Positions 1 to 64,000 of a DNA stretch of 64,000 nt are shown here, piece after piece (the first letter of the stretch is position 1; each line of letters starts with the position of its first letter). Made by a program: the position numbers and the translations under genes. The stretch comes from Saprospiraceae bacterium. GTDB taxonomy: Bacteria > Bacteroidota > Bacteroidia > Chitinophagales > Saprospiraceae. The notes below the pieces were generated by a model. It worked only from the letters and a program-made list of their open reading frames with translations. It ran no database searches and was not told where the DNA came from. Location of the stretch: assembly GCA_027488855.1 (NCBI GenBank), contig JAIYAV010000419.1:18208-82207 (forward strand), given 5' to 3'.

Positions 1-22
1 TCGAGGCAACTCACCTACGGGC

Positions 23-1849
23 TTGTTGTGGCGTTTGGAAGGCGTCCCAATTCCCAACCCCAACCACTTTTCTACCTCTGGTACCACGGGAGGCCCGGTG
101 AGCGCCATCAACCCCAACCTGCTGCGGAGTTCTGATTTTTTTACCTCCGCTTTTCCTTCTGAGTATGGCAATGCCATGTCGGGGGTGTTTGACCTGGGTT
201 TCCGCAGTGGCAACTCGGATAAAGCAGAATACACCTTACAATTGGCGGCCTTTAGTGGTTTAGAAGCCATGGCAGAAGGGCCTTTGAACAAAAAGCACAA
301 CTCCTCCTACATTGTGAGTGTGCGCAACTCTTTTGTACAATTGGCCGATGTGGTAGGCATACCGGTGGGTACGGCAGCGATCCCGAATTACCGGGATGTG
401 TCATTCAAATTTGATTTGCCCAACAGCAAAATCGGCAAGTTTTCCATCTTCGGCATCGGGGCCAGCAGCAACATCGACTTTTTGGGCAAAGACATTGATG
501 ACAACGATTTATTTGCCGAAACGGGCAAGGATTCCTACGTAAAATCTCGCCTGGGCATTTTGGGCCTGCGCCACAATATCGTGGTGGGCAAAAATGCCTA
601 CTGGCGCACTGTTGCCTCCTGGTCTACGTCTGGCAACCTTTATGACGAATACCAGTTGCCCAATGAGGAAGTTCCGGAGCGCCGCCAGATCGTAGAAGTG
701 GATGACCGGACGGACACCTGGTCACTGTCTTCGTACTACAACCAAAAATTCAATGCTCGTTTTACCCTGCGCACCGGGATTTTGGCGCAGTTTTATGATG
801 TAGCTACCCGGGTATTGGATCGGGAAGATACACCCAACTGGCAAACCGTGCGTGATTTTGACGGTGGCATGGGGCTATGGCAGGCTTTTGCGCAGGGGCA
901 ATTTAAGTTGGGACAAAAGCTGACTTTGAATGCAGGTTTGCACGGCCAATTGTTTGATTACAACAATACTGCGGCTCTGGAGCCTCGCCTGGCACTGAGC
1001 TGGCAATTGGCCCCGAGTCAGACCTTGACCCTGGGTTATGGTTTACACAATCAAACCCAACCGCTGCCCGTATTTTTCTTCCGGGAACAGACTAGCCCCG
1101 GTGTGTTTGTACCTTCCAATGAAGACCTCGACTTTACCCGAGCCAACCATTTTGTACTGGCTTACGACCAAAAAATCGGCACCGACTGGCGGGTAAAAGC
1201 TGAAACTTATTACCAAACTTTGGATAAAGTACCTGTGGATGCTACGCCCAGTAGTTTTTCTTTGCTGAATGCTGGTGCGGACTTTGTGTTTCCAGAGGCG
1301 AGTAATCTGGTGAACGAAGGGACTGGGCAGAATTACGGGGTAGAGCTGACCATTGAGAAGTTTTTCAGCAAAGGTTATTACACCCTGGTTACTGGCTCGG
1401 TATTTGATTCCAAGTACAAAGGCAGTGATGGCATCGAGCGCAATACGGCCTTCAACAATGGCTACATTTTGAATGTTCTAGCGGGAAAGGAGTTCCGTTT
1501 TGGCAAAGGGGGCAAAAATGCCTTTACTTTTGACACCAAATTCACTACAGCTGGTGGGCGCAACTATACGCCGATCAACCTGGAGGTTTCACGAGCAGTG
1601 GGTGAGGAAGTCTTGTATGAAGATCGTGCCTTTAGCGAACGTTACGAACCATACCTGCGCTGGGATGTTAAATTCGGCTACCGGGTGAACAGCAAGAAGA
1701 AAAACATCTCCCAGCAGTTTTTTATGGATTTCCAGAATGTTACTGGCAAACAAAATATCTTTAGCCGGAGGTTCAATACCCGCACGAATGCCATCAACGA
1801 TGTGTACCAATCTGGGTTTTTCCCGGACATTATGTATCGGATGAAATAA
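23..1849 (+). CDS. TonB-dependent receptor, C-terminal part (5' end outside window)
   Basis: ORF open to the left edge; plug-like 'NPNLLRSSDFFTSAFPSEYGNAMSGVFDLGFRSGN' followed by alternating beta-strand barrel sequence. Confidence 0.85.
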   Translation: MLWRLEGVPIPNPNHFSTSGTTGGPVSAINPNLLRSSDFFTSAFPSEYGNAMSGVFDLGFRSGNSDKAEYTLQLAAFSGLEAMAEGPLNKKHNSSYIVSVRNSFVQLADVVGIPVGTAAIPNYRDVSFKFDLPNSKIGKFSIFGIGASSNIDFLGKDIDDNDLFAETGKDSYVKSRLGILGLRHNIVVGKNAYWRTVASWSTSGNLYDEYQLPNEEVPERRQIVEVDDRTDTWSLSSYYNQKFNARFTLRTGILAQFYDVATRVLDREDTPNWQTVRDFDGGMGLWQAFAQGQFKLGQKLTLNAGLHGQLFDYNNTAALEPRLALSWQLAPSQTLTLGYGLHNQTQPLPVFFFREQTSPGVFVPSNEDLDFTRANHFVLAYDQKIGTDWRVKAETYYQTLDKVPVDATPSSFSLLNAGADFVFPEASNLVNEGTGQNYGVELTIEKFFSKGYYTLVTGSVFDSKYKGSDGIERNTAFNNGYILNVLAGKEFRFGKGGKNAFTFDTKFTTAGGRNYTPINLEVSRAVGEEVLYEDRAFSERYEPYLRWDVKFGYRVNSKKKNISQQFFMDFQNVTGKQNIFSRRFNTRTNAINDVYQSGFFPDIMYRMK

Positions 1850-1876
1850 AAAAAAAAAAAATAAACAAGTGTTACC

Positions 1877-2953
1877 ATGACGCCCAAAAAAGGCAGAAAA
1901 CTGAGCAATCGCGAGCTATATGGATTTGACGACCGTTGGGCGATTGTCATCACCGTGCCCATTCTGGGCGCAATTCTGCCTTTTTTGTTGTTCAAAGATT
2001 ACCCTTTTACGAGTTCTTGGGATTTTTTCATCAAATGGGTGATGTCTTGTACTTACACCATCAGTTACTGGATGGCGGTACGGACAATCATCGCGCGCAA
2101 ACGGATTCGTTACCCACATCCAAGTCAGATTGGCAAACGTATTTTGTTTTCGGTTTTATGGATTGCGGCTTCTTACACGGTGCTGAATTATCTTTTGAAT
2201 TTCGTACACGAATGCGGAAAAATTTATGGTCAACACGAAGAACCACCTGTATTAACCACCAACCTGATCTCGCTTTTCCTCATTGCTTTATTCTGGGCCA
2301 TTTACGAAAGCATTTACATGTACCACCGCTGGAAAGATTCGCTCAATGAGACCGAGCGACTCAAGCGGGAGTTTGTACAAGCCCAACTGGATGGGCTCAA
2401 AAGCCAGGTCAACCCCCATTTTTTATTCAATAGCTTGAATACCCTGGTGTACATCATCCCGGAAGACCCGGATAAAGCCGTGGAGTTTGTACAAAAACTG
2501 GCCAAAGTATACCGCTACATCCTCGAAATCCAGGAGCGCCGCTTGATCCCACTCTGGGAAGAAATGGAGTTTTTGGAATCTTTTATGTTTTTGCACAAAG
2601 AGCGTTTTTACGAAAATCTGCGCCTCAGCATCGACATACCCAAGGCAGACCGGAATTACCTGATCGTACCGCTGTCGCTACAATTGCTGTTTGAAAATGC
2701 AATCAAACACAACATCATTTCGCGCGAAAAACCGCTGAGTATTTCGTTAATAATCGAAGCTGGAAAAAGGCTGGTCGTGCGCAACACCCTGCAATTGCGC
2801 TCCAACCCGGAGCCCGGCACCCAAACGGGTTTGGCCAACATCAAAAACCGCTACGAATACTTCAGCGATCAACCTGTATTGGTGGAACAAACCGAACAGG
2901 AATTCATCGTGAGTTTGCCGCTGATTCAGGAAGCAGTCATTGCTACGGCATAA
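1877..2953 (+). CDS. LytS-type sensor histidine kinase (His_kinase/HATPase)
   Basis: N-terminal TM helices, then 'LKSQVNPHFLFNSLNTLVYIIPEDPDKAVEFVQKLAKVYRYIL' and 'PLSLQLLFENAIKHNI', 'TGLANIKNRY'. Confidence 0.9.
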   Translation: MTPKKGRKLSNRELYGFDDRWAIVITVPILGAILPFLLFKDYPFTSSWDFFIKWVMSCTYTISYWMAVRTIIARKRIRYPHPSQIGKRILFSVLWIAASYTVLNYLLNFVHECGKIYGQHEEPPVLTTNLISLFLIALFWAIYESIYMYHRWKDSLNETERLKREFVQAQLDGLKSQVNPHFLFNSLNTLVYIIPEDPDKAVEFVQKLAKVYRYILEIQERRLIPLWEEMEFLESFMFLHKERFYENLRLSIDIPKADRNYLIVPLSLQLLFENAIKHNIISREKPLSISLIIEAGKRLVVRNTLQLRSNPEPGTQTGLANIKNRYEYFSDQPVLVEQTEQEFIVSLPLIQEAVIATA

Positions 2954-3003
2954 CCATTTGTATATTTTTGCGTTGTAATGCTGATCAAGTATTACAACAG
3001 TAG

Positions 3004-3438
3004 ATGATGAACATTCTTTTCCTACTTCTCTTCAACTTTGTTCAGGCTGAACAAAAAGGTACCTTGACGGTCAACGTGCGGAATGTCCTGCAAAACCAAG
3101 GCAGCATTCGGATGGCGGTGTACAACGACGAAAAATCTTTTCCCAGCGAATCCCAATCTTTTCGCGGCAAGGCACTGCCGCTGAAATCCGGAATCATCAA
3201 CCACCAATTGGTTTGTGACCAACTCCCCTTTGGCAACTACGCAGTGGCCGTTTACCACGATCTCAACAACAATGAAAAAATGGACAAAAATGCGCTGGGT
3301 ATTCCTACGGAACCTTACGCTTTTTCGAACAATGTAAAAGTGAAATGGCGGGCACCAAAATTCCAGGAAGCAGTGTTCGGGTTTAAATCAAAGCAGCAGG
3401 AGATCATGGTGGAGCTCAAGCGTTGGTCGGCGCAGTAA
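3004..3438 (+). CDS. DUF2141-type secreted protein
   Basis: Signal peptide; 'GSIRMAVYNDEKSFP', 'LPFGNYAVAVYHDLNNNEKMDKNALGIPTEPYAFSNN' typical of DUF2141. Confidence 0.85.
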   Translation: MMNILFLLLFNFVQAEQKGTLTVNVRNVLQNQGSIRMAVYNDEKSFPSESQSFRGKALPLKSGIINHQLVCDQLPFGNYAVAVYHDLNNNEKMDKNALGIPTEPYAFSNNVKVKWRAPKFQEAVFGFKSKQQEIMVELKRWSAQ

Positions 3439-3658
3439 TGACCATTCATTGCGCCAACCTTCAACTATCAAGTGTAGCCCATAGGCAGGAAATGTACCTG
3501 CTTTCTGCTATTTTAGTTAAAAATTTTAAGATTTTTCAGATTCACAGCGTACCTTTTCTCAGTTCTTCACGTCTAAAAATACAAATCACGGTTTTTGTTT
3601 ATCTTCGCAGGTGAATCAACACCTAAGGAAATTGAGTGCTGTTACTTGTAACAAAGAA

Positions 3659-4210
3659 ATGCGGGATTTTGAAGTGATCCATGTTTACCTGCAAACCCAG
3701 GCAAACCCCTGTTTCACTTTGTTGTACAATCGTTATGTGAGTAAGGTGTATGCAAAGTGTATCTCTATCCTCAAAAATGAGGCATTGGCCCACGACGCTA
3801 CCCAGGAAATCTTCCTAAAGATTTTCCTCAACCTTGCCAAATTCGGGGAAAAAGCGCAGTTTTCCACCTGGGTGTATTCCATTACGTACAACTTTTGCAT
3901 CGACTATTTGCGAAGAAATAAAAAACATGGTGAGCTATTTAGCGACGACATCGAAAAAGCACCCGACACGGCGGACGAGGTGCCTGACGAAGCTTTGCTT
4001 CAACTAGAGGTCGACACGCTGCGCAAGGTATTGGACGAAATTCCTACTCCTGATCGGATTATCCTCCTGATGAAATACCAGGATGACATGCAAATCAAGG
4101 ACATTGCTGAAATTTTGAACAAAACCGAAAGTGCCGTGAAAATGCAAATAAAACGTGCCAAAGAAAAGGCCCAAAAGGTCAAGGAAGATCTGATGCCGGC
4201 CACAAACTAA
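3659..4210 (+). CDS. ECF-type RNA polymerase sigma factor
   Basis: Sigma70 region 2 'DATQEIFLKIFLNLAKFGEKAQFSTWVYSITYNFCIDYLRR' and region 4 'MKYQDDMQIKDIAEILNKTESAVKMQIKRAKEKAQ'; ATG at 3659 preferred over ORF start 3611. Confidence 0.9.
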   Translation: MRDFEVIHVYLQTQANPCFTLLYNRYVSKVYAKCISILKNEALAHDATQEIFLKIFLNLAKFGEKAQFSTWVYSITYNFCIDYLRRNKKHGELFSDDIEKAPDTADEVPDEALLQLEVDTLRKVLDEIPTPDRIILLMKYQDDMQIKDIAEILNKTESAVKMQIKRAKEKAQKVKEDLMPATN

Positions 4211-4218
4211 TTCGGCTT

Positions 4219-4512
4219 ATGAATCCTAATAACTTCCAACGGATGTTCGACGAGGACGCCGACAACATTCCGCCCGAAAAGTACGAGCGTATTCTCCACA
4301 ATGTGTGGGGCAATCTCGGTTTCTTGCGGATGCTCGGCGACGTCGCCGACCTGTACATGTCCCAAATGGTGGGAGTCATGGTGCTGGCGGCGGGCGGTAA
4401 TGATCCCGACGGCGCCCAAAGTCCCAACCACATTCCACCCAACACCCCCGATCGCCCGGACAATCACGGACCCACTGGTGTAGGCCCGCAAAGTCCTGAA
4501 ATCACTCGATAA
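4219..4512 (+). CDS. Small hypothetical protein immediately downstream of ECF sigma factor
   Basis: 97-aa ORF 8 bp after the sigma gene, same strand; no recognisable family. Confidence 0.55.
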   Translation: MNPNNFQRMFDEDADNIPPEKYERILHNVWGNLGFLRMLGDVADLYMSQMVGVMVLAAGGNDPDGAQSPNHIPPNTPDRPDNHGPTGVGPQSPEITR

Positions 4513-4536
4513 TCCAAAATCCTCCAACCCAACCCA

Positions 4537-5394
4537 TTGATTATGAACCTTTTTTTACTAAACATCACCGACTGGTTCAACGACCTCTACAACAAATATC
4601 AGCCCATGTTTGATCAGTTCTTCATGGGCCTGATCGCTTTTGTACCCAAATTCGTTGGCGCTTTGCTGCTTTTGTTTTTGGGTTGGTTTTTGGGTAAAAT
4701 GATCTCTCGTTTTTTCCAGAAATTATTAGAGCGCATAGGTGCCGATAAACTGGGAGACCGACTCAATCAAATTGATTTTATCGCTCGTTCTCCGGTAAAA
4801 CTCAAGCCTTCCACCATGGTGGGCAAGTTTTTGTATTACGTGATTTTTATCTTCTTTTTTATGGCAGCCACTGACACCTTGGGCATTACTGCGGTGTCGG
4901 AAATGATCAGCAAAATATTCGAATACCTGCCACGCATTCTATCCGCCTTGGTGGTTTTTGTGATTGGCATCCTGTTCGCGGATATGCTCAAAAAGCTGGT
5001 ACATACCGCTTGCATTTCGCTCAACATTCCGGCAGGAGGATTGATTGCCAACTTTGTCTTTTACTTCGTGTTCATCAACGTGGCCATGATTACCTTGTCG
5101 CAAGCGGGCATCGATACCAACTTTATTCAGGATAACCTTTCCATCATTTTAGCGGGTATCGTGGGTGCTTTCGCCGTGGGTTATGGCTATGCTTCGCGGC
5201 CTTTGGTGGGCAATTTATTGGCAGCTTACTACAACAAAAACAAAGTAAAGGTAGGCGACATTATCTCGATCGACGGGGTGAAAGGAAAAATTGTTGCAAT
5301 AGACAATTCCACCATGACCCTCGATGCCGACGACCGCAAAATAATCGTACCGCTCAATAAACTGTCCAGCGAGAAGTACGAAATTTTCAAATAA
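4537..5394 (+). CDS. MscS-like mechanosensitive channel family membrane protein
   Basis: Multiple TM helices and 'GIVGAFAVGYGYASRPLVGNLLAAYYNKNKVKVGDIISIDGVKGKIVAIDNSTMTLDADDRKIIVPLNKL', an MscS beta-domain pattern. Confidence 0.8.
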   Translation: MIMNLFLLNITDWFNDLYNKYQPMFDQFFMGLIAFVPKFVGALLLLFLGWFLGKMISRFFQKLLERIGADKLGDRLNQIDFIARSPVKLKPSTMVGKFLYYVIFIFFFMAATDTLGITAVSEMISKIFEYLPRILSALVVFVIGILFADMLKKLVHTACISLNIPAGGLIANFVFYFVFINVAMITLSQAGIDTNFIQDNLSIILAGIVGAFAVGYGYASRPLVGNLLAAYYNKNKVKVGDIISIDGVKGKIVAIDNSTMTLDADDRKIIVPLNKLSSEKYEIFK

Positions 5395-5408
5395 TCCAAA
5401 GAACCACA

Positions 5409-6443
5409 ATGAAACAATCACTACGCTACAAACTGCTTTTTCTGTTTGTATGGGTTGCCTTTGCCAGTTATGGACAAGAAGCAGCCGTGAAAGATACCTC
5501 TTACTGGAAAAGTGGCGCTGGCTTAGCGCTGGCTTTCGACCAGTTGCTCAACATCAATCCTCGGCAGGGTGCAGCCCAAGACCGCCTGGGATTTGGTGGA
5601 GGCATCAACGTATTTGGGAATTACCAAAAAGGACGGGTCGCTTGGAGCAACCTGGGCCAATGGAACTTTGGCGTACAACGCCTGGGCACCGGGGTCGTGC
5701 GCATCAACAACACTGCGGCCAATGTACCTTTCCAAAAATCACTGGATGAATTGGTGGTGAGCTCAAAAATCGGCTTTAAAACCGCCGAAAAGTCGAAGGT
5801 GTTTTACGCCGCTGACTTTAACTTTTTGAGCCAACTGACTCCTACGTATCAAGGGGGCAGTAGTTTTCCCGGGCTTTTCCTGAACAATGTAGAAGGTTCT
5901 TCCCGCTTGGCGCAACTGTTTTCTCCAGCGATTATCAACCTTGCGCTAGGGGTTGATTACAAGCCTAGCCCCAAGTTTTCGTTTTTCTATTCCCCCTTGG
6001 GCGCCAAGTGGGTGATCGTGAGTAGCGATGCCATCGCGCTGCGTGGAGTACACGGCAACCCGGTGACCAAAAATGCACAAGGCAACATCATTGCTGCTGA
6101 GAATGTGGATGCACAACTGGGTAGCCAATTGCGGGCAGTGTACACCAGCAAATTTTTGGGCGACAAACTGGCTTATACCTCCAACCTTTTGATGTTCAGC
6201 AATTACCTCAACAAGCCCCAAAACGTGGACGTGGATTGGCGCAACAGCTTGTCCTGGACGCTGTTCAAAAACTTCCAATTGGGCTTATTGGTCAACTTCT
6301 TCTACGACGACGACATGAACATGTTCACCTCCGACTTCAACGCCATCAACGGTATTGAAGTAGATGGTGGCGGCAAACCAGTGACTGGGCCTCGCTTGAG
6401 TGTGACCCAACAGTTGCTGTTGAAGTACGCGATAACGTTTTAA
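5409..6443 (+). CDS. DUF3078-type outer-membrane protein
   Basis: Signal peptide, 'YWKSGAGLALAFDQLLNINPRQGAAQDRLGFGGGINVFGNYQKGRVAWSN' and beta-rich body. Confidence 0.75.
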   Translation: MKQSLRYKLLFLFVWVAFASYGQEAAVKDTSYWKSGAGLALAFDQLLNINPRQGAAQDRLGFGGGINVFGNYQKGRVAWSNLGQWNFGVQRLGTGVVRINNTAANVPFQKSLDELVVSSKIGFKTAEKSKVFYAADFNFLSQLTPTYQGGSSFPGLFLNNVEGSSRLAQLFSPAIINLALGVDYKPSPKFSFFYSPLGAKWVIVSSDAIALRGVHGNPVTKNAQGNIIAAENVDAQLGSQLRAVYTSKFLGDKLAYTSNLLMFSNYLNKPQNVDVDWRNSLSWTLFKNFQLGLLVNFFYDDDMNMFTSDFNAINGIEVDGGGKPVTGPRLSVTQQLLLKYAITF

Positions 6444-6470
6444 GCAAAACAGTTTTTTGTTGAAACAAGA

Positions 6471-6506
6471 AAAGTCCGATTGGCAGTACGCTGGTCGGAC
6501 TTTTTC
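6471..6506 (+). terminator. Intrinsic terminator after the DUF3078 gene
   Basis: aaaagtccga ... tcggacttttt hairpin with T-run. Confidence 0.8.
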
Positions 6507-6540
6507 ATTTTCTTTGCATCAAGCTGTCAAAACACAATCC

Positions 6541-7458
6541 ATGACTTTCGACCAACCCATTCCAATCCAGGAAATAGCCCAAAAGATCAATGCCGAGATT
6601 ATTGGCGATGCCACGGCCATGGCCACCGGCATCAACGAAATCCACCAGGTGCGCCCCGGCGACATCACCTTTGTGGATGTAAAAAAGTACTTCGAAAAAT
6701 CGCTGAGTTCGGCAGCCACTTTTGTGATCCTGAATGAACGGGTGGAAGCTCCGGTGGGTAAAACCCTGCTGCTTTGTGCCGATCCTTTTGCGGCCTACAA
6801 CAGCATCGTGCTGGAACACCGGCCCTATCAACACCTGCAAAACAGCATCAGTCCATTGGCTGAAATACATCCCAGTGCCATCATTGAGCCCAACGTAGTC
6901 ATCGGGCCTTACGTCAAAATCGGTGCCAACAGCCACATCATGGCCAATGTCACCATTGCGGAATACACGCTGATTGGGGAGGAAGTAATCGTTCAACCCG
7001 GCGCGATCATTGGCACGGAAGCCTTTTATTTCAAACGTAGCGCCGAAGGTTTTTTCAAATGGCGATCGGGAGGCCGGGTGATTTTGGAAGATCGAGTGGA
7101 TGTGGGCGCAGGTTGTACCATCAACAAAGGTGTTTCTGGCGATACGCTGATTGGAGCAGGCACCAAACTGGATAGCCAGGTACACATTGGCCACGATGTA
7201 GTGGTGGGCAAACGTTGCCTGTTCGCCGCACAAGTTGGCATTGGGGGCAATTGTGTGATTGGGGACGATGTCATCCTGTATGGCCAGGTCGGCATTGCCC
7301 AAAACCTGCACATTGGCAACAAAGTAGTGGTATTGGCTAAAAGTGGGGTCTCTAAGGATTTGGAAGATGGCAAGGTGTACTTTGGGTATCCGGCACAGGA
7401 GGCCAGAACGGCGTATAAAGAGTTGGCGATGCTCAGGAGAATTACCGATGAAAAATGA
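6541..7458 (+). CDS. lpxD: UDP-3-O-acylglucosamine N-acyltransferase (LpxD-like)
   Basis: Left-handed beta-helix hexapeptide repeats, 'PSAIIEPNVVIGPYVKIGANSHI', 'AQVGIGGNCVIGDDVILYGQVGI'. ATG 6541 chosen because ORF start 6457 lies upstream of a terminator hairpin. Confidence 0.85.
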   Translation: MTFDQPIPIQEIAQKINAEIIGDATAMATGINEIHQVRPGDITFVDVKKYFEKSLSSAATFVILNERVEAPVGKTLLLCADPFAAYNSIVLEHRPYQHLQNSISPLAEIHPSAIIEPNVVIGPYVKIGANSHIMANVTIAEYTLIGEEVIVQPGAIIGTEAFYFKRSAEGFFKWRSGGRVILEDRVDVGAGCTINKGVSGDTLIGAGTKLDSQVHIGHDVVVGKRCLFAAQVGIGGNCVIGDDVILYGQVGIAQNLHIGNKVVVLAKSGVSKDLEDGKVYFGYPAQEARTAYKELAMLRRITDEK

Positions 7459-7462
7459 CACC

Positions 7463-7585
7463 TAAGGTGAACATCTAAGGTGCACTTAGGTGTCTTAGGT
7501 GGTGAGTATATTGCCCTGCTCCGCAGGGCTTTTTTTTCTTTTTCGCCACCTCAGAAACCTAAGGCACCTAAGGGATCACCTCAGA
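7463..7585. repeat. Intergenic inverted repeat, 'CCTAAGGTGC' family copy 1 (imperfect)
   Basis: acctaaggtg...ttaggtggtg versus ccacctcag...cctaaggcacctaag...cacctcag; encloses the 7513-7538 terminator. Confidence 0.7.
7513..7538 (+). terminator. Intrinsic terminator after lpxD
   Basis: gccctgc-tccc-type hairpin (gccctgctccgcagggc) followed by a long T-run. Confidence 0.85.
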
Positions 7586-7593
7586 AGTTGGTT

Positions 7594-8364
7594 TTATAAG
7601 CGGACTGAAAATTCAAATTCCCGCCCAGTACCATCCGTATACTGCACCTTGTACTTGTAGGCCATTTTCCGCAGGTCTTTGCCCTTTAGCTTTTTCTGAA
7701 AGGCTGCGAAGCCCTCATAATCGTACATTTTCCGACCATCCGACGACATTTGGTAAAACTCCGCTGCGGTGTAGATTTTTTCATGCTTCAGGTAAACCGG
7801 CTCGGCTTTGCGGCCCGCCAGCGTAGCAATTCTCGACAAAGTCAGCTGCTGGAGGGTTTTGCTGGAATCCACACTGGCCCCTACGAAGGTAGATTGGGGC
7901 AAAGCTTGCACTTCCAGACCTTCGGGGTGCTGGTAGTAATAGGCTTGTATGTTAGTTGTCCAGGCTTCGTCTTTATCCCCTGGGCCGGGAATGGCGATTC
8001 CTATGCTTGCGTTGTGTAGCAAAATGTAGGTATTCAGGATGTCGTGCCGCTTCAGGGCCAGGCCTTTGTCTGGACTAGCCTCCAGCATGTGGCTATGGAC
8101 TTCGACCTCGGTCAAATGTTGCCCCATCGATACCTGCTCCAAATCGAGTACAAGTTCCTGGCCATCCATCTCATTTCTGATCAAGGGCCCTGTGCCCGTA
8201 AGTCGGAAAATCGCGGAGTCGATGGCGGCAGGGTGTAGGTTCTGCAGTTGTACGCGCAATTCCCCCTCCTGAGCATTGAGGTAGATGGATTCGTACTGCT
8301 CAGCGCAGCACATGAGCGTTAGCGACAATGTCATGGACATTGCCAGAGTTGTAGGTTTGATCAT
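7594..8364 (-). CDS. Hypothetical exported protein
   Basis: Signal-peptide-like N-terminus 'MIKPTTLAMSMTLSLTLMCCAEQ'; full-length ORF convergent with lpxD. Confidence 0.65.
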   Translation of the reverse strand: MIKPTTLAMSMTLSLTLMCCAEQYESIYLNAQEGELRVQLQNLHPAAIDSAIFRLTGTGPLIRNEMDGQELVLDLEQVSMGQHLTEVEVHSHMLEASPDKGLALKRHDILNTYILLHNASIGIAIPGPGDKDEAWTTNIQAYYYQHPEGLEVQALPQSTFVGASVDSSKTLQQLTLSRIATLAGRKAEPVYLKHEKIYTAAEFYQMSSDGRKMYDYEGFAAFQKKLKGKDLRKMAYKYKVQYTDGTGREFEFSVRL

Positions 8365-8890
8365 GGCAGAGTTAAAAAGGACTAAGGTTTTTAAAAAGGA
8401 CTACTAAATAAACCTACCAAATTTATTTCTGTTTACAAGAAGGGCACTGATTTTTGTCACCCCCAATGGAGGGCCGCTTTAGTGATTCTATATTCTGGTA
8501 ATTCTTGATGGTACAATCTGTCATTCAATCAAACCCACCGAGATGCCAATAAGAGAGCTGTTCGGAATCGAACAGGGGTGTTCGGATAAGGACTAGGCAA
8601 ATCATCTGGATGATGAAGCAGTTTTTGAATCAAGGCTTGCGCCCCCAGTGCTATTTTTGGGCAATCTTATTTGATTTATGCGGGGAATGAAAATCAGGAT
8701 AGGGTGCAGGGGAAGGTACGAGCATGGGATAATTTGCCGGGGTTTTGAGGGTATACCATAGGGACTTAGGTTTTGTTTTGTGCAAATGTGCATTCAACAC
8801 CTTGGTTTTAGAGGATTTCGCCGAACATTACGCTTTACGAATTTGCGACGTTTAGGAGCAATTTTCGGGGAGCGATTGTTCACAGTATAT

Positions 8891-9430
8891 TCAAGCTCTG
8901 AACTTTAGATCGTTTTTAACTTTCCCCCATTCGATGCTCCTTAACAGTTCATCCGTTTTTATTTCGTCCTCCAGTTGTTTGGCGTACAACTTCCACCAAT
9001 AGATTGCTGGAATAACATTCCCACAGTGTTTTTCTAATCGATACACCAACTCATTATTGGGATTATCTCTTCCATTGAGGAGCCTACTCAATTTAGTTGG
9101 ATGAAGATCAATCTCCGCAGCAAAATCCTTTTGGCTTCGCCCAATCAGTTTGACGTATTGTTCTAATTGCAGTGCAAATGAAAATTCTTTTTCAAAATCA
9201 CTACGCTCAAGGTAGTCTTTGATCAGTAATTTCATGCGCATCAGCGCCGACAACAACCTTTGTTCCTCAGTGCTTTCTTTTAAAGCCTTTAAGCGTAAGG
9301 CTCTGAATTCTGCTTCAATAGTCTCTTTTTCCAGCTCATCCAAATCGGCCGGAAACACGTAGCCTTCAACAATCTCCTGATCAGTGAATTGTTTGCTCAA
9401 CTCAAGATAGATTTTTTCGTTATTTTTCAT
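8891..9430 (-). CDS. XRE-type helix-turn-helix protein, candidate antitoxin
   Basis: 'LEQYVKLIGRSQKDFAAEIDLHPTKLSRLLNGRDNPNNELVYRLEKHCGNVIPAIYWWKLYAKQLEDEI' HTH; start M at 9430 overlaps the upstream gene by 11 bp. Confidence 0.8.
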   Translation of the reverse strand: MKNNEKIYLELSKQFTDQEIVEGYVFPADLDELEKETIEAEFRALRLKALKESTEEQRLLSALMRMKLLIKDYLERSDFEKEFSFALQLEQYVKLIGRSQKDFAAEIDLHPTKLSRLLNGRDNPNNELVYRLEKHCGNVIPAIYWWKLYAKQLEDEIKTDELLRSIEWGKVKNDLKFRA

Positions 9431-9896
9431 CTCCAAGGTATTGGTCAATGACACGTTTTGATTGTTCATGCTCTAACGCAAGTAGTCTTCCATATTGGCG
9501 AAACCCATATTTTTCTTGGTACAAATCAATCAACCTGGTCTTTGGCAACAAAGAAACAAAGCCTTCGTATCCTTTTCTGAAGGCAATGCCGCAAGCAAAG
9601 CCAATCAAACAGCCAGCGATGTGATCCAAGGTTTTCCCTCGACCTACCTGCTCTTTGATTACCTCGATCAGGCTGATGTGAATTCTCAGCTCTGCTGGAT
9701 GATCAATCAAAGAAAGTAAACCTAGAATTTTGGTTTCTTCACCTCTCAAGCAGATTTTATACACATCATGCTTTTCTTCAACCGACCAGTCAAAGACAAA
9801 CCCTTTTCCTTTCTTAACCTTTTGAAAGTCCTTAGGCTCAATCTCCAGGATAAGCGCTTCAACTAAATCACCAGATGATGTGTCGATTAGTTTCAT
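9420..9896 (-). CDS. GNAT-fold acetyltransferase-like protein, candidate toxin
   Basis: 'EVIKEQVGRGKTLDHIAGCLIGFACGIAFRKGYEGFVSLLPKTRLIDLYQEKYGF' resembles GNAT motif A plus YEK-GF end; first gene of an overlapping pair with the XRE gene. Confidence 0.7.
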   Translation of the reverse strand: MKLIDTSSGDLVEALILEIEPKDFQKVKKGKGFVFDWSVEEKHDVYKICLRGEETKILGLLSLIDHPAELRIHISLIEVIKEQVGRGKTLDHIAGCLIGFACGIAFRKGYEGFVSLLPKTRLIDLYQEKYGFRQYGRLLALEHEQSKRVIDQYLGDEK

Positions 9897-10023
9897 CTTT
9901 CTTTTGCTTCAAAAGGCAGTGTTATTGCAAATATCGTAAATTTTATTTACTAAATCAATAATTTTTTGAAGTTTTTGAGTTGCTGTGAACTTCGGTATTG
10001 CCGCAACACCTCCTCCTATATCC

Positions 10024-10060
10024 AGCGCCTTGCCGCTGTTTTAATTGACGGCAAGGCGCT
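10024..10060. repeat. Inverted repeat, 12-bp perfect arms
   Basis: agcgccttgccg - 13 nt - cggcaaggcgct. Confidence 0.8.
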
Positions 10061-10139
10061 TAAAGCTACAAGAAAAAACCAAATTAAGCACTTTATACAG
10101 ACTATACTTTATGTCGTTTCCAAAAATATTTCCCTGTCC

Positions 10140-10361
10140 CTACACCCTTAATTTCTTCAAATGCCTCTGCACCTCTCTTTCCACCTGCTCAAAATTTGGC
10201 AAATCCTTAATTTGATCAGCCAATGAACTTTTCCAACGCCCTTTGTATTGCGGCAAGCGCTCGCTGAGTTTTTTAGTAAAATCTGCTGCTTGCAAGCCTT
10301 TACTTTCGCATGTGACTTTAAATTCGCTAGCATAAAAATCAACCGATTGCTTGATAATCAA
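10140..10361 (-). pseudogene. Possible C-terminal remnant of an AbiEii/AbiGii-type nucleotidyltransferase
   Basis: 73-aa ORF 'FTKKLSERLPQYKGRWKSSLADQIKDLPNFEQVEREVQRHLKKL' resembles the tail of AbiEii-type proteins; no N-terminal part upstream. Confidence 0.4.
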
Positions 10362-10379
10362 ATTGCATCTAGTTTAATA

Positions 10380-10446
10380 AAAAATGATGTTTCATATCAT
10401 CTGTGTCAGGTTTAACCTGACACAGATGATATGAAACATCATTTTT
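10380..10446. repeat. Perfect 33-bp-arm hairpin with 1-nt centre
   Basis: aaaaatgatgtttcatatcatctgtgtcaggtt-t-aacctgacacagatgatatgaaacatcattttt, symmetric about 10413. Confidence 0.95.
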
Positions 10447-10498
10447 AACACTACAATCCAATCCCCTGAGCGAATCTTTTCTGGTTAATTTTTCATAC

Positions 10499-12922
10499 TC
10501 ACTCACTCCTCAAACTCTCCACCGGATTCGCCAACGCCGCCTTCACACTCTGGAACCCAATCGTCAAAACCGCCAGCAATAGCGCCAATCCTCCAGCCAG
10601 GGCAAAAACCCACCACTGCACAGGCGTGCGATACGCAAAATCAGCCAACCATTGGTTCATGAAATACCAGGCGATGGGGGAAGCGATGACAATGGCCACC
10701 AATACCAGTTTGAGAAAATCCACGGTCAACAAACTGCTGATGCTGCCCACACTGGCGCCCAGCACTTTGCGGATGCCAATTTCCTTGGTGCGCGACTCTA
10801 CGGTGAATACCGTCAAGCCAAACAAGCCCATACAGGCAATCAGGATGGCCAGGATGGAAGCTGCGCTAAAAATTTTGCCAAACTGCGCCTCTGCCTTGTA
10901 CTGCTTGTTGAACAGTTCATCCACAAACAAGTACTCAAAGGGATTGCCTACGAAGTATTTTTTGTAAATTTTTTCCAGTGTGGCCAATTTTGCCGGGAGA
11001 TTGTCGCTACTCAGTTTAATGGTGAGGTCATTCCCTTGGGCGGGATAAAAAACGATCGGCCCAATGGCCTTTTGCAAACCTTCGTGGTGGTAATCTTTCA
11101 CCACGCCAATCACTTGCAGCTTGCGCTCATCCCAGGTGATTTTGGTGGTCAGTGCGTCTTTAACGTCTTCAAAACCCAAGGCTTTGGCCGCTTTTTCGTT
11201 CAGAATTACCTTGTCGTTATCGTTCCATTCTACGTCTGTTTCTATCGCGGTAAAATTCCGGCCAGCTTTGAGTGGAATTTTAAAGGTGGGCAAATAATTT
11301 TCGCCAATGATGGCAAAAGAGAAGGATTGGTTTTCGGTACCCTTTGTTGACTTGGGTGAACTGAAGCCTTCGGTAGCAAAATTATAGCCTCGCCCCGGCC
11401 CACTGCCCGAGGTACAAAAGCCCTCCACGAAGCTTTGTTGAGCTATTTCGTCCTGGTAAGCCGCTTTGCGCTGTTTGTAGGTCTCATCCAGGTTCAATTG
11501 TGGGGAAGGAATCACCACCAGTTGGGTGCTGTCGAAGCCCAGATTGGCGTGTTGCATGAACTTCAGTTGTTTGAATACCAGCATGGTGCTGATGATCAGG
11601 GCTACAGAGATGCTAAATTGAATGACCACCAATGATTTACGCAGAAAAGCACCTGAGCCGGTTTTGGCGATTTTGCCTTTAAGGGTATCTACTGGTTTGA
11701 AGCGCGCCAAAACCAGCGCAATGTAAACGCCAGATACGATTGAACTCAAGAGCAGCAGGCCTACCCCCAAAGCCCATACCGGGTTTTGGAACAAGGTTTG
11801 TAAACTGAGGTCTTTTTCAAAAAGCTGGTTGAACAAGGGCTGCAAAACTACGACCAACACTATGGCCAGCACAAAGGCCGAAAGATTGACCAAAACGGAC
11901 TCGACCAGAAACAAACCCAACAAGTTTTGCTGGCTTGCGCCAATCGCTTTGCGCACCCCTACTTCATTGGCGCGTTTGATGGAGTTGGCGGTATTCAGGT
12001 TGATGTAGTTGAACCAGGCGATCAGCAGGATCAGGAAGGCAATGCCCATCAGCATCAATACGTAGCGACGATTGCCAGTGTGTTGCAGGTCATCTTGAGT
12101 GGATTTGGCCAAATGCACATCTGCCAGGGGTTGCAACCTGAATACGGTAGCGTCTTTTTCCGATTGAATTTCACGGCGCAGCGCTGTGAGTTTCTTTTCC
12201 AAGGCTTTCAGATTGGTATTGGGGCTGAGTTCAAACAGCATGTTGATGTACTGGTTGTCCAGATTATCCAGTGCTGCCCAAGAATTCCCGTTGAGGTTTT
12301 CCTTGTTTTTCAGGTTTTCGAGCGAAAAAACCATATCGAAGCGGATGTCCGAATTGTCCCCCATGTCTTCATACACCCCTTTTACCACGTACACACGGTT
12401 GCCAAATTGGTTGTTCAGTTTCAGGGTCTGTTCCAGGGGGCTTTCCTCACCGAAGTATTTTTTGGCCATCGAGGCAGAAATGAAAGCCGCATCGGGTTGG
12501 TTCAAGTCCTTGGCTTGGCCTGCTACCAGCGGGAAACTGAAGAAGTCAAAAAAGTTGCCTTCTCCGTAACTCAGATTTTCTTCGCGGAAGGAGCGATTGT
12601 TCAATGGGTTTTGGACCACACCTTGGGTAATCCCCTCTGAAAAACGGCAATAGGACTTGATTTCGGGCAACCGCGATTTGGCTATATCCCCCCAGCCGGG
12701 TTCCACTTGTGGCCAGTTTTCACCTTGTGCATTTTGGCAAAGCATCCGGGCCAGATTGGGCAATTTGGCGTGAAACTGGTTCACACTTTTTTCCAGGCTG
12801 ACGTATTCCAAAATGAACAGAAAGGCCGCAATACCCATCGCCAGACCAGCTATGTTGATCGTAGAGTAAATTTTGTTTTTGCTGAGGTTGCGTAGGGCAA
12901 CCGTAAGATAGTTTTGGAACAT
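10499..12922 (-). CDS. ABC transporter permease, FtsX/MacB-like
   Basis: 'MFQNYLTVALRNLSKNKIYSTINIAGLAMGIAAFLFI', 'RANEVGVRKAIGAS', 'ESRTKEIGIRKVLGASVGSI', C-term 'ANPVESLRSE'. Confidence 0.9.
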   Translation of the reverse strand: MFQNYLTVALRNLSKNKIYSTINIAGLAMGIAAFLFILEYVSLEKSVNQFHAKLPNLARMLCQNAQGENWPQVEPGWGDIAKSRLPEIKSYCRFSEGITQGVVQNPLNNRSFREENLSYGEGNFFDFFSFPLVAGQAKDLNQPDAAFISASMAKKYFGEESPLEQTLKLNNQFGNRVYVVKGVYEDMGDNSDIRFDMVFSLENLKNKENLNGNSWAALDNLDNQYINMLFELSPNTNLKALEKKLTALRREIQSEKDATVFRLQPLADVHLAKSTQDDLQHTGNRRYVLMLMGIAFLILLIAWFNYINLNTANSIKRANEVGVRKAIGASQQNLLGLFLVESVLVNLSAFVLAIVLVVVLQPLFNQLFEKDLSLQTLFQNPVWALGVGLLLLSSIVSGVYIALVLARFKPVDTLKGKIAKTGSGAFLRKSLVVIQFSISVALIISTMLVFKQLKFMQHANLGFDSTQLVVIPSPQLNLDETYKQRKAAYQDEIAQQSFVEGFCTSGSGPGRGYNFATEGFSSPKSTKGTENQSFSFAIIGENYLPTFKIPLKAGRNFTAIETDVEWNDNDKVILNEKAAKALGFEDVKDALTTKITWDERKLQVIGVVKDYHHEGLQKAIGPIVFYPAQGNDLTIKLSSDNLPAKLATLEKIYKKYFVGNPFEYLFVDELFNKQYKAEAQFGKIFSAASILAILIACMGLFGLTVFTVESRTKEIGIRKVLGASVGSISSLLTVDFLKLVLVAIVIASPIAWYFMNQWLADFAYRTPVQWWVFALAGGLALLLAVLTIGFQSVKAALANPVESLRSE

Positions 12923-13151
12923 GGATTTTAATTTAACTCGCCTGAATAAACACGCAATAGTACGGCCTTCACCAAGCAAATCCCTTCCAAAACCCATGCC
13001 AAATTACAATCAATTGAAAATCAAAAACAAATAAAATAATATTATTAAGAACATGTTCGATTTCGATACACTTCCTGTTCAGGTTTGGCCATTTTTTTGA
13101 AGAAAACTCATCTGCTTTTGGGCAAAATGAGAGGGGTGTATTTTGGAATAG

Positions 13152-13190
13152 CTTGTCTAAAATTATATTTTTTCACAAGTTTTAGACAAG
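13152..13190. promoter_or_regulatory. Inverted repeat upstream of the AAA ATPase gene
   Basis: cttgtctaaaa - 17 nt - ttttagacaag, perfect 11-bp arms ending 54 bp before the predicted ATG 13245. Confidence 0.5.
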
Positions 13191-13244
13191 TTATTTTTTA
13201 TTTCTCGACTAAAAATGTTATTCTTGTTCAAATTTAGCTGGTCA

Positions 13245-14672
13245 ATGGAAAAAATCATTGGGCGCCGTCCGCAAATTGCACAATTTGAAGCGGCACTCGC
13301 TTCGCAGAAATCCGAATTTATCGCCGTGACTGGAAGGCGGCGTATCGGCAAGACTTTTCTCATCAAAACCTTTTTCAAAGAGGATATTTGCTTTCACTTC
13401 ACGGGCATTCAAAATCAAGCGCTTAAATTCCAACTCCTCGCTTTTACGCAGGAGTTGAGCCACCGCAGCAATACCATTATTACCCCTCCAGACAATTGGC
13501 TGACAGCCTTTAGTTTGCTGCGCGATTATGTAGAAACGGTCAAAAGTTCGCGCAAAAAAGTGGTATTTTTGGATGAGTTGACCTGGATTGACACCAAAAA
13601 ATCGGGCTTTTTGCAAATCTTCGCCCACTTTTGGAATTCTTGGGCCGCTTGGGAAGGCAATATTATTTTGGTCATTGCGGGTTCTTCTACGTCTTGGATC
13701 GTCAAAAAAGTATATGGCGATCCTGGCGGTTTGCACAATCGGGTCACTAAACGTATTTGGCTCAAACCCTTTACTTTGGCAGAAACCGAGGCCTTTTTAA
13801 GGAGCAAAAATAGCGTCTTGACGCGTTATGACATGGCCTTGATTTACATGGCTTTCGGCGGCGTGCCTTTCTATTTAGACGCCATCAACAATGACGAAAG
13901 CGCAGCGCAGTGCATTGAACGCTTGTGCTTTGCAGAGGGAGGATTGTTGCGCAATGAATTTGAACACCTTTACACGGCAATTTTTCAAAAACCTGATGCC
14001 CATTTACGCGTCGTCAATGTTTTAGCCAAACATGCCTATGGATTGGAAAGAAACGAGTTGCTACAACAAGCCAATATGAGTAATTCGGGCGGTTCCACCA
14101 AGGTTTTAGAAGACCTGGAAACAACAGGATACATCGAATACGTCGTACCCTATGGCAAAAACAGCAACTTGGGCAAATACGTTTTATCAGATTTTTACTC
14201 GCGCTTTTACCTGAGTTTCATCAACAATCCCAAAATTTCTACTTGGATGGCCCATATCAACAGCCCGGCTTACAAAACCTGGTGTGGCTTGGCTTTTGAA
14301 TGGCTGTGTTACATGCATCGGAAAGAAATCGTTCGCGCTTTGGGTTTGAGCGGCATTCAAACCAGCGTCAGTTACCTCAACATCAAAGACGATGCCGGAA
14401 AAATCGCCGCTCAAATTGATTTGCTGATCGACCGCGCCGATAACGCGATAAATCTCTGCGAGTTGAAATTCTCAAATAACGTCTATTCTCTCTCAAAAGA
14501 TGAAGCCGAGGGCATGCGCAAAAAAGTATTCCATCTGCAAAAGCTTTTGAAAAAAAATCAATCCGTTTTCCCTACCATGATCACAACTTTTGGTTGCGAA
14601 AAAAACATGCACTTTTTAAGCCAGATCACCCATCAATTGGATCTAAATGCGCTGTTTAAGATGGAGGATTGA
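13245..14672 (+). CDS. AAA/archaeal-type ATPase with C-terminal PD-(D/E)XK-like region
   Basis: Walker A 'VTGRRRIGKTFLI', Walker B 'KKVVFLDELTWID', C-terminal 'AAQIDLLIDRADNAINLCELKFSNNVYSL'. Confidence 0.85.
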   Translation: MEKIIGRRPQIAQFEAALASQKSEFIAVTGRRRIGKTFLIKTFFKEDICFHFTGIQNQALKFQLLAFTQELSHRSNTIITPPDNWLTAFSLLRDYVETVKSSRKKVVFLDELTWIDTKKSGFLQIFAHFWNSWAAWEGNIILVIAGSSTSWIVKKVYGDPGGLHNRVTKRIWLKPFTLAETEAFLRSKNSVLTRYDMALIYMAFGGVPFYLDAINNDESAAQCIERLCFAEGGLLRNEFEHLYTAIFQKPDAHLRVVNVLAKHAYGLERNELLQQANMSNSGGSTKVLEDLETTGYIEYVVPYGKNSNLGKYVLSDFYSRFYLSFINNPKISTWMAHINSPAYKTWCGLAFEWLCYMHRKEIVRALGLSGIQTSVSYLNIKDDAGKIAAQIDLLIDRADNAINLCELKFSNNVYSLSKDEAEGMRKKVFHLQKLLKKNQSVFPTMITTFGCEKNMHFLSQITHQLDLNALFKMED

Positions 14673-14754
14673 GGGTATAGTTGCAGCGAAAAAGCCAACT
14701 TTCGGAGGGGTTTGCCAAAAAAATTGAGCGCTCATTTCCAAATCCAAGCGAAAA

Positions 14755-17229
14755 CTACTCACTCCGCAAGGACTTCACCGGATTCGCCAGCGCCGCCTTC
14801 ACACTTTGAAACCCAATCGTCAAAAACGCAATGGTAACCGCCGCTACACCCGCAACTGCAAACATCCACCATTCCATATCAATGCGATACGCAAATTCGG
14901 CCAACCACTGGTTCATAAAGTACCAGGCAACAGGCGAAGCAATGAGAATGGCCAACAAAACCAGTTTGAGGAAGTCTTTGGCCAACAAGGAAGTGATGCC
15001 AAAAACCGAAGCCCCCAGCACCTTGCGAATGCCAATTTCTTTCGTGCGTTGCTCAGCCGTGTAAGCTGCCAACGCGAACAAACCCAAGCAACCAATGAAC
15101 AAAGCCAGTGCCGTGAATACCCCCAATAAGGTCGCTGCACGCTGCTCTTCCTGATAAAGATTACCAAAAGAATCGTCCAGAAAATCGTAATCAAAAGGAG
15201 CACCAGGAATTTCCTTCGCCCACAAGGCTTTGGTTTTTTCAATTACCGCTTTTTCAGATCCCGGCGCCAGGCGCAGCGACATATAAGAAGCCCAGGTGCG
15301 GTAAGTTTTGGAAGATTCGTGGAAAATGGCGGCAGGTTCAATGGCCGCGCGGATGGTTCCACTATGAAAATCGCGCATTACCCCCACTACCTGGAAGCGT
15401 TGATTGTCATTGCCAGGATAAGTCAGCCACTTGCCAATCGGGTCTTCCCAGCCAATTATTTTTACGGCGGCTTCGTTCAAAATCACCGAAGTAGAATCAC
15501 TTTGTGAATTTTCAGGATAAAAACCACGTCCCTTGATGATGTCGATACCCAGTGTTTGGATAAAATCTGCATCCGTCAAAAAAGAGCTCAACAACATACT
15601 TTTAGGCACCGCTCGTTTTTGATTGCCTTGATCGGGCTCGTAATAGTCGCCAAAACTGCCAATAGAAGGCAAAAAGGTAGAATGTGACGCTGCTTTTATC
15701 TCTGGAATCTGCAAAAGCCGCTGGCGGAAAGCCTCCATTTTACCGGGTTCTTCCAAATTGCGCAGCATCGGCATGATCATCACATGTTCACGTTGCAAGC
15801 CCGGTGATTGTTTCAAGGCAAACTGCAATTGCTGGTACACCACCCAGGATCCCAGCATCAGGCTCACCGAAACTGCAAACTGGAAGACCACCAGCCCATT
15901 CCGTATACCGGCGTGGCCGCCACGGGTAGAGCTGCCCATTTTTCTAAAAATCTCGGTAACCTTGAAGCGGGAAAGGAAAAACGCCGGATAAGTCCCGCCC
16001 AATAAACCCGCCACACAGGTCAGCAACAAACCAATGCCCAATACCTTGAGATTCAACAGGCCACTCAACTCCATTTGCATCTCCGTCAACTGGTTGAACA
16101 AGGGCAATGCTAACCCCGCCAATACAAAGGCCAATACCCATGCTGTGAAGCTAAAAAACAGGGATTCTGCCAGAAATTGACCAACCAAGGTGCCGCGTTG
16201 AGAGCCCAGGGCTTTGCGTACACCTACCTCTCGGGCGCGTTGCATCGAACGGGCAGTAGCCAGATTCATAAAATTGACACAAGCCAGCAGCAAAATCAAG
16301 CCACCGATGAGGGCATAGGTCCGCACTTGTTTGGCACTGCCCAGGGTTGTGAGCCGGGTAAACTGGATGGTCTGGCCAAGGTGTAGGGTATTGAGTGGAA
16401 AAAGTTTGACATTGTAGCGGTCGCCTTTTTTCAATTGAGCCAACAGATCGATGCCAATCCGGTTGTAAGCGGCGGGAGCATGCGCCTTTACCATCGTGGG
16501 GAATTTGGCTTCCAGAGCCGCCAGTCGTTCGGGAGTGGCCGCTTCTCTGAGCTTGACCCAGGTATCTACTTGCAACCAGAGCCAGCTCCAGGCAAAATTT
16601 TCCACCACTTTGAAGGTGCTCATGGAGAGCAAAAAGTCGAATTGTACAGTAGAATTCAAAGGTGGGTTTTTGGCTACCCCAGTCACCGTGTATTCTGTAT
16701 CGTTAAAGAGGAGTGCTTGCCCCATCGGCGATTTTTTGCCAAAATATTTCTCGGCCATGCGTTCGCTGAGCACCACTGTGTTGCTGCGGTCAAGAGCAGT
16801 GTTGGCGTTGCCCTGAAGCATTGGCAAATCGAAAAGTTCCAAAAAAGCAGTATCTGCGCCGTAAGCGGTGTTTTCGTTAAAAACCAGGGGTGCTTGCCCT
16901 GGCATTTCGCGCCGCACCACTGTTTCTTGGAGAAAAAACGTACGCGCTGCCATTTCTATCTCCGGGAAATCCTGCAAGATTCTCGGACCTAGTGGCGGCG
17001 GGGTATTGGTGGTCAATCCTTCTTCTTCCCCAAATTTCAGATCCAGACCCACAGCACAAATCCGGTCTACATCGGGCACAAAGTTGTCGTAACTATTTTC
17101 GTGCAATACAAATAAACCGATGAGCCAGGTTGCGGCCAGTCCCACGGCCAGACCACTGATGTTGATGAGGGTGTAGAGGCGGTTTTTTTGAAAATTGCGA
17201 AGGGCAATTTTTAGCGCAGTTGTAAGCAT
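14755..17229 (-). CDS. ABC transporter permease, FtsX/MacB-like
   Basis: 'MLTTALKIALRNFQKNRLYTLINISGLAVGLAATWLIGLF', 'RAREVGVRKALGSQRG', 'EQRTKEIGIRKVLGASVFGI', C-term 'ANPVKSLRSE'. Confidence 0.9.
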   Translation of the reverse strand: MLTTALKIALRNFQKNRLYTLINISGLAVGLAATWLIGLFVLHENSYDNFVPDVDRICAVGLDLKFGEEEGLTTNTPPPLGPRILQDFPEIEMAARTFFLQETVVRREMPGQAPLVFNENTAYGADTAFLELFDLPMLQGNANTALDRSNTVVLSERMAEKYFGKKSPMGQALLFNDTEYTVTGVAKNPPLNSTVQFDFLLSMSTFKVVENFAWSWLWLQVDTWVKLREAATPERLAALEAKFPTMVKAHAPAAYNRIGIDLLAQLKKGDRYNVKLFPLNTLHLGQTIQFTRLTTLGSAKQVRTYALIGGLILLLACVNFMNLATARSMQRAREVGVRKALGSQRGTLVGQFLAESLFFSFTAWVLAFVLAGLALPLFNQLTEMQMELSGLLNLKVLGIGLLLTCVAGLLGGTYPAFFLSRFKVTEIFRKMGSSTRGGHAGIRNGLVVFQFAVSVSLMLGSWVVYQQLQFALKQSPGLQREHVMIMPMLRNLEEPGKMEAFRQRLLQIPEIKAASHSTFLPSIGSFGDYYEPDQGNQKRAVPKSMLLSSFLTDADFIQTLGIDIIKGRGFYPENSQSDSTSVILNEAAVKIIGWEDPIGKWLTYPGNDNQRFQVVGVMRDFHSGTIRAAIEPAAIFHESSKTYRTWASYMSLRLAPGSEKAVIEKTKALWAKEIPGAPFDYDFLDDSFGNLYQEEQRAATLLGVFTALALFIGCLGLFALAAYTAEQRTKEIGIRKVLGASVFGITSLLAKDFLKLVLLAILIASPVAWYFMNQWLAEFAYRIDMEWWMFAVAGVAAVTIAFLTIGFQSVKAALANPVKSLRSE

Positions 17230-17493
17230 TGGGAAGGCATTTGGTAAGATGTAGGCCAATTTTTATGCCAAATGAATAAAAGATTGTTTTTCAAGTTTTT
17301 ACCAAATCTACGATCCGCTCTTAGTGTCCGATTTTGGACAACTTTGTGCGATTTTGGAAAACAATGATATGCATTCATCTTCGCTATCCTAACATATCCC
17401 CCGTCAAAACCCCCAATCGACGACATACCCACTTCCCAAAGTTGTCCAAGTGCTAGATTGTGGCTACTTTAATTGCAAATAAAACCAATTGTC

Positions 17494-19950
17494 ATGATGA
17501 CTCGACTACTTTTATCCACCATCACTTGCTTTTTACTGCTGGCCAGTGCACCCTTGCTGCTTGCCCAGGAAGACGTAGCGTACAAAGTACCACCCAAAAC
17601 CATTTCCGATATGCTCCTGGCCAAACCTGCACCCAACGTGAGTGTGGATGAAAAAGGCCAGTGGATGTTGCTGTCCGAAGTGAGTACCTACCCTTCGGTG
17701 GAGGAATTGGCTCAACCAGAACTGCGCATTGCAGGTTTGCGGATCAACCCCAAAAACTATTCGCCCAGCCGCCAAAATTTCATCAACAACCTGTACCTGA
17801 AAAACATCGCTACTGGTAAGGAATCCAAAATCACTGGTTTGCCTGTCCCCCTTTACGCTGGAAGCGTCAGCTGGAGTCCAACCGATAAAAAAATCGCCTT
17901 TACAAATACCCTGGGCGATCACGTCGATTTGTACGTCATCGACATTGCTACGCTGAAAGCCACCAAAATCAATAAAATGGGGGTCAATGCCGTGTTGGGT
18001 AGCAGTTACCAATGGTACGACGACAATACCATTTTGTACAAAGGCACCCTGGCACCTGCCTCAACTGCACCGCCCAAACCCGCCATGCCCAAAGGCCCAA
18101 CTACCCAGGAAAATTACGGCAAAGCGGCTCCTCAACCCACTTTTCAGGACTTAATCAAAAGCCCCCACGATGAGCAGTTGTTTGGCTTTTACGCCTTGTC
18201 TCAACTGGTGAAAAACGTGAATGGAGTAGAAACCAAAATTGGATCGCCTGCCATTTACGCCAGCATCGATATTTCCCCCGATAAAAAGTACCTCTTGTCC
18301 CGTACTTTGAACAAACCCTTCTCTTATTTGGTCACAGCCAATCGCTTTGCCTCCACGGTAACCATTACAGACCTTGCTGGGAAAGTGGTGAAAAAACTGG
18401 TCGATTTGCCATCCGGTGAAACAACCCCAAGCGGCCGCGACAACGTCCAAAATGTGCCCCGTGGCATCGAATGGCGCGACGACGAGGCGGCTACTGTCGT
18501 CTGGTGTATGCCCCTCGACAGTGGCATGATCAAAAAGAATGTAGAATACCACGATGCGGTGTATGCCCTCAGCGCCCCTTTTACGGGCACTGAAAAAGAA
18601 CTGTTCAAGACCAAGTTGCGCTACTTCAATACCTCCTGGGGCAACGCCAATCTGGCGCTGGTCACCGAGGGCCTTGGCAGCAAACAAATGACCCGCACCA
18701 ACCGCTACAACCCCAGCACGGGCGAGTTGTCCATGCTAATGGAGCGCAATACCACTGATGCCTATGGCAACCCCGGCTTTCCGGTTACCGAAGTGAACCA
18801 GTACAATCGCCGCGTCATCAAAACCATCGAAAACGGCAGCAAAATTCTGATGAACAACCCCACTGGAGCTTCTCCCAAGGGCGACCTGCCGTTTTTGGCT
18901 ACCCTGGACTTGAATACCAAAAAAACCGACATCATCTGGCGTTGCCCTGAAGGCACTTTTGAATCGGTCGTGAGTGTATTGGATGCGGATAAATTGACCC
19001 TGCTGACGCGCCGGGAAGACGAAAAAACCATGCCGAACTACTGGCTCAAAGACTTGAAGTTGCGCATTGGCGACCGGAAAATCACCAATTTCACCAACCC
19101 ATACCCACAATTAGACGGCGTAAGTAAGGAAAAAATCACCTACAAACGCGCCGACGGGGTTGACCTCACCGGGGATTTGTACCTGCCCAAGGGTTATGAT
19201 GCCAAGCGCGACGGGCCACTGCCTACGCTCATTTGGGCTTACCCCCGCGAGTTCAACTCTGCGGCGGATGCAGCCCAAATTCGGGGCAGCGAACACCGCT
19301 TCACCTTGTTGAACTGGGGCTCACCGATCTTCTACGTGACCCAAGGCTACGCGGTGCTCAACAACGCGGAAATGCCCATCGTTTCCACCGACCCGAGCAA
19401 ACAACCCAACGACAATTTTGTAGATCAGGTAAAAATGAACGCCGAAGCAGCCGTCAACAAACTGGCAGAAATGGGCGTGGGCGACCGCAACCGCATGGCG
19501 GTAGGTGGCCACAGCTACGGTGCCTTTATGACTGCGAACCTGTTGGCACACACCAACCTGTTCAAAGGAGGCATTGCGCGCAGTGGGGCCTACAACCGGA
19601 CTTTGACTCCCTTTGGGTTCCAAAACGAAGACCGGACTTATTGGCAAAACCCCGATTTGTACCACGCGATGAGCCCCTTCAGCTTTGCGGATAAAATCAA
19701 AACGCCGATCCTCTTGATCCACGGCGAAGCGGACAACAACACCGGTACTTTCCCAATCCAGAGTGAACGCATGTTCAATGCCATCAAAGGACATGGGGGT
19801 ACCGTGAAATTTGTGAGTTTGCCGCACGAGAGCCATGGCTACGCTGGCCGGGAAAACATTCTACACATGTTGCAGGAGCAGTTTGGTTGGCTGGAGAAGT
19901 ATGTGAAGAATGCGAATGTGGATGCGGGCAAGGTGAGTCCTAAGCCGTAA
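17494..19950 (+). CDS. S9-family (prolyl-oligopeptidase-like) serine peptidase
   Basis: Signal peptide, beta-propeller region, catalytic 'GGHSYGAFMTANLLAH', 'ILLIHGEADNNTGTFP', 'LPHESHGY'. Confidence 0.9.
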   Translation: MMTRLLLSTITCFLLLASAPLLLAQEDVAYKVPPKTISDMLLAKPAPNVSVDEKGQWMLLSEVSTYPSVEELAQPELRIAGLRINPKNYSPSRQNFINNLYLKNIATGKESKITGLPVPLYAGSVSWSPTDKKIAFTNTLGDHVDLYVIDIATLKATKINKMGVNAVLGSSYQWYDDNTILYKGTLAPASTAPPKPAMPKGPTTQENYGKAAPQPTFQDLIKSPHDEQLFGFYALSQLVKNVNGVETKIGSPAIYASIDISPDKKYLLSRTLNKPFSYLVTANRFASTVTITDLAGKVVKKLVDLPSGETTPSGRDNVQNVPRGIEWRDDEAATVVWCMPLDSGMIKKNVEYHDAVYALSAPFTGTEKELFKTKLRYFNTSWGNANLALVTEGLGSKQMTRTNRYNPSTGELSMLMERNTTDAYGNPGFPVTEVNQYNRRVIKTIENGSKILMNNPTGASPKGDLPFLATLDLNTKKTDIIWRCPEGTFESVVSVLDADKLTLLTRREDEKTMPNYWLKDLKLRIGDRKITNFTNPYPQLDGVSKEKITYKRADGVDLTGDLYLPKGYDAKRDGPLPTLIWAYPREFNSAADAAQIRGSEHRFTLLNWGSPIFYVTQGYAVLNNAEMPIVSTDPSKQPNDNFVDQVKMNAEAAVNKLAEMGVGDRNRMAVGGHSYGAFMTANLLAHTNLFKGGIARSGAYNRTLTPFGFQNEDRTYWQNPDLYHAMSPFSFADKIKTPILLIHGEADNNTGTFPIQSERMFNAIKGHGGTVKFVSLPHESHGYAGRENILHMLQEQFGWLEKYVKNANVDAGKVSPKP

Positions 19951-19960
19951 GCGCTGTATT

Positions 19961-20055
19961 CCTAAGGTGCTTCTTTAGTGCCTTAAGTTTCTTAGGTGGT
20001 GAAAATTGTTTTTTTACTACCTAAGAAACTTAAGGCACCGAAGAAGCACTTCAGG
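19961..20055. repeat. Intergenic inverted repeat, 'CCTAAGGTGC' family copy 2
   Basis: cctaaggtgcttctttagtgccttaagtttcttaggtggt versus tacctaagaaacttaaggcaccgaagaagcacttcagg. Confidence 0.85.
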
Positions 20056-20158
20056 AACCGTTTCAGAATAAAGTAACAATTTAACTGGACTCTTTTGACC
20101 CGCTACTTTGTGCCAATATGTCGCTTTAATGCTGGTTAATTCTCTATAAAGATAACTT

Positions 20159-21802
20159 CTATCTTTCCAACACCTGTTGATCCTTCAATAACACCGTCCG
20201 CAACTTCTCGTAAGGCAATTGCTGTGGGCTAACCTTGTTCTCAATCGACAGCACCGCCGCCGTAGCCGCCGATTGCCCCAAGATCATAAAGACCGGCTCC
20301 ATCCGAATAGAGCCATAAGCAATGTGTGAGCTCGATACACAAATCGGCACCAGGAGATTTTGACAGTCTTTGGCTTTGGGTAAAATCGAGCCATAAGCAA
20401 TCGAATAAGGCCGATCCGGGTGTACCCCAATGTCGCCCTCGTTTTGCACGTAGCCATCCGCTTTGACATAACGCTGGGCATTGTGTGAATCCAGTGCGTA
20501 GGAGCCCATACCCACGGGGTTTGGCACTTTGGTTTTGCCCAGCGCATCGGCCTCGGTCATCACAAATTCCCCAATCATGCGCCGGGCTTCGCGAATGTAG
20601 AGTTGATGTGGCCAGTTGCCATTGTCGGTGAACTCATCTTTGGGTAGGCCCCACTGTTGCATTTTGTCGCGTACATCGGCGGGTACCCTTGGATCATTTT
20701 GCAGGAAGTACATCAGCCCCTTTTGGTACAACTCGTGGTCTTTGATGATGGCTTTGCGCCGTTCGTAGGATGCCTCGGGATAATCGTAGTTTTTGCCAAT
20801 GTAATCGGTGCTAAAGGGGCCGTGGTTGTTGGTATCGGTTTTGCGGTTGGGGATAGGGTCAAATTTGTCGTAGGTTTCGCGCCAGCCACTGGCGAATACC
20901 CGGGCGTACAGTTCGTAGCGAGCAGGGTCATAGCCAGCTGGTTTGGCAAAGGGAATGCGGTTATCAGGATGGTTGCTCAAACACATGCGGAAGCAATAAG
21001 CCTGGATACGTTTGTCGCCGGAGCCATAGGCACCCGCAGGTTCAGCAGATACTTCGGGCAGGAGGCCGCTGCTGGGGTCATTTTCAATTTTGTAAGGACT
21101 GATCTTGGCTTTAAAATGGTGGCCGTGTTGAAAAACTTCGGTTTGTACCCCATTCCACTTTTCATTGTACACCGAATTGGCTTCCCGGCCTACGTGGTAG
21201 CTGACGCCTGCGGCAGCCATGAGGTCGCCTTCATACGTGGCGTCGATGAACATTTTGCCGCTGTACAATTTGCCGCTGAGGGTGCGGAAGGAACGGATTT
21301 TTCCTGCTTTTTTGCTGATGCCTTTGGCCGAACGATCGAGCCATTCATTGCGGTGTACGGTAAGGCTATACTCTTTGACGAAGTCTTCAAATACCTTTTC
21401 TGCGGCATGGGGCTCAAAAATCCACATGGTGCGGTTGTTGCCATCAATGGCGGGCGTGCCCTGACCTTTGTTGCCGTACTCCCCTTTTTTTTGCCAAACC
21501 CAGGAGTTGTCCTGCTGGTAATGCTCATACAGACGGTGGTAAAACTCCCGGGAAAGCCCACCAATGACTTCCTTATTCCCAGTATCGGTAAAACCCAAAC
21601 CACCGGAAGATAAGCCCCCCAAATGGGTATCCGGCGAAACAACAATGACGGATTTGCCCATTTTTTTCACCTGTACTGCTGCCGTAATGGCGGCAGAGGT
21701 GCCGCCGTAGATGATCACATCGGCGGAATACCGGGACTGGGCGGTTAAAAAGGATGGCAATAACGCTGAGAAGAGGAAGTAGACAAAAGAATATGGCTTC
21801 AT
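20159..21802 (-). CDS. FAD-dependent oxidoreductase
   Basis: Signal peptide 'MKPYSFVYFLFSALLPSFLTAQ', Rossmann 'DVIIYGGTSAAITAAVQVKKMGKSVIVVS'; ATG at 21802 preferred over 22069. Confidence 0.85.
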   Translation of the reverse strand: MKPYSFVYFLFSALLPSFLTAQSRYSADVIIYGGTSAAITAAVQVKKMGKSVIVVSPDTHLGGLSSGGLGFTDTGNKEVIGGLSREFYHRLYEHYQQDNSWVWQKKGEYGNKGQGTPAIDGNNRTMWIFEPHAAEKVFEDFVKEYSLTVHRNEWLDRSAKGISKKAGKIRSFRTLSGKLYSGKMFIDATYEGDLMAAAGVSYHVGREANSVYNEKWNGVQTEVFQHGHHFKAKISPYKIENDPSSGLLPEVSAEPAGAYGSGDKRIQAYCFRMCLSNHPDNRIPFAKPAGYDPARYELYARVFASGWRETYDKFDPIPNRKTDTNNHGPFSTDYIGKNYDYPEASYERRKAIIKDHELYQKGLMYFLQNDPRVPADVRDKMQQWGLPKDEFTDNGNWPHQLYIREARRMIGEFVMTEADALGKTKVPNPVGMGSYALDSHNAQRYVKADGYVQNEGDIGVHPDRPYSIAYGSILPKAKDCQNLLVPICVSSSHIAYGSIRMEPVFMILGQSAATAAVLSIENKVSPQQLPYEKLRTVLLKDQQVLER

Positions 21803-21837
21803 TGATGGATGTTTTCGAATACGTTGGGGGGCCGATT

Positions 21838-21858
21838 GGGCAACCGCGAGGGTTGCCC
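21838..21858. repeat. GGGCAACC/GGTTGCCC hairpin repeat
   Basis: gggcaaccgcgagggttgccc; abuts the stop codon of the glycosylase gene. Confidence 0.75.
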
Positions 21859-22461
21859 CTACGAGTCTTTCCAGCGCCACAGGTAGCGACAGGCATAAGT
21901 GCGGTAGGGCCGCCAAGCTTCCGCAATCTCCGTCAGTTGTTGGTACTGGGCCTTGCCTACCGACTCCACCTTGTACAGACGGATCATCGCTTGCCGCACC
22001 CCTAAATCGTCGATGGGAAATACATCCGGGCGGCGCAGCACAAACATCAGGATCATTTCCACGGTCCATTTGCCTACCCCTTTGATGCTGCTGAGTGTTT
22101 GCACCACTTCGGCGTCGCTGTAATCGGACCAGTCTTTTTCGAACAATTGATGTTCAAGAAAAAAAGTGGCTGTGTTGCGCATATATTGGGCTTTTTGGTT
22201 GGAAAGACCGATGCCACGCAGGGTTTCATGGGGAGTATCTACCAACAATTGCGCGGTGGGGTAATCGTTGGGAAACAGGGCCAAAAATCGTTTAAATATG
22301 GTATCGGCAGCTTTGACGGAAAGCTGTTGGGAAGTGATGGATTCCAACAAACCGAAATAAACATCGGTATTGTTGGCACCATAGTCCGGGAAAGCAATAT
22401 TTGGAATAATGGATGCCAGTTGTGGATCGCGTGAAAGATGAGCGATAACTTGTTCTTGCAT
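21859..22461 (-). CDS. DNA-3-methyladenine glycosylase, AlkA/HhH-GPD-like
   Basis: 'ESITSQQLSVKAADTIFKRF', 'LRGIGLSNQKAQYMRNTATFF', 'LSSIKGVGKWTVEMILMFVLRRPDVFPIDDLGVRQAM'. Confidence 0.9.
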   Translation of the reverse strand: MQEQVIAHLSRDPQLASIIPNIAFPDYGANNTDVYFGLLESITSQQLSVKAADTIFKRFLALFPNDYPTAQLLVDTPHETLRGIGLSNQKAQYMRNTATFFLEHQLFEKDWSDYSDAEVVQTLSSIKGVGKWTVEMILMFVLRRPDVFPIDDLGVRQAMIRLYKVESVGKAQYQQLTEIAEAWRPYRTYACRYLWRWKDS

Positions 22462-22526
22462 GAATTAGGTGCTTTTGTTTAAAAATTCATGCAAAATAAA
22501 ACTTTATTTTTGAAAATTAAAATTTG

Positions 22527-23051
22527 TTAGACCCTTACTTTGGTTGCGAGCGGAGCTGCTTTTTGAAACTTAAGCTCTACGTATTGGTCTTTAAAGCCCA
22601 TCCGTTTGGCCATCATCAAGGCAGGGTGATTGGGTTTGGCGTAAATGGCGATGTCGCCATCGGCATAATCCACTGCTTTGTTGATTAAATCTTCCAATAA
22701 GGTGGTTTCGGCTTTGAAATCTTCGTGTATTGCCGCAAGAACCAGCAGGTTTTCTGACTTAAAACCCTGCATTCCTGTCTTATTGACGACCACACCAGCT
22801 ACAATTCGGTTGTTGATCGTATAGGTGAGTACAAATCCTCCGAAAGAAGGCTTATTTTTGAGGGCGTAATCCAATGCCTCTTGAATGGCTCGGTATTCGG
22901 TATCGGGTGTGTGTACCCGAAAGAAGTTGAGTAGTGCACTATTTTCTAGAGCGTTGGCTCCCGAAAAAGCGTTGTACATCTGAATGGAACGTTCCATGCC
23001 GTGATAATGATTGAGTACGTAGATCTTGTTGCTCTCAGTTGATATGCACAA
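22527..23051 (-). CDS. GNAT-family N-acetyltransferase-like protein (start uncertain; M at 22997 also possible)
   Basis: 'ENLLVLAAIHEDFKAETTLLEDLINKAVDYADGDIAIYAKPNHPALMMAKRMGFK'. Confidence 0.6.
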   Translation of the reverse strand: MCISTESNKIYVLNHYHGMERSIQMYNAFSGANALENSALLNFFRVHTPDTEYRAIQEALDYALKNKPSFGGFVLTYTINNRIVAGVVVNKTGMQGFKSENLLVLAAIHEDFKAETTLLEDLINKAVDYADGDIAIYAKPNHPALMMAKRMGFKDQYVELKFQKAAPLATKVRV

Positions 23052-23229
23052 ATGGGAATTCTGTACCTCAATAGCTGGAAATGGAGTGAAGTAAAACTAT
23101 TTTGTCATTTGCATGTAAAATAGCTCTTTTTTGAGAACTGCAAAAGATTTAACGTTTTTATTTTATTGATTATCAAATATATTCATGAATTTGTTTCAAG
23201 GGCTTAATCAAGGCCATAACCATAATCCG

Positions 23230-24993
23230 ATGAAACACATCTTTATTAACGCATTTTGCCTGTTTGGAATTGCACTGGGTTTGTTTTCACCAATCCAGGC
23301 ACAAAAAATAGAGCGCGAGGTGCAGGAAATGCTGCACACTCAGGGGCATGCCGAAGCCATCATCATGCTGGCAGAACAAGCCGATTTGAGCTTTGCCCGG
23401 CAACTCTCCAGCAAAGAGGCCAAAGGTGCTTATGTTTTTGAAAAGCTAAAAACGACCGCCGAACGCAGCCAGGCACCTTTGTGGAGGATTTTGCTCAATG
23501 CCAAACTCAGTGCCAGTCCGCTGTGGATTGTGAATGCCATCTTTGTCCCTGAATTGGATCAGGCCACCGCCGCCCTGCTGGCCGCTCAGCCCGCAGTAGA
23601 AGCCATCATCAGCAACCCACACACCTACCTATCGCCGCCGCGAATGGAACCGAGTAGCGCCAGCCTGCGCTCCAGCGTGGAATGGGGAATTGACAAAATT
23701 GGGGCTGCCGCAGTATGGAACAAGGGGATCACCGGACAAGGCGTGGTCATCGCGGGTCAGGATACTGGTTACGACTGGCAGCACCCCACACTCATCAAAA
23801 AATACCGGGGCAGTGCGGAAGCGACCCCCAACCACAACTACAACTGGCACGACGGCATTAGCAAATACAACCCGCTCAACAACGATACCAATAACCCCTG
23901 TGGGCTCAATTCCCAAATCCCTTGTGACGATGACAACCACGGCACCCACACGATGGGCACGATGGTCGGCGACGATGGGGTGGGCAATCAAATTGGGGTA
24001 GCTCCCGGCGCGCGTTGGATCGGTTGTCGGAATATGGATCGGGGTTGGGGCAGTCCAGCCTCTTACCTGGATTGTTTTCAGTGGTTTTTGGCCCCCACCG
24101 ATTTGAAAAATCTAAACCCCAATCCAAAACTGGCTCCTCACGTGATCAACAACTCCTGGAGCTGTCCCGATATCGAAGGTTGTGGCCCCAGCAACTGGAA
24201 GCTGATGGAAAAGGCCGTCATTAACCTACGGGCAGCCGGGGTAGTAGTGGTGGTTTCTGCAGGCAATTCTGGTAGCCAGGGCTGCGGCTCAGTAGATGAT
24301 GCACCCGCTTTTTTTCCACAATCTTTTTCGATTGGTGCCACCAACATCAATGATGTCATTGCCCGATTTAGTTCACGCGGGCCGGCCAGATGGCAAGACA
24401 CGCTGGTGCTCAAGCCCAATGTGTCGGCACCGGGTCAAGGCGTACGCTCTTCGGTACCAGGCGGTGGTTTTGCCGCATTCAGTGGCACCAGTATGGCGGG
24501 GCCACACGTGGCAGGAGCAGTGGCGCTGATCATTTCCGCCAATCCAGCACTGGCTGGGCAAGTAGAAACCATTGAAACTTTACTGGAAAAAACAGCAGTA
24601 TCGCTCAGGGATACGATGACCTGTTCGGGATTGCGCAGTGATCGCAGCCCCAATCCGGTATATGGTTACGGGCGCATCAATGTGCTGGCTGCAGTAGAAG
24701 CGGCTCAACGCATTACCAGCCCAGTGAATACGCCCAAACAGCAAAAAATCGCCTTAAAAGCAACTCCCAATCCGGCTGTCGACGGCAGCGTGCTGATCGA
24801 ACTCGGCAGCCTACCCGATGTAGGCAAATTGGAGGTATTGGACCCTACCGGGCGTTTGTTGCAACGACATGTATTGCCACAAGCCAATTTTCAAAGCAAA
24901 ACCCTTACCTTGGACGCTTTACCTACGGGCACCTACTTCATCCGAATTGTGGCGGGAAGTGCTTATGGGTACCAGAAGATTGTTAAACTCTGA
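23230..24993 (+). CDS. S8 subtilisin-like serine peptidase with T9SS C-terminal sorting domain
   Basis: 'VVIAGQDTGYDWQHPTL', 'DDDNHGTHTMGTMVG', 'FAAFSGTSMAGPHVAGAVAL'; C-term 'PTGTYFIRIVAGSAYGYQKIVKL'. Confidence 0.92.
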   Translation: MKHIFINAFCLFGIALGLFSPIQAQKIEREVQEMLHTQGHAEAIIMLAEQADLSFARQLSSKEAKGAYVFEKLKTTAERSQAPLWRILLNAKLSASPLWIVNAIFVPELDQATAALLAAQPAVEAIISNPHTYLSPPRMEPSSASLRSSVEWGIDKIGAAAVWNKGITGQGVVIAGQDTGYDWQHPTLIKKYRGSAEATPNHNYNWHDGISKYNPLNNDTNNPCGLNSQIPCDDDNHGTHTMGTMVGDDGVGNQIGVAPGARWIGCRNMDRGWGSPASYLDCFQWFLAPTDLKNLNPNPKLAPHVINNSWSCPDIEGCGPSNWKLMEKAVINLRAAGVVVVVSAGNSGSQGCGSVDDAPAFFPQSFSIGATNINDVIARFSSRGPARWQDTLVLKPNVSAPGQGVRSSVPGGGFAAFSGTSMAGPHVAGAVALIISANPALAGQVETIETLLEKTAVSLRDTMTCSGLRSDRSPNPVYGYGRINVLAAVEAAQRITSPVNTPKQQKIALKATPNPAVDGSVLIELGSLPDVGKLEVLDPTGRLLQRHVLPQANFQSKTLTLDALPTGTYFIRIVAGSAYGYQKIVKL

Positions 24994-24998
24994 TTTTC

Positions 24999-26408
24999 AT
25001 GTTCAAATCCCCCTTCCTCATTTTTTTAGGAACGGCCTTTTTGCTGCGCATTTTTTCGTTTTTTCCGTCGGTCATCAATCACGATGAATCCACTTACATT
25101 GTCATTGCTGATGCGCTGCTGCGTGGCCAGACTTATTGGGTGGATGTGGTTGACATCAAGCCCCTGGGGGTTTTTTTAATTTATGCGGCTTTGTTAAAAA
25201 TCGGTGGGGGATCGATTTTTTTGTTGCGTTTGTTCACCGCCGTTTGGGTGGCGGGCACTGGCTATTTTTTGTATCGCGCGGCCAAAGCCTGGCAAGCCGA
25301 TGAAAACGCCGCCCGGGCCAGTGGCGTGATGTACATTTTCATGTGTTCTTTGTTTACTTTTTATGGAGTATCGCCGAATACGGAATTGTACTATATCTTG
25401 TTTAATGCCCTGGCGCTTTGGCTGATTTTGGCCTTTCCTCAACGGATTTGGGGTGCTCTGGGCGCGGGATTCTGCTTGGGTGCAGGTTTTATGATCAAGT
25501 ATACGGTGGCGTTTGATGCCTTGGCCATGGGGCTGATGTTGATCTGGCTTTTTTGGCAGGCCAAAGCTCCTTTTTTCCGTTTGTTGTTGCAGGGTTTTTT
25601 GATGATCAGTGCCTTTTTGGTGGTTCCACTGTTGGTGTACTGGACGTATCGCAGTTGGGGACTGGAACAGGTATTTTTGCACTATACTTTTGGGGTGGGT
25701 AGTGCTTGTCCCGCAGAGCTGAGCGTGGGAAACCGGGCCTTGTTCTTGCTGGATTTTTTGCTGCGCTTTTTGCCCATTAGTTTGGCTTTTGGGTGGGGGC
25801 TGTATTGGCGTGCCAAGCCTTGGATTTTGGCCTGTATTTGGGCGGCATGTGTGTTGGTGGCCATCAATGTGCAGGGCAAACCTTTTGGGCACTATTTTAT
25901 CCAGATGATGTTGCCTTTGGCCTGGCTGGCTGGCACTTTTTATGCGCGTGACCTACCTAAGCCGCGCTGGATTGCGCCCTTGTTTCAGTTGCGCAATGGG
26001 GCGATTGTACTGAGTTTGTTGTTTTTGGTCAATTTGTTTTTGCAGAAAAAAGACTACCTCGACAAGCCTGATCATGCCCGTGAAACAGCAAATTATTTGC
26101 GCCCACTCTTGTTGCCTGATGACCGGGTTTATCTAGGCAATTATCACCAGATTGTATACCATTTGTTGGACCAGGAAAGCCCAACGCCATATGTACACCG
26201 CTCCTTGATTTGGGAAAAACGGCACCGGGCGGTATTGTGCATTAGCTTGAGCCAGGAACTGGCAAGGATTCAAAAGATCAATCCACGCTTTGTCGTGTTT
26301 CAGCCTGAATTGCCGGATGAACCTGCAGCGAAGGCGTTTTTATACCGTTACCGGGAGATTAAGCAGATTCGGGATAAGGCGGTGGTGTATGAGCGGCGGC
26401 CTTGGTAA
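24999..26408 (+). CDS. Glycosyltransferase family 39-like integral membrane protein
   Basis: 'SVINHDESTYIVIADALLRGQTYWVDVVDIKPLGVFLIYAALLKI' plus many TM helices. Confidence 0.8.
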   Translation: MFKSPFLIFLGTAFLLRIFSFFPSVINHDESTYIVIADALLRGQTYWVDVVDIKPLGVFLIYAALLKIGGGSIFLLRLFTAVWVAGTGYFLYRAAKAWQADENAARASGVMYIFMCSLFTFYGVSPNTELYYILFNALALWLILAFPQRIWGALGAGFCLGAGFMIKYTVAFDALAMGLMLIWLFWQAKAPFFRLLLQGFLMISAFLVVPLLVYWTYRSWGLEQVFLHYTFGVGSACPAELSVGNRALFLLDFLLRFLPISLAFGWGLYWRAKPWILACIWAACVLVAINVQGKPFGHYFIQMMLPLAWLAGTFYARDLPKPRWIAPLFQLRNGAIVLSLLFLVNLFLQKKDYLDKPDHARETANYLRPLLLPDDRVYLGNYHQIVYHLLDQESPTPYVHRSLIWEKRHRAVLCISLSQELARIQKINPRFVVFQPELPDEPAAKAFLYRYREIKQIRDKAVVYERRPW

Positions 26409-26431
26409 CACAAAACCATAACCCCATACAT

Positions 26432-26554
26432 TTACTCCGTAATCACATCAATTTCGGCATAACCCGAAGCGGTAGTTTGTACATTCTGTAGCGCTTTGAG
26501 TTTAATGTAACGCCCTTTTATGAGGTTAAAAGATTTGGTTTGCCAATAGCTCAT
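26432..26554 (-). pseudogene. Remnant of an F5/8 type C (discoidin-like) domain C-terminus
   Basis: Minus-strand translation MSYWQTKSFNLIKGRYIKLKALQNVQTTASGYAEIDVITE*; 'RYIKLKAL...GYAEIDV' is the discoidin C-terminal signature; stop codon directly upstream. Confidence 0.55.
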
Positions 26555-26635
26555 TTACAAACAAGATTCCATTATTTTAGGCGAAGGCACCAACTGGCAT
26601 CTATCTTTACCCAATAATCCATTTATCCACAATTT

Positions 26636-29002
26636 TTGGTGATGAAACAGATTTTGATTGTTGTTACTTGTTTGCTCGGCATACCGCTGAGCCTTTGGGC
26701 GCAGCATCGCCCTACCCTGCTCAATGAACCGCTCGATCTCAGTGGTGATTTTCGAGATTACACCAACACCTACTTTTTGGCCGACAGCCTCGCCGCCTTC
26801 GACCCCGCCACCGGCCAAGGCCAACTAAAATGGCGGCGCAACGAGTATTTTCCTGCCCATGCCTTCAACAACACCCAGGCCGGACTTCGCAAAATCCAAG
26901 GCAATGAATTTCCAGGTATTGAATACGCCGTTGATCCGGTACTGCCCTTTAGTGTGGAGTTTGTATCGCCTCGTGCCGTGCGGATTCGGGCTACTACAGG
27001 GCACATTCCACCAGTCACCGAACCATCCTTAATGCTGGTCAAAGAACCCGGAAAAGACAATTCCTGGACGTACAGCAAAACCCAAAATGGCCATCAGTAC
27101 AAAAGCGCTTTTGGCAGCGTAACCATCACCCCAAACCCCTGGACGATTGAATTCCGGGATGCCCAGGGGAAATTATTGACCAAAACCTGGCACCAGAGCA
27201 ACAGCCGCTCTTTTACCCCCGTCCTGCCTTTTTCTTTTGTGCGTCGGGCAGGGGATTATTCGCGGAGTATCGGCGCAGCCTTCACGCTGTCGCCCGATGA
27301 AAAAATTTACGGTTGTGGCGAGTCTTTCACCAGCCTGAACAAATACGGCCAAAAGGTCAATCTGTATACCACCGACCCCAACGGCGTGGAAAATGCCGGC
27401 ATGTACAAGCCCATCCCTTTCTTCATGAGCAGTCGGGGTTATGGGATGTTCATGCATACCTCTTCTCCAGTCACCTGCGACTTTGGCGCGACTTACGGCG
27501 CAGTCACCAACTTGATGATTGGGGATGAAAATCTGGATCTGTTCGTGTTCCTCGGTGAGCCCAAAGACGTGCTGGACGAATACACCAACCTCACGGGCAA
27601 AGCGAGTATGCCGCCGCTGTGGTCTTTTGGTTTGTGGATGAGCCGGATCACTTATTTCTCCGAAGCGGATGGTCGGAATGTGGCCAATTTGTTGCGCAAA
27701 AACGGGATTCCTTCGGATGTGATTCACTTTGATACGGGCTGGTTTGGCACCGATTGGCGTTGTGATTACCAGTTTGCCAAGGATCGTTTTCCCGATCCCC
27801 AAAAAATGATCAGCGACCTCAAGGTCCAGGGCTTCCGCACCTGCCTCTGGCAATTGCCTTACTTTGTGCCCAAAAATGATCTCTTCCCGGAAATCATTGC
27901 CAAGGGGCTTCATGTAAAAAATCCCAAAGGTGGGCTGCCGTATGAAGATGCAGTGCTCGATTTTACCAATCCCAATGCCGTACAATGGTACCAGGATAAA
28001 ATTGCCAACTTGTTGAAACTGGGCGTTGCAGTCATCAAGGTGGATTTTGGCGAAGCGGCTCCCTTGAACGGCATTTATGCCAATGGCCACAGCGGCTTCT
28101 ACGAGCACAACCTCTACCCTTTGCGCTACAACAAAGTCGTATCCGACATCACCAAACAAATCACGGGCGACCAGATCATCTGGGCCCGCAGCACCTGGGC
28201 GGGCAGCCAGCGGTATCCGCTGCACTGGGGCGGCGACGCCGAAACTTCGGATATGGGCATGGAAGCACAGTTGCGCGGTGGTTTGTCGCTGGGCTTGTCG
28301 GGCTTCACCTTCTGGAGCCACGATGCGGGGGGCTTTACTACTCGTACGCCAGAGGAATTGTACCGCCGTTGGGCACCTTTTAGCCTGTTTAGCTCACACT
28401 CCCGCTGCCATGGCCAAGCGCCAAAAGAGCCCTGGGAGTTCAGCGAAAGTTTTTTGAATCACTTCCGCAATGCCTCCGAAACGCGCTACCGACTGATGCC
28501 CTACATTTATGCCCAGGCGAAAGCTTCGACGGAAAAAGGCTTGCCGATGCTGCGCGCGCTTTTTGTAGAATTCCCGCAAGACCCCGGTGCCTGGCTCATC
28601 GAAAATGAATACCTCTTGGGTTCGGATATGTTGGTAGCACCGATTTTTGAAACCGGAGCGACTCAGCGCAAGGTGTACCTACCTGAGGGCAAATGGATCG
28701 ATTATCAAACGGGCAAAGTGTACAGCGGTGGCTGGCACGTGATCGATGGTGGCAAACTTTCCTTGGTGGTGATGATTCGGGATGGGGCGGTAATTCCGCA
28801 TGCGGAATTGGCGCAAAGTACGGATCAGATTGATTGGTCAAAAATCACCTTGCAGGCTTATACTAGCACGGGCTCGGCCAAAGGAAAGGTTTGTTTGCCT
28901 GCGGAGAATGTGATACAAGAAGTGAATGTGACGCTGAAAAACGGCAAGGGGACTTTGGTAAAAGATCCTTATGCCGGGAAGGTAAAGTGGGTGATTAAAT
29001 AA
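26636..29002 (+). CDS. Glycoside hydrolase family 31 (alpha-xylosidase/alpha-glucosidase-like)
   Basis: 'VIHFDTGWFGTDWRCDYQFAKDRFPDP', 'VAVIKVDFGEAAPLNG', 'LSGFTFWSHDAGGF'. Confidence 0.93.
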   Translation: MVMKQILIVVTCLLGIPLSLWAQHRPTLLNEPLDLSGDFRDYTNTYFLADSLAAFDPATGQGQLKWRRNEYFPAHAFNNTQAGLRKIQGNEFPGIEYAVDPVLPFSVEFVSPRAVRIRATTGHIPPVTEPSLMLVKEPGKDNSWTYSKTQNGHQYKSAFGSVTITPNPWTIEFRDAQGKLLTKTWHQSNSRSFTPVLPFSFVRRAGDYSRSIGAAFTLSPDEKIYGCGESFTSLNKYGQKVNLYTTDPNGVENAGMYKPIPFFMSSRGYGMFMHTSSPVTCDFGATYGAVTNLMIGDENLDLFVFLGEPKDVLDEYTNLTGKASMPPLWSFGLWMSRITYFSEADGRNVANLLRKNGIPSDVIHFDTGWFGTDWRCDYQFAKDRFPDPQKMISDLKVQGFRTCLWQLPYFVPKNDLFPEIIAKGLHVKNPKGGLPYEDAVLDFTNPNAVQWYQDKIANLLKLGVAVIKVDFGEAAPLNGIYANGHSGFYEHNLYPLRYNKVVSDITKQITGDQIIWARSTWAGSQRYPLHWGGDAETSDMGMEAQLRGGLSLGLSGFTFWSHDAGGFTTRTPEELYRRWAPFSLFSSHSRCHGQAPKEPWEFSESFLNHFRNASETRYRLMPYIYAQAKASTEKGLPMLRALFVEFPQDPGAWLIENEYLLGSDMLVAPIFETGATQRKVYLPEGKWIDYQTGKVYSGGWHVIDGGKLSLVVMIRDGAVIPHAELAQSTDQIDWSKITLQAYTSTGSAKGKVCLPAENVIQEVNVTLKNGKGTLVKDPYAGKVKWVIK

Positions 29003-29010
29003 ACGAGTGT

Positions 29011-29106
29011 CTGAGGTGTTCTAAGGTGCCTAAGGTGGTTCAAAATAAGCTTAATTGGTTTTAGCTATTTTTATTGAACCACCTTAGGCACCTTAGAACA
29101 GCTCAG
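29011..29106. repeat. Intergenic inverted repeat, 'CCTAAGGTGC' family copy 3
   Basis: ctgaggtgttctaaggtgcctaaggtggttcaa versus ttgaaccaccttaggcaccttagaacagctcag; 33-nt arms with one mismatch. Confidence 0.9.
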
Positions 29107-29134
29107 GCATGTATTTTACTAGAAGCTTGCAAGT

Positions 29135-29446
29135 TTAGTGCGGCGCTACGGTCAACTTGGCGATCATCTCCTCCGCAATTGGATCGGCATAGATCCCAAA
29201 TGAGCTGAGCAAAGTGCCCTTGAGCCCATGTTTATCCGAAGAAATGGCGTACAACACACTCTCCTCATCCGGGTCCGAGGAACTCGATTCAAAACGGAAT
29301 ACTTCATCCACCTGAAATTCATCGTGCAACAATTGATAAGTCCCGCCGCCGCATTCCAGGCAATTTTCTTTGAGGTTAAAATCTTCGGTATAACCCTGGG
29401 CCTTCAGGCCATCGAGCGCTTCTAAAAGGGTGTTGTAATTTTCCAT
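29135..29446 (-). CDS. Small conserved protein of the type often labelled 'phosphoribosylpyrophosphate synthetase' in Bacteroidota
   Basis: 'MENYNTLLEALDGLKAQGYTEDFNLKENCLECGGGTYQLLHDEFQVDEVFRFE'; 103 aa, far too short for a real PRPP synthetase. Confidence 0.65.
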   Translation of the reverse strand: MENYNTLLEALDGLKAQGYTEDFNLKENCLECGGGTYQLLHDEFQVDEVFRFESSSSDPDEESVLYAISSDKHGLKGTLLSSFGIYADPIAEEMIAKLTVAPH

Positions 29447-29463
29447 TTTGGGAAGGTATTGGT

Positions 29464-30084
29464 TCAACGATTAAAAATATAACTTTTGGCCAAATCCATT
29501 TCAACAGGCGACACAACATGTGGCCGTCCCGGATAAATCACGAGATTCACCTCGGCACCCAGGTTTTGCAACTCAACTTTACTCTCTTCACTGCGGCTCT
29601 GGGGCACATGCGGGTCATTATCGCTGTTGGTCATCAAAATGCGAGTTCCAGCAAACTTGGATTGATAAGGACTTGTATCCAGGATTTGCCCAATCAACCC
29701 GCCCGTAAATGCAATCACGCCGCCAAATGGACGGGCAAAACGAGCCGCGCTTTCCAGCGTCAAACAAGCGCCTTGTGAAAAACCCAGCAGGTAAATTTGG
29801 GCAGCGGGCAATACCTTTTCCGTTTGTTCAATCAAGCGCTCAGCATTCGCCAGCGCAGAATCCAACCAGGGCTGATTGTCTGCCACTGGCGCCATAAAAC
29901 TGTAGGGATACCAAGTGTTGTTGGTGGCTTGTAATGCGGCTAAATAGGTACCTGCTGGTGCGAGCGCCCGTCCGATTTCGAGGATGGCCTGAGCATTGCC
30001 GCCACGGCCATGAAATAGGAGCAAGGCGCGTTCGGCCTGGGCCAGGGGTACACCGTCTTCATATAGAGTAAAACTGTGCGACAT
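29464..30084 (-). CDS. Alpha/beta hydrolase (phospholipase/carboxylesterase family)
   Basis: 'LLFHGRGGNAQAILEIGRAL', 'IYLLGFSQGACLTLESA', C-terminal 'YPGRPHVVS'. Confidence 0.88.
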   Translation of the reverse strand: MSHSFTLYEDGVPLAQAERALLLFHGRGGNAQAILEIGRALAPAGTYLAALQATNNTWYPYSFMAPVADNQPWLDSALANAERLIEQTEKVLPAAQIYLLGFSQGACLTLESAARFARPFGGVIAFTGGLIGQILDTSPYQSKFAGTRILMTNSDNDPHVPQSRSEESKVELQNLGAEVNLVIYPGRPHVVSPVEMDLAKSYIFNR

Positions 30085-30087
30085 TGG

Positions 30088-31314
30088 CTATTCATTTTTG
30101 TTGAAAAACTCCTCTACGTCAAAACGTTTGACTTTGAAATCAAGTTGAACACCATTTCTCAACACTTTAACCCAGATAAAGGCTTCATTGTCTTGACCAT
30201 TTTTTCCATTTAACCGTAAATCACAATAATCGCTTTGGGTGGGGTGACGCAGATCACGTTGATTGATCATCAGAATTTGATCGTTGTATTCAAGCCCTTT
30301 TTCCTGATCCAAAGCATTTTTATAAACACTCGAAACCATTAATTTGTCGTCCACCAAATCGATACCAAACCCATAATTGTTTACCTTCTTTATTTCTGGC
30401 GCGGCAATAGGGGATAATATGAGGTATTGGCGTTCCCAATCAATGGTCACTAGGTAGTTTCGCAAAAAAGTGGTACCCATCACCCCTTTACTTATTGACG
30501 ATTCCAAAACAACAATAGGATTGCTCAACTCCAACTTATTCCCAACTGAGACAGACGGAAATTGGATAAAAAAAGCAGAATCCAGGCTTGATCCAAAAAT
30601 ACCATACGTCAACCCAAACCACTTCAGCAAGGCAGCATTCCGTTCTTCTTTAGAAAAACCATTGGCGGGCATTGATAAATTCCCAGAAGAGCCCGTATCC
30701 AAAATCATGTCTTTTTGAACCCCATTCGACGTGGAAAACTTAAAGGCAGGCGTTCCTTGCAGATTTGGAATAAAACGGATGGTGTCGCTATTCTCCGGAA
30801 TCTGCAAGGAATCCATACTACTGGCAAAGCGCAATTTTTGCTGTTGGAAATCGATTTGCCACTTCGCTTTTTTCATCCAGTTGGCACCAACAATACCCGC
30901 CACTGCCGTACATCCTTTTGTTTTTAAGATGCCAAAATCAGCTCCTACAATACCTGCTGACCGAAAATTGATGTTTTGTACACTGATTTGTTCCAGCTTG
31001 TGGTAGTTTAATTTTGATTTTGTGCCAACATAATCCTTCACTTTTTGGCTTGTCACCTTTTGGGCTTTTAAGTTTTTAAGCACCTCATTGTCAATTACAG
31101 CAATGGCCCCGGTGTCGAATAAAAAATCATAAACATTGTTTTGAATCTCAACAGGAAGGATGATTCTCCCATTCTCTTCTTTAAAAGACATTTCTTCAAA
31201 AAAATGGCCTTGTTCAATTTGAGTGCCATTGATTAATCCTACCGTTTTGATTCTACCAACAATGCCACAACTTGAAAAACTGAGCACACTCAATAAAAGC
31301 AATAGGTGTTTCAT
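30088..31314 (-). CDS. Retropepsin-like aspartic protease with PDZ domain
   Basis: Two 'FDTGA'/'LDTGSSG' motifs, C-terminal 'GLEYNDQILMINQRDL' PDZ-like; lipoprotein-like signal. Confidence 0.85.
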   Translation of the reverse strand: MKHLLLLLSVLSFSSCGIVGRIKTVGLINGTQIEQGHFFEEMSFKEENGRIILPVEIQNNVYDFLFDTGAIAVIDNEVLKNLKAQKVTSQKVKDYVGTKSKLNYHKLEQISVQNINFRSAGIVGADFGILKTKGCTAVAGIVGANWMKKAKWQIDFQQQKLRFASSMDSLQIPENSDTIRFIPNLQGTPAFKFSTSNGVQKDMILDTGSSGNLSMPANGFSKEERNAALLKWFGLTYGIFGSSLDSAFFIQFPSVSVGNKLELSNPIVVLESSISKGVMGTTFLRNYLVTIDWERQYLILSPIAAPEIKKVNNYGFGIDLVDDKLMVSSVYKNALDQEKGLEYNDQILMINQRDLRHPTQSDYCDLRLNGKNGQDNEAFIWVKVLRNGVQLDFKVKRFDVEEFFNKNE

Positions 31315-31485
31315 ATACGTATTTTTAATTAAGCTCATTTTAAAGCTTTAACTCAAATACAGTTTGTTTTTGTATTTACTGAAAGAAGTTTGTGCAACAA
31401 AAAATGCTCACCTGATGGGTTTTATCCGCCTTTTCTCCCACATTCCTGGATAAAAGCTTAATTTTCATGCCCATAAACTATAAAC

Positions 31486-33249
31486 ATGAAAAAACTGATC
31501 GCAAGCTTACTGTGTCTTGGCTATGCCGCCCTGGCTTTTGCCCAAACACCCGCTGAATCCTATCCCGTTGACGCCGCCTCGGTTGAACAAGTGGGCGTAC
31601 CCAAGGGAGAAATCCTCAAATTTACTTATGAAAGTTCCAAGATTTTTCCTGGCACCCGCCGCGAGGTATCCGTTTATATACCTGCCCAATACCGCCCGGA
31701 CAAACCCGCCTGCGTTTACGTCAATCAGGATGGCATCCAGTGGAAGGCACCCACCGTTTTTGACAACCTGATCCAGCAAAAAGAAATGCCGATCACCATT
31801 GGGGTCTTCATCACTCCCGGCCAGGTAAAGGCGAGCAATGAAGAAACGGCCCTGGATCGCTACAACCGCAGCTTTGAATACGACGGCCTGGGTGATGCTT
31901 ACGCCCGCTTTGTACTGGAGGAAATTTTACCTGAGGTTGAAAAACGCAAAACTGCCGATGGCCGCGTCCTCAAATTGTCCCAAAATGGCAACGATCGCGC
32001 CATTGGCGGCTCAAGCAGTGGGGCAGTTTGTGCCTTTACGGCGGCCTGGGAGCGACCCGATGCCTTCTCACGGGTGTTCAGCGCCATTGGCACCTATGTC
32101 AACCTGCGGGGCGCTGATCGCTACCCTTCCCTGATCCGCAAGTACGAACCCAAGCCGATCCGCATTTTCCTGCAAGACGGCAGCAACGACCTCAACATCT
32201 ACGCTGGCGACTGGTGGAAGGCCAACGAAATGATGGCGCGTGCTTTGAGTTTTGCAGGCTATGAGGTAAATTACATTTGGGGAGAAGGGGGACACAACGG
32301 CCAACACGGTACCGCCATTTTCCCGCAAGCCATGCGCTGGTTGTGGAAGGACTACCCCAAACCCGTCGGCAAAGGAACTTCCAAAAATCAATTCCTCAAC
32401 GACATTTTAGTGGAAAATACCGACTGGGAGCTGGTAGGCGAAGGCTACAGCTTTACCGAAGGTACCGCTACCAATGCTGCTGGAGAGTTCTTTTTTCAGG
32501 ATTTCCCCAATTCCAAAACCTACAAAGTTGGGCTGGATGGCAAACTCGCTGCCCTGCCCATCGACTCCAAACGGGCCACAGGAACCGCTTTCGGTCCTGA
32601 TGGCAAACGGTACACCGCCGCAGGTGGCAACAAACAAATCCTGAGTTATGATGCCCAGGGCAATGTAAAAGTGGTGGCCGATAGCGTCGCTAGCAGCAAC
32701 GACATCACCGTGGCCGCCAATGGCAATGTTTACTTCACCGCGCCCGATGGCCGCGAACGGCCCAGCAAGTTGTACCTCATCAGGCCAAATGGGGAGAAGC
32801 TGGTGGTGGATGAGGGTTTAAAATTCGCCAATGGGCTGTGCCTCTCGCCCGACCAAACCCAATTGTACGTGACCGAGTCGGCCTCGCACTGGGTGTGGGT
32901 GTACAAAATTCAGGCGGATGGCAAATTGTCGAACAAACAAAAATTCGGCTGGCTGCATGTGCGCGACGAAGATGAAAACGCCTGGTCGGATGGCCTGAAA
33001 TGTGATCGGGATGGGCGCATTTACGTCACCTCACTCACGGGGATTCAGGTGCTGGATCAGTTGGGACGGGTGAATGCGATATTGCCAGTGCCACTAACCA
33101 AGGGACAGGTGTCGAACTTGTGTTTTGCTGGGCCCAATTTTGATACCTTGTACATTACTTGTCGGGATAAGGTGTATCGGCGGAAGGTAAAAGTGAAGGG
33201 AGTGAATGGGTTTGAGGCAGGCGTGAAGCCGGGGAAACCTAGGTTGTGA
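31486..33249 (+). CDS. Fusion of enterochelin-esterase-like hydrolase and SMP-30/gluconolactonase-like beta-propeller
   Basis: N-term 'AIGGSSSGAVCAFTAAWERPDAFSRVFSAIG'; C-term 'EGYSFTEGTATNAAGEFFFQDFPNSKTYKV', 'LKFANGLCLSPDQTQLYVTES', 'DGLKCDRDGRIYVTS'. Confidence 0.88.
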   Translation: MKKLIASLLCLGYAALAFAQTPAESYPVDAASVEQVGVPKGEILKFTYESSKIFPGTRREVSVYIPAQYRPDKPACVYVNQDGIQWKAPTVFDNLIQQKEMPITIGVFITPGQVKASNEETALDRYNRSFEYDGLGDAYARFVLEEILPEVEKRKTADGRVLKLSQNGNDRAIGGSSSGAVCAFTAAWERPDAFSRVFSAIGTYVNLRGADRYPSLIRKYEPKPIRIFLQDGSNDLNIYAGDWWKANEMMARALSFAGYEVNYIWGEGGHNGQHGTAIFPQAMRWLWKDYPKPVGKGTSKNQFLNDILVENTDWELVGEGYSFTEGTATNAAGEFFFQDFPNSKTYKVGLDGKLAALPIDSKRATGTAFGPDGKRYTAAGGNKQILSYDAQGNVKVVADSVASSNDITVAANGNVYFTAPDGRERPSKLYLIRPNGEKLVVDEGLKFANGLCLSPDQTQLYVTESASHWVWVYKIQADGKLSNKQKFGWLHVRDEDENAWSDGLKCDRDGRIYVTSLTGIQVLDQLGRVNAILPVPLTKGQVSNLCFAGPNFDTLYITCRDKVYRRKVKVKGVNGFEAGVKPGKPRL

Positions 33250-33258
33250 GGATGTGGT

Positions 33259-33290
33259 GTGTCTCGCAGGACGAGACACTTTGTCTTTTT
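33259..33290. terminator. Hairpin terminator
   Basis: gtgtctcg-cagga-cgagacac followed by tttgtcttttt. Confidence 0.75.
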
Positions 33291-33329
33291 TCACAATTTC
33301 TCCCCTTTGCCCCCCTTACTTTTGTAAAG

Positions 33330-33785
33330 CTATTTCAGGATGAGACAAGTTGAGCTCAAATGCCAACCCGGGAAAGGTTTTACAGTTGCGCAATTTGGAC
33401 CGCCGTCTTTGCCTGTTCCGGGAACTTTTGTTTCCAGAACGAGGGAAGCATCTGTCAATAGTTGTTGGATTGTTTCAGCTGAAATGTCTCTCAGCGGGAC
33501 TTTCAAGCGACGAGTCCAGACCGAATCGAATTGACCCGCAGCCGTTCCGATGTCAACATAAATGAACCGTTCGCTCGATGGCCCTTGAACATACGGGCCT
33601 TTGAAATCGGGCAAAGCGGCCTGGTTTTCTTTTACTGAAATTTTAAATTCAAAGCATAAGTCCTCCTTGCTTGATCTTTGCTTTAGAATTGTTTCGTAGT
33701 TGTTTCCACTGCCTTTTTGGATGCCAAAGTCAACTCCTAAGGGAGGGCTTTCCAAAATGATTCTGATGGAGATTTCTTGGTTCAT
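33330..33785 (-). CDS. DUF5990-like protein
   Basis: 'LESPPLGVDFGIQKGSGNNYE...DFKGPYVQGPSSERFIYVDIGTAAGQ...WTRRLKVPL' pattern. Confidence 0.6.
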   Translation of the reverse strand: MNQEISIRIILESPPLGVDFGIQKGSGNNYETILKQRSSKEDLCFEFKISVKENQAALPDFKGPYVQGPSSERFIYVDIGTAAGQFDSVWTRRLKVPLRDISAETIQQLLTDASLVLETKVPGTGKDGGPNCATVKPFPGWHLSSTCLILK

Positions 33786-33824
33786 TTTATTTTGATGTAT
33801 TGTTGTGCTACATTGTTATCCCCT

Positions 33825-34247
33825 TCACTCCCCTTCCACAATCTCCTTCAACAATTTCAATACCGGGTTTTCTTCACCCTGAGGTGCCTCCTGAACCGCA
33901 TTAGGTCGCTGGTCCTCCTGCACAATTTCCAATTTGGTTTGCCCATTTTCACTGCTCAGGTGGTAGTTCATGATAAAATAATTTTCGGGTTTGTCTTCCA
34001 CTCCTGGCCTTGGGGCAAACAAAGTGTAGCTTACCAATTCGGTGGGCTGGAAGGCCAAAACTTTCCCCCATTGTTCGAATACCTTGTCTTCCCATGCCGT
34101 GCTGAATTTGATGTCGCTACCAATTTCCCAGGTGGTAATCAAATCGCTGCCGTATTGCCAAAGTTTTACCCCTTCAGGTTTGGTCACCGTGTCCCAAACT
34201 TTTTGAAGGGAGGCATTGATGGTAATCGTTGAAATGTTGGTTGCCAT
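33825..34247 (-). CDS. SRPBCC/AHSA1-family protein
   Basis: 'INASLQKVWDTVTKPEGVKLWQYGSDLITTWEIGSDIKFSTAWEDK'. Confidence 0.85.
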   Translation of the reverse strand: MATNISTITINASLQKVWDTVTKPEGVKLWQYGSDLITTWEIGSDIKFSTAWEDKVFEQWGKVLAFQPTELVSYTLFAPRPGVEDKPENYFIMNYHLSSENGQTKLEIVQEDQRPNAVQEAPQGEENPVLKLLKEIVEGE

Positions 34248-34306
34248 GTTGTTGGTTTTAGGGAATATTGAGTGTAATTGTTTTTACGTTGGACTTGAGC
34301 GGATTT

Positions 34307-34340
34307 GATGATCAGGCAATTCGTCAATTGCCTGATCATC
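34307..34340. repeat. Perfect inverted repeat, 15-bp arms
   Basis: gatgatcaggcaatt-cgtc-aattgcctgatcatc. Confidence 0.9.
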
Positions 34341-34368
34341 AGCAAGCACCAGGAGCCCTGTACTCACC

Positions 34369-34719
34369 TTATTTCTTCCCCTTCTTTGGCCGATTGGCCT
34401 TCATCGCATCCAGTTTCGCTTTTTGCTCATCGTTCAAGACCACCCGGATTTCTTCTTGCATGGCTTGCAGCAGCGGTGCCATCGCCTCGCGACGTGCGGT
34501 TTGCTCGGTATTGTTGTCGCGGGCCTCTTTCAGTTTGGGGCGGTAGGTACTCAGTACACCTTTGATTTTGGTTTCTTGATCCGCGGTCAAACTTAATTTG
34601 ACCCGCATGGAGTCGAGGTTTGGCAGAGCCCCAGCTCGACCACCTGGCCGCTGTGCGCTCAAACCTAGTGAAAACAAAAGAAAAAAGGCAAAGACAAAGC
34701 TGATTTTTATCAGTTTCAT
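34369..34719 (-). CDS. Small secreted Spy/CpxP-like protein
   Basis: Signal peptide; 'LSLTADQETKIKGVLSTYRPKLKEARDNN...LQAMQEEIRVVLNDEQKAKLDAM'. Confidence 0.6.
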   Translation of the reverse strand: MKLIKISFVFAFFLLFSLGLSAQRPGGRAGALPNLDSMRVKLSLTADQETKIKGVLSTYRPKLKEARDNNTEQTARREAMAPLLQAMQEEIRVVLNDEQKAKLDAMKANRPKKGKK

Positions 34720-34738
34720 GGAATACTTTTTATCTGAG

Positions 34739-35935
34739 TTAAACAAGTTCTAAACCTTTAAAAGACTGTCCCAAAATTTGAGGAGCTGGCGCATCCAGCC
34801 AACGATTGAGCACGGTCGTGTAAATATCCCGGAAGTCCACCTGGTATTTCAAGTCCCCATCGTCCAGGTTTTTCAGGTCGGCAGGGCCATTGAAAAAGCC
34901 TGCTTTTTTCAGGTTTCCACCCATCAAGAAGAGGTTGTTGGCGGTGCCATGATCGGTACCCGAGCTAGCATTTTGTTTGACCCGGCGACCAAATTCGGAG
35001 AAGGTCATGATCAAAACGTCGTTCAGCAAGTTGTTCTGCTTGAGGTCTTGCACAAAAGCCTTCATGGCCTCGGCGTATTGCTGGAGCAGGCGTTCCTGGC
35101 GGTTGCGCTGGTTGGCGTGGGTATCAAAGCCGGTCAAGCTGGCGTAATAAATGCGCGTATCCGTATCGGCAGTGATCAGTTGGGAGATCATCTTCAGGTC
35201 TTTGGCAAACTCACTCTGCGGATAAGCCACCGTAGAGCGATACACCTTGGACTTTTCGAACAAATAATCCGCCGAAGATTGGGTGTCGACCAGCGTTTTG
35301 TATAAGTAGGCCACATTGTCTTCGTGGTGGGCGCTACTCGGTGTTTTGCCTACGGCTTGCAGGATTTTGTTGTCGGTCGTTCGTTTGAGTTGCGCGGGAT
35401 CACTCATGGCGAAGCCCCGGCGTTTTTCACCCTTCAGTGCCAAACTCAAGGTATCATCCAGCTCGATGGCCTGATATGGAGAAGCACAACCAGCACAATT
35501 GCTATCGAGGTAGCGCCCCAACCAACCGCTGTTCAGGTATTCCGTACTCTCGCTGGCAGTGTGCCAAATGTCCATGGAACGGAAGTGCGAGCGATCGGGG
35601 TTGGGGTAACCCACACTGTTGACAATGCTCATCACTCCCTCATCGTACAAACCTTGTAGGGCTTGCAGTGCGGGATTGAACCCCAACTCGTCGCTCACCT
35701 TCAGCACTTCGGTTTTTGGGATGGCGAGATTAGGCCGGTTTTGGTAGTAGAGGTCATTTTGGTAAGGCACGATGGTGTTGAGGCCGTCGTTACCGCCCGA
35801 AAATTGCACCACTACCAACACTTTACCTGCCCGCCGGGCCATCAATTGGCCGAAGGAAATATCGTTGAGAAAAGCCGGGATCATCATGGCTGTACTGGCC
35901 AGCGCCGACTGCTTCAGGAAGTTTCTTCTTTTCAT
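34739..35935 (-). CDS. DUF1501 family protein
   Basis: Tat-like 'MKRRNFLKQSALASTAMMIPAF', 'VVVQFSGGNDGLNTIVPY', 'DVLIMTFSEFGRRVKQNASSGTDHGTANNLFLMGG'. Confidence 0.92.
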   Translation of the reverse strand: MKRRNFLKQSALASTAMMIPAFLNDISFGQLMARRAGKVLVVVQFSGGNDGLNTIVPYQNDLYYQNRPNLAIPKTEVLKVSDELGFNPALQALQGLYDEGVMSIVNSVGYPNPDRSHFRSMDIWHTASESTEYLNSGWLGRYLDSNCAGCASPYQAIELDDTLSLALKGEKRRGFAMSDPAQLKRTTDNKILQAVGKTPSSAHHEDNVAYLYKTLVDTQSSADYLFEKSKVYRSTVAYPQSEFAKDLKMISQLITADTDTRIYYASLTGFDTHANQRNRQERLLQQYAEAMKAFVQDLKQNNLLNDVLIMTFSEFGRRVKQNASSGTDHGTANNLFLMGGNLKKAGFFNGPADLKNLDDGDLKYQVDFRDIYTTVLNRWLDAPAPQILGQSFKGLELV

Positions 35936-35945
35936 TTTAAATTTA

Positions 35946-36021
35946 GTTGAGGGGTTGAGAAGTTGAGAAGTTGAGTGTCGCTCACAGTAGCCAAAACACC
36001 TCAACTTCTCAACTCCTCAAC
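35946..36021. repeat. GTTGAGAAGTTGAG inverted repeat
   Basis: gttgaggggttgagaagttgagaagttgag versus cctcaacttctcaactcctcaac. Confidence 0.85.
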
Positions 36022-36026
36022 TTTTA

Positions 36027-37409
36027 TTAACACATTTGATATTCCGGCAAAGTCATCAATCGCATGGTCAGTTGGCGAATGATGCTTTCACGGTCGCTTG
36101 CGGGCAATTCCTTGGTATAGTTTTCGATCGGCAGGGCAGTGGGCGTTAGCAGCAGGTATTTGGCCAGTTCGGTGGCAATTTCGCTGCTGTTGTTGCCTTT
36201 GATGCTGGCACTTAAGGGCTGGAGATTGACGGTATTGCTCAAGCGGCGATTGCCTTTTTCCCGCCCTTCATCCTCAAATTCGCCCTTGGTGCGCAGGCTG
36301 AACTCAGTTGAATTGAACAAATACCCCGGCAAGTTCAGGCGCAACATCAAGGTCGAATTGTCTATCCAGGTTTTGCCGCCCGGCCAACCCGCTACGTTGG
36401 GTGGGTTGAAAAGAATTTGACCCAAGGCTCGTTGGATGAACAACATCCCCATCGGTTGGTCAAACTTCAACTCCACGCTGCGCATCAACCCTGCGGTGAA
36501 TTCAATCGGCGACTTGATGCGATTGCCCATGTTTTTAGCTGCATAAAACCAATCGCTGCTTAAGATGCTTTGCATCAACTTGCCAATGTCGTAACCCGAC
36601 TGGAAAAACTGCTTGCTGAGGGTCGACCCTAGCGTTTCATCCACCTGATCGTTGACGAAATGCCGATAAATTTTGCGCACGATGAACTGAGCGGTTTCGG
36701 GCTTTTCCAGGATGATGTTGATGATGTCTTTGCCGTCGTAAGTGCCTGTTTTGCCAAAAAAAGTCTTGCTGCCATAGTCGTGCCACATCGGGCGAAAGAT
36801 GTAGTCGCCCCGCAAATCGCTGGACCAACCCGTAAAGGCGCGAGCGGCTTCCTTAATGTCCTTTTCGGTGTAATTGCCGCGCCCCAGGGTGAAGAGTTCC
36901 ATCAGTTCGCGGGCGAAGTTTTCATTGGGTTTTTCCTTGCGGTTTTGTTGGTTATTCAGGTAACGAATCATGGCCGGGTCTTGGGCGATGGCCAGTACCA
37001 TGTCGCGGAAATTGCCCAGGGCATGTTTGCGCAGGGTATTCAGGTATTGGATGCCCAATTTGCCGAAGTCGGGTTTGCAGGCGAAGTGGCCGTGCCAAAA
37101 GAAGGTCATCCGTTCCAGCAGGGCACTTTCTTTGGGGTTGGCCATGCGGTTGACCCAATTGACGTTGTATTCAAAAATGCGGCGTTTTTCATCGCGCAGC
37201 ATTTGTTCGAACATTTCGCGGTTTTCCCGCTTTTTTTCCATGTCTTCAGGCAAACCCATTTCTGCCACGGGCAGACTCACTTGCGCCTGACGAGCTTGCG
37301 CGAACAACTCATCGATGGCCTTGCTGATGGGCCAGTCTTTTTTTTGTTGCCACTCTGTAGGGCTGAGGCCAAAACCCGCGCGCCAGTAGAGGTGTTTTAT
37401 CTTTTCCAT
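36027..37409 (-). CDS. DUF1800 family protein
   Basis: 'LYWRAGFGLSPTEWQ', 'MTFFWHGHFACKPD', 'PNENFARELMELFTLGRGNYTEKDIKEAARAFTGW'. Confidence 0.92.
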   Translation of the reverse strand: MEKIKHLYWRAGFGLSPTEWQQKKDWPISKAIDELFAQARQAQVSLPVAEMGLPEDMEKKRENREMFEQMLRDEKRRIFEYNVNWVNRMANPKESALLERMTFFWHGHFACKPDFGKLGIQYLNTLRKHALGNFRDMVLAIAQDPAMIRYLNNQQNRKEKPNENFARELMELFTLGRGNYTEKDIKEAARAFTGWSSDLRGDYIFRPMWHDYGSKTFFGKTGTYDGKDIINIILEKPETAQFIVRKIYRHFVNDQVDETLGSTLSKQFFQSGYDIGKLMQSILSSDWFYAAKNMGNRIKSPIEFTAGLMRSVELKFDQPMGMLFIQRALGQILFNPPNVAGWPGGKTWIDNSTLMLRLNLPGYLFNSTEFSLRTKGEFEDEGREKGNRRLSNTVNLQPLSASIKGNNSSEIATELAKYLLLTPTALPIENYTKELPASDRESIIRQLTMRLMTLPEYQMC

Positions 37410-37564
37410 GTCCGCAATTTGTATTTGTGATGGCTTTGACCTTGGATAAGATACAGGGTTTAATCCAAAAACCTTAAAGGGTTGTTAAAAATGGGCACTT
37501 ATCATTAAAGTACGTTTAGCATAGAGTTGGTTTTTTATGTAATTTTGAGCACAATTGCAAATGT

Positions 37565-37981
37565 ATGGCAAAGGATTTGTACCATGAACATGTGCGTGAA
37601 GCTCTTATTGTTGATGGTTGGAGCATAACTCACGACCCCTACTATTTAGATTTGGACGATCGAGCGCCGATGGAAATCGATCTAGGAGCTGAAAAGTTAC
37701 TTTGTGCAGAAAGAGGGACGGAACAGATTCTAGTGGAGGTAAAAAGCTTTATTAATCGCTCGCTTACCTATGATTTTCACCAAGCTTATGGTCAATTTAG
37801 AATATATAGGAGGGGAGTAGCAAAGGTAGCGCCTGAGCTAATTTTGTTTATGGCTATTCCAGAAGACGCTTATATTGAATTGCAAACTAGACCCTTTTAC
37901 ATGGAACTTATCGCGGAAGAAGACATCAAGCTTTTGGTTTTTAATCCATTGACTAAAAGAATTTCATCATGGATACACTGA
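37565..37981 (+). CDS. XisH-family protein
   Basis: 'MAKDLYHEHVREALIVDGWSITHDPYYL', 'MEIDLGAEKLLCAERGTEQILVEVKSF', 'YGQFRIYRR'; PD-(D/E)XK-like D...EVK. Confidence 0.9.
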   Translation: MAKDLYHEHVREALIVDGWSITHDPYYLDLDDRAPMEIDLGAEKLLCAERGTEQILVEVKSFINRSLTYDFHQAYGQFRIYRRGVAKVAPELILFMAIPEDAYIELQTRPFYMELIAEEDIKLLVFNPLTKRISSWIH

Positions 37982-38313
37982 ATGAATTTCGGGATATAAT
38001 CAAAGAAATTTTAACAGAATATGCTCAAACACGCATACCTGTTAATAACCCAAATCCGGGTTATCAATTGATCTTTGATGAAGAAAGGGATAGTTATTTG
38101 CTCTATCGTACTGGCTGGAAGGAAGAGCTCAAGCGGATTCATTTTTGCGTTTTTCATCTTGATATAAAGGAAGGAAAAATCTGGGTACAAGAAGATGCCA
38201 CTGACTATGATATTGTGGACGTACTGGAATCAAAAGGAATTCCAAAAGAAAGTATAGTGCTGGCGTTTCAGGCACCATACAAAAGACCTTTTTCTGGATA
38301 CGCTATTTCATAA
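37969..38313 (+). CDS. XisI-family protein
   Basis: 'YLLYRTGWKEELKRIHFCVFHLDIKEGKIWVQEDATDYDIVDVLESKGIPKESIVLAFQAPYKRPFSGYAIS'; overlaps xisH-like ORF by 13 bp. Confidence 0.9.
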   Translation: MDTLNEFRDIIKEILTEYAQTRIPVNNPNPGYQLIFDEERDSYLLYRTGWKEELKRIHFCVFHLDIKEGKIWVQEDATDYDIVDVLESKGIPKESIVLAFQAPYKRPFSGYAIS

Positions 38314-38341
38314 GCTCTGGTTCTGCTTCAAAACGCTACTC

Positions 38342-38896
38342 ATGAAAAATTTTCGACACCCTTGTACTTTAATAATCTTAGGTATTTCGACACTATTCTG
38401 CGCCTGTGGGTCGAAACCAAACGGTATTAATACTGCCACCCAGGCCCAACTCATCAGTACCCTGGGTCAATTGGAAAGCCAATTGCGCCAAAGCACTGAA
38501 AGCACCCTGGATACCGCCAAAATCAATACCTTTGTACAAAACGCCGAGATCTTGGCCGAGCGTTTTCCTCAGGACTCCCTCGCACCTTTGTACTTGTTCA
38601 AGGCTGCGGAGTTGCGCCACGCCAGCGGGAAATGGGCCGAGGCGATTGATCTTTGGGGTACGGTAGATGCAAAATTCAAAAACTACCAACGCAGCCCCGA
38701 GGCTTTATTCATGCAGGGCTTTGTGTCCGAAAATGACTTGCAAAATCGAAAACAAGCCATTCGATATTATGAGGTGTTTTTGGCAAAATATCCCGAGCAT
38801 CCTATGGCTGAAGACGCCAGAGCTTTGATTGAAAACCTCAAAAAAGGCATCACCGATCAGGAACTGATCGAACAATTTGAACAACAGCAACAATAG
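38342..38896 (+). CDS. TPR/BamD-like lipoprotein
   Basis: Lipobox 'LFCACGS'; 'FPQDSLAPLYLFKAAELRHASGKWAEAIDLWG...YEVFLAKYPEHPMAEDARALIENL'. Confidence 0.75.
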   Translation: MKNFRHPCTLIILGISTLFCACGSKPNGINTATQAQLISTLGQLESQLRQSTESTLDTAKINTFVQNAEILAERFPQDSLAPLYLFKAAELRHASGKWAEAIDLWGTVDAKFKNYQRSPEALFMQGFVSENDLQNRKQAIRYYEVFLAKYPEHPMAEDARALIENLKKGITDQELIEQFEQQQQ

Positions 38897-38957
38897 TTTT
38901 GTATACAGCACGGGTAAAGGCGTAAAACCCAACACCGTGAAATTTAAAATCATTCCT

Positions 38958-40133
38958 ATGAAGAAGATATGCTCCACTCTGGTCGTTTTTTTCGCCCTGA
39001 TCGGTTTTGTAGCGGCGCAAGGCATTGAGTTTTTCCACGGTACCTGGGTAGAAGCCCTGGCCGAAGCCAAAAAGCAGGAAAAACCCATTTTTGTCGATGC
39101 CTACACCACCTGGTGCGGCCCCTGCCAAATGATGTCCAAAAACGTGTTTACCCATGCTGACGTCGGCGCTTTTTTTAATGAAAACTTCATCAGCATGAAG
39201 ATTGACATGGAAAAGCCAGAAGGGGAAAAATTTCAAAAAGCCTATCCGGTTTCGGCCTATCCTACCTTGCTGTTCATCGGCAACGATGGCAAAGTGATCA
39301 AAAAAGTGGTGGGTGCCAAGCAGGTGGAAGACTTCATCAAAGAAGGCAAAAGTGCCCTGGGTCGGGTAGAAAATAGTGAAGCTTTCGCAGAGGCTTACGA
39401 AAAAGGAGACCGCAGTCCCGAGCTGGTGTACAAATACGTACGCGCCATGTCGCGGAATGGCAAGCCCAATCCCCGTGTGGTGAACGATTATTTGCGGACC
39501 CAAAAAGACCTTAACTCCGAGCTAAGTCGCAAAATCATTTACGAAGGCACCTCCGAAGCAGACAGCAAAGCATTTGAACTGCTGGTGCAACAACGCAAGG
39601 AAATTGCCGCCCTGATTGGTGGTGAAGACGCGGTAAACTCCAAAATTTACGGTGCCTGCAAAGCCACTGCTCAGAAGGCCATCACCATGCAAAACGATGA
39701 CCTGCTCAAAGAGGCCAAGAAAAAGATGCAAACGCATATTCCTGCCCGTGCCGCAGCGTTTTCCGCCCGGATGGACATGGAAATGGCCACCAAGCAGGAA
39801 AATGATAAGGATTACCTGAAAGCCGCCAAAGCTTATGCCAAAGCTGCCGACAGCGAACCGCTTACCGAAATGCGCACAGTAGCCTCCGATCTGAAAAAGC
39901 GCAGTGCGGAGCAAGCGGATGCCCTGGATGTTGCCATCGACTTGATGAAAACCGCTTCTGAAAAAAGTGAGCAGTCCATCTACACCCTTAGCTATGCCGA
40001 CCTGCTGCTGACCAAAGGTAAACTGGCCGAAGCCAAAGCTGCTGTGGCCAAAGCAATGAAACTGGCCGAGAAAGAAGGCGACGACAGTATGCAGCGGGCA
40101 AAAATGGTTTTTGACAAATTGTCAACGCCATAG
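38958..40133 (+). CDS. Thioredoxin-fold protein with C-terminal helical/TPR region
   Basis: 'PIFVDAYTTWCGPCQMMSKNVFTHADVGAFFNENFI' CGPC motif; signal peptide. Confidence 0.88.
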   Translation: MKKICSTLVVFFALIGFVAAQGIEFFHGTWVEALAEAKKQEKPIFVDAYTTWCGPCQMMSKNVFTHADVGAFFNENFISMKIDMEKPEGEKFQKAYPVSAYPTLLFIGNDGKVIKKVVGAKQVEDFIKEGKSALGRVENSEAFAEAYEKGDRSPELVYKYVRAMSRNGKPNPRVVNDYLRTQKDLNSELSRKIIYEGTSEADSKAFELLVQQRKEIAALIGGEDAVNSKIYGACKATAQKAITMQNDDLLKEAKKKMQTHIPARAAAFSARMDMEMATKQENDKDYLKAAKAYAKAADSEPLTEMRTVASDLKKRSAEQADALDVAIDLMKTASEKSEQSIYTLSYADLLLTKGKLAEAKAAVAKAMKLAEKEGDDSMQRAKMVFDKLSTP

Positions 40134-40161
40134 GGAAAGCCCTTGAAAAGATAACTGGCGC

Positions 40162-40286
40162 TGGTACAAGTCTCCAGACTTGTACCATTATTGACACGTC
40201 TCTGACGTGTGTTGCTCAGTATTTTCGCGTTGCGCATGCGTCAGAGACGCGAAAATGCTGGTACAAGTCTTGAGACTTGTACCAGC
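40162..40286. repeat. Composite palindromic repeat, GGTACAAGTCT family
   Basis: tggtacaagtct-cc-agacttgtacca (40162-40187), attttcgcgt...acgcgaaaat, gctggtacaagtct-tg-agacttgtaccagc (40257-40286). Confidence 0.9.
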
Positions 40287-40327
40287 TAAACCATCTAAAC
40301 CCAGTTTTGAACCAGCTAATCAACTCC

Positions 40328-41365
40328 ATGCAAGATCAACAAGTACCACGTACCGATATAGGCACTTTGGGCGAATTCGGTCTAATCGACCATTTGACCC
40401 GTCAATTTCCCCTGGAAAATGCCTCTTCCCTGAAAGGAGTAGGCGATGATGCCGCCGTAATTGACAACACGGGTTTTTTAACCGTAGTGTCGACCGACAT
40501 GCTCGTCGAAGGCATCCACTTTGACTTGATGTACACCCCGCTCAAACACCTGGGCTACAAATCCATTACCGTCAACCTCTCGGACATTTATGCCATGAAT
40601 GCCCAGCCCAAGCAGGTGACGGTCAGCATTGCCATGTCCAATCGTTTTTCGCTGGAAGCAGTGGAAGAGATTTACGAGGGCATGCGCCTGGCTTGTAAGC
40701 ACTACGGCGTCGACCTGGTGGGCGGCGATACCAGTTCGTCCAACAAGGGTTTAATTTTGTCCATCACCGCCATCGGTCAAGGTACCGCTGAGAAATTAGC
40801 CTACCGCAACACCGCCAAAGTAGGCGACCTCATTTGTGTCACCGGCGACCTGGGAGCAGCCTACTTGGGCTTACAAATACTAGAGCGGGAAAAACAAATT
40901 TTCCTTGACAGCCCCGGCGTCCAGCCCGATCTGGAAGCGCAAGACTACATCATTGGCCGCCAATTGAAGCCCGAAGCGCGCAAGGATGTGATCGAGATGT
41001 TTGAAAAAAACCAACTGGTGCCTACGGCAATGATTGACATTTCGGATGGCTTGGCTTCGGAGTTGTTCCACATTTGTAAGCAATCGGGCGTAGGTGCCTA
41101 CCTGGAAGAATCGGGCATTCCGATCCATCCTGATACGCAGATGCAGGCCATCAAATTCGGGCTCGACCCGGCCACTTGTGCGCTGAATGGTGGCGAAGAT
41201 TATGAATTGCTCTTCACCATCAATCCGAAGGATGTGGATAAAATCCGCTTCTTACCGGACATCTACATTGCAGGCGAAATTGTGGAGGCGAAGGATGGTT
41301 TGAAGTTGCATACGAAGGGTGGGAATATCCATCCGCTGAAGGCGCAGGGCTGGCAGCATATGTAG
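40328..41365 (+). CDS. thiL: Thiamine-monophosphate kinase
   Basis: 'GVGDDAAVIDN', 'STDMLVEGIHFDLMYTPLKHLGYKSITVNLSDIYAMNAQPKQ', 'DLVGGDTSSS', 'MIDISDGLASELFHI'. Confidence 0.95.
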   Translation: MQDQQVPRTDIGTLGEFGLIDHLTRQFPLENASSLKGVGDDAAVIDNTGFLTVVSTDMLVEGIHFDLMYTPLKHLGYKSITVNLSDIYAMNAQPKQVTVSIAMSNRFSLEAVEEIYEGMRLACKHYGVDLVGGDTSSSNKGLILSITAIGQGTAEKLAYRNTAKVGDLICVTGDLGAAYLGLQILEREKQIFLDSPGVQPDLEAQDYIIGRQLKPEARKDVIEMFEKNQLVPTAMIDISDGLASELFHICKQSGVGAYLEESGIPIHPDTQMQAIKFGLDPATCALNGGEDYELLFTINPKDVDKIRFLPDIYIAGEIVEAKDGLKLHTKGGNIHPLKAQGWQHM

Positions 41366-41436
41366 TTTTGCTAATTTTTTGTCTGGAATAGGGGTGCCAC
41401 AACAACTTTAGCATCTTACTTCCAAACAAGCAAGCA

Positions 41437-42024
41437 ATGAAAAAAATACTGATCCTGACTTTGGGCCTTTTTGCCGCAGGAGCAATGTACGCCCAGCGTG
41501 AAGAAACCCTTTTCAATCAAACCCGTCTGGACTTGACCGGTTTTTGGTTTTCGGATAGCCACAACTTTACTTTCCTCGACGAAGATACCGAGTATTTTTC
41601 CGGTGGGAATTTTGCCTTTGAATTTGGCCGCTCCCTGATGGTGGGTTGGGCCTGGCAACGGATGAAGGACAGCTACCCCCTACCTACCGAAAATGGCGTG
41701 TATGACCTGCGTCACCGTGGAGTTTTAATTGGTTACGCGCCAGCCACCTCCAAAGTCCTCCATCCTTACATGAGTGCTGTAATCGGTGGTGGTCGCATCG
41801 AATTTGACGACAACAACTCCTTGAGCCGCGATCGGGTCTTTGTGCTTCAACCTGCCGTGGGCCTGGAAGTGAATGTATTCCGCTGGTTCCGGATTGGTGC
41901 CGAAGGTGGCTACCGCCTGGTGAGTGATGTCGATGGAGGTGGGCTGCAAAGCAGTGATGTATCGAAACCTTTTGCGCAGTTGCAATTGCGGTTTGGATAT
42001 TCTTGGGGGAACTCGTGGAGGTAG
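41437..42024 (+). CDS. Small outer-membrane beta-barrel protein
   Basis: Signal peptide 'MKKILILTLGLFAAGAMYAQ'; alternating strands ending 'LQLRFGYSWGNSW'. Confidence 0.65.
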   Translation: MKKILILTLGLFAAGAMYAQREETLFNQTRLDLTGFWFSDSHNFTFLDEDTEYFSGGNFAFEFGRSLMVGWAWQRMKDSYPLPTENGVYDLRHRGVLIGYAPATSKVLHPYMSAVIGGGRIEFDDNNSLSRDRVFVLQPAVGLEVNVFRWFRIGAEGGYRLVSDVDGGGLQSSDVSKPFAQLQLRFGYSWGNSWR

Positions 42025-42054
42025 GTTGATCACAGTTTACCAAATCGACACTTT

Positions 42055-42150
42055 TTAGCACAAAGGGCACCAAGGCAGCACAAAGGACACAAAGTTAGAC
42101 GTTGACGTCGCTTTGTGTCCTTTGTGCTGCCTTGGTGCCCTTTGTGCTAA
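42055..42150. repeat. Perfect 40-bp-arm inverted repeat, ACAAAGGACAC family
   Basis: ttagcacaaagggcaccaaggcagcacaaaggacacaaag (42055-42094) and its exact reverse complement (42111-42150), 16-nt loop. Confidence 0.95.
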
Positions 42151-42168
42151 TTATTTTGTGTAAAAGCG

Positions 42169-42930
42169 TTACTTCGCCACCACCACCATCTTCTTCGTCT
42201 CCGTAAAATTGGTGGTTTCCAGCGTATAATTCATCACACCGGATGTTTTGATGTCGCTTTGTTTCAGCAGAAATTGCTGTTGGCCTTTGCCAAAATCTCC
42301 CTGGGTGCGGAACAGTACCTTTCCTTCCACATTGCGCACCACCAAAGTAGCCTTCGCTGCTGCGGGCAAATAAAATGTAATCACCGTTTCATCGCTGAAT
42401 GGATTGGGACTGTTTTGGAACAACAGCGCCTTGTCGCCCTGCTTTACCGCTGACTTGAAATTCAGGCTGATGCCCACCTGTTCATCATTCGTGGTGTAGG
42501 CTTCCATTGCCGTGGGGCGGCTTTGCAATCCCAGAATTTTGCTGAGTGGAATATCCTTGCGGCTATTGATTTTCAAGGTAAACAACACCTCGTTCAATTT
42601 TTCTTTGGGCAGTGGAGAAGATATATTCCAGCTACTGGTGATGAGGCCATTTTTTGGGAAAAAACCAAAGTTGTCTTCCTTCAAAATACCGCCCTCAATG
42701 CCCGTCAATTCAGCAACGGTGGGATCGATAAAAATGGAAAACTGAAAACCTTGCACCATGCCCAAATTGGCAGCGGTAACAGGGATTTCATAACTTTGGC
42801 CAGCCTTTAGTTCTTGTTCGGGTGCGCTCAGTTCGAGGTCGCGTGCTGTCCGTTTGTCGGCCAATTTTTGGGCCTGCAGTCCCAGACCAAAACTGCTCAG
42901 GAGGAGCAAAAGCAAGATGGATTTTTTCAT
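42169..42930 (-). CDS. Cohesin-like domain protein with T9SS C-terminal sorting domain
   Basis: 'LKAGQSYEIPVTAANLGMVQGFQFSIFIDPTVAELTGI'; C-term 'FQNSPNPFSDETVITFYLP...TNFTETKKMVVVAK'. Confidence 0.75.
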   Translation of the reverse strand: MKKSILLLLLLSSFGLGLQAQKLADKRTARDLELSAPEQELKAGQSYEIPVTAANLGMVQGFQFSIFIDPTVAELTGIEGGILKEDNFGFFPKNGLITSSWNISSPLPKEKLNEVLFTLKINSRKDIPLSKILGLQSRPTAMEAYTTNDEQVGISLNFKSAVKQGDKALLFQNSPNPFSDETVITFYLPAAAKATLVVRNVEGKVLFRTQGDFGKGQQQFLLKQSDIKTSGVMNYTLETTNFTETKKMVVVAK

Positions 42931-43066
42931 GGTCGTATGATTTGTAGCTTTTAGATTTTCAATCGAGCGTTTGCAAATTTAGGGCAAAAAAATTAAAGCT
43001 GCTGAAACTTAACTATTACTAGTACGGTTTTTTCTGCGAATCACAAATCTTTTGTACTCTTGCCCA

Positions 43067-43963
43067 ATGAATAACACCACCCCCCCCGCCAACATGCCTA
43101 TGTGGCAAGCGTATCTGACCCTTGGTATCCTCAGTTTGGTTTGGGGAACCTCTTTCATTTTGATCAAAAAAAGCCTGGAGTCCTTTACGCCGGTACAAGT
43201 GGCCTGTTTGCGCATGTCGCTTTCGGCACTAGCCTTTTTCCCGGTTCTGTTGTACAACTACAAACGGATGGACTGGTCGCGTTTGCCCCTACTGATGGTA
43301 TTGGGCCTTTGCAGCAGTGCCCTTCCGGCCATCTTGTTTTCCACTGCGCAACAAAAAATCAGCAGTGCTACGGCTGGGGTACTCAATTCCCTCACGCCAC
43401 TTTTCACCATGATTATCGGGGTTTTGATTTTTAAAGTGACCGTCAAAACGCGACAAGTGCTGGGCATTTTACTGGGTTTAATTGGAGCGGCCTGTTTGAT
43501 TCTATTGGGCAAAGGGGGCATCAGCAATAGCCCGGTGGGTTATGCCTCATTGATTGTGTTGGCCACGGTTTTTTACGCAATGGGCACCAATCTCATTGCG
43601 ACCAAATTTCGGGACATGGATTCCTTGTTGGTCAGCGCGGGGTCTTTTGGTACGGTAGGGGTACCTCTGGGGATTTATTTGTTGCTCGGTACCGATTTTA
43701 TTCCCCGCATGAGCACTTTGCCCAACCCTTGGCAATCGATCAGTTATGTCGTGCTCCTATCCTGGGTAGGTACCGTATTGGCGACTATTATCTTTTTTAA
43801 AGTGATCCAACAGACCTCGGCCATCTTTGGGTCGACGGTGGCTTATCTGATGCCCATTATTGCTATGCTCTGGGGGGTAGCGGATGGTGAAAAAATTGGG
43901 CTGTTGCACATCGGTTGTATGGGCGTGATTTTGGTTGGGGTGTATTTGAGTCGGAGACAGTAA
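43067..43963 (+). CDS. EamA/DMT-family transporter
   Basis: Ten TM helices; 'LTLGILSLVWGTSFILIKKSLESFTPVQVACLRMSLSALAFFP', 'LNSLTPLFTMIIGVLIFK'. Confidence 0.92.
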   Translation: MNNTTPPANMPMWQAYLTLGILSLVWGTSFILIKKSLESFTPVQVACLRMSLSALAFFPVLLYNYKRMDWSRLPLLMVLGLCSSALPAILFSTAQQKISSATAGVLNSLTPLFTMIIGVLIFKVTVKTRQVLGILLGLIGAACLILLGKGGISNSPVGYASLIVLATVFYAMGTNLIATKFRDMDSLLVSAGSFGTVGVPLGIYLLLGTDFIPRMSTLPNPWQSISYVVLLSWVGTVLATIIFFKVIQQTSAIFGSTVAYLMPIIAMLWGVADGEKIGLLHIGCMGVILVGVYLSRRQ

Positions 43964-44007
43964 AAAAGGGCTCAAAGCGATATATTATAAGCACACAACA
44001 TGAGTAA

Positions 44008-44184
44008 TCCCGAATTTTCAGAATAATTCCAAAGCGACATAATTTTCACAAAGAAAGCACAAAGAAACACAAAGGACACAGAGTGAGACGTCGACGACGC
44101 TTCGCTTTGTGTCCTTTGTGTCCTCTTTTTTTTCCTTTGTGATAAAGCAATGTCGCTTTTGTAGTGTTTATGAAAAATTCGGGA
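44008..44184. repeat. Nested inverted repeat: outer TCCCGAATTTTC...GCGACAT arms around an ACAAAGGACAC core
   Basis: tcccgaattttcagaataattccaaagcgacat ... atgtcgcttttgtagtgtttatgaaaaattcggga, with cacaaaggacaca / tgtgtcctttgtg inside. Confidence 0.75.
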
Positions 44185-44255
44185 TGGCGAACTGTTTTGG
44201 GCGATAAAAAAATAAGTGTTCATTTTGCCCCACTATTTTGTAGCCAATCCAAGTC

Positions 44256-46970
44256 CTACTCACTGCGCAGCGACTTCACCGGATTCGCCAATGCCGAGCG
44301 AATACTCTGGACACTCACCGTCAAGAAAGCGACCGCCAATGCAATCAAGCCCGCCAGTACAAAAACCCACCACTGGATTTCAATTCTATAGGCAAAATCC
44401 TTGAGCCATTGGTTCATCAAATACCAGGCGATTGGGGAAGCAATACAAATGGAGAACACTACCAGGATGATAAAATCTTTGGCCAGCAGGCCCGTCAAGC
44501 TGCCTACACTTGCCCCCAAAACCTTGCGGATCCCAATCTCTTTCATACGTTGCTCCGCAGCAAAAACCGACAAACCAAACAAACCCAAACAAGAAATAAA
44601 AATAGCCACCAGGGTGAAAGTCCCGATGATGCGCGAGAAGGTTTGCTCCGCCTGATAGAGCTTGGCCACTTCCTGATCCAAAAAAGTATATTCAAAGGGG
44701 ATTCCAGGGAACAGTTCTGCCCAGATTTTTTGAACCTTTTGCACAAAAGTGGAATAATCCTGTGTCGTTACGTCTGCAACAACCTGGGGCAGGTCTTGAT
44801 GGGGGGCGATAAGGATCATATAAGGTTTTACTTCTTCTGACATGCGCTCGAAATTGATGTCCTGAAAAACCCCTACAATGGTGTGCTGGACCTGCTCGCC
44901 ATCCTCGCGATCATAGCGCAAAACCATCCCTATCGCTTCTTCCTTGGAAATGTTCATGGTTTTGAGCACTGTTTGGTTGACCATCACTTTGGATTTTGAG
45001 AAGTCGCTGGACGTATCTTGAGGGGTAAAATTGCGCCCAGCCAGTAGTTTGATTTTGAGTGTATTCACAAAATGCTCATCAGTATAGGCAAAACGAATCA
45101 GCGTTGCACTGTTCATACTTTCCCCTTCCTTGTACAGGAAAATGTCGTTGGGCACAAAACGTCCCGGGTAAGCCGTCATTCCAGATACATTGTTGACCTC
45201 GGGCAAAGCCCTTAGCTGATTGCGAAAAGAGCCAATTTGTGGCCTACTTTCTTCTGCTCGAACCGGGAAAATTATTTTTTGATTTTTTTCAAACCCCATG
45301 TCCTCTTTTAGCAAATAATTCAACTGCCGCTGGATGACCACAGCGCCAATGATCAATACCAAAGAAATGACAAATTGGCTCACCACCAGCACCTTGCGGA
45401 AATTGATGGCCCCCCTGGAGGTTTTGGGATCCCGCATGCCTCTAAAGATGCTCAGGGGATTGAAGGATGAGAGGTAAAAAGCCGGATAACTGCCCGCAAT
45501 CACCCCGGTGAGCAATACCAGACCCACAATAATGCCCCAGGTAGACCAATCTTGCGTCAATTGCAAACTCAGGGATGCTCCTGTGATCTGGTTGAGCAAA
45601 GGCAACAAAAGCCACATCAGTGGCACGGCCAGGCCCACTGCGATCAGGGTCATCAACATGCTTTCGCTCAAAAACTGCCCCATGAGTGAGGAGCGCCCGG
45701 CACCAACCGCCTTGCGAACCCCTACTTCCTTGGCCCGGCGAGTACTGCGGGCGGTGCTCAGGTTCATAAAATTGATGCAGGCCACCAGTTGAATGAATCC
45801 GGCGATCAAAAGCAACATGTTCAGAAAGCGCTCGCTGGTACCCTTGGCTGCCGCTAAGTCTTCTGCGCTGGTGTGAATGGCTCGGACGGGTTGCAGGAAG
45901 AGTTTTTTGTGCATCTTCGTTTGGCGCAATTCATCACCACCATTCCGTTCAACAAAGGCAGCCAGTTTGGCTTCAAAAGCCTGGATGTTGGTACCGGGTT
46001 TAAATTTGAGGTAACCGTACAAGAAGTTGTTTCCACTCCAGGTGTTGTCGCTGCGCACGAATTCGCCGATACCCCGGGAATTCATCGGGATAAAGAAGTC
46101 GGGCATCAGGTGGCTTTTCCCGAGGGAACTGTTGAATACTCCGGTGACTTTGTAGGTTTCCTCTTCCACTTGGCCAGTGACTTTTAAGGTCTTGTTCAAA
46201 GCATCGGTGGTATTGAAGAGTTTAATGGCCAGGGCTTCCGAAATGACCATTGACTGGGGTGCATTCAGGGCTTTTTTTGGATTTCCGGCTAAAAAATGGT
46301 AGTCGAAGGTTTCAAAAAAAGTGCTATCCACTATGTAGCCAGTATTTTGATAAAAAACCTTGTCGCCCACTTTAAACAGGTAGCGCTCCACCCCAAATGG
46401 CGCGGGGTCAACTACCCTGGTGGAATTTTCTACCTCCGGAAATTCTGCTTGCATGGCTGGGATGATTGGGGGAGAGCAGGTGGGCATCTTGCGGAGGGGG
46501 TCTTTGGCATCGGGAAATTTCAGCTCAGTGGTCACCCGATACAAACGCTCAGCAGCACTGTGGTGTTTGTCGTAGCTGCGCTCGTCCTGCACATACAGCA
46601 GGATGTACAAGCAACAGAGCGTGCCGATGGTAAGCCCAAAAATATTGAGGGCGGCGTAGAGGCGGTTTTTGGCCAGGTTACGGATGGCGATGTTGAAATA
46701 ATTGCGGATCATGGTCGGATGAAATGTGGTGGTGGATGATGGATATGGGCTGGGCTTGCGTTTGACGGCAAAGGGTTTGAGGAAGCCCAACACTTCAAGG
46801 ATGTATTGAAATTTTGCTTTTTGTGGCCCAATCTTTTCTACCTGATAAAAGAACTCTTCGTGCAAATCGCCTTGCACGTTTTCCAGCAGGTGCGGAGCAC
46901 AAAACCACTCCAGCAGGCGATCGGCCCAACGGGGGGGCTGTGGCGGCGTAGGTTGTTCGAGGCGGCTCAT
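44256..46970 (-). CDS. FtsX/MacB-like ABC permease with N-terminal permease-prefix region
   Basis: N-term 'MSRLEQPTPPQPPRWADRLLEWFCAPHLLENVQGDLHEEFFYQ'; 'RAKEVGVRKAVGAGRSSL', 'EQRMKEIGIRKVLGASVGSL', 'ANPVKSLRSE'. Confidence 0.88.
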   Translation of the reverse strand: MSRLEQPTPPQPPRWADRLLEWFCAPHLLENVQGDLHEEFFYQVEKIGPQKAKFQYILEVLGFLKPFAVKRKPSPYPSSTTTFHPTMIRNYFNIAIRNLAKNRLYAALNIFGLTIGTLCCLYILLYVQDERSYDKHHSAAERLYRVTTELKFPDAKDPLRKMPTCSPPIIPAMQAEFPEVENSTRVVDPAPFGVERYLFKVGDKVFYQNTGYIVDSTFFETFDYHFLAGNPKKALNAPQSMVISEALAIKLFNTTDALNKTLKVTGQVEEETYKVTGVFNSSLGKSHLMPDFFIPMNSRGIGEFVRSDNTWSGNNFLYGYLKFKPGTNIQAFEAKLAAFVERNGGDELRQTKMHKKLFLQPVRAIHTSAEDLAAAKGTSERFLNMLLLIAGFIQLVACINFMNLSTARSTRRAKEVGVRKAVGAGRSSLMGQFLSESMLMTLIAVGLAVPLMWLLLPLLNQITGASLSLQLTQDWSTWGIIVGLVLLTGVIAGSYPAFYLSSFNPLSIFRGMRDPKTSRGAINFRKVLVVSQFVISLVLIIGAVVIQRQLNYLLKEDMGFEKNQKIIFPVRAEESRPQIGSFRNQLRALPEVNNVSGMTAYPGRFVPNDIFLYKEGESMNSATLIRFAYTDEHFVNTLKIKLLAGRNFTPQDTSSDFSKSKVMVNQTVLKTMNISKEEAIGMVLRYDREDGEQVQHTIVGVFQDINFERMSEEVKPYMILIAPHQDLPQVVADVTTQDYSTFVQKVQKIWAELFPGIPFEYTFLDQEVAKLYQAEQTFSRIIGTFTLVAIFISCLGLFGLSVFAAEQRMKEIGIRKVLGASVGSLTGLLAKDFIILVVFSICIASPIAWYLMNQWLKDFAYRIEIQWWVFVLAGLIALAVAFLTVSVQSIRSALANPVKSLRSE

Positions 46971-47302
46971 AGGCTTGGGTCGGTTTTGGGGTTGGTAAAA
47001 CGGTTCCACAAACTGCTGCGTACAGCCTGGATTTCTTCTAGGGTGCGGATGCCATAGGCGGTAACTTTGAAGAGGCGCTTGCGGCGGCCTCCACGCTCGG
47101 CGGTGGGTTCACCCATTTCGGAACTGAGCATGCCCTTATCTTCCAGGCGTTGCAGGGCGGAATGCACCTGATTGAGCCGCAGGGAGCGCCCGGTTTGGGC
47201 AATGAGCTCGTGGAGGAGCACTACGCCGTAGGCTTCACCTTCAAGTACCGCGACGGTCAGGAGTACCAGTTCTTCAAACTCGCCCAGGTAGGTTCTTTTC
47301 AT
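46967..47302 (-). CDS. PadR-family transcriptional regulator
   Basis: 'LGEFEELVLLTVAVLEGEAYGVVLLHELIAQTGRSLRLNQVHSALQRLEDKGMLSSEMGEPTAERGGRRKRLFKVTAYGIRTL'; ATGA overlap with permease start. Confidence 0.92.
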   Translation of the reverse strand: MKRTYLGEFEELVLLTVAVLEGEAYGVVLLHELIAQTGRSLRLNQVHSALQRLEDKGMLSSEMGEPTAERGGRRKRLFKVTAYGIRTLEEIQAVRSSLWNRFTNPKTDPSL

Positions 47303-47386
47303 GCAAAAGTATTATATCTACTTTTGCTGATCAAATGGCGTGCCAAGAGGGTATGGGGTTGTTATTGAGGTTTTTACAAAACAAAA

Positions 47387-47426
47387 GCGTGCAATACTTG
47401 TCCACAGTCGGACACTTATTGCACGC
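47387..47426. repeat. Imperfect inverted repeat upstream of padR-like gene
   Basis: gcgtgcaatacttgtcc ... ggacacttattgcacgc, arms differ at two positions. Confidence 0.75.
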
Positions 47427-47461
47427 TTTCGAACGAGGCTAACAAGTCTAACAGGAAAAAA

Positions 47462-47505
47462 TTTACTCAGTACGTTGAGTAAATTTACTCAGCGTACTGA
47501 GTAAA
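47462..47505. promoter_or_regulatory. 44-bp palindrome made of four TTTACTCA/TGAGTAAA octamers
   Basis: tttactcagtacgttgagtaaa|tttactcagcgtactgagtaaa; 22-bp arms with a single mismatch. Confidence 0.8.
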
Positions 47506-47581
47506 AGTAAAAATGTGTTCTAATCATTTAAAATGAGAGAACGGAAAGTTAGAGACATTCTTCCCTTAGATCACTCGCCCT

Positions 47582-47839
47582 CTACTTCCCCTTCACCTCT
47601 TCAAATACTACCTCCCCAAAATCATCCATACCTTGATCTTTTCGCCCTTCCGAATAGCGACCCACCCCGCAATTACCCGCCGCACATCCAAAAGCAAACA
47701 AGCCCATTGAAGCAAAATACCCGCCCAACAAAATGCCTATCCATTGCTGCTCAAGTACAGATTGCACAATTATGTAAGTGCCCATTACTAGGTACAATAC
47801 TCGGGTGAGGGTCCAATTGGTTAAAATTCTTTCTTTCAT
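47582..47839 (-). CDS. Small membrane protein, hypothetical (DUF2892-like)
   Basis: 'MKERILTNWTLTRVLYLVMGTYIIVQSVLEQQWIGILLGGYFASMGLFAFGCAAGNCG'; ATG 47839 preferred. Confidence 0.55.
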   Translation of the reverse strand: MKERILTNWTLTRVLYLVMGTYIIVQSVLEQQWIGILLGGYFASMGLFAFGCAAGNCGVGRYSEGRKDQGMDDFGEVVFEEVKGK

Positions 47840-48100
47840 GGTTGTTTTTTGAACGCAGATTGAGTTTGATTTCTGCAAAAATCGGGGAAAGAAAGTTGGG
47901 AGACAGTGATTTGGATTACAGAAGAAGAAATACCGTCCCGGAGTTTTGCGCAATGCCGATTGCCCCAATACCTAAAACTTAACCCCCCATTAACACCCCA
48001 CCTAAATACAACGCTCATCCCGTCAATCAATTAATCCAAACTTCATTTTGGCATAAGATTCAACTCTGTTGAATGACCTAGCTTTGAGGAATCTAAGGAT

Positions 48101-48122
48101 CGTAGCCGCGCCAACGGCTACG
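48101..48122. repeat. CGTAGCCG hairpin in the susC-like 5' region
   Basis: cgtagccg-cgccaa-cggctacg. Confidence 0.7.
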
Positions 48123-48170
48123 ACCTGTTGTTTTAAATCGCTTTCACCTTATTTAAAACTTTACAAAAGT

Positions 48171-51100
48171 ATGAAACAAAGTTTACTTCAGGGCATCCTT
48201 TCCCTAGGGTTTGTTCTGTGTATTTGGGTCAATGTTTTTGCCCAAAACAGCACATTAAGCGGGAAAGTAAATGCTGCCAATGGAGAGGCCTTAATCGGTG
48301 TCAACATTTTGGTAAAAGGAACTACCAACGGCACAACTACCGACCTTGACGGCAAATTCCAATTGAATCAAGTACCCGCTACTCCCGTACTCGTTTTTTC
48401 CGCCATTGGTTTTGTAACCGCAGAAATTGCAGTCAACAATCAGATGTTTGTTGAGGTAGTACTACAGGAAGACACCAAATTGCTCAGCGAAGTGGTCGTT
48501 GCTGCCTTGGGTATCAGACGTGAAGAAAAATCACTGGGTTACGCTGCCCAAACCATCAATTCCAATGCGGTACTTGACGCCAAAACCAACAACTGGGTCA
48601 GCTCCCTGTCTGGCAAAGTGGCGGGTTTGAACATTCAGGGAGTAGGTGCTGGGCCATTGGGCTCAGCCCGGATTACTCTGCGTGGCGAGTCGTCTTTGAA
48701 CCTCGACAACAACCAGGCGCTGATTGTACTCGACGGAGTACCCGTGAGCAGCAAAATCACCGGTACTGGTTATACTTCGCACTTGTCGGCGGATAGCCCG
48801 GTAGATTATGGTTCTACCCTGTCTGATTTGAACCCCGACGACATCGAAAAAGTAACCGTACTGAAAGGCCCTGGCGCTACGGCACTGTACGGTAGCCGTG
48901 CCGCAGGTGGGGCCATCATCATCACCACCAAGACGGGTGCCCGCAAAGAAAAAGGTGTAGGCATCACCTTCAACAGCAACTTCAGTGTAGAGCAAGTCAA
49001 CCGCTACCCCGATTACCAGTTTGAATACGGTGAAGGCCGTACCGATGCGTATTACTCTTACCTGGACAGCCCGGACGGCATCAACACCAGTACTGCTGTT
49101 GCGGCAGGTCGTGCCTGGGGCCCAAAATTCAACGGCCAGCAATATTTTCAATACAACCCAGCATCCCCAATCGGAAAGCCAACCGAGCGTACCCCCTGGG
49201 TCGCACACGACGATTACATTTCCGGTTTTTTTCAATTGGGCAAAAACTACTCCAACAGCCTGTCGTTTGAAGGCGGCAACGAAAACGGCTCCGCCCGTTT
49301 GTCTTTGACCCACCTCAAAAATGAATGGATCATCCCCAACACCGGTTTTGAGCGTTTGAACGCAGCCCTTTCGGTCAACCAAAAGCTTTCCAAGCGCCTG
49401 AAAATTTCTGGAAAAGCCAACTACACCAATAAGAAGAGTGACAACCTACCCCTGGCGGGCTACAACAACCAGAGCTTGATGTACTTCCTGATCCTTGGTA
49501 CCACACCCAACGTACGGCCAGAATGGTTCAAGCCTTACTGGGAACCAGGCTTGGAAAATGTCAAGCAAAGAAGCCCCTTCAACCCCGGGCCAGACAACCC
49601 TTACCTGGGTATGTACGAAATGCTGAATACTTTGAACAAAAATGGCTTGATCGGTAACGTTACGGCCAATTATGAGTTCTCGCCCAAACTGGATTTGCAG
49701 GTGCGCAGCGGAGTGGATATGTCTTTTGAGTACCGCTCACAGCAGCGCCCCTTCAGCATGACCAAATTCCCACGGGGGATGTTCCGCGAGGAAAACGTAT
49801 TCAGTTATGAAACCAATTCCGACTTCTTGTTGACCTACAAAGACACCTACGGGAGCTTGTTCAACCTGAGTGTTTCTGCGGGAGGCAATGCCATGCGCCA
49901 GACCTACGACTTTGCAGGCTTGTACGCCGATCAGTTGGCACAACCCGGCGTTTACCAGATTTCCAACAGTTTGGACCAAGCGGTAGCTGATCCACTCAAG
50001 ACCAAAAAGGCCATCAACAGTTTGTACGGAAGTGCCCAAATGTCTTTTGATGAAAAAATCTTTTTGGACATCACCGGACGCAACGATTGGTCGAGTACCC
50101 TGCCTTTTGAAAACAACTCTTTCTTCTATCCCTCGGTCAGCACCAGTCTTTTGCTGAATGAGATTTTCCATTTGCCCCGGGCAGTTACTTTTGCCAAGCT
50201 GCGTGCTTCCTGGGCACAGGTGGGCAACGATACCCGCCCTTACCAAACGGCGCGTTACTACGACCGGATTTATGGCAACAGCTTCACCAATCCGTCCCAG
50301 TTGTTCAATGCCGACCTGAAGCCGGAAATTACCAGCAGTTATGAGTTTGGTTTGGATTTGCGCTTGTTCAAAAACCGCGTTGGTTTAGACCTTGCATATT
50401 ACAACAACGAAAGCCGCAATCAAATCCTGTCTATCCCACTCGATCCAGTTTCCGGGTTCTCAAACGCCTTGATCAATGCCGGTTTGATCAACAGCAAAGG
50501 GGGCGAAGTCAAGCTGATCCTGAAGCCTTTTGTAAATCCTAAATTCAGCTGGACTGCTACCTTGCTGTGGTCTACCAACCGCAGTTATGTACGCGAATTG
50601 GCGGCAGGCATTACCAACCAGATCATTTATGGACACAATACCAACGTGACCATCGAAGCCCGCGTGGGTGGCCGCATGGGTGATATGTATGGCCGTGGTT
50701 TTCAGCGTTCTCCTGACGGACAGATCGTCTATTCTACCAACGGTTTGCCAGCACCTCTTGATCCAACCGCCAAACTTTGGGGCAACGCTTTCGCGGATTG
50801 GAAGGGCAGCATCATGAACGAATTCACGATCAAAAATGTACGCATCAGCATCCTCTTGGACGGCCAAATGGGTGGCGAAATGTACTCCCAAACCAGTCAC
50901 AAAAACAATACCCTTGGCAAGACTAAAGTTACTTTACCTGGGCGTGATGGTGGTCTCATCGGAGCAGGTGTGGTCAAACAAGCCGATGGTACTTTTGTGC
51001 CCAACACCACCAAAGTGGCGGCAAGTGCCTATTACGACAACTACTACCAGATCAGCAACGCCGAAGTCAACATCTTTGACGCGTCGTTCCTCAAAATCCG

Positions 51101-51326
51101 CGAAGTGCGGGTCGAGTTCAACCTACCGGGTCGCTGGTTGGATGGCATCGGCATCCAAAAGACCTCGGTAGCCGTTTATGGACGTGACTTGTTCAACTTC
51201 ACCGATTTCCCTGGCTTCGATCCTGAAGGGGGCAACCTCAACAGTGGCACCTTGACCCCAGGGGTAGAATTGACTCAATTTCCATCTACCCGTACTATGG
51301 GTGTGAACCTAACCTTTAAGTTTTAA
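48171..51326 (+). CDS. SusC/RagA-type TonB-linked outer-membrane protein
   Basis: Carboxypeptidase-like 'SGKVNAANGEALIGVNILVKGTTNGTTTDLDGKFQLNQ', 'KSLGYAAQTI', 'VTVLKGPGATALYGSRAAGGAIIITTK'. Confidence 0.95.
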   Translation: MKQSLLQGILSLGFVLCIWVNVFAQNSTLSGKVNAANGEALIGVNILVKGTTNGTTTDLDGKFQLNQVPATPVLVFSAIGFVTAEIAVNNQMFVEVVLQEDTKLLSEVVVAALGIRREEKSLGYAAQTINSNAVLDAKTNNWVSSLSGKVAGLNIQGVGAGPLGSARITLRGESSLNLDNNQALIVLDGVPVSSKITGTGYTSHLSADSPVDYGSTLSDLNPDDIEKVTVLKGPGATALYGSRAAGGAIIITTKTGARKEKGVGITFNSNFSVEQVNRYPDYQFEYGEGRTDAYYSYLDSPDGINTSTAVAAGRAWGPKFNGQQYFQYNPASPIGKPTERTPWVAHDDYISGFFQLGKNYSNSLSFEGGNENGSARLSLTHLKNEWIIPNTGFERLNAALSVNQKLSKRLKISGKANYTNKKSDNLPLAGYNNQSLMYFLILGTTPNVRPEWFKPYWEPGLENVKQRSPFNPGPDNPYLGMYEMLNTLNKNGLIGNVTANYEFSPKLDLQVRSGVDMSFEYRSQQRPFSMTKFPRGMFREENVFSYETNSDFLLTYKDTYGSLFNLSVSAGGNAMRQTYDFAGLYADQLAQPGVYQISNSLDQAVADPLKTKKAINSLYGSAQMSFDEKIFLDITGRNDWSSTLPFENNSFFYPSVSTSLLLNEIFHLPRAVTFAKLRASWAQVGNDTRPYQTARYYDRIYGNSFTNPSQLFNADLKPEITSSYEFGLDLRLFKNRVGLDLAYYNNESRNQILSIPLDPVSGFSNALINAGLINSKGGEVKLILKPFVNPKFSWTATLLWSTNRSYVRELAAGITNQIIYGHNTNVTIEARVGGRMGDMYGRGFQRSPDGQIVYSTNGLPAPLDPTAKLWGNAFADWKGSIMNEFTIKNVRISILLDGQMGGEMYSQTSHKNNTLGKTKVTLPGRDGGLIGAGVVKQADGTFVPNTTKVAASAYYDNYYQISNAEVNIFDASFLKIREVRVEFNLPGRWLDGIGIQKTSVAVYGRDLFNFTDFPGFDPEGGNLNSGTLTPGVELTQFPSTRTMGVNLTFKF

Positions 51327-51337
51327 ACCATCCAGAC

Positions 51338-52822
51338 ATGAAATTCATTCACAAAATATCCGTCATTTTTTTGGCACTCGCTTTCATGCTGAGCGCCTGT
51401 ACCGAGGGCTTTGAAGAATTGAACCTCGATCCCAACCGCCCCAAAGAAGCTACTCCTGGTGTATTGTTGGGGCAGATGCAATACCGTTTTGTCAGCAATA
51501 GCATGCAGGCAGCGCGCAACTTTACCCACGAGTTGATGCAGGTAGATGCTCCTCGCGCTAGCACCAGTGGTCAAGGCTTGCACCGTTATGTAGTAAACCC
51601 GGGAGCGGGCATTTGGACCAGCTTTTATACCTTGCTGAGAGACGTGGAAGACATCTACCAAATTTCCGATGCTTTGAAGGAAAACAACTACAAAGCCATT
51701 GCACTGGTATACAAGTGTTGGGCTTACTCTATCATGACTGACTTGTACGGAGACATTCCTTATTCACAAGCAGTTAAAGCTGGCGAAGGCATTTTTGAAG
51801 CAACCTTTGACCAGCAAAAGGACATTTATACCCAGATCCTGAAAGACCTGGAAACCGCCAATGGCCTCTTTGATGATACCAAAGCATTGACTTATGCCGG
51901 GGATTTTGTGTACAATGCCAACACACTGACCGGCGGAAAAAACGTAGGCATTCAAAAGTGGAAAAAATTCACCAACTCCCTGCGCTTGCGCTTGTTGTTG
52001 CGCCTTTCCAAGCGTGACGGAGAGCTCAATGTCAACGAGCAGATCAAGGCGATTTTGGCGGATGCCACCAAGTATCCGGTATTTACTGCCAATGCCGACG
52101 AAGCAATCTTTCGCTACCCTGGTACTTTCCCCTATTTCAACCCGTACTACAACGCCCGTACTTTGGATTGGCGCGATGGAACGTACTTGACCGAATTTTT
52201 CCTGGGCAAACTCAATACCGACAAAGATCCGCGTCGTGCCATTTGGGCCATTCCGGTTACTGTAAACGGCGCATCCGTTTTCCAGGGCATCAAAAGTGGC
52301 TACCCTACTACGTTGGAATACGTGGTAGGCAAAAACTCCAGTTACCCCGACGCACTCAAAACCCTGCCACAAATGGGCGTGATGATGCCTTATGCAGAGG
52401 TAGAATTCATCAAAGCTGAATTGGCGCTCAAAGGATTCACAACGGGCAAAACCGCCAAAGCTCACTTCAACGCTGGAGTTACAGCTTCGATGGTGCAGTG
52501 GGGTGCGACCATGCCTGCCGACTTCCTGACTCAGCCCAGCGTAGCTTACGATGATACCCAAAGCACCGAGAAGCAACTGGAGCAGATCATGCTGCAAAAG
52601 TACTATGCTTACTTTTTTGTGGATTACCAAGCCTGGTTTGAAAAGCGCCGCACGGGCTACCCGGTTTTGCCACGAGGCACAGGTATTCCTGCGGAAAACC
52701 AATTTCCTTCCCGCGTGCCTTACCCAACCTATTTGCAATCGCAAAATGCTGCTAACTTGAACGCTGCGATCGCTAAGATGGGCGGGGACAATAGCAATGT
52801 GAAAGTGTGGTGGGATAAATAA
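51338..52822 (+). CDS. SusD/RagB-like lipoprotein
   Basis: Lipobox 'MLSACTEGFEELNLDPNRP'; directly follows SusC-like gene; 'WAYSIMTDLYGDIPYSQA'. Confidence 0.92.
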   Translation: MKFIHKISVIFLALAFMLSACTEGFEELNLDPNRPKEATPGVLLGQMQYRFVSNSMQAARNFTHELMQVDAPRASTSGQGLHRYVVNPGAGIWTSFYTLLRDVEDIYQISDALKENNYKAIALVYKCWAYSIMTDLYGDIPYSQAVKAGEGIFEATFDQQKDIYTQILKDLETANGLFDDTKALTYAGDFVYNANTLTGGKNVGIQKWKKFTNSLRLRLLLRLSKRDGELNVNEQIKAILADATKYPVFTANADEAIFRYPGTFPYFNPYYNARTLDWRDGTYLTEFFLGKLNTDKDPRRAIWAIPVTVNGASVFQGIKSGYPTTLEYVVGKNSSYPDALKTLPQMGVMMPYAEVEFIKAELALKGFTTGKTAKAHFNAGVTASMVQWGATMPADFLTQPSVAYDDTQSTEKQLEQIMLQKYYAYFFVDYQAWFEKRRTGYPVLPRGTGIPAENQFPSRVPYPTYLQSQNAANLNAAIAKMGGDNSNVKVWWDK

Positions 52823-52849
52823 AGCACCACAAACATATATCTTCAACTA

Positions 52850-52879
52850 CGCCGGCAAAAAATCTTTTGCCGGCGTTTT
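52850..52879 (+). terminator. Hairpin terminator after the susD-like gene
   Basis: cgccggcaaaa-aatc-ttttgccggcg followed by tttt. Confidence 0.75.
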
Positions 52880-52892
52880 AATATCCAAAATC

Positions 52893-55319
52893 ATGAAAAA
52901 ATTTATCCTCCCGCTGCTGCTGCTTTTGTATTCGGTGAGCACCTTCGCACAAAACCAACCAACCACCGTGATGCTCCCCAACGGCTGGTCGCTTACCCCT
53001 GCAGGTCGCTCGCTGGAAGTAGGCGATTTCCCACTGAACATTGCAGTGTCCAGCAACCAGCAGCGCATTGCTGTCACCAACAACGGGCAAAGCAAACAAA
53101 CCATCCAACTCATCGACCCGCTGAGTGAAAAAGTCCTGGATAAGGTGGAAATCCCCAAGTCATTTTACGGCTTGAAGTTCAGCCAGGATGGCAAATTCCT
53201 CTACGCCTCCGGGGGCAACGACAACTGCATCCGCAAATACAGCCTTCAAAATGATAAACTGGTTTTAAGCGACAGCCTGGTACTCGGCAAACCTTGGCCG
53301 GAAAAAATCTCCCCGGTGGGCATTGAAATCGACGCACAACGCGGCTTATTGTATGTAGTAACCAAAGAAAACAACGCCTTGTACATCCTCGATTTGCAAA
53401 GCAAGGCTACCGTTTTGAAGTACGACCTGGGCCATGAAGGTTACACCTGTGTGCTTTCACCAGATGCCAAAATCCTTTATATTTCCCTTTGGGGTGGCAA
53501 AAAGGTAGCTTTTTTTGATACCCAAAGCCGCAAAATTGTGGCCAGTGTTCCCGTTTCTTATAACCCGAACGAATTGATTTTGAACAAAAAGGGCAGCCTG
53601 ATTTACGTGGCCAATGCAGGCGACAACAGCGTGTCCGTGATTGATGTAGCCGCCCGAAAAGTGATCGAAGTGTTGGATGCGGCCCTGTACCCCAATGCGC
53701 CGATCGGCTCCACGACGAATGGTGTGGCCTTGTCCAAAAACGAAAAGACACTCTACATTGCCAATGCCGACAACAATTGCCTTGCCGTTTTTGACGTCAG
53801 CCACAGGGGCAAAAGCCAATCCAAAGGATTCATTCCCGTGGGTTGGTACCCCACCAGCGTGCGGGTGGTCGGCAAAAAAGTCTTGGTGGCCAATGGCAAA
53901 GGGTTCAGCTCTTTTGCCAATCCCTTGGGCCCACAACCGGTACAACGCAATGTGCGCTCCGAATCCCACCTGGGCGAATTGCCCGCCAACAACCGCATGC
54001 AGTACATCGGCAGCTTGATGAAAGGCACCTTGAGCATCATCGATCTACCTACTGCCTTCGAATTGGCTACCTACTCCACCCAAGTGTACCAAAATACCCC
54101 TTACAAAAAAGAAAAAGAATTACAAACGGAAGGTGAAGTGGGCAATCCCATTCCCATGAAAGTAGGTGACCCTTCGCCGATCAAGTACGTTTTTTATGTG
54201 CTAAAGGAAAATCGCACCTACGATCAGGTTTTGGGCGACATGCCCTCGGGCAATGGCGACACCTCCCTTTGTCTTTTTGGGGAAAAATACACGCCCAATC
54301 AGCACAAAATTGCCCGCGAATACGTGCTTTTGGACAATTTTTATGTCGATGCCGAGGTGAGTGCCGATGGCCACAACTGGTCGATGGGCGCTCTGGCCAA
54401 CGACTACTTGGAAAAAACTTGGCCTACAGGGTATGGCCGCCGTGGTGGGGTTACCGAAGGCATGGGCCGCCGCAATATTGCCAACAACAAAGGCGGCTTC
54501 ATTTGGGATTACTGCCAGCGCAAGGGGGTGAGCTACCGTACCTACGGTGTGTTTGCAGATGCGAGCAAAGGCAATATTCCGGTACTTGACGCTGCCCATG
54601 TTTGTTCAAAATTTACGGGATATTACAATGAGAAGGTACGCGATACCACCCGTTTTGCGCAATGGCGACATGATTTTGACTCTTTATTGGCCATTAAAGC
54701 CTTGCCTAGCCTAAATACCATTCGCTTGGGTGCCGACCATACCCAGGGTTTGGGGGTAGGTCGCCCGACGCCTTATGCCTGTGTGGCCGACAATGATTTG
54801 GCGGTAGGTATGTTGGTGGAGCACATCAGCAAAAGTTCCATTTGGGCGCAGTCTGCGATTTTTATTTTGGAGGACGATGCCCAAAATGGTCCCGATCACG
54901 TGGATGCCCATCGTTCGATTGCTTTTGTAGTGAGCCCTTACACCAAGCGCAATTACCTGGATCATACCATGTACTCTACTTCGGGAATGTTGCGCACCAT
55001 TGAATTGATCCTGGGTTTGCCGCCGATGAGCCAGTATGATGCTGCCGCTACGCCGATGTACCGCAGCTTTATGGCTAAGGCAGACCTGCGGCCTTATCAG
55101 GCAGTTCCAGTGGCAGTCGACCTCAACGCAACCAATCAATTGGCTACGCGCTGGTCCAAGATATCAGAAGGATTCAACTTCGCTGAAGTGGATCTGAACG
55201 ATGATCGTTTGTTCAATGAAGTGTTGTGGAAAGGTTTGAAAGGAGATGCGGCGGAAATGCCAGCACCACGGCGGAGCGCTTTTGTGAAATTGGAAGAGAA
55301 AGGAGACCGGGAAGAGTAA
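52893..55319 (+). CDS. YncE-like beta-propeller fused to phosphoesterase/alkaline-phosphatase-superfamily domain
   Basis: YVTN-type 'LIYVANAGDNSVSVIDVAARKVIEVL'; 'YVFYVLKENRTYDQVLGDMPSGNGD', 'AIFILEDDAQNGPDHVDAHRSIAFVVSPYTKR'. Confidence 0.9.
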   Translation: MKKFILPLLLLLYSVSTFAQNQPTTVMLPNGWSLTPAGRSLEVGDFPLNIAVSSNQQRIAVTNNGQSKQTIQLIDPLSEKVLDKVEIPKSFYGLKFSQDGKFLYASGGNDNCIRKYSLQNDKLVLSDSLVLGKPWPEKISPVGIEIDAQRGLLYVVTKENNALYILDLQSKATVLKYDLGHEGYTCVLSPDAKILYISLWGGKKVAFFDTQSRKIVASVPVSYNPNELILNKKGSLIYVANAGDNSVSVIDVAARKVIEVLDAALYPNAPIGSTTNGVALSKNEKTLYIANADNNCLAVFDVSHRGKSQSKGFIPVGWYPTSVRVVGKKVLVANGKGFSSFANPLGPQPVQRNVRSESHLGELPANNRMQYIGSLMKGTLSIIDLPTAFELATYSTQVYQNTPYKKEKELQTEGEVGNPIPMKVGDPSPIKYVFYVLKENRTYDQVLGDMPSGNGDTSLCLFGEKYTPNQHKIAREYVLLDNFYVDAEVSADGHNWSMGALANDYLEKTWPTGYGRRGGVTEGMGRRNIANNKGGFIWDYCQRKGVSYRTYGVFADASKGNIPVLDAAHVCSKFTGYYNEKVRDTTRFAQWRHDFDSLLAIKALPSLNTIRLGADHTQGLGVGRPTPYACVADNDLAVGMLVEHISKSSIWAQSAIFILEDDAQNGPDHVDAHRSIAFVVSPYTKRNYLDHTMYSTSGMLRTIELILGLPPMSQYDAAATPMYRSFMAKADLRPYQAVPVAVDLNATNQLATRWSKISEGFNFAEVDLNDDRLFNEVLWKGLKGDAAEMPAPRRSAFVKLEEKGDREE

Positions 55320-55343
55320 GCAAATATATTTGGCTATTGCAAA

Positions 55344-55383
55344 GATAGGTAGGATTTTAGCCAAGCTTAAAATCCTACCTATC
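55344..55383. terminator. Bidirectional hairpin terminator between convergent genes
   Basis: gataggtaggatttta-gccaagct-taaaatcctacctatc, 16-bp perfect arms. Confidence 0.8.
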
Positions 55384-55425
55384 ACAGCTATGTTGTTATT
55401 CTATTTGTTTGAAACAGAGTTAATA

Positions 55426-55923
55426 TCACCCCGCCTCCTCCACTTTCTCTTCCTCCTTAACCCTCGTCCTTTCACAAGCTCCGGCGCACTGCCCGTACAA
55501 ATTCAAGGAATGGTGCAGTACATTGAACTTCAACAAATCCCCCATCATGTTTTTGATGTTCTGAATCCGAGGGTCACAAAACTCCAGCACTTTGCCACAA
55601 TCCACACAAATCAGGTGGTCGTGTTGCTTGAAGCCGTAGGACTTTTCGTACTGCGCCAGATTTTTGCCGAATTGGTGCTTTTTCACCAAATCACAGCTCA
55701 CCAACAATTCCAGGGTATGGTACACCGTGGCACGGCTCACCCGGTAGTTTTGGTTGGTCATGTGGATGTATAGGGTGTCCGCATCGAAGTGGTCGTTTCG
55801 TTTGTAAATTTCTTCCAGGATGACGTAACGTTCCGGGGTTTTGCGCAGGGCGTGTTGCTCCAGGTGCGCTGAAAAAATACTTTTTACCTCGCGGAGGATA
55901 TCATCCAGTTTGTTGTCAGACAT
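55426..55923 (-). CDS. Fur-family transcriptional regulator
   Basis: 'LRKTPERYVILEEIYKRNDHFDADTLYIHMTNQNYRVSRATVYHTLELLVSCDLVKK', 'HDHLICVDCGKVLEFCD'. Confidence 0.93.
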   Translation of the reverse strand: MSDNKLDDILREVKSIFSAHLEQHALRKTPERYVILEEIYKRNDHFDADTLYIHMTNQNYRVSRATVYHTLELLVSCDLVKKHQFGKNLAQYEKSYGFKQHDHLICVDCGKVLEFCDPRIQNIKNMMGDLLKFNVLHHSLNLYGQCAGACERTRVKEEEKVEEAG

Positions 55924-55933
55924 TTTTTTTATT

Positions 55934-58156
55934 TTAACTTACCCTAGTAACAGTTGAAATGTTCTCCAGGTTGCCCAGTTCCTGAATGGCACGCTCCAAT
56001 TGGGCGGTATTTTTCACCATCAATTTGATTGTGCCTTCAAAATAACCTTCGTCCCCTTCGATGGTAAACTTGCGGATGTTGAGCCCCATTTGGCTGGACA
56101 ATTGGTGGGTTAATCTTTCGATCACGCCTACGCCCTCATCTACGCCAGTTATTTTGAGTTCAGCCACAAAACTGGCATCTTCGGTCATCACCCATTCGGC
56201 CTTCATGATCCGATAGCCGTATTGCGCCATCAAATGTAAGGCATTTGGGCATTTTGAGCGGTGAATTTTTAAACCTGCACTGGCGGTGAGGTAAGCAAAA
56301 ATGTCATCGCCCTGCACTGGGTTGCAACAAGTAGCAAAAGTATATTCAAACCTTTCGGCGGGTTCGGCATTGATCATCAAGCGGGCTTTGACCCCCGGTT
56401 TGCGGAATTGCTCCGGGTGTACCTCTGTAACATGACCAGTCACGTGTTTGGCCACTTCCGGGGCAATTTCCACCAGTTTACTTGCTTCCACTTTGAATTT
56501 GCGGAAAATATCGGCAATACTTTTGTCTTCCACTGCAATCATGTAGAAGAGATCGATTTTGGAGTTCAGTTGGAAGTACTTGAGCAGCACCTCTACCCCT
56601 TCTTCAAAATCCACCTTCAGGTTGCGCAATTTGCGCTCCAGCGCTTCTTTGCCAATTTCACCCTTGCGGCGGCGCTCCTCCTTCATTACCGAACGAATCT
56701 TGGCTTTGGCCTTGCCTGTGGCGACCATCTTCAGCCAGTCTTCGCTGGGTTTTTGGTTTTTGCTGGTGAAAATCTGCACCTGATCGCCGTTGATCAGTTT
56801 GTAGCCCATGGGTACCAACTTGTTGTTCACCTTGATGGAGATACAGTGGTAGCCGATGTCGGTGTGGATGTTGAAGGCAAAATCCAGGGCCGTGGCCCCT
56901 TTGGGCAACATTTTCATGTCGCCTTTGGGTGTATATACGTAGACCTCCTCCTGGAACAAGCTGTTGTTCTTGAAGTCGGTCATGAACTCGATGGCGTCGC
57001 TGTTCGGGTCGTCCAATACTTCGCGCACACTGTCCAGCCAGCGCTCATACACGTCGGGTTGGTTGTTCACCCCTTTGTACTTCCAGTGGGCCGCATAGCC
57101 GCGTTCCGAAATTTCGTCCATCCTTTCCGTCCGAATCTGCACTTCCACATACCGCCCACCGGGGCCAATGACCGTGGTGTGCAAGGACTCGTAACCGTTG
57201 GACTTGGGCATGGTGATCCAATCCTTGAGGCGCTCGGGTAGGGGCGTATGTACGTCCGTCACGATGGAATACGCCTGCCAGCACTTCAGTTTTTCCTTTT
57301 CCGGTGGCGAGTCGATGACGATGCGGATGGCAAAAAGGTCATAAATTTCCTCAAAAGGCACCTTTTTGGTGTTCAATTTATTCCAGATGGAGTAAATCGA
57401 TTTGGGCCGTCCAAAAATCTGCGCTTTGATTTTGGCCTCCTCCAGTTTCTGGTTCAGGGGGGCGATGAATTCTTGGATGTATTGCTCCCGGTCCTTTTTG
57501 GTTACCTTGAGTTTGTCGGCGACCAGGCGATAGTTGTCGGGATCGATGATTTTCATGCACAGATCCTGAAACTCCGTTTTGATGTTGTACAAACCCAGGC
57601 GGTGCGCCAGTGGGGCGTACATGTAACTCGTTTCAGCCGCTATCTTGAGTTGTTTGTGCCGGGGCATTGAGCCCAGGGTACGCATGTTGTGCAGGCGGTC
57701 GGCCATTTTGATGAGCACCACGCGTACATCTTCCACGAGGGTGGAGAGCACTTTTTTGAAGTTTTCCGCTTGGGGACTTTCCGAGTTGTAAGCGTTGTCC
57801 AATTTGGTCAAGCCGTCCACGATCTTGCGCACCCGGATGCCAAATTCATGCTCAATCTCATCGAGCGTGATGTCGGTGTCTTCCACCACATCGTGCAAAA
57901 GCGCACAAGCGACGGCAGTGGGCCCTAAGCCAATTTCCTCCGAGCAAATGCGCGCCACGGCAATGGGGTGCAATATGTAGGGCTCGCCCGATTTGCGCCG
58001 TTGTTCAGCGTGGGCTTGCACGGCCATTTCATAAGCTTTACGGATCATTTTGCTGTCGTCCTCGTCCATGTCGGACTTGATGGAACGCAACAATTGTCGA
58101 TAAGCATCTTGAATCAGCTTTTTCTCTTCATCCTGTATTGTCAGTACCTCTGCCAT
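55934..58156 (-). CDS. RelA/SpoT bifunctional (p)ppGpp synthetase/hydrolase
   Basis: HD domain 'VACALLHDVVEDTDITLDEIE', synthetase 'GRPKSIYSIWNKL...YDLFAIRIV', TGS 'VYVYTPKGDMKMLPKGATALDFAFNIHTDIGYHC', ACT C-terminus. Confidence 0.95.
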   Translation of the reverse strand: MAEVLTIQDEEKKLIQDAYRQLLRSIKSDMDEDDSKMIRKAYEMAVQAHAEQRRKSGEPYILHPIAVARICSEEIGLGPTAVACALLHDVVEDTDITLDEIEHEFGIRVRKIVDGLTKLDNAYNSESPQAENFKKVLSTLVEDVRVVLIKMADRLHNMRTLGSMPRHKQLKIAAETSYMYAPLAHRLGLYNIKTEFQDLCMKIIDPDNYRLVADKLKVTKKDREQYIQEFIAPLNQKLEEAKIKAQIFGRPKSIYSIWNKLNTKKVPFEEIYDLFAIRIVIDSPPEKEKLKCWQAYSIVTDVHTPLPERLKDWITMPKSNGYESLHTTVIGPGGRYVEVQIRTERMDEISERGYAAHWKYKGVNNQPDVYERWLDSVREVLDDPNSDAIEFMTDFKNNSLFQEEVYVYTPKGDMKMLPKGATALDFAFNIHTDIGYHCISIKVNNKLVPMGYKLINGDQVQIFTSKNQKPSEDWLKMVATGKAKAKIRSVMKEERRRKGEIGKEALERKLRNLKVDFEEGVEVLLKYFQLNSKIDLFYMIAVEDKSIADIFRKFKVEASKLVEIAPEVAKHVTGHVTEVHPEQFRKPGVKARLMINAEPAERFEYTFATCCNPVQGDDIFAYLTASAGLKIHRSKCPNALHLMAQYGYRIMKAEWVMTEDASFVAELKITGVDEGVGVIERLTHQLSSQMGLNIRKFTIEGDEGYFEGTIKLMVKNTAQLERAIQELGNLENISTVTRVS

Positions 58157-58354
58157 AGTGGCTTCCTTTTACCTGGTTTTCAAATCATGGGATTGTCAGT
58201 AAACCTGCGTGGTGTTCTCCGAAAAAATGTTGATCAAAAAAAACAAAAATTGACAAAAGCTGGATTTACAAAGTTACAAAAAAACGTACGCTTTGATCTG
58301 GTCAGCAAAAAACAAATATTCGAGAGATAATCTCTGAAATTACAAAAAACATTC

Positions 58355-58362
58355 TATCTTTG
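58355..58362 (+). promoter_or_regulatory. Bacteroidota-type -7 box upstream of tRNA-Leu
   Basis: TATCTTTG matches TAnnTTTG; sits 74 bp before the tRNA 5' end. Confidence 0.5.
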
Positions 58363-58435
58363 CAACGCTTTTTTAAAAACGGGAACCCAAAGGAGGGCAA
58401 AACCGTTAGAAATCAAGGGTTTTAATCCAATATTA

Positions 58436-58520
58436 GCGGGTATGGCGAAATTGGTAGACGCGCCAGACTTAGGATCTGGTGCCGCAAGGCATGGGGGTTC
58501 GAGTCCCTCTACCCGCACCA
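58436..58520 (+). tRNA. tRNA-Leu(TAG), CCA encoded
   Basis: gcgggta...tacccgc acceptor arm, anticodon stem-loop ccaga-cttagga-tctgg, T-arm ggttcgagtcc, terminal acca. Confidence 0.95.
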
Positions 58521-58635
58521 TCATTAATAGAACGTTTAAAAGAGCAAAATTGCTGATTGCTCGGCGCAAGTATTTTATGCGCCTACTTTTCTATTCGCTG
58601 CACATTATTTGACTTTCTATAAATCTATTGCGATT

Positions 58636-60048
58636 ATGCCGAATGTTGTCAGAGAGGAGATCGACAATCTAAACGCTGTCCTGACCATCACATTGGAAAA
58701 GGCAGAGGTAGAACAGAAACTGAAAACAGAACTCAATAAATACCGTGATAAGGCGGCCATGAAGGGTTTCCGCAAAGGAAAAACCCCCGATACTATGCTG
58801 CGCAAGTTGTATGGCAAAGGTTTGTTGGCCGATATCGTCAACGACGCGCTACAACGCCAGCTGTACGATCACATCATCGAGAACAAGTTGGAAGTATTGG
58901 GCCAGCCCATTCCTTCAGAAAATCACCCCGAGGTTCACCTCGATCCCATCCAGGTTAGCGATTATGTTTTTAAGTTCGACTTGGGGATTGCTCCAGAGTT
59001 TGAACTCAAGGGCATTGACGCCAGCGACGTTTACGAAAAATACAAGGTAGAAATCGGCGACGATCGCGTGGACGAAGAAATGCTCAAAGCGCGCAAACGT
59101 TTTGGCAAACGCATCGTATCTGACTCCGAAATCCAGGAAGAAGACATGGTCAAACTTCAGCTCGCTGAGTTGGAGGTTGACACTGTAAAAGAAGGAGGCA
59201 TCGAGCACAATTTCAGCCTTTTGCTGGCCAATGCACAGGATGGCGCCAAAGCCATTTTGTTGGGTCACAAAGTGGGTGACACCCTAAAAATGGATGTGTT
59301 CGAACTGGAAAAAGACCGCGACGAGGATTTTGCACGCCGCTACTTCCTGGGATTGGAGAAAGAGGACGATCGCGAAATCAAGGATCGGGTTTTCCAAATC
59401 ACCATCGAAGAAGCCAGTCGGGTAGAACCCGCCGAAATGGGCGAAGAGTTTTATAACACCTACTTCGGTGAAGGCCGCGTAACCAGTGAAGAAGAAGCCC
59501 GTGAAGCCATTCGCTTGGATTATGGCCAATATTTTGATCAGCAGGCCAATGCCTTGTTGTTCCGCGATTTGCAGGAGCGTTTATTGGAATTGAATCAATT
59601 GCCAGTGCCAGAAGCGTTCCTGAAGCGCTGGATTTTGACGTCCAACGAAAATGCCACTCCTGAAACGGTGGACAAGGGTTTTGAATCCTTTACCAAAAGT
59701 TTGCAGTGGTCGTTGATCCGCAACAAAGCCGCCCGTTTGTTTGGCATTCAGGTGACTGAGGAAGATCTGAAAGCTTATTTTGCCAATCGGGTATTGTCTT
59801 ACTTCGGCGGCCAGCTGAACGACATGAACCTGATCAATGGCATGGTCGAGCGTTTGATGCAGGATGAAAAGCAAGCAGACCAAGCTGCAGATGAAGTACT
59901 GTTGGACAAACTACAAGCTGCCATCAGCGCTGTAGTGACCATCAATCCAAAACCCATCGCAGAAGCCGAGTTTTTGGAAGTACTGCGCCAGGCTCAAGCT
60001 CAGGCTCAAACCGAGCAAGCTGAAGCAGACCTATTAGAAGAAGAATAA
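58636..60048 (+). CDS. tig: Trigger factor
   Basis: 'MPNVVREEIDNLNAVLTITLEKAEVEQKLKTELNKYRDKAAMKGFRKGKTPDTMLRKLYGKGLLADIVNDAL'; upstream of clpP-clpX. Confidence 0.92.
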   Translation: MPNVVREEIDNLNAVLTITLEKAEVEQKLKTELNKYRDKAAMKGFRKGKTPDTMLRKLYGKGLLADIVNDALQRQLYDHIIENKLEVLGQPIPSENHPEVHLDPIQVSDYVFKFDLGIAPEFELKGIDASDVYEKYKVEIGDDRVDEEMLKARKRFGKRIVSDSEIQEEDMVKLQLAELEVDTVKEGGIEHNFSLLLANAQDGAKAILLGHKVGDTLKMDVFELEKDRDEDFARRYFLGLEKEDDREIKDRVFQITIEEASRVEPAEMGEEFYNTYFGEGRVTSEEEAREAIRLDYGQYFDQQANALLFRDLQERLLELNQLPVPEAFLKRWILTSNENATPETVDKGFESFTKSLQWSLIRNKAARLFGIQVTEEDLKAYFANRVLSYFGGQLNDMNLINGMVERLMQDEKQADQAADEVLLDKLQAAISAVVTINPKPIAEAEFLEVLRQAQAQAQTEQAEADLLEEE

Positions 60049-60060
60049 ATCAACTTGAAT

Positions 60061-60102
60061 AAAGGCGCTAAGGCAGGCAGTTTTGCCACCTTAGCGCCTT
60101 TT
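60061..60102 (+). terminator. Hairpin terminator after tig
   Basis: aaaggcgctaagg ... ccttagcgccttt followed by t-rich tail. Confidence 0.75.
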
Positions 60103-60217
60103 GTATTGTCTGTACGCAAAGGGATGACTCATGTTGCCCCACCACAATGAGAAAAAAGCATCCCTCCATCAACTCTTATTTGTTGGGCGATGTTATATCC
60201 TCAAAAAATTACAACTT

Positions 60218-60928
60218 ATGTTTCACAAGGATGAATTCATGAAGTATGCTACCAAACACCTTGGTATGAGTAGCATGCACCTTGAAAAGTACGCGGAACT
60301 GTCTACCGCCTACGCTTACCCCAACATCCAGGCTTTCACGCCCCAGGTGATCGAAGAGCGTCAGATGAATATAGTGGGAATGGATGTGTTCTCCCGTTTG
60401 ATGATGGACCGCATCATTTTCCTCGGGGTTCAGGTTACGGATTATGTAGCCAACGTGATCCAGGCCCAGTTGCTGTTCCTCGAATCTACGGACCCTAAGC
60501 GTGATGTACAGATGTTCATCAATAGCCCTGGCGGTTCGGTATTTGCAGGTTTGGGCATGTACGATACCATGCAGTATGTACAACCCGATGTGGCTACGAT
60601 CTGTACAGGTATCGCTGCCTCGATGGGAGCGGTTCTGTTGTGCGCTGGTACCGAAGGCAAACGTTCGGCCCTCCGCCACAGCCGCGTAATGATCCACCAA
60701 CCACTCGGTGGCATGCAAGGCCAGGTGACTGAAATGGAGATTTACTACAAGTTGATCAAAGAAAATCAACGCGAGTTGTACGAGATCATGGCGCAGCACA
60801 CCAAGCAACCTTACGAGAAGATTGCACAGGATTGTGACCGCGACAACTGGATGACTTCCGAGGAAGCGAAAGCATATGGTTTGATTGATGAGGTATTGGT
60901 TCGCAGTATTCCTCAGAAAAATTCTTAA
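60218..60928 (+). CDS. clpP: ATP-dependent Clp protease proteolytic subunit
   Basis: 'DPKRDVQMFINSPGGSVFAGLGMYDTMQYV', 'GIAASMGAVLLCAG', 'RVMIHQPLGGMQGQVTEMEI'. Confidence 0.95.
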   Translation: MFHKDEFMKYATKHLGMSSMHLEKYAELSTAYAYPNIQAFTPQVIEERQMNIVGMDVFSRLMMDRIIFLGVQVTDYVANVIQAQLLFLESTDPKRDVQMFINSPGGSVFAGLGMYDTMQYVQPDVATICTGIAASMGAVLLCAGTEGKRSALRHSRVMIHQPLGGMQGQVTEMEIYYKLIKENQRELYEIMAQHTKQPYEKIAQDCDRDNWMTSEEAKAYGLIDEVLVRSIPQKNS

Positions 60929-61029
60929 TTTTAGAGCGGGTTGGTTACTTTGCGTTTAATGAAGTAATCAACCCGTTCATGGTTTTGATCGTGAAAGGGA
61001 TCACGAATCTGAACTAATCAGGATTCAAA

Positions 61030-62301
61030 ATGCGCAATAAAGGTAGACAAACGTACAGTTGTTCTTTTTGTGGTCGGGACAAATCCGAGACCCAAATGCT
61101 CATTGCTGGCATTAATGCGCACATCTGCGAGGTATGTGTAGAGCAGGCCTATGACATCATTCAGGAAGAACTCTACGATCGCAAAAACCCCAATGCTGAA
61201 GCTCCAGCTCCCAAAGAGAAGAGCAGCAGCCCATTCCAGTTCAATCCTTCCATTACCCCGCGCGACATCAAGGTACACCTGGATCAATACGTGATTGGTC
61301 AGGACGACGCCAAGAAATTTCTCTCCGTTGCGGTGTACAACCACTACAAACGCCTGATGCAGCCATCGAGCGATGATGTGGAAATCGAAAAATCGAACAT
61401 TGTGCTGGTTGGTCGTACGGGTACAGGAAAAACCCTGCTGGCCAAAACCATCGCCAAATACCTCAATGTACCTTTCGCCATCGTGGATGCTACGGTGTTC
61501 ACCGAAGCTGGCTATGTGGGTGAAGATGTAGAAAGCATCTTGAGCCGCCTACTGCAGGTCTGTGACTACGACGTAGCTGCTGCCGAACGCGGCATCGTGT
61601 ACATTGACGAAATTGATAAAATTGCCCGCAAGGGCGACAACCCTTCCATCACCCGCGACGTGTCGGGCGAGGGCGTCCAACAGGCGCTACTCAAGATGTT
61701 GGAAGGCACCGACGTGAACGTGCCCCCCCAAGGTGGCCGTAAACACCCCGAGCAAAAACTGGTCAAGGTCAATACCGAAAACATCCTCTTCGTGTGTGGT
61801 GGTGCTTTTGATGGCATCGAAAAAATCATCGCCCGCCGGGTCAATACCCAGGTGATTGGTTTTAAAGCCAGCGAAAAAGAGCGCATCGATCGGGACAACC
61901 TCCTGCAATACATCACGCACCAGGACTTGAAGGGTTTTGGTTTGATCCCGGAATTGATTGGCCGTTTGCCAGTCCTGACTTACCTGGATCCACTCGATTT
62001 GCCTACACTCAAGCGGATTTTGTCCGAGCCTCGCAACTCCTTGTTGCGGCAGTACCAAAAGTTGTTCTCGCTGGAAGGCATCGAAGTGACTTTTGCCGAA
62101 GACGCTATCGAGTTCATCGCCACCAAAGCCCTGGAGTTCAACCTGGGTGCACGGGGCTTGCGCTCCATTTGTGAAGCCATCATGACCGATGCGATGTTTG
62201 AATTACCGTCTACGCCGGAGGTACGGACGTTGGTGATTGATGCGGAATACGCGATGGAGAAATTGAACCGATCGAAACTGGGGCAGTTGAAGGCTGCCTA
62301 G
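61030..62301 (+). CDS. clpX: ATP-dependent Clp protease ATP-binding subunit ClpX
   Basis: Zinc finger '[26 protein letters not shown]', Walker A '[16 protein letters not shown]', '[11 protein letters not shown]', '[12 protein letters not shown]'. Confidence 0.97.
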
Positions 62302-62324
62302 GGATTAGATACACTGAAAATTAT

Positions 62325-62366
62325 AAAAATGGGAGCTGAGACGGTCGTTTCAGCTCCCATTTTTTT
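62325..62366 (+). terminator. Intrinsic terminator after clpX
   Basis: aaaaatgggagctga...tcagctcccattttttt. Confidence 0.9.
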
Positions 62367-62532
62367 GTGCTAAAAAACTATGTGTTTACGTTTTATTGAT
62401 AAATGCGCAATTTATTTTTGTTCGTGCGAAAAATGTTAATTAATGTTTTTAATCCAAACAAACGAATAATTAAGCTGTTGGATAAAAGAGATGCAGAGCC
62501 TAGAATAAGCCAAATCATTAAACCAATATACC

Positions 62533-64000
62533 ATGAATTATTTAAAGCTAATTTCATTTTTTACTTTCTTGATATTTGCCCCCTCATGGCAATATGCTCA
62601 AGGTAATCGCTTACATGTAAGGTCTTCAAATACTACTGGGATTGGTGATGGTAAAAGTTGGCAAACAGCATTCTCTGATCTTCAGCAAGCATTATTGTCG
62701 TCAAAACCAGGTGATTCAATCTGGATCGCGCGAGGAACTTATTACCCAACTTCTGGCACAGGCAGAAACATCTCTTTCTCGATACCCAACGGAGTCAGGG
62801 TTTTTGGTGGATTTCATGGAACAGAAACTTTACTAAAAGAACGAGATTGGCTGGCAAATCCAAGTGTTTTATCTGGTGACATAGGCCTAAAAAATGACAT
62901 CAACGATAACACTCTTCATGTTGTTCTGCTTACCAATACAGATTCTACAACCTTAATAAACGGGCTCTGGATTGAAAATGGCAGAGCAAATGATGGCACT
63001 TCTATAAATGATGAAAATGCTAGTGGAGCTGGAGCTTTGATCATTTCAACAGATGTAGAGAAAAAGAACAATCCGACAATTGAAAATTGTATTTTCCAAA
63101 ACAATATAGCTCGATTTGGGGGTGGCATTTCTATTCGCACAGACCGAATAATGGGTAATCTAAAAATTAGCAATTGTAAGTTCCAAAACAATATAGCCAG
63201 TAGTAATGGCGGTGCTATTTGTTGGGTTTCTTCTGATCTAAATGGTCATATTTTTTTGGACAATTGTTCATTCGAATCTAATAGCTCTGTTGATGGCGGT
63301 GCTATACTGTTTAGCGCTTTATTCGGAAACCTAAGCATACGTAATTCAACCTTTGAAGCGAATGAAAGTACTTATGGTGCTGGCGGGATTGCCATTGCTG
63401 GAGATGCCTCTCTTGATGGTTGTACCTTTACAAACAATAGTAGCATTTTTGCGCCTGTCATTGGTTTTTATTCCCAAACCAGGGCTGAAAAACCAGCCAA
63501 AACTACGGTAACGATCAAAAAAACTTCATTTATTTCAACCAATGCAGGTTTTCATGGAGGAGCAATAATGATTCTTTCACAACGAGACGAAGTGGTTGAT
63601 TTAAGTATTCAACAGTCGATATTCAAATACAATCGAACTAACATTGGGGCTCAAGTTATAAATATTGTCAATGGCTCAGGCTCATGCAAAATTTCTTTTC
63701 AGATAGACCAATGTACTTTTGAGCGCAACTACATCAGTGACGTGTGGAGTCACCCTAATTATGGCATGATCAACATCATTAACACTGCCAAGTCAACAGG
63801 AGCGGTAACTGGTGTCATCAGCAACTGCACTTTTTTTAAAAATGATCGCCCCATCAACATTGAGCAGGATAGTTTGGGACCGGGTGTAATTCAAATTGTC
63901 GCAGACAATTTGAAAAGGCTTATCTTTAGAACAAATCCAATCAAGATGAGCAAGGAAGAATTTCTGGCCCTAGCGGCCTCCCGTTACGAAGCGCTTAATA
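62533..64000 (+). CDS. Exported right-handed parallel beta-helix protein, PMP-like repeats (truncated by window edge; absent from ORF track)
   Basis: Manual translation from ATG 62533 stays open to 64000: signal 'MNYLKLISFFTFLIFAPSWQYAQG'; repeats 'ENCIFQNNIARFGGGISI', 'SNCKFQNNIASSNGGAICW', 'DNCSFESNSSVDGGAILF'. Confidence 0.85.
   Translation, partial: MNYLKLISFFTFLIFAPSWQYAQGNRLHVRSSNTTGIGDGKSWQTAFSDLQQALLSSKPGDSIWIARGTYYPTSGTGRNISFSIPNGVRVFGGFHGTETLLKERDWLANPSVLSGDIGLKNDINDNTLHVVLLTNTDSTTLINGLWIENGRANDGTSINDENASGAGALIISTDVEKKNNPTIENCIFQNNIARFGGGISIRTDRIMGNLKISNCKFQNNIASSNGGAICWVSSDLNGHIFLDNCSFESNSSVDGGAILFSALFGNLSIRNSTFEANESTYGAGGIAIAGDASLDGCTFTNNSSIFAPVIGFYSQTRAEKPAKTTVTIKKTSFISTNAGFHGGAIMILSQRDEVVDLSIQQSIFKYNRTNIGAQVINIVNGSGSCKISFQIDQCTFERNYISDVWSHPNYGMINIINTAKSTGAVTGVISNCTFFKNDRPINIEQDSLGPGVIQIVADNLKRLIFRTNPIKMSKEEFLALAASRYEALN

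Follow-up and report, generated by a model that had tools for sequence, protein, structure and literature searches.

A recombinase-free, multi-copy XisH/XisI gene pair with toxin–antidote-like evolution in Haliscomenobacter

Introduction

In cyanobacteria, the widespread annotation of XisH and XisI proteins is "fdxN element excision controlling factors"; the founding role of the pair, excision of the fdxN element, depends on the large serine recombinase XisF. In Anabaena, both xisH and xisI are jointly required for this excision (PMC4874684), and XisI is among the published recombination directionality factors (RDFs) of serine integrases (PMC5311408). XisH also served as a seed for the PD-(D/E)XK superfamily (PMC1189080). 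Both families are already known, as is the fact that they occur without XisF: the accessible text of two reports describes xisHI in genomes without xisF, some Bacteroidetes included (PMC4853749, PMC4679880), and that of the former gives four XisH and seven XisI for Thiomargarita. The function of XisHI in non-heterocystous strains was stated to be undisclosed (PMC2674450).

Here, we analyzed an xisH–xisI pair in a 64,000-nucleotide stretch of DNA (the window) from a Saprospiraceae genome assigned to Haliscomenobacter, the genus of H. hydrossis. This pair shares with XisH/XisI of the Anabaena/Nostoc PCC 7120 fdxN element the same two Pfam families, the gene order, and the folds of its cyanobacterial relatives, whereas in Haliscomenobacter neither an fdxN element nor a nif gene nor an XisF-type recombinase was found, and the copies are numerous, dispersed, and accompanied by orphan XisI genes. 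The xisHI genes of Beggiatoa, Thiomargarita, and non-heterocystous cyanobacteria are likewise multi-copy, with more XisI than XisH and no XisF, as far as the accessible text of those accounts goes, and that text describes no tested function; compared with it, the polarity of decay and the selection on orphan XisI are new here. The new element is a recombinase-free, multi-copy XisH/XisI population with toxin–antidote-like evolution, and the main new result is the asymmetry with which the two genes survive.

Results

The xisH–xisI pair and its proteins

Two open reading frames on the plus strand, overlapping by 13 nt, lie between two unrelated genes. The features of the locus are as follows.

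36027..37409, minus strand: DUF1800 gene, left flank (PF08811); the copy in genome G250 is 97% identical
37540..37547, plus strand: Bacteroidota-type -7 promoter element (TAnnTTTG), TAATTTTG, 25 nt 5′ of the XisH ATG
37565..37981, plus strand: xisH, 138 aa, PD-(D/E)XK nuclease-fold protein (PF08814; D39, E58-x-K60, Q77-x3-Y81)
37565..38341, no strand assigned: gained segment of about 776 bp, essentially both ORFs, defined by alignment to the empty G250 site (L063); ends ± about 30 bp
37969..38313, plus strand: xisI, 114 aa, proposed antidote (PF08869)
38342..38896, plus strand: TPR/YfiO-like lipoprotein gene, right flank (PF13174, PF13525); the G250 copy is 84% identical and adjoins the DUF1800 gene

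The first frame matched the Pfam profile PF08814 at 146 bits (E 9e-43; profile positions 3–133 of 134) and the second matched PF08869 at 126.5 bits (E 8e-37; positions 1–110 of 110), each with a cut-off of 25 bits. This search bore out the first-pass annotation, which had read the overlapping frames as XisH and XisI; the PD-(D/E)XK-like signature noticed there in XisH was likewise upheld by the fold and by D39, E58, and K60. D39, E58, and K60 were kept in all 109 paired XisH proteins and Q77 in 105 of them; conservation of the first three is as expected of a working nuclease.

By sequence, XisH matched the solved cyanobacterial structures 2inb and 2okf, and XisI matched 2nlv, 3d7q, 2nvm, and 2nwv. 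The predicted XisH model, in which residues 36–42 around D39 had pLDDT values below 50, superposed on 2okf/2inb with TM scores of 0.86–0.87, and combines the PD-(D/E)XK fold with the D...(D/E)-x-K residues. Other fold matches of XisH included AF2093, weakly, and PaqCI, Cap4, McrC, and DdmD at weak E-values of approximately 0.04–0.3. XisH thus shares the D...E-x-K core and the Q-x3-Y motif with PD-(D/E)XK nucleases such as restriction enzymes, McrC, and Cap4, but is a very short single domain whose close fold matches are to XisH structures only. The predicted fold of XisI matched XisI structures only. Searches of both proteins against PADLOC, NCBIfam, and PHROGs gave nothing significant. Because XisH and XisI are both acidic, with mean net charges of about −4.7 and −4.8, XisI is not claimed to be a DNA mimic.

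Gain of the pair at an empty site

The GC content of the pair was 38.5% versus 48.0% window-wide, a value equally low in just 2.6% of 749-bp stretches, and its GC3 was 0.30–0.35 versus 0.51–0.67 in the neighboring genes. In G250, the nearest relative compared, the DUF1800 and TPR lipoprotein genes lie approximately 155 bp apart with XisHI absent between them, and the corresponding genes also adjoin without XisHI in G239, a member of a more distant genus. Because the flanking genes adjoin without the pair in both genomes, the synteny indicates that XisHI was gained in the source genome, and horizontally, as had been supposed from the sequence of the window. Alignment with G250 placed the insertion point after the 5′ leader of the downstream lipoprotein gene and ahead of its start codon. 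No terminal repeats or target-site duplication were found at the pair, where short repeats occurred at chance level.

The empty site of G250 has the same -7 promoter element at the equivalent position. Across the source genome, TAnnTTTG occurred within 60 nt upstream of 8 of the 14 XisH copies, compared with 0.7 expected, and none of 2000 resamplings reached this number.

Copy number and distribution

The source genome carries 14 XisH and approximately 29 XisI genes. The first-pass annotation had placed the pair alone between DUF1800 and BamD-like lipoprotein genes; the flanks were confirmed, but the pair is one of many in the genome. XisI lies directly downstream of every one of the 14 XisH genes, 12 intact XisI genes stand alone, and further XisI genes occur in tandem arrays, for example, XisH followed by three XisI on contig C34. 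The XisH copies have a mean identity of only 44%, which makes them either independent acquisitions or ancient duplicates. The genes adjoining the 14 pairs are mutually unrelated and largely housekeeping (thymidylate synthase, release factor, and dihydroorotate dehydrogenase). Inspection of the neighborhood lists by eye showed no recurrent partner gene next to orphan XisI.

The complete genome of H. hydrossis DSM 1100 gave 8 XisH and 14 XisI matches. Among 249 genomes sampled from the order, XisH and XisI were found above the cut-off in 12 and 14, respectively, and in the phylum sample XisH was present in 4 of 395 genomes. Other close relatives were mostly cyanobacterial, with further ones in Acidobacteria, Chloroflexi, Deinococcales, and others. 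Plasmid records of cyanobacteria and Herpetosiphon contained 37 XisH and 46 XisI.

Several arrays had complex structures. At L026 4914–7747, XisH, three XisI, and an XisI fragment lie in tandem, adjoined by a PDDEXK_2 (Rpn-type) nuclease-transposase gene. Tandem repeats of approximately 275 bp separate the XisHI copies at L097 5047–8561 of H. hydrossis and also flank the XisI genes of L024 in the source genome. The 3.3-kb contig C49 of G250 (L230) carries four XisI, one XisH, and one XisH remnant, and is a mosaic of the source-genome sequences L022 and L024.

Asymmetric survival of XisH and XisI

Intact XisH was almost never found without XisI. XisI directly followed XisH at all of the best 80 cross-phylum XisH loci, one XisI being cut by a contig end, and at 38 of 38 loci with intact XisH in the order survey, in which pairing relied on coordinates. 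The 15 further genomes yielded 102 full-span XisH genes, 92 of which were intact after the doubtful ones were read, and an intact XisI lay beside 91 of these 92. The single exception, L194, combines an intact XisH with a frameshifted XisI; its XisH also carries Q77H, which is only suggestive of an impaired copy. An altered Q77 was dropped as proof of a dead XisH, since a G249 copy with GK at this position keeps an intact XisI. On these comparative counts, XisH does not persist without XisI.

The reverse state was common. In the 15 further genomes, approximately 27 XisH genes broken by stops, frameshifts, or deletions lay next to an intact XisI, and at least 13 such cases were found in Bacteroidota; both partners were broken in four cases. 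Breakage of a single partner affected XisH about 40 times and XisI once, and 40 of 41 events falling on XisH has a probability of about 7e-10 by gene length alone; these counts were partly hand-tallied and come from genomes that span many genera and are not phylogenetically independent. Some frameshifts may be draft-assembly errors, which should favor neither gene. The 15 genomes also contained 38 stand-alone XisI. Supported branches of the XisI tree force no fewer than 10 label changes for the stand-alone state, which indicates that it arose many times. A tblastn search found no XisH pseudogenes beside the orphan XisI of the source genome; the losses there, if they are losses, were thus complete.

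At site B, G249 has XisH–XisI together with a peptidase S41 gene (L241 1572–3598), where the source genome has XisI alone (L039 4983–5434). The junction coincides with the overlap of the two genes, and XisI remains intact; because the difference spans approximately 1.5 kb and includes the peptidase gene, it does not prove which state came first.

Selection on orphan XisI and agreement of the XisH and XisI trees

The orphan XisI at a site common to the source genome, G250, and H. hydrossis had dN/dS values of 0.02–0.03, and that at a second site had a value of 0.05, comparable to those of flanking housekeeping genes. Such strong purifying selection indicates that these orphans are in use and are not debris. 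At a shared paired site, dN/dS was 0.11 for XisH and 0.03 for XisI, based on few changes. Orphan site A was judged not to have reached H. hydrossis by vertical descent because the dS of XisI (0.42) was far below that of the flanks (1.25–1.70), which suggests exchange between congeners.

The XisH and XisI trees agreed overall (r 0.72–0.79), and weakly within the source genome (r 0.25, a value reached in 48 of 2000 shuffles). The XisI of the window (37969–38313) and that of its closest source-genome paralogue (L027 6576–6920) are 64% identical, compared with 48% for the XisH proteins; this reversal of the usual order suggests a partner exchange. A paired and an orphan XisI of the source genome (L018 and L032) are 93% identical in protein with saturated synonymous sites, which marks that XisI as unusually constrained.

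Discussion

Taken together, the obligate presence of XisI beside XisH, the one-sided decay, the selection on orphan XisI, the intact catalytic residues, the gain at an empty site, and the carriage on plasmids lead us to regard as probable, on comparative sequence evidence, that XisHI is a mobile module of the toxin–antidote type, in which XisI neutralizes a harmful PD-(D/E)XK nuclease, XisH. The toxin–antitoxin-like or nuclease–inhibitor role suspected at first pass thus appears to gain support from the decay pattern and from selection on XisI. Judging from its conserved active site and the decay pattern, XisH would be a nuclease that is harmful if active. XisI would presumably be made from the same message via the overlapping start and would neutralize XisH, most simply by binding. 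The cassette would be captured singly between housekeeping genes. Under relaxed selection, XisH would be lost first and XisI would have to stay, giving a solitary XisI, which would remain under selection, probably by neutralizing XisH from other copies or incoming elements. The benefit of the module may lie in phage defense, in addiction that preserves the cassette itself, or in interactions between cells.

Like XisHI, type II toxin–antitoxin modules consist of two small genes that overlap, spread horizontally, and are carried on plasmids, and in both the antidote, putative in XisHI, outlasts the toxin. In XisHI, however, the putative toxin gene comes first, XisI has no recognized DNA-binding domain or known antitoxin fold, and neutralization is predicted from comparative evidence. 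XisH and XisI are not mentioned by Makarova et al. 2009. Several points run counter to the module: the fold of XisI is distinct from those of known antitoxins and immunity proteins; fdxN excision in Anabaena is a positive role for the pair (PMC4874684); and the two trees agree weakly within the source genome.

Anti-phage defense would use the same machine for a different benefit: XisH would attack invading DNA or kill infected cells, and XisI would restrain it until infection. PD-(D/E)XK nucleases are common defense effectors, and the weak fold matches to the restriction enzyme PaqCI and to Cap4, McrC, and DdmD, the patchy distribution, and the rarity of both genes in viral sequences (none in annotated phage records and just two loci in IMG/VR) are consistent with such a role. 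However, the insertions are solitary and lie amid largely housekeeping genes, and PADLOC models matched neither the pair nor any of the 37 proteins neighboring the pairs. A defense-island context is not favored, the anti-phage suggestion made from the window found no sign of one, and we consider defense unlikely.

Lower still is the probability that XisI is useful by itself and XisH is a dispensable regulator or partner whose loss is neutral, with no toxicity involved. The housekeeping-level purifying selection on orphan XisI and the two-to-one ratio of XisI to XisH in the source genome would follow, but the near-total dependence of intact XisH on XisI, the arrival as pairs at scattered sites, and the absence of both families from most genomes of the order would be left unexplained.

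Control of recombination in the manner of the fdxN element, with XisI as directionality factor and XisH as helper nuclease for a site-specific recombinase, has the founding function of the family and the listing of XisI among RDFs in its favor. However, the Recombinase domain (PF07508) was found in no protein of four Haliscomenobacter genomes (the source genome and three congeners). H. hydrossis DSM 1100, despite its 8 XisH and 14 XisI, has no Resolvase-domain (PF00239) protein, and the only such match in the source genome lies within a short frame of 201 aa. Nitrogenase-type PF00148 had no match in three genomes of the genus; control genomes gave matches in these profile searches. The pair is not bounded by repeats and sits between two intact unrelated genes with no interrupted nif or fdxN gene, and a pair whose members are needed jointly would give no reason to keep XisI alone. 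Given the lack of PF07508 in these four genomes and of any serine recombinase in H. hydrossis, an fdxN/XisF-type role is excluded in H. hydrossis and very unlikely in the source genome. The first-pass view that no fdxN-type element is present thus held, with the absence of an XisF-type recombinase and of nif genes extended genome-wide and to congeners, and we assign recombination control a very low probability.

Least probable of all is an inter-cell effector–immunity system, with XisH delivered to neighbors (e.g., by contractile injection) and orphan XisI as immunity: a machine-learning link places XisH/XisI domains among the predicted eCIS-associated toxins of Moorena (PMC11297309), and the orphan and tandem XisI genes are reminiscent of immunity arrays, but XisH here consists of a single 138-aa domain and carries no delivery domain, and no secretion genes were recognized beside the 14 pairs. 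In the literature covered, which included few subscription papers and preprints, this link came closest to assigning XisH/XisI a toxin role, and priority is uncertain.

Beyond this locus, we tentatively propose, as a distinct possibility, that XisH/XisI overall form a widespread uncatalogued nuclease–antidote family, that fdxN control is a later reuse in heterocystous cyanobacteria, and that solitary XisI genes are a selected antidote repertoire against XisH from elsewhere. If XisH and XisI are a nuclease and its antidote, the annotations as fdxN-excision and recombination directionality factors would mislead, a large toxin–antidote family would so far have escaped counting, and the long-standing puzzle of xisHI in bacteria without xisF would become testable.
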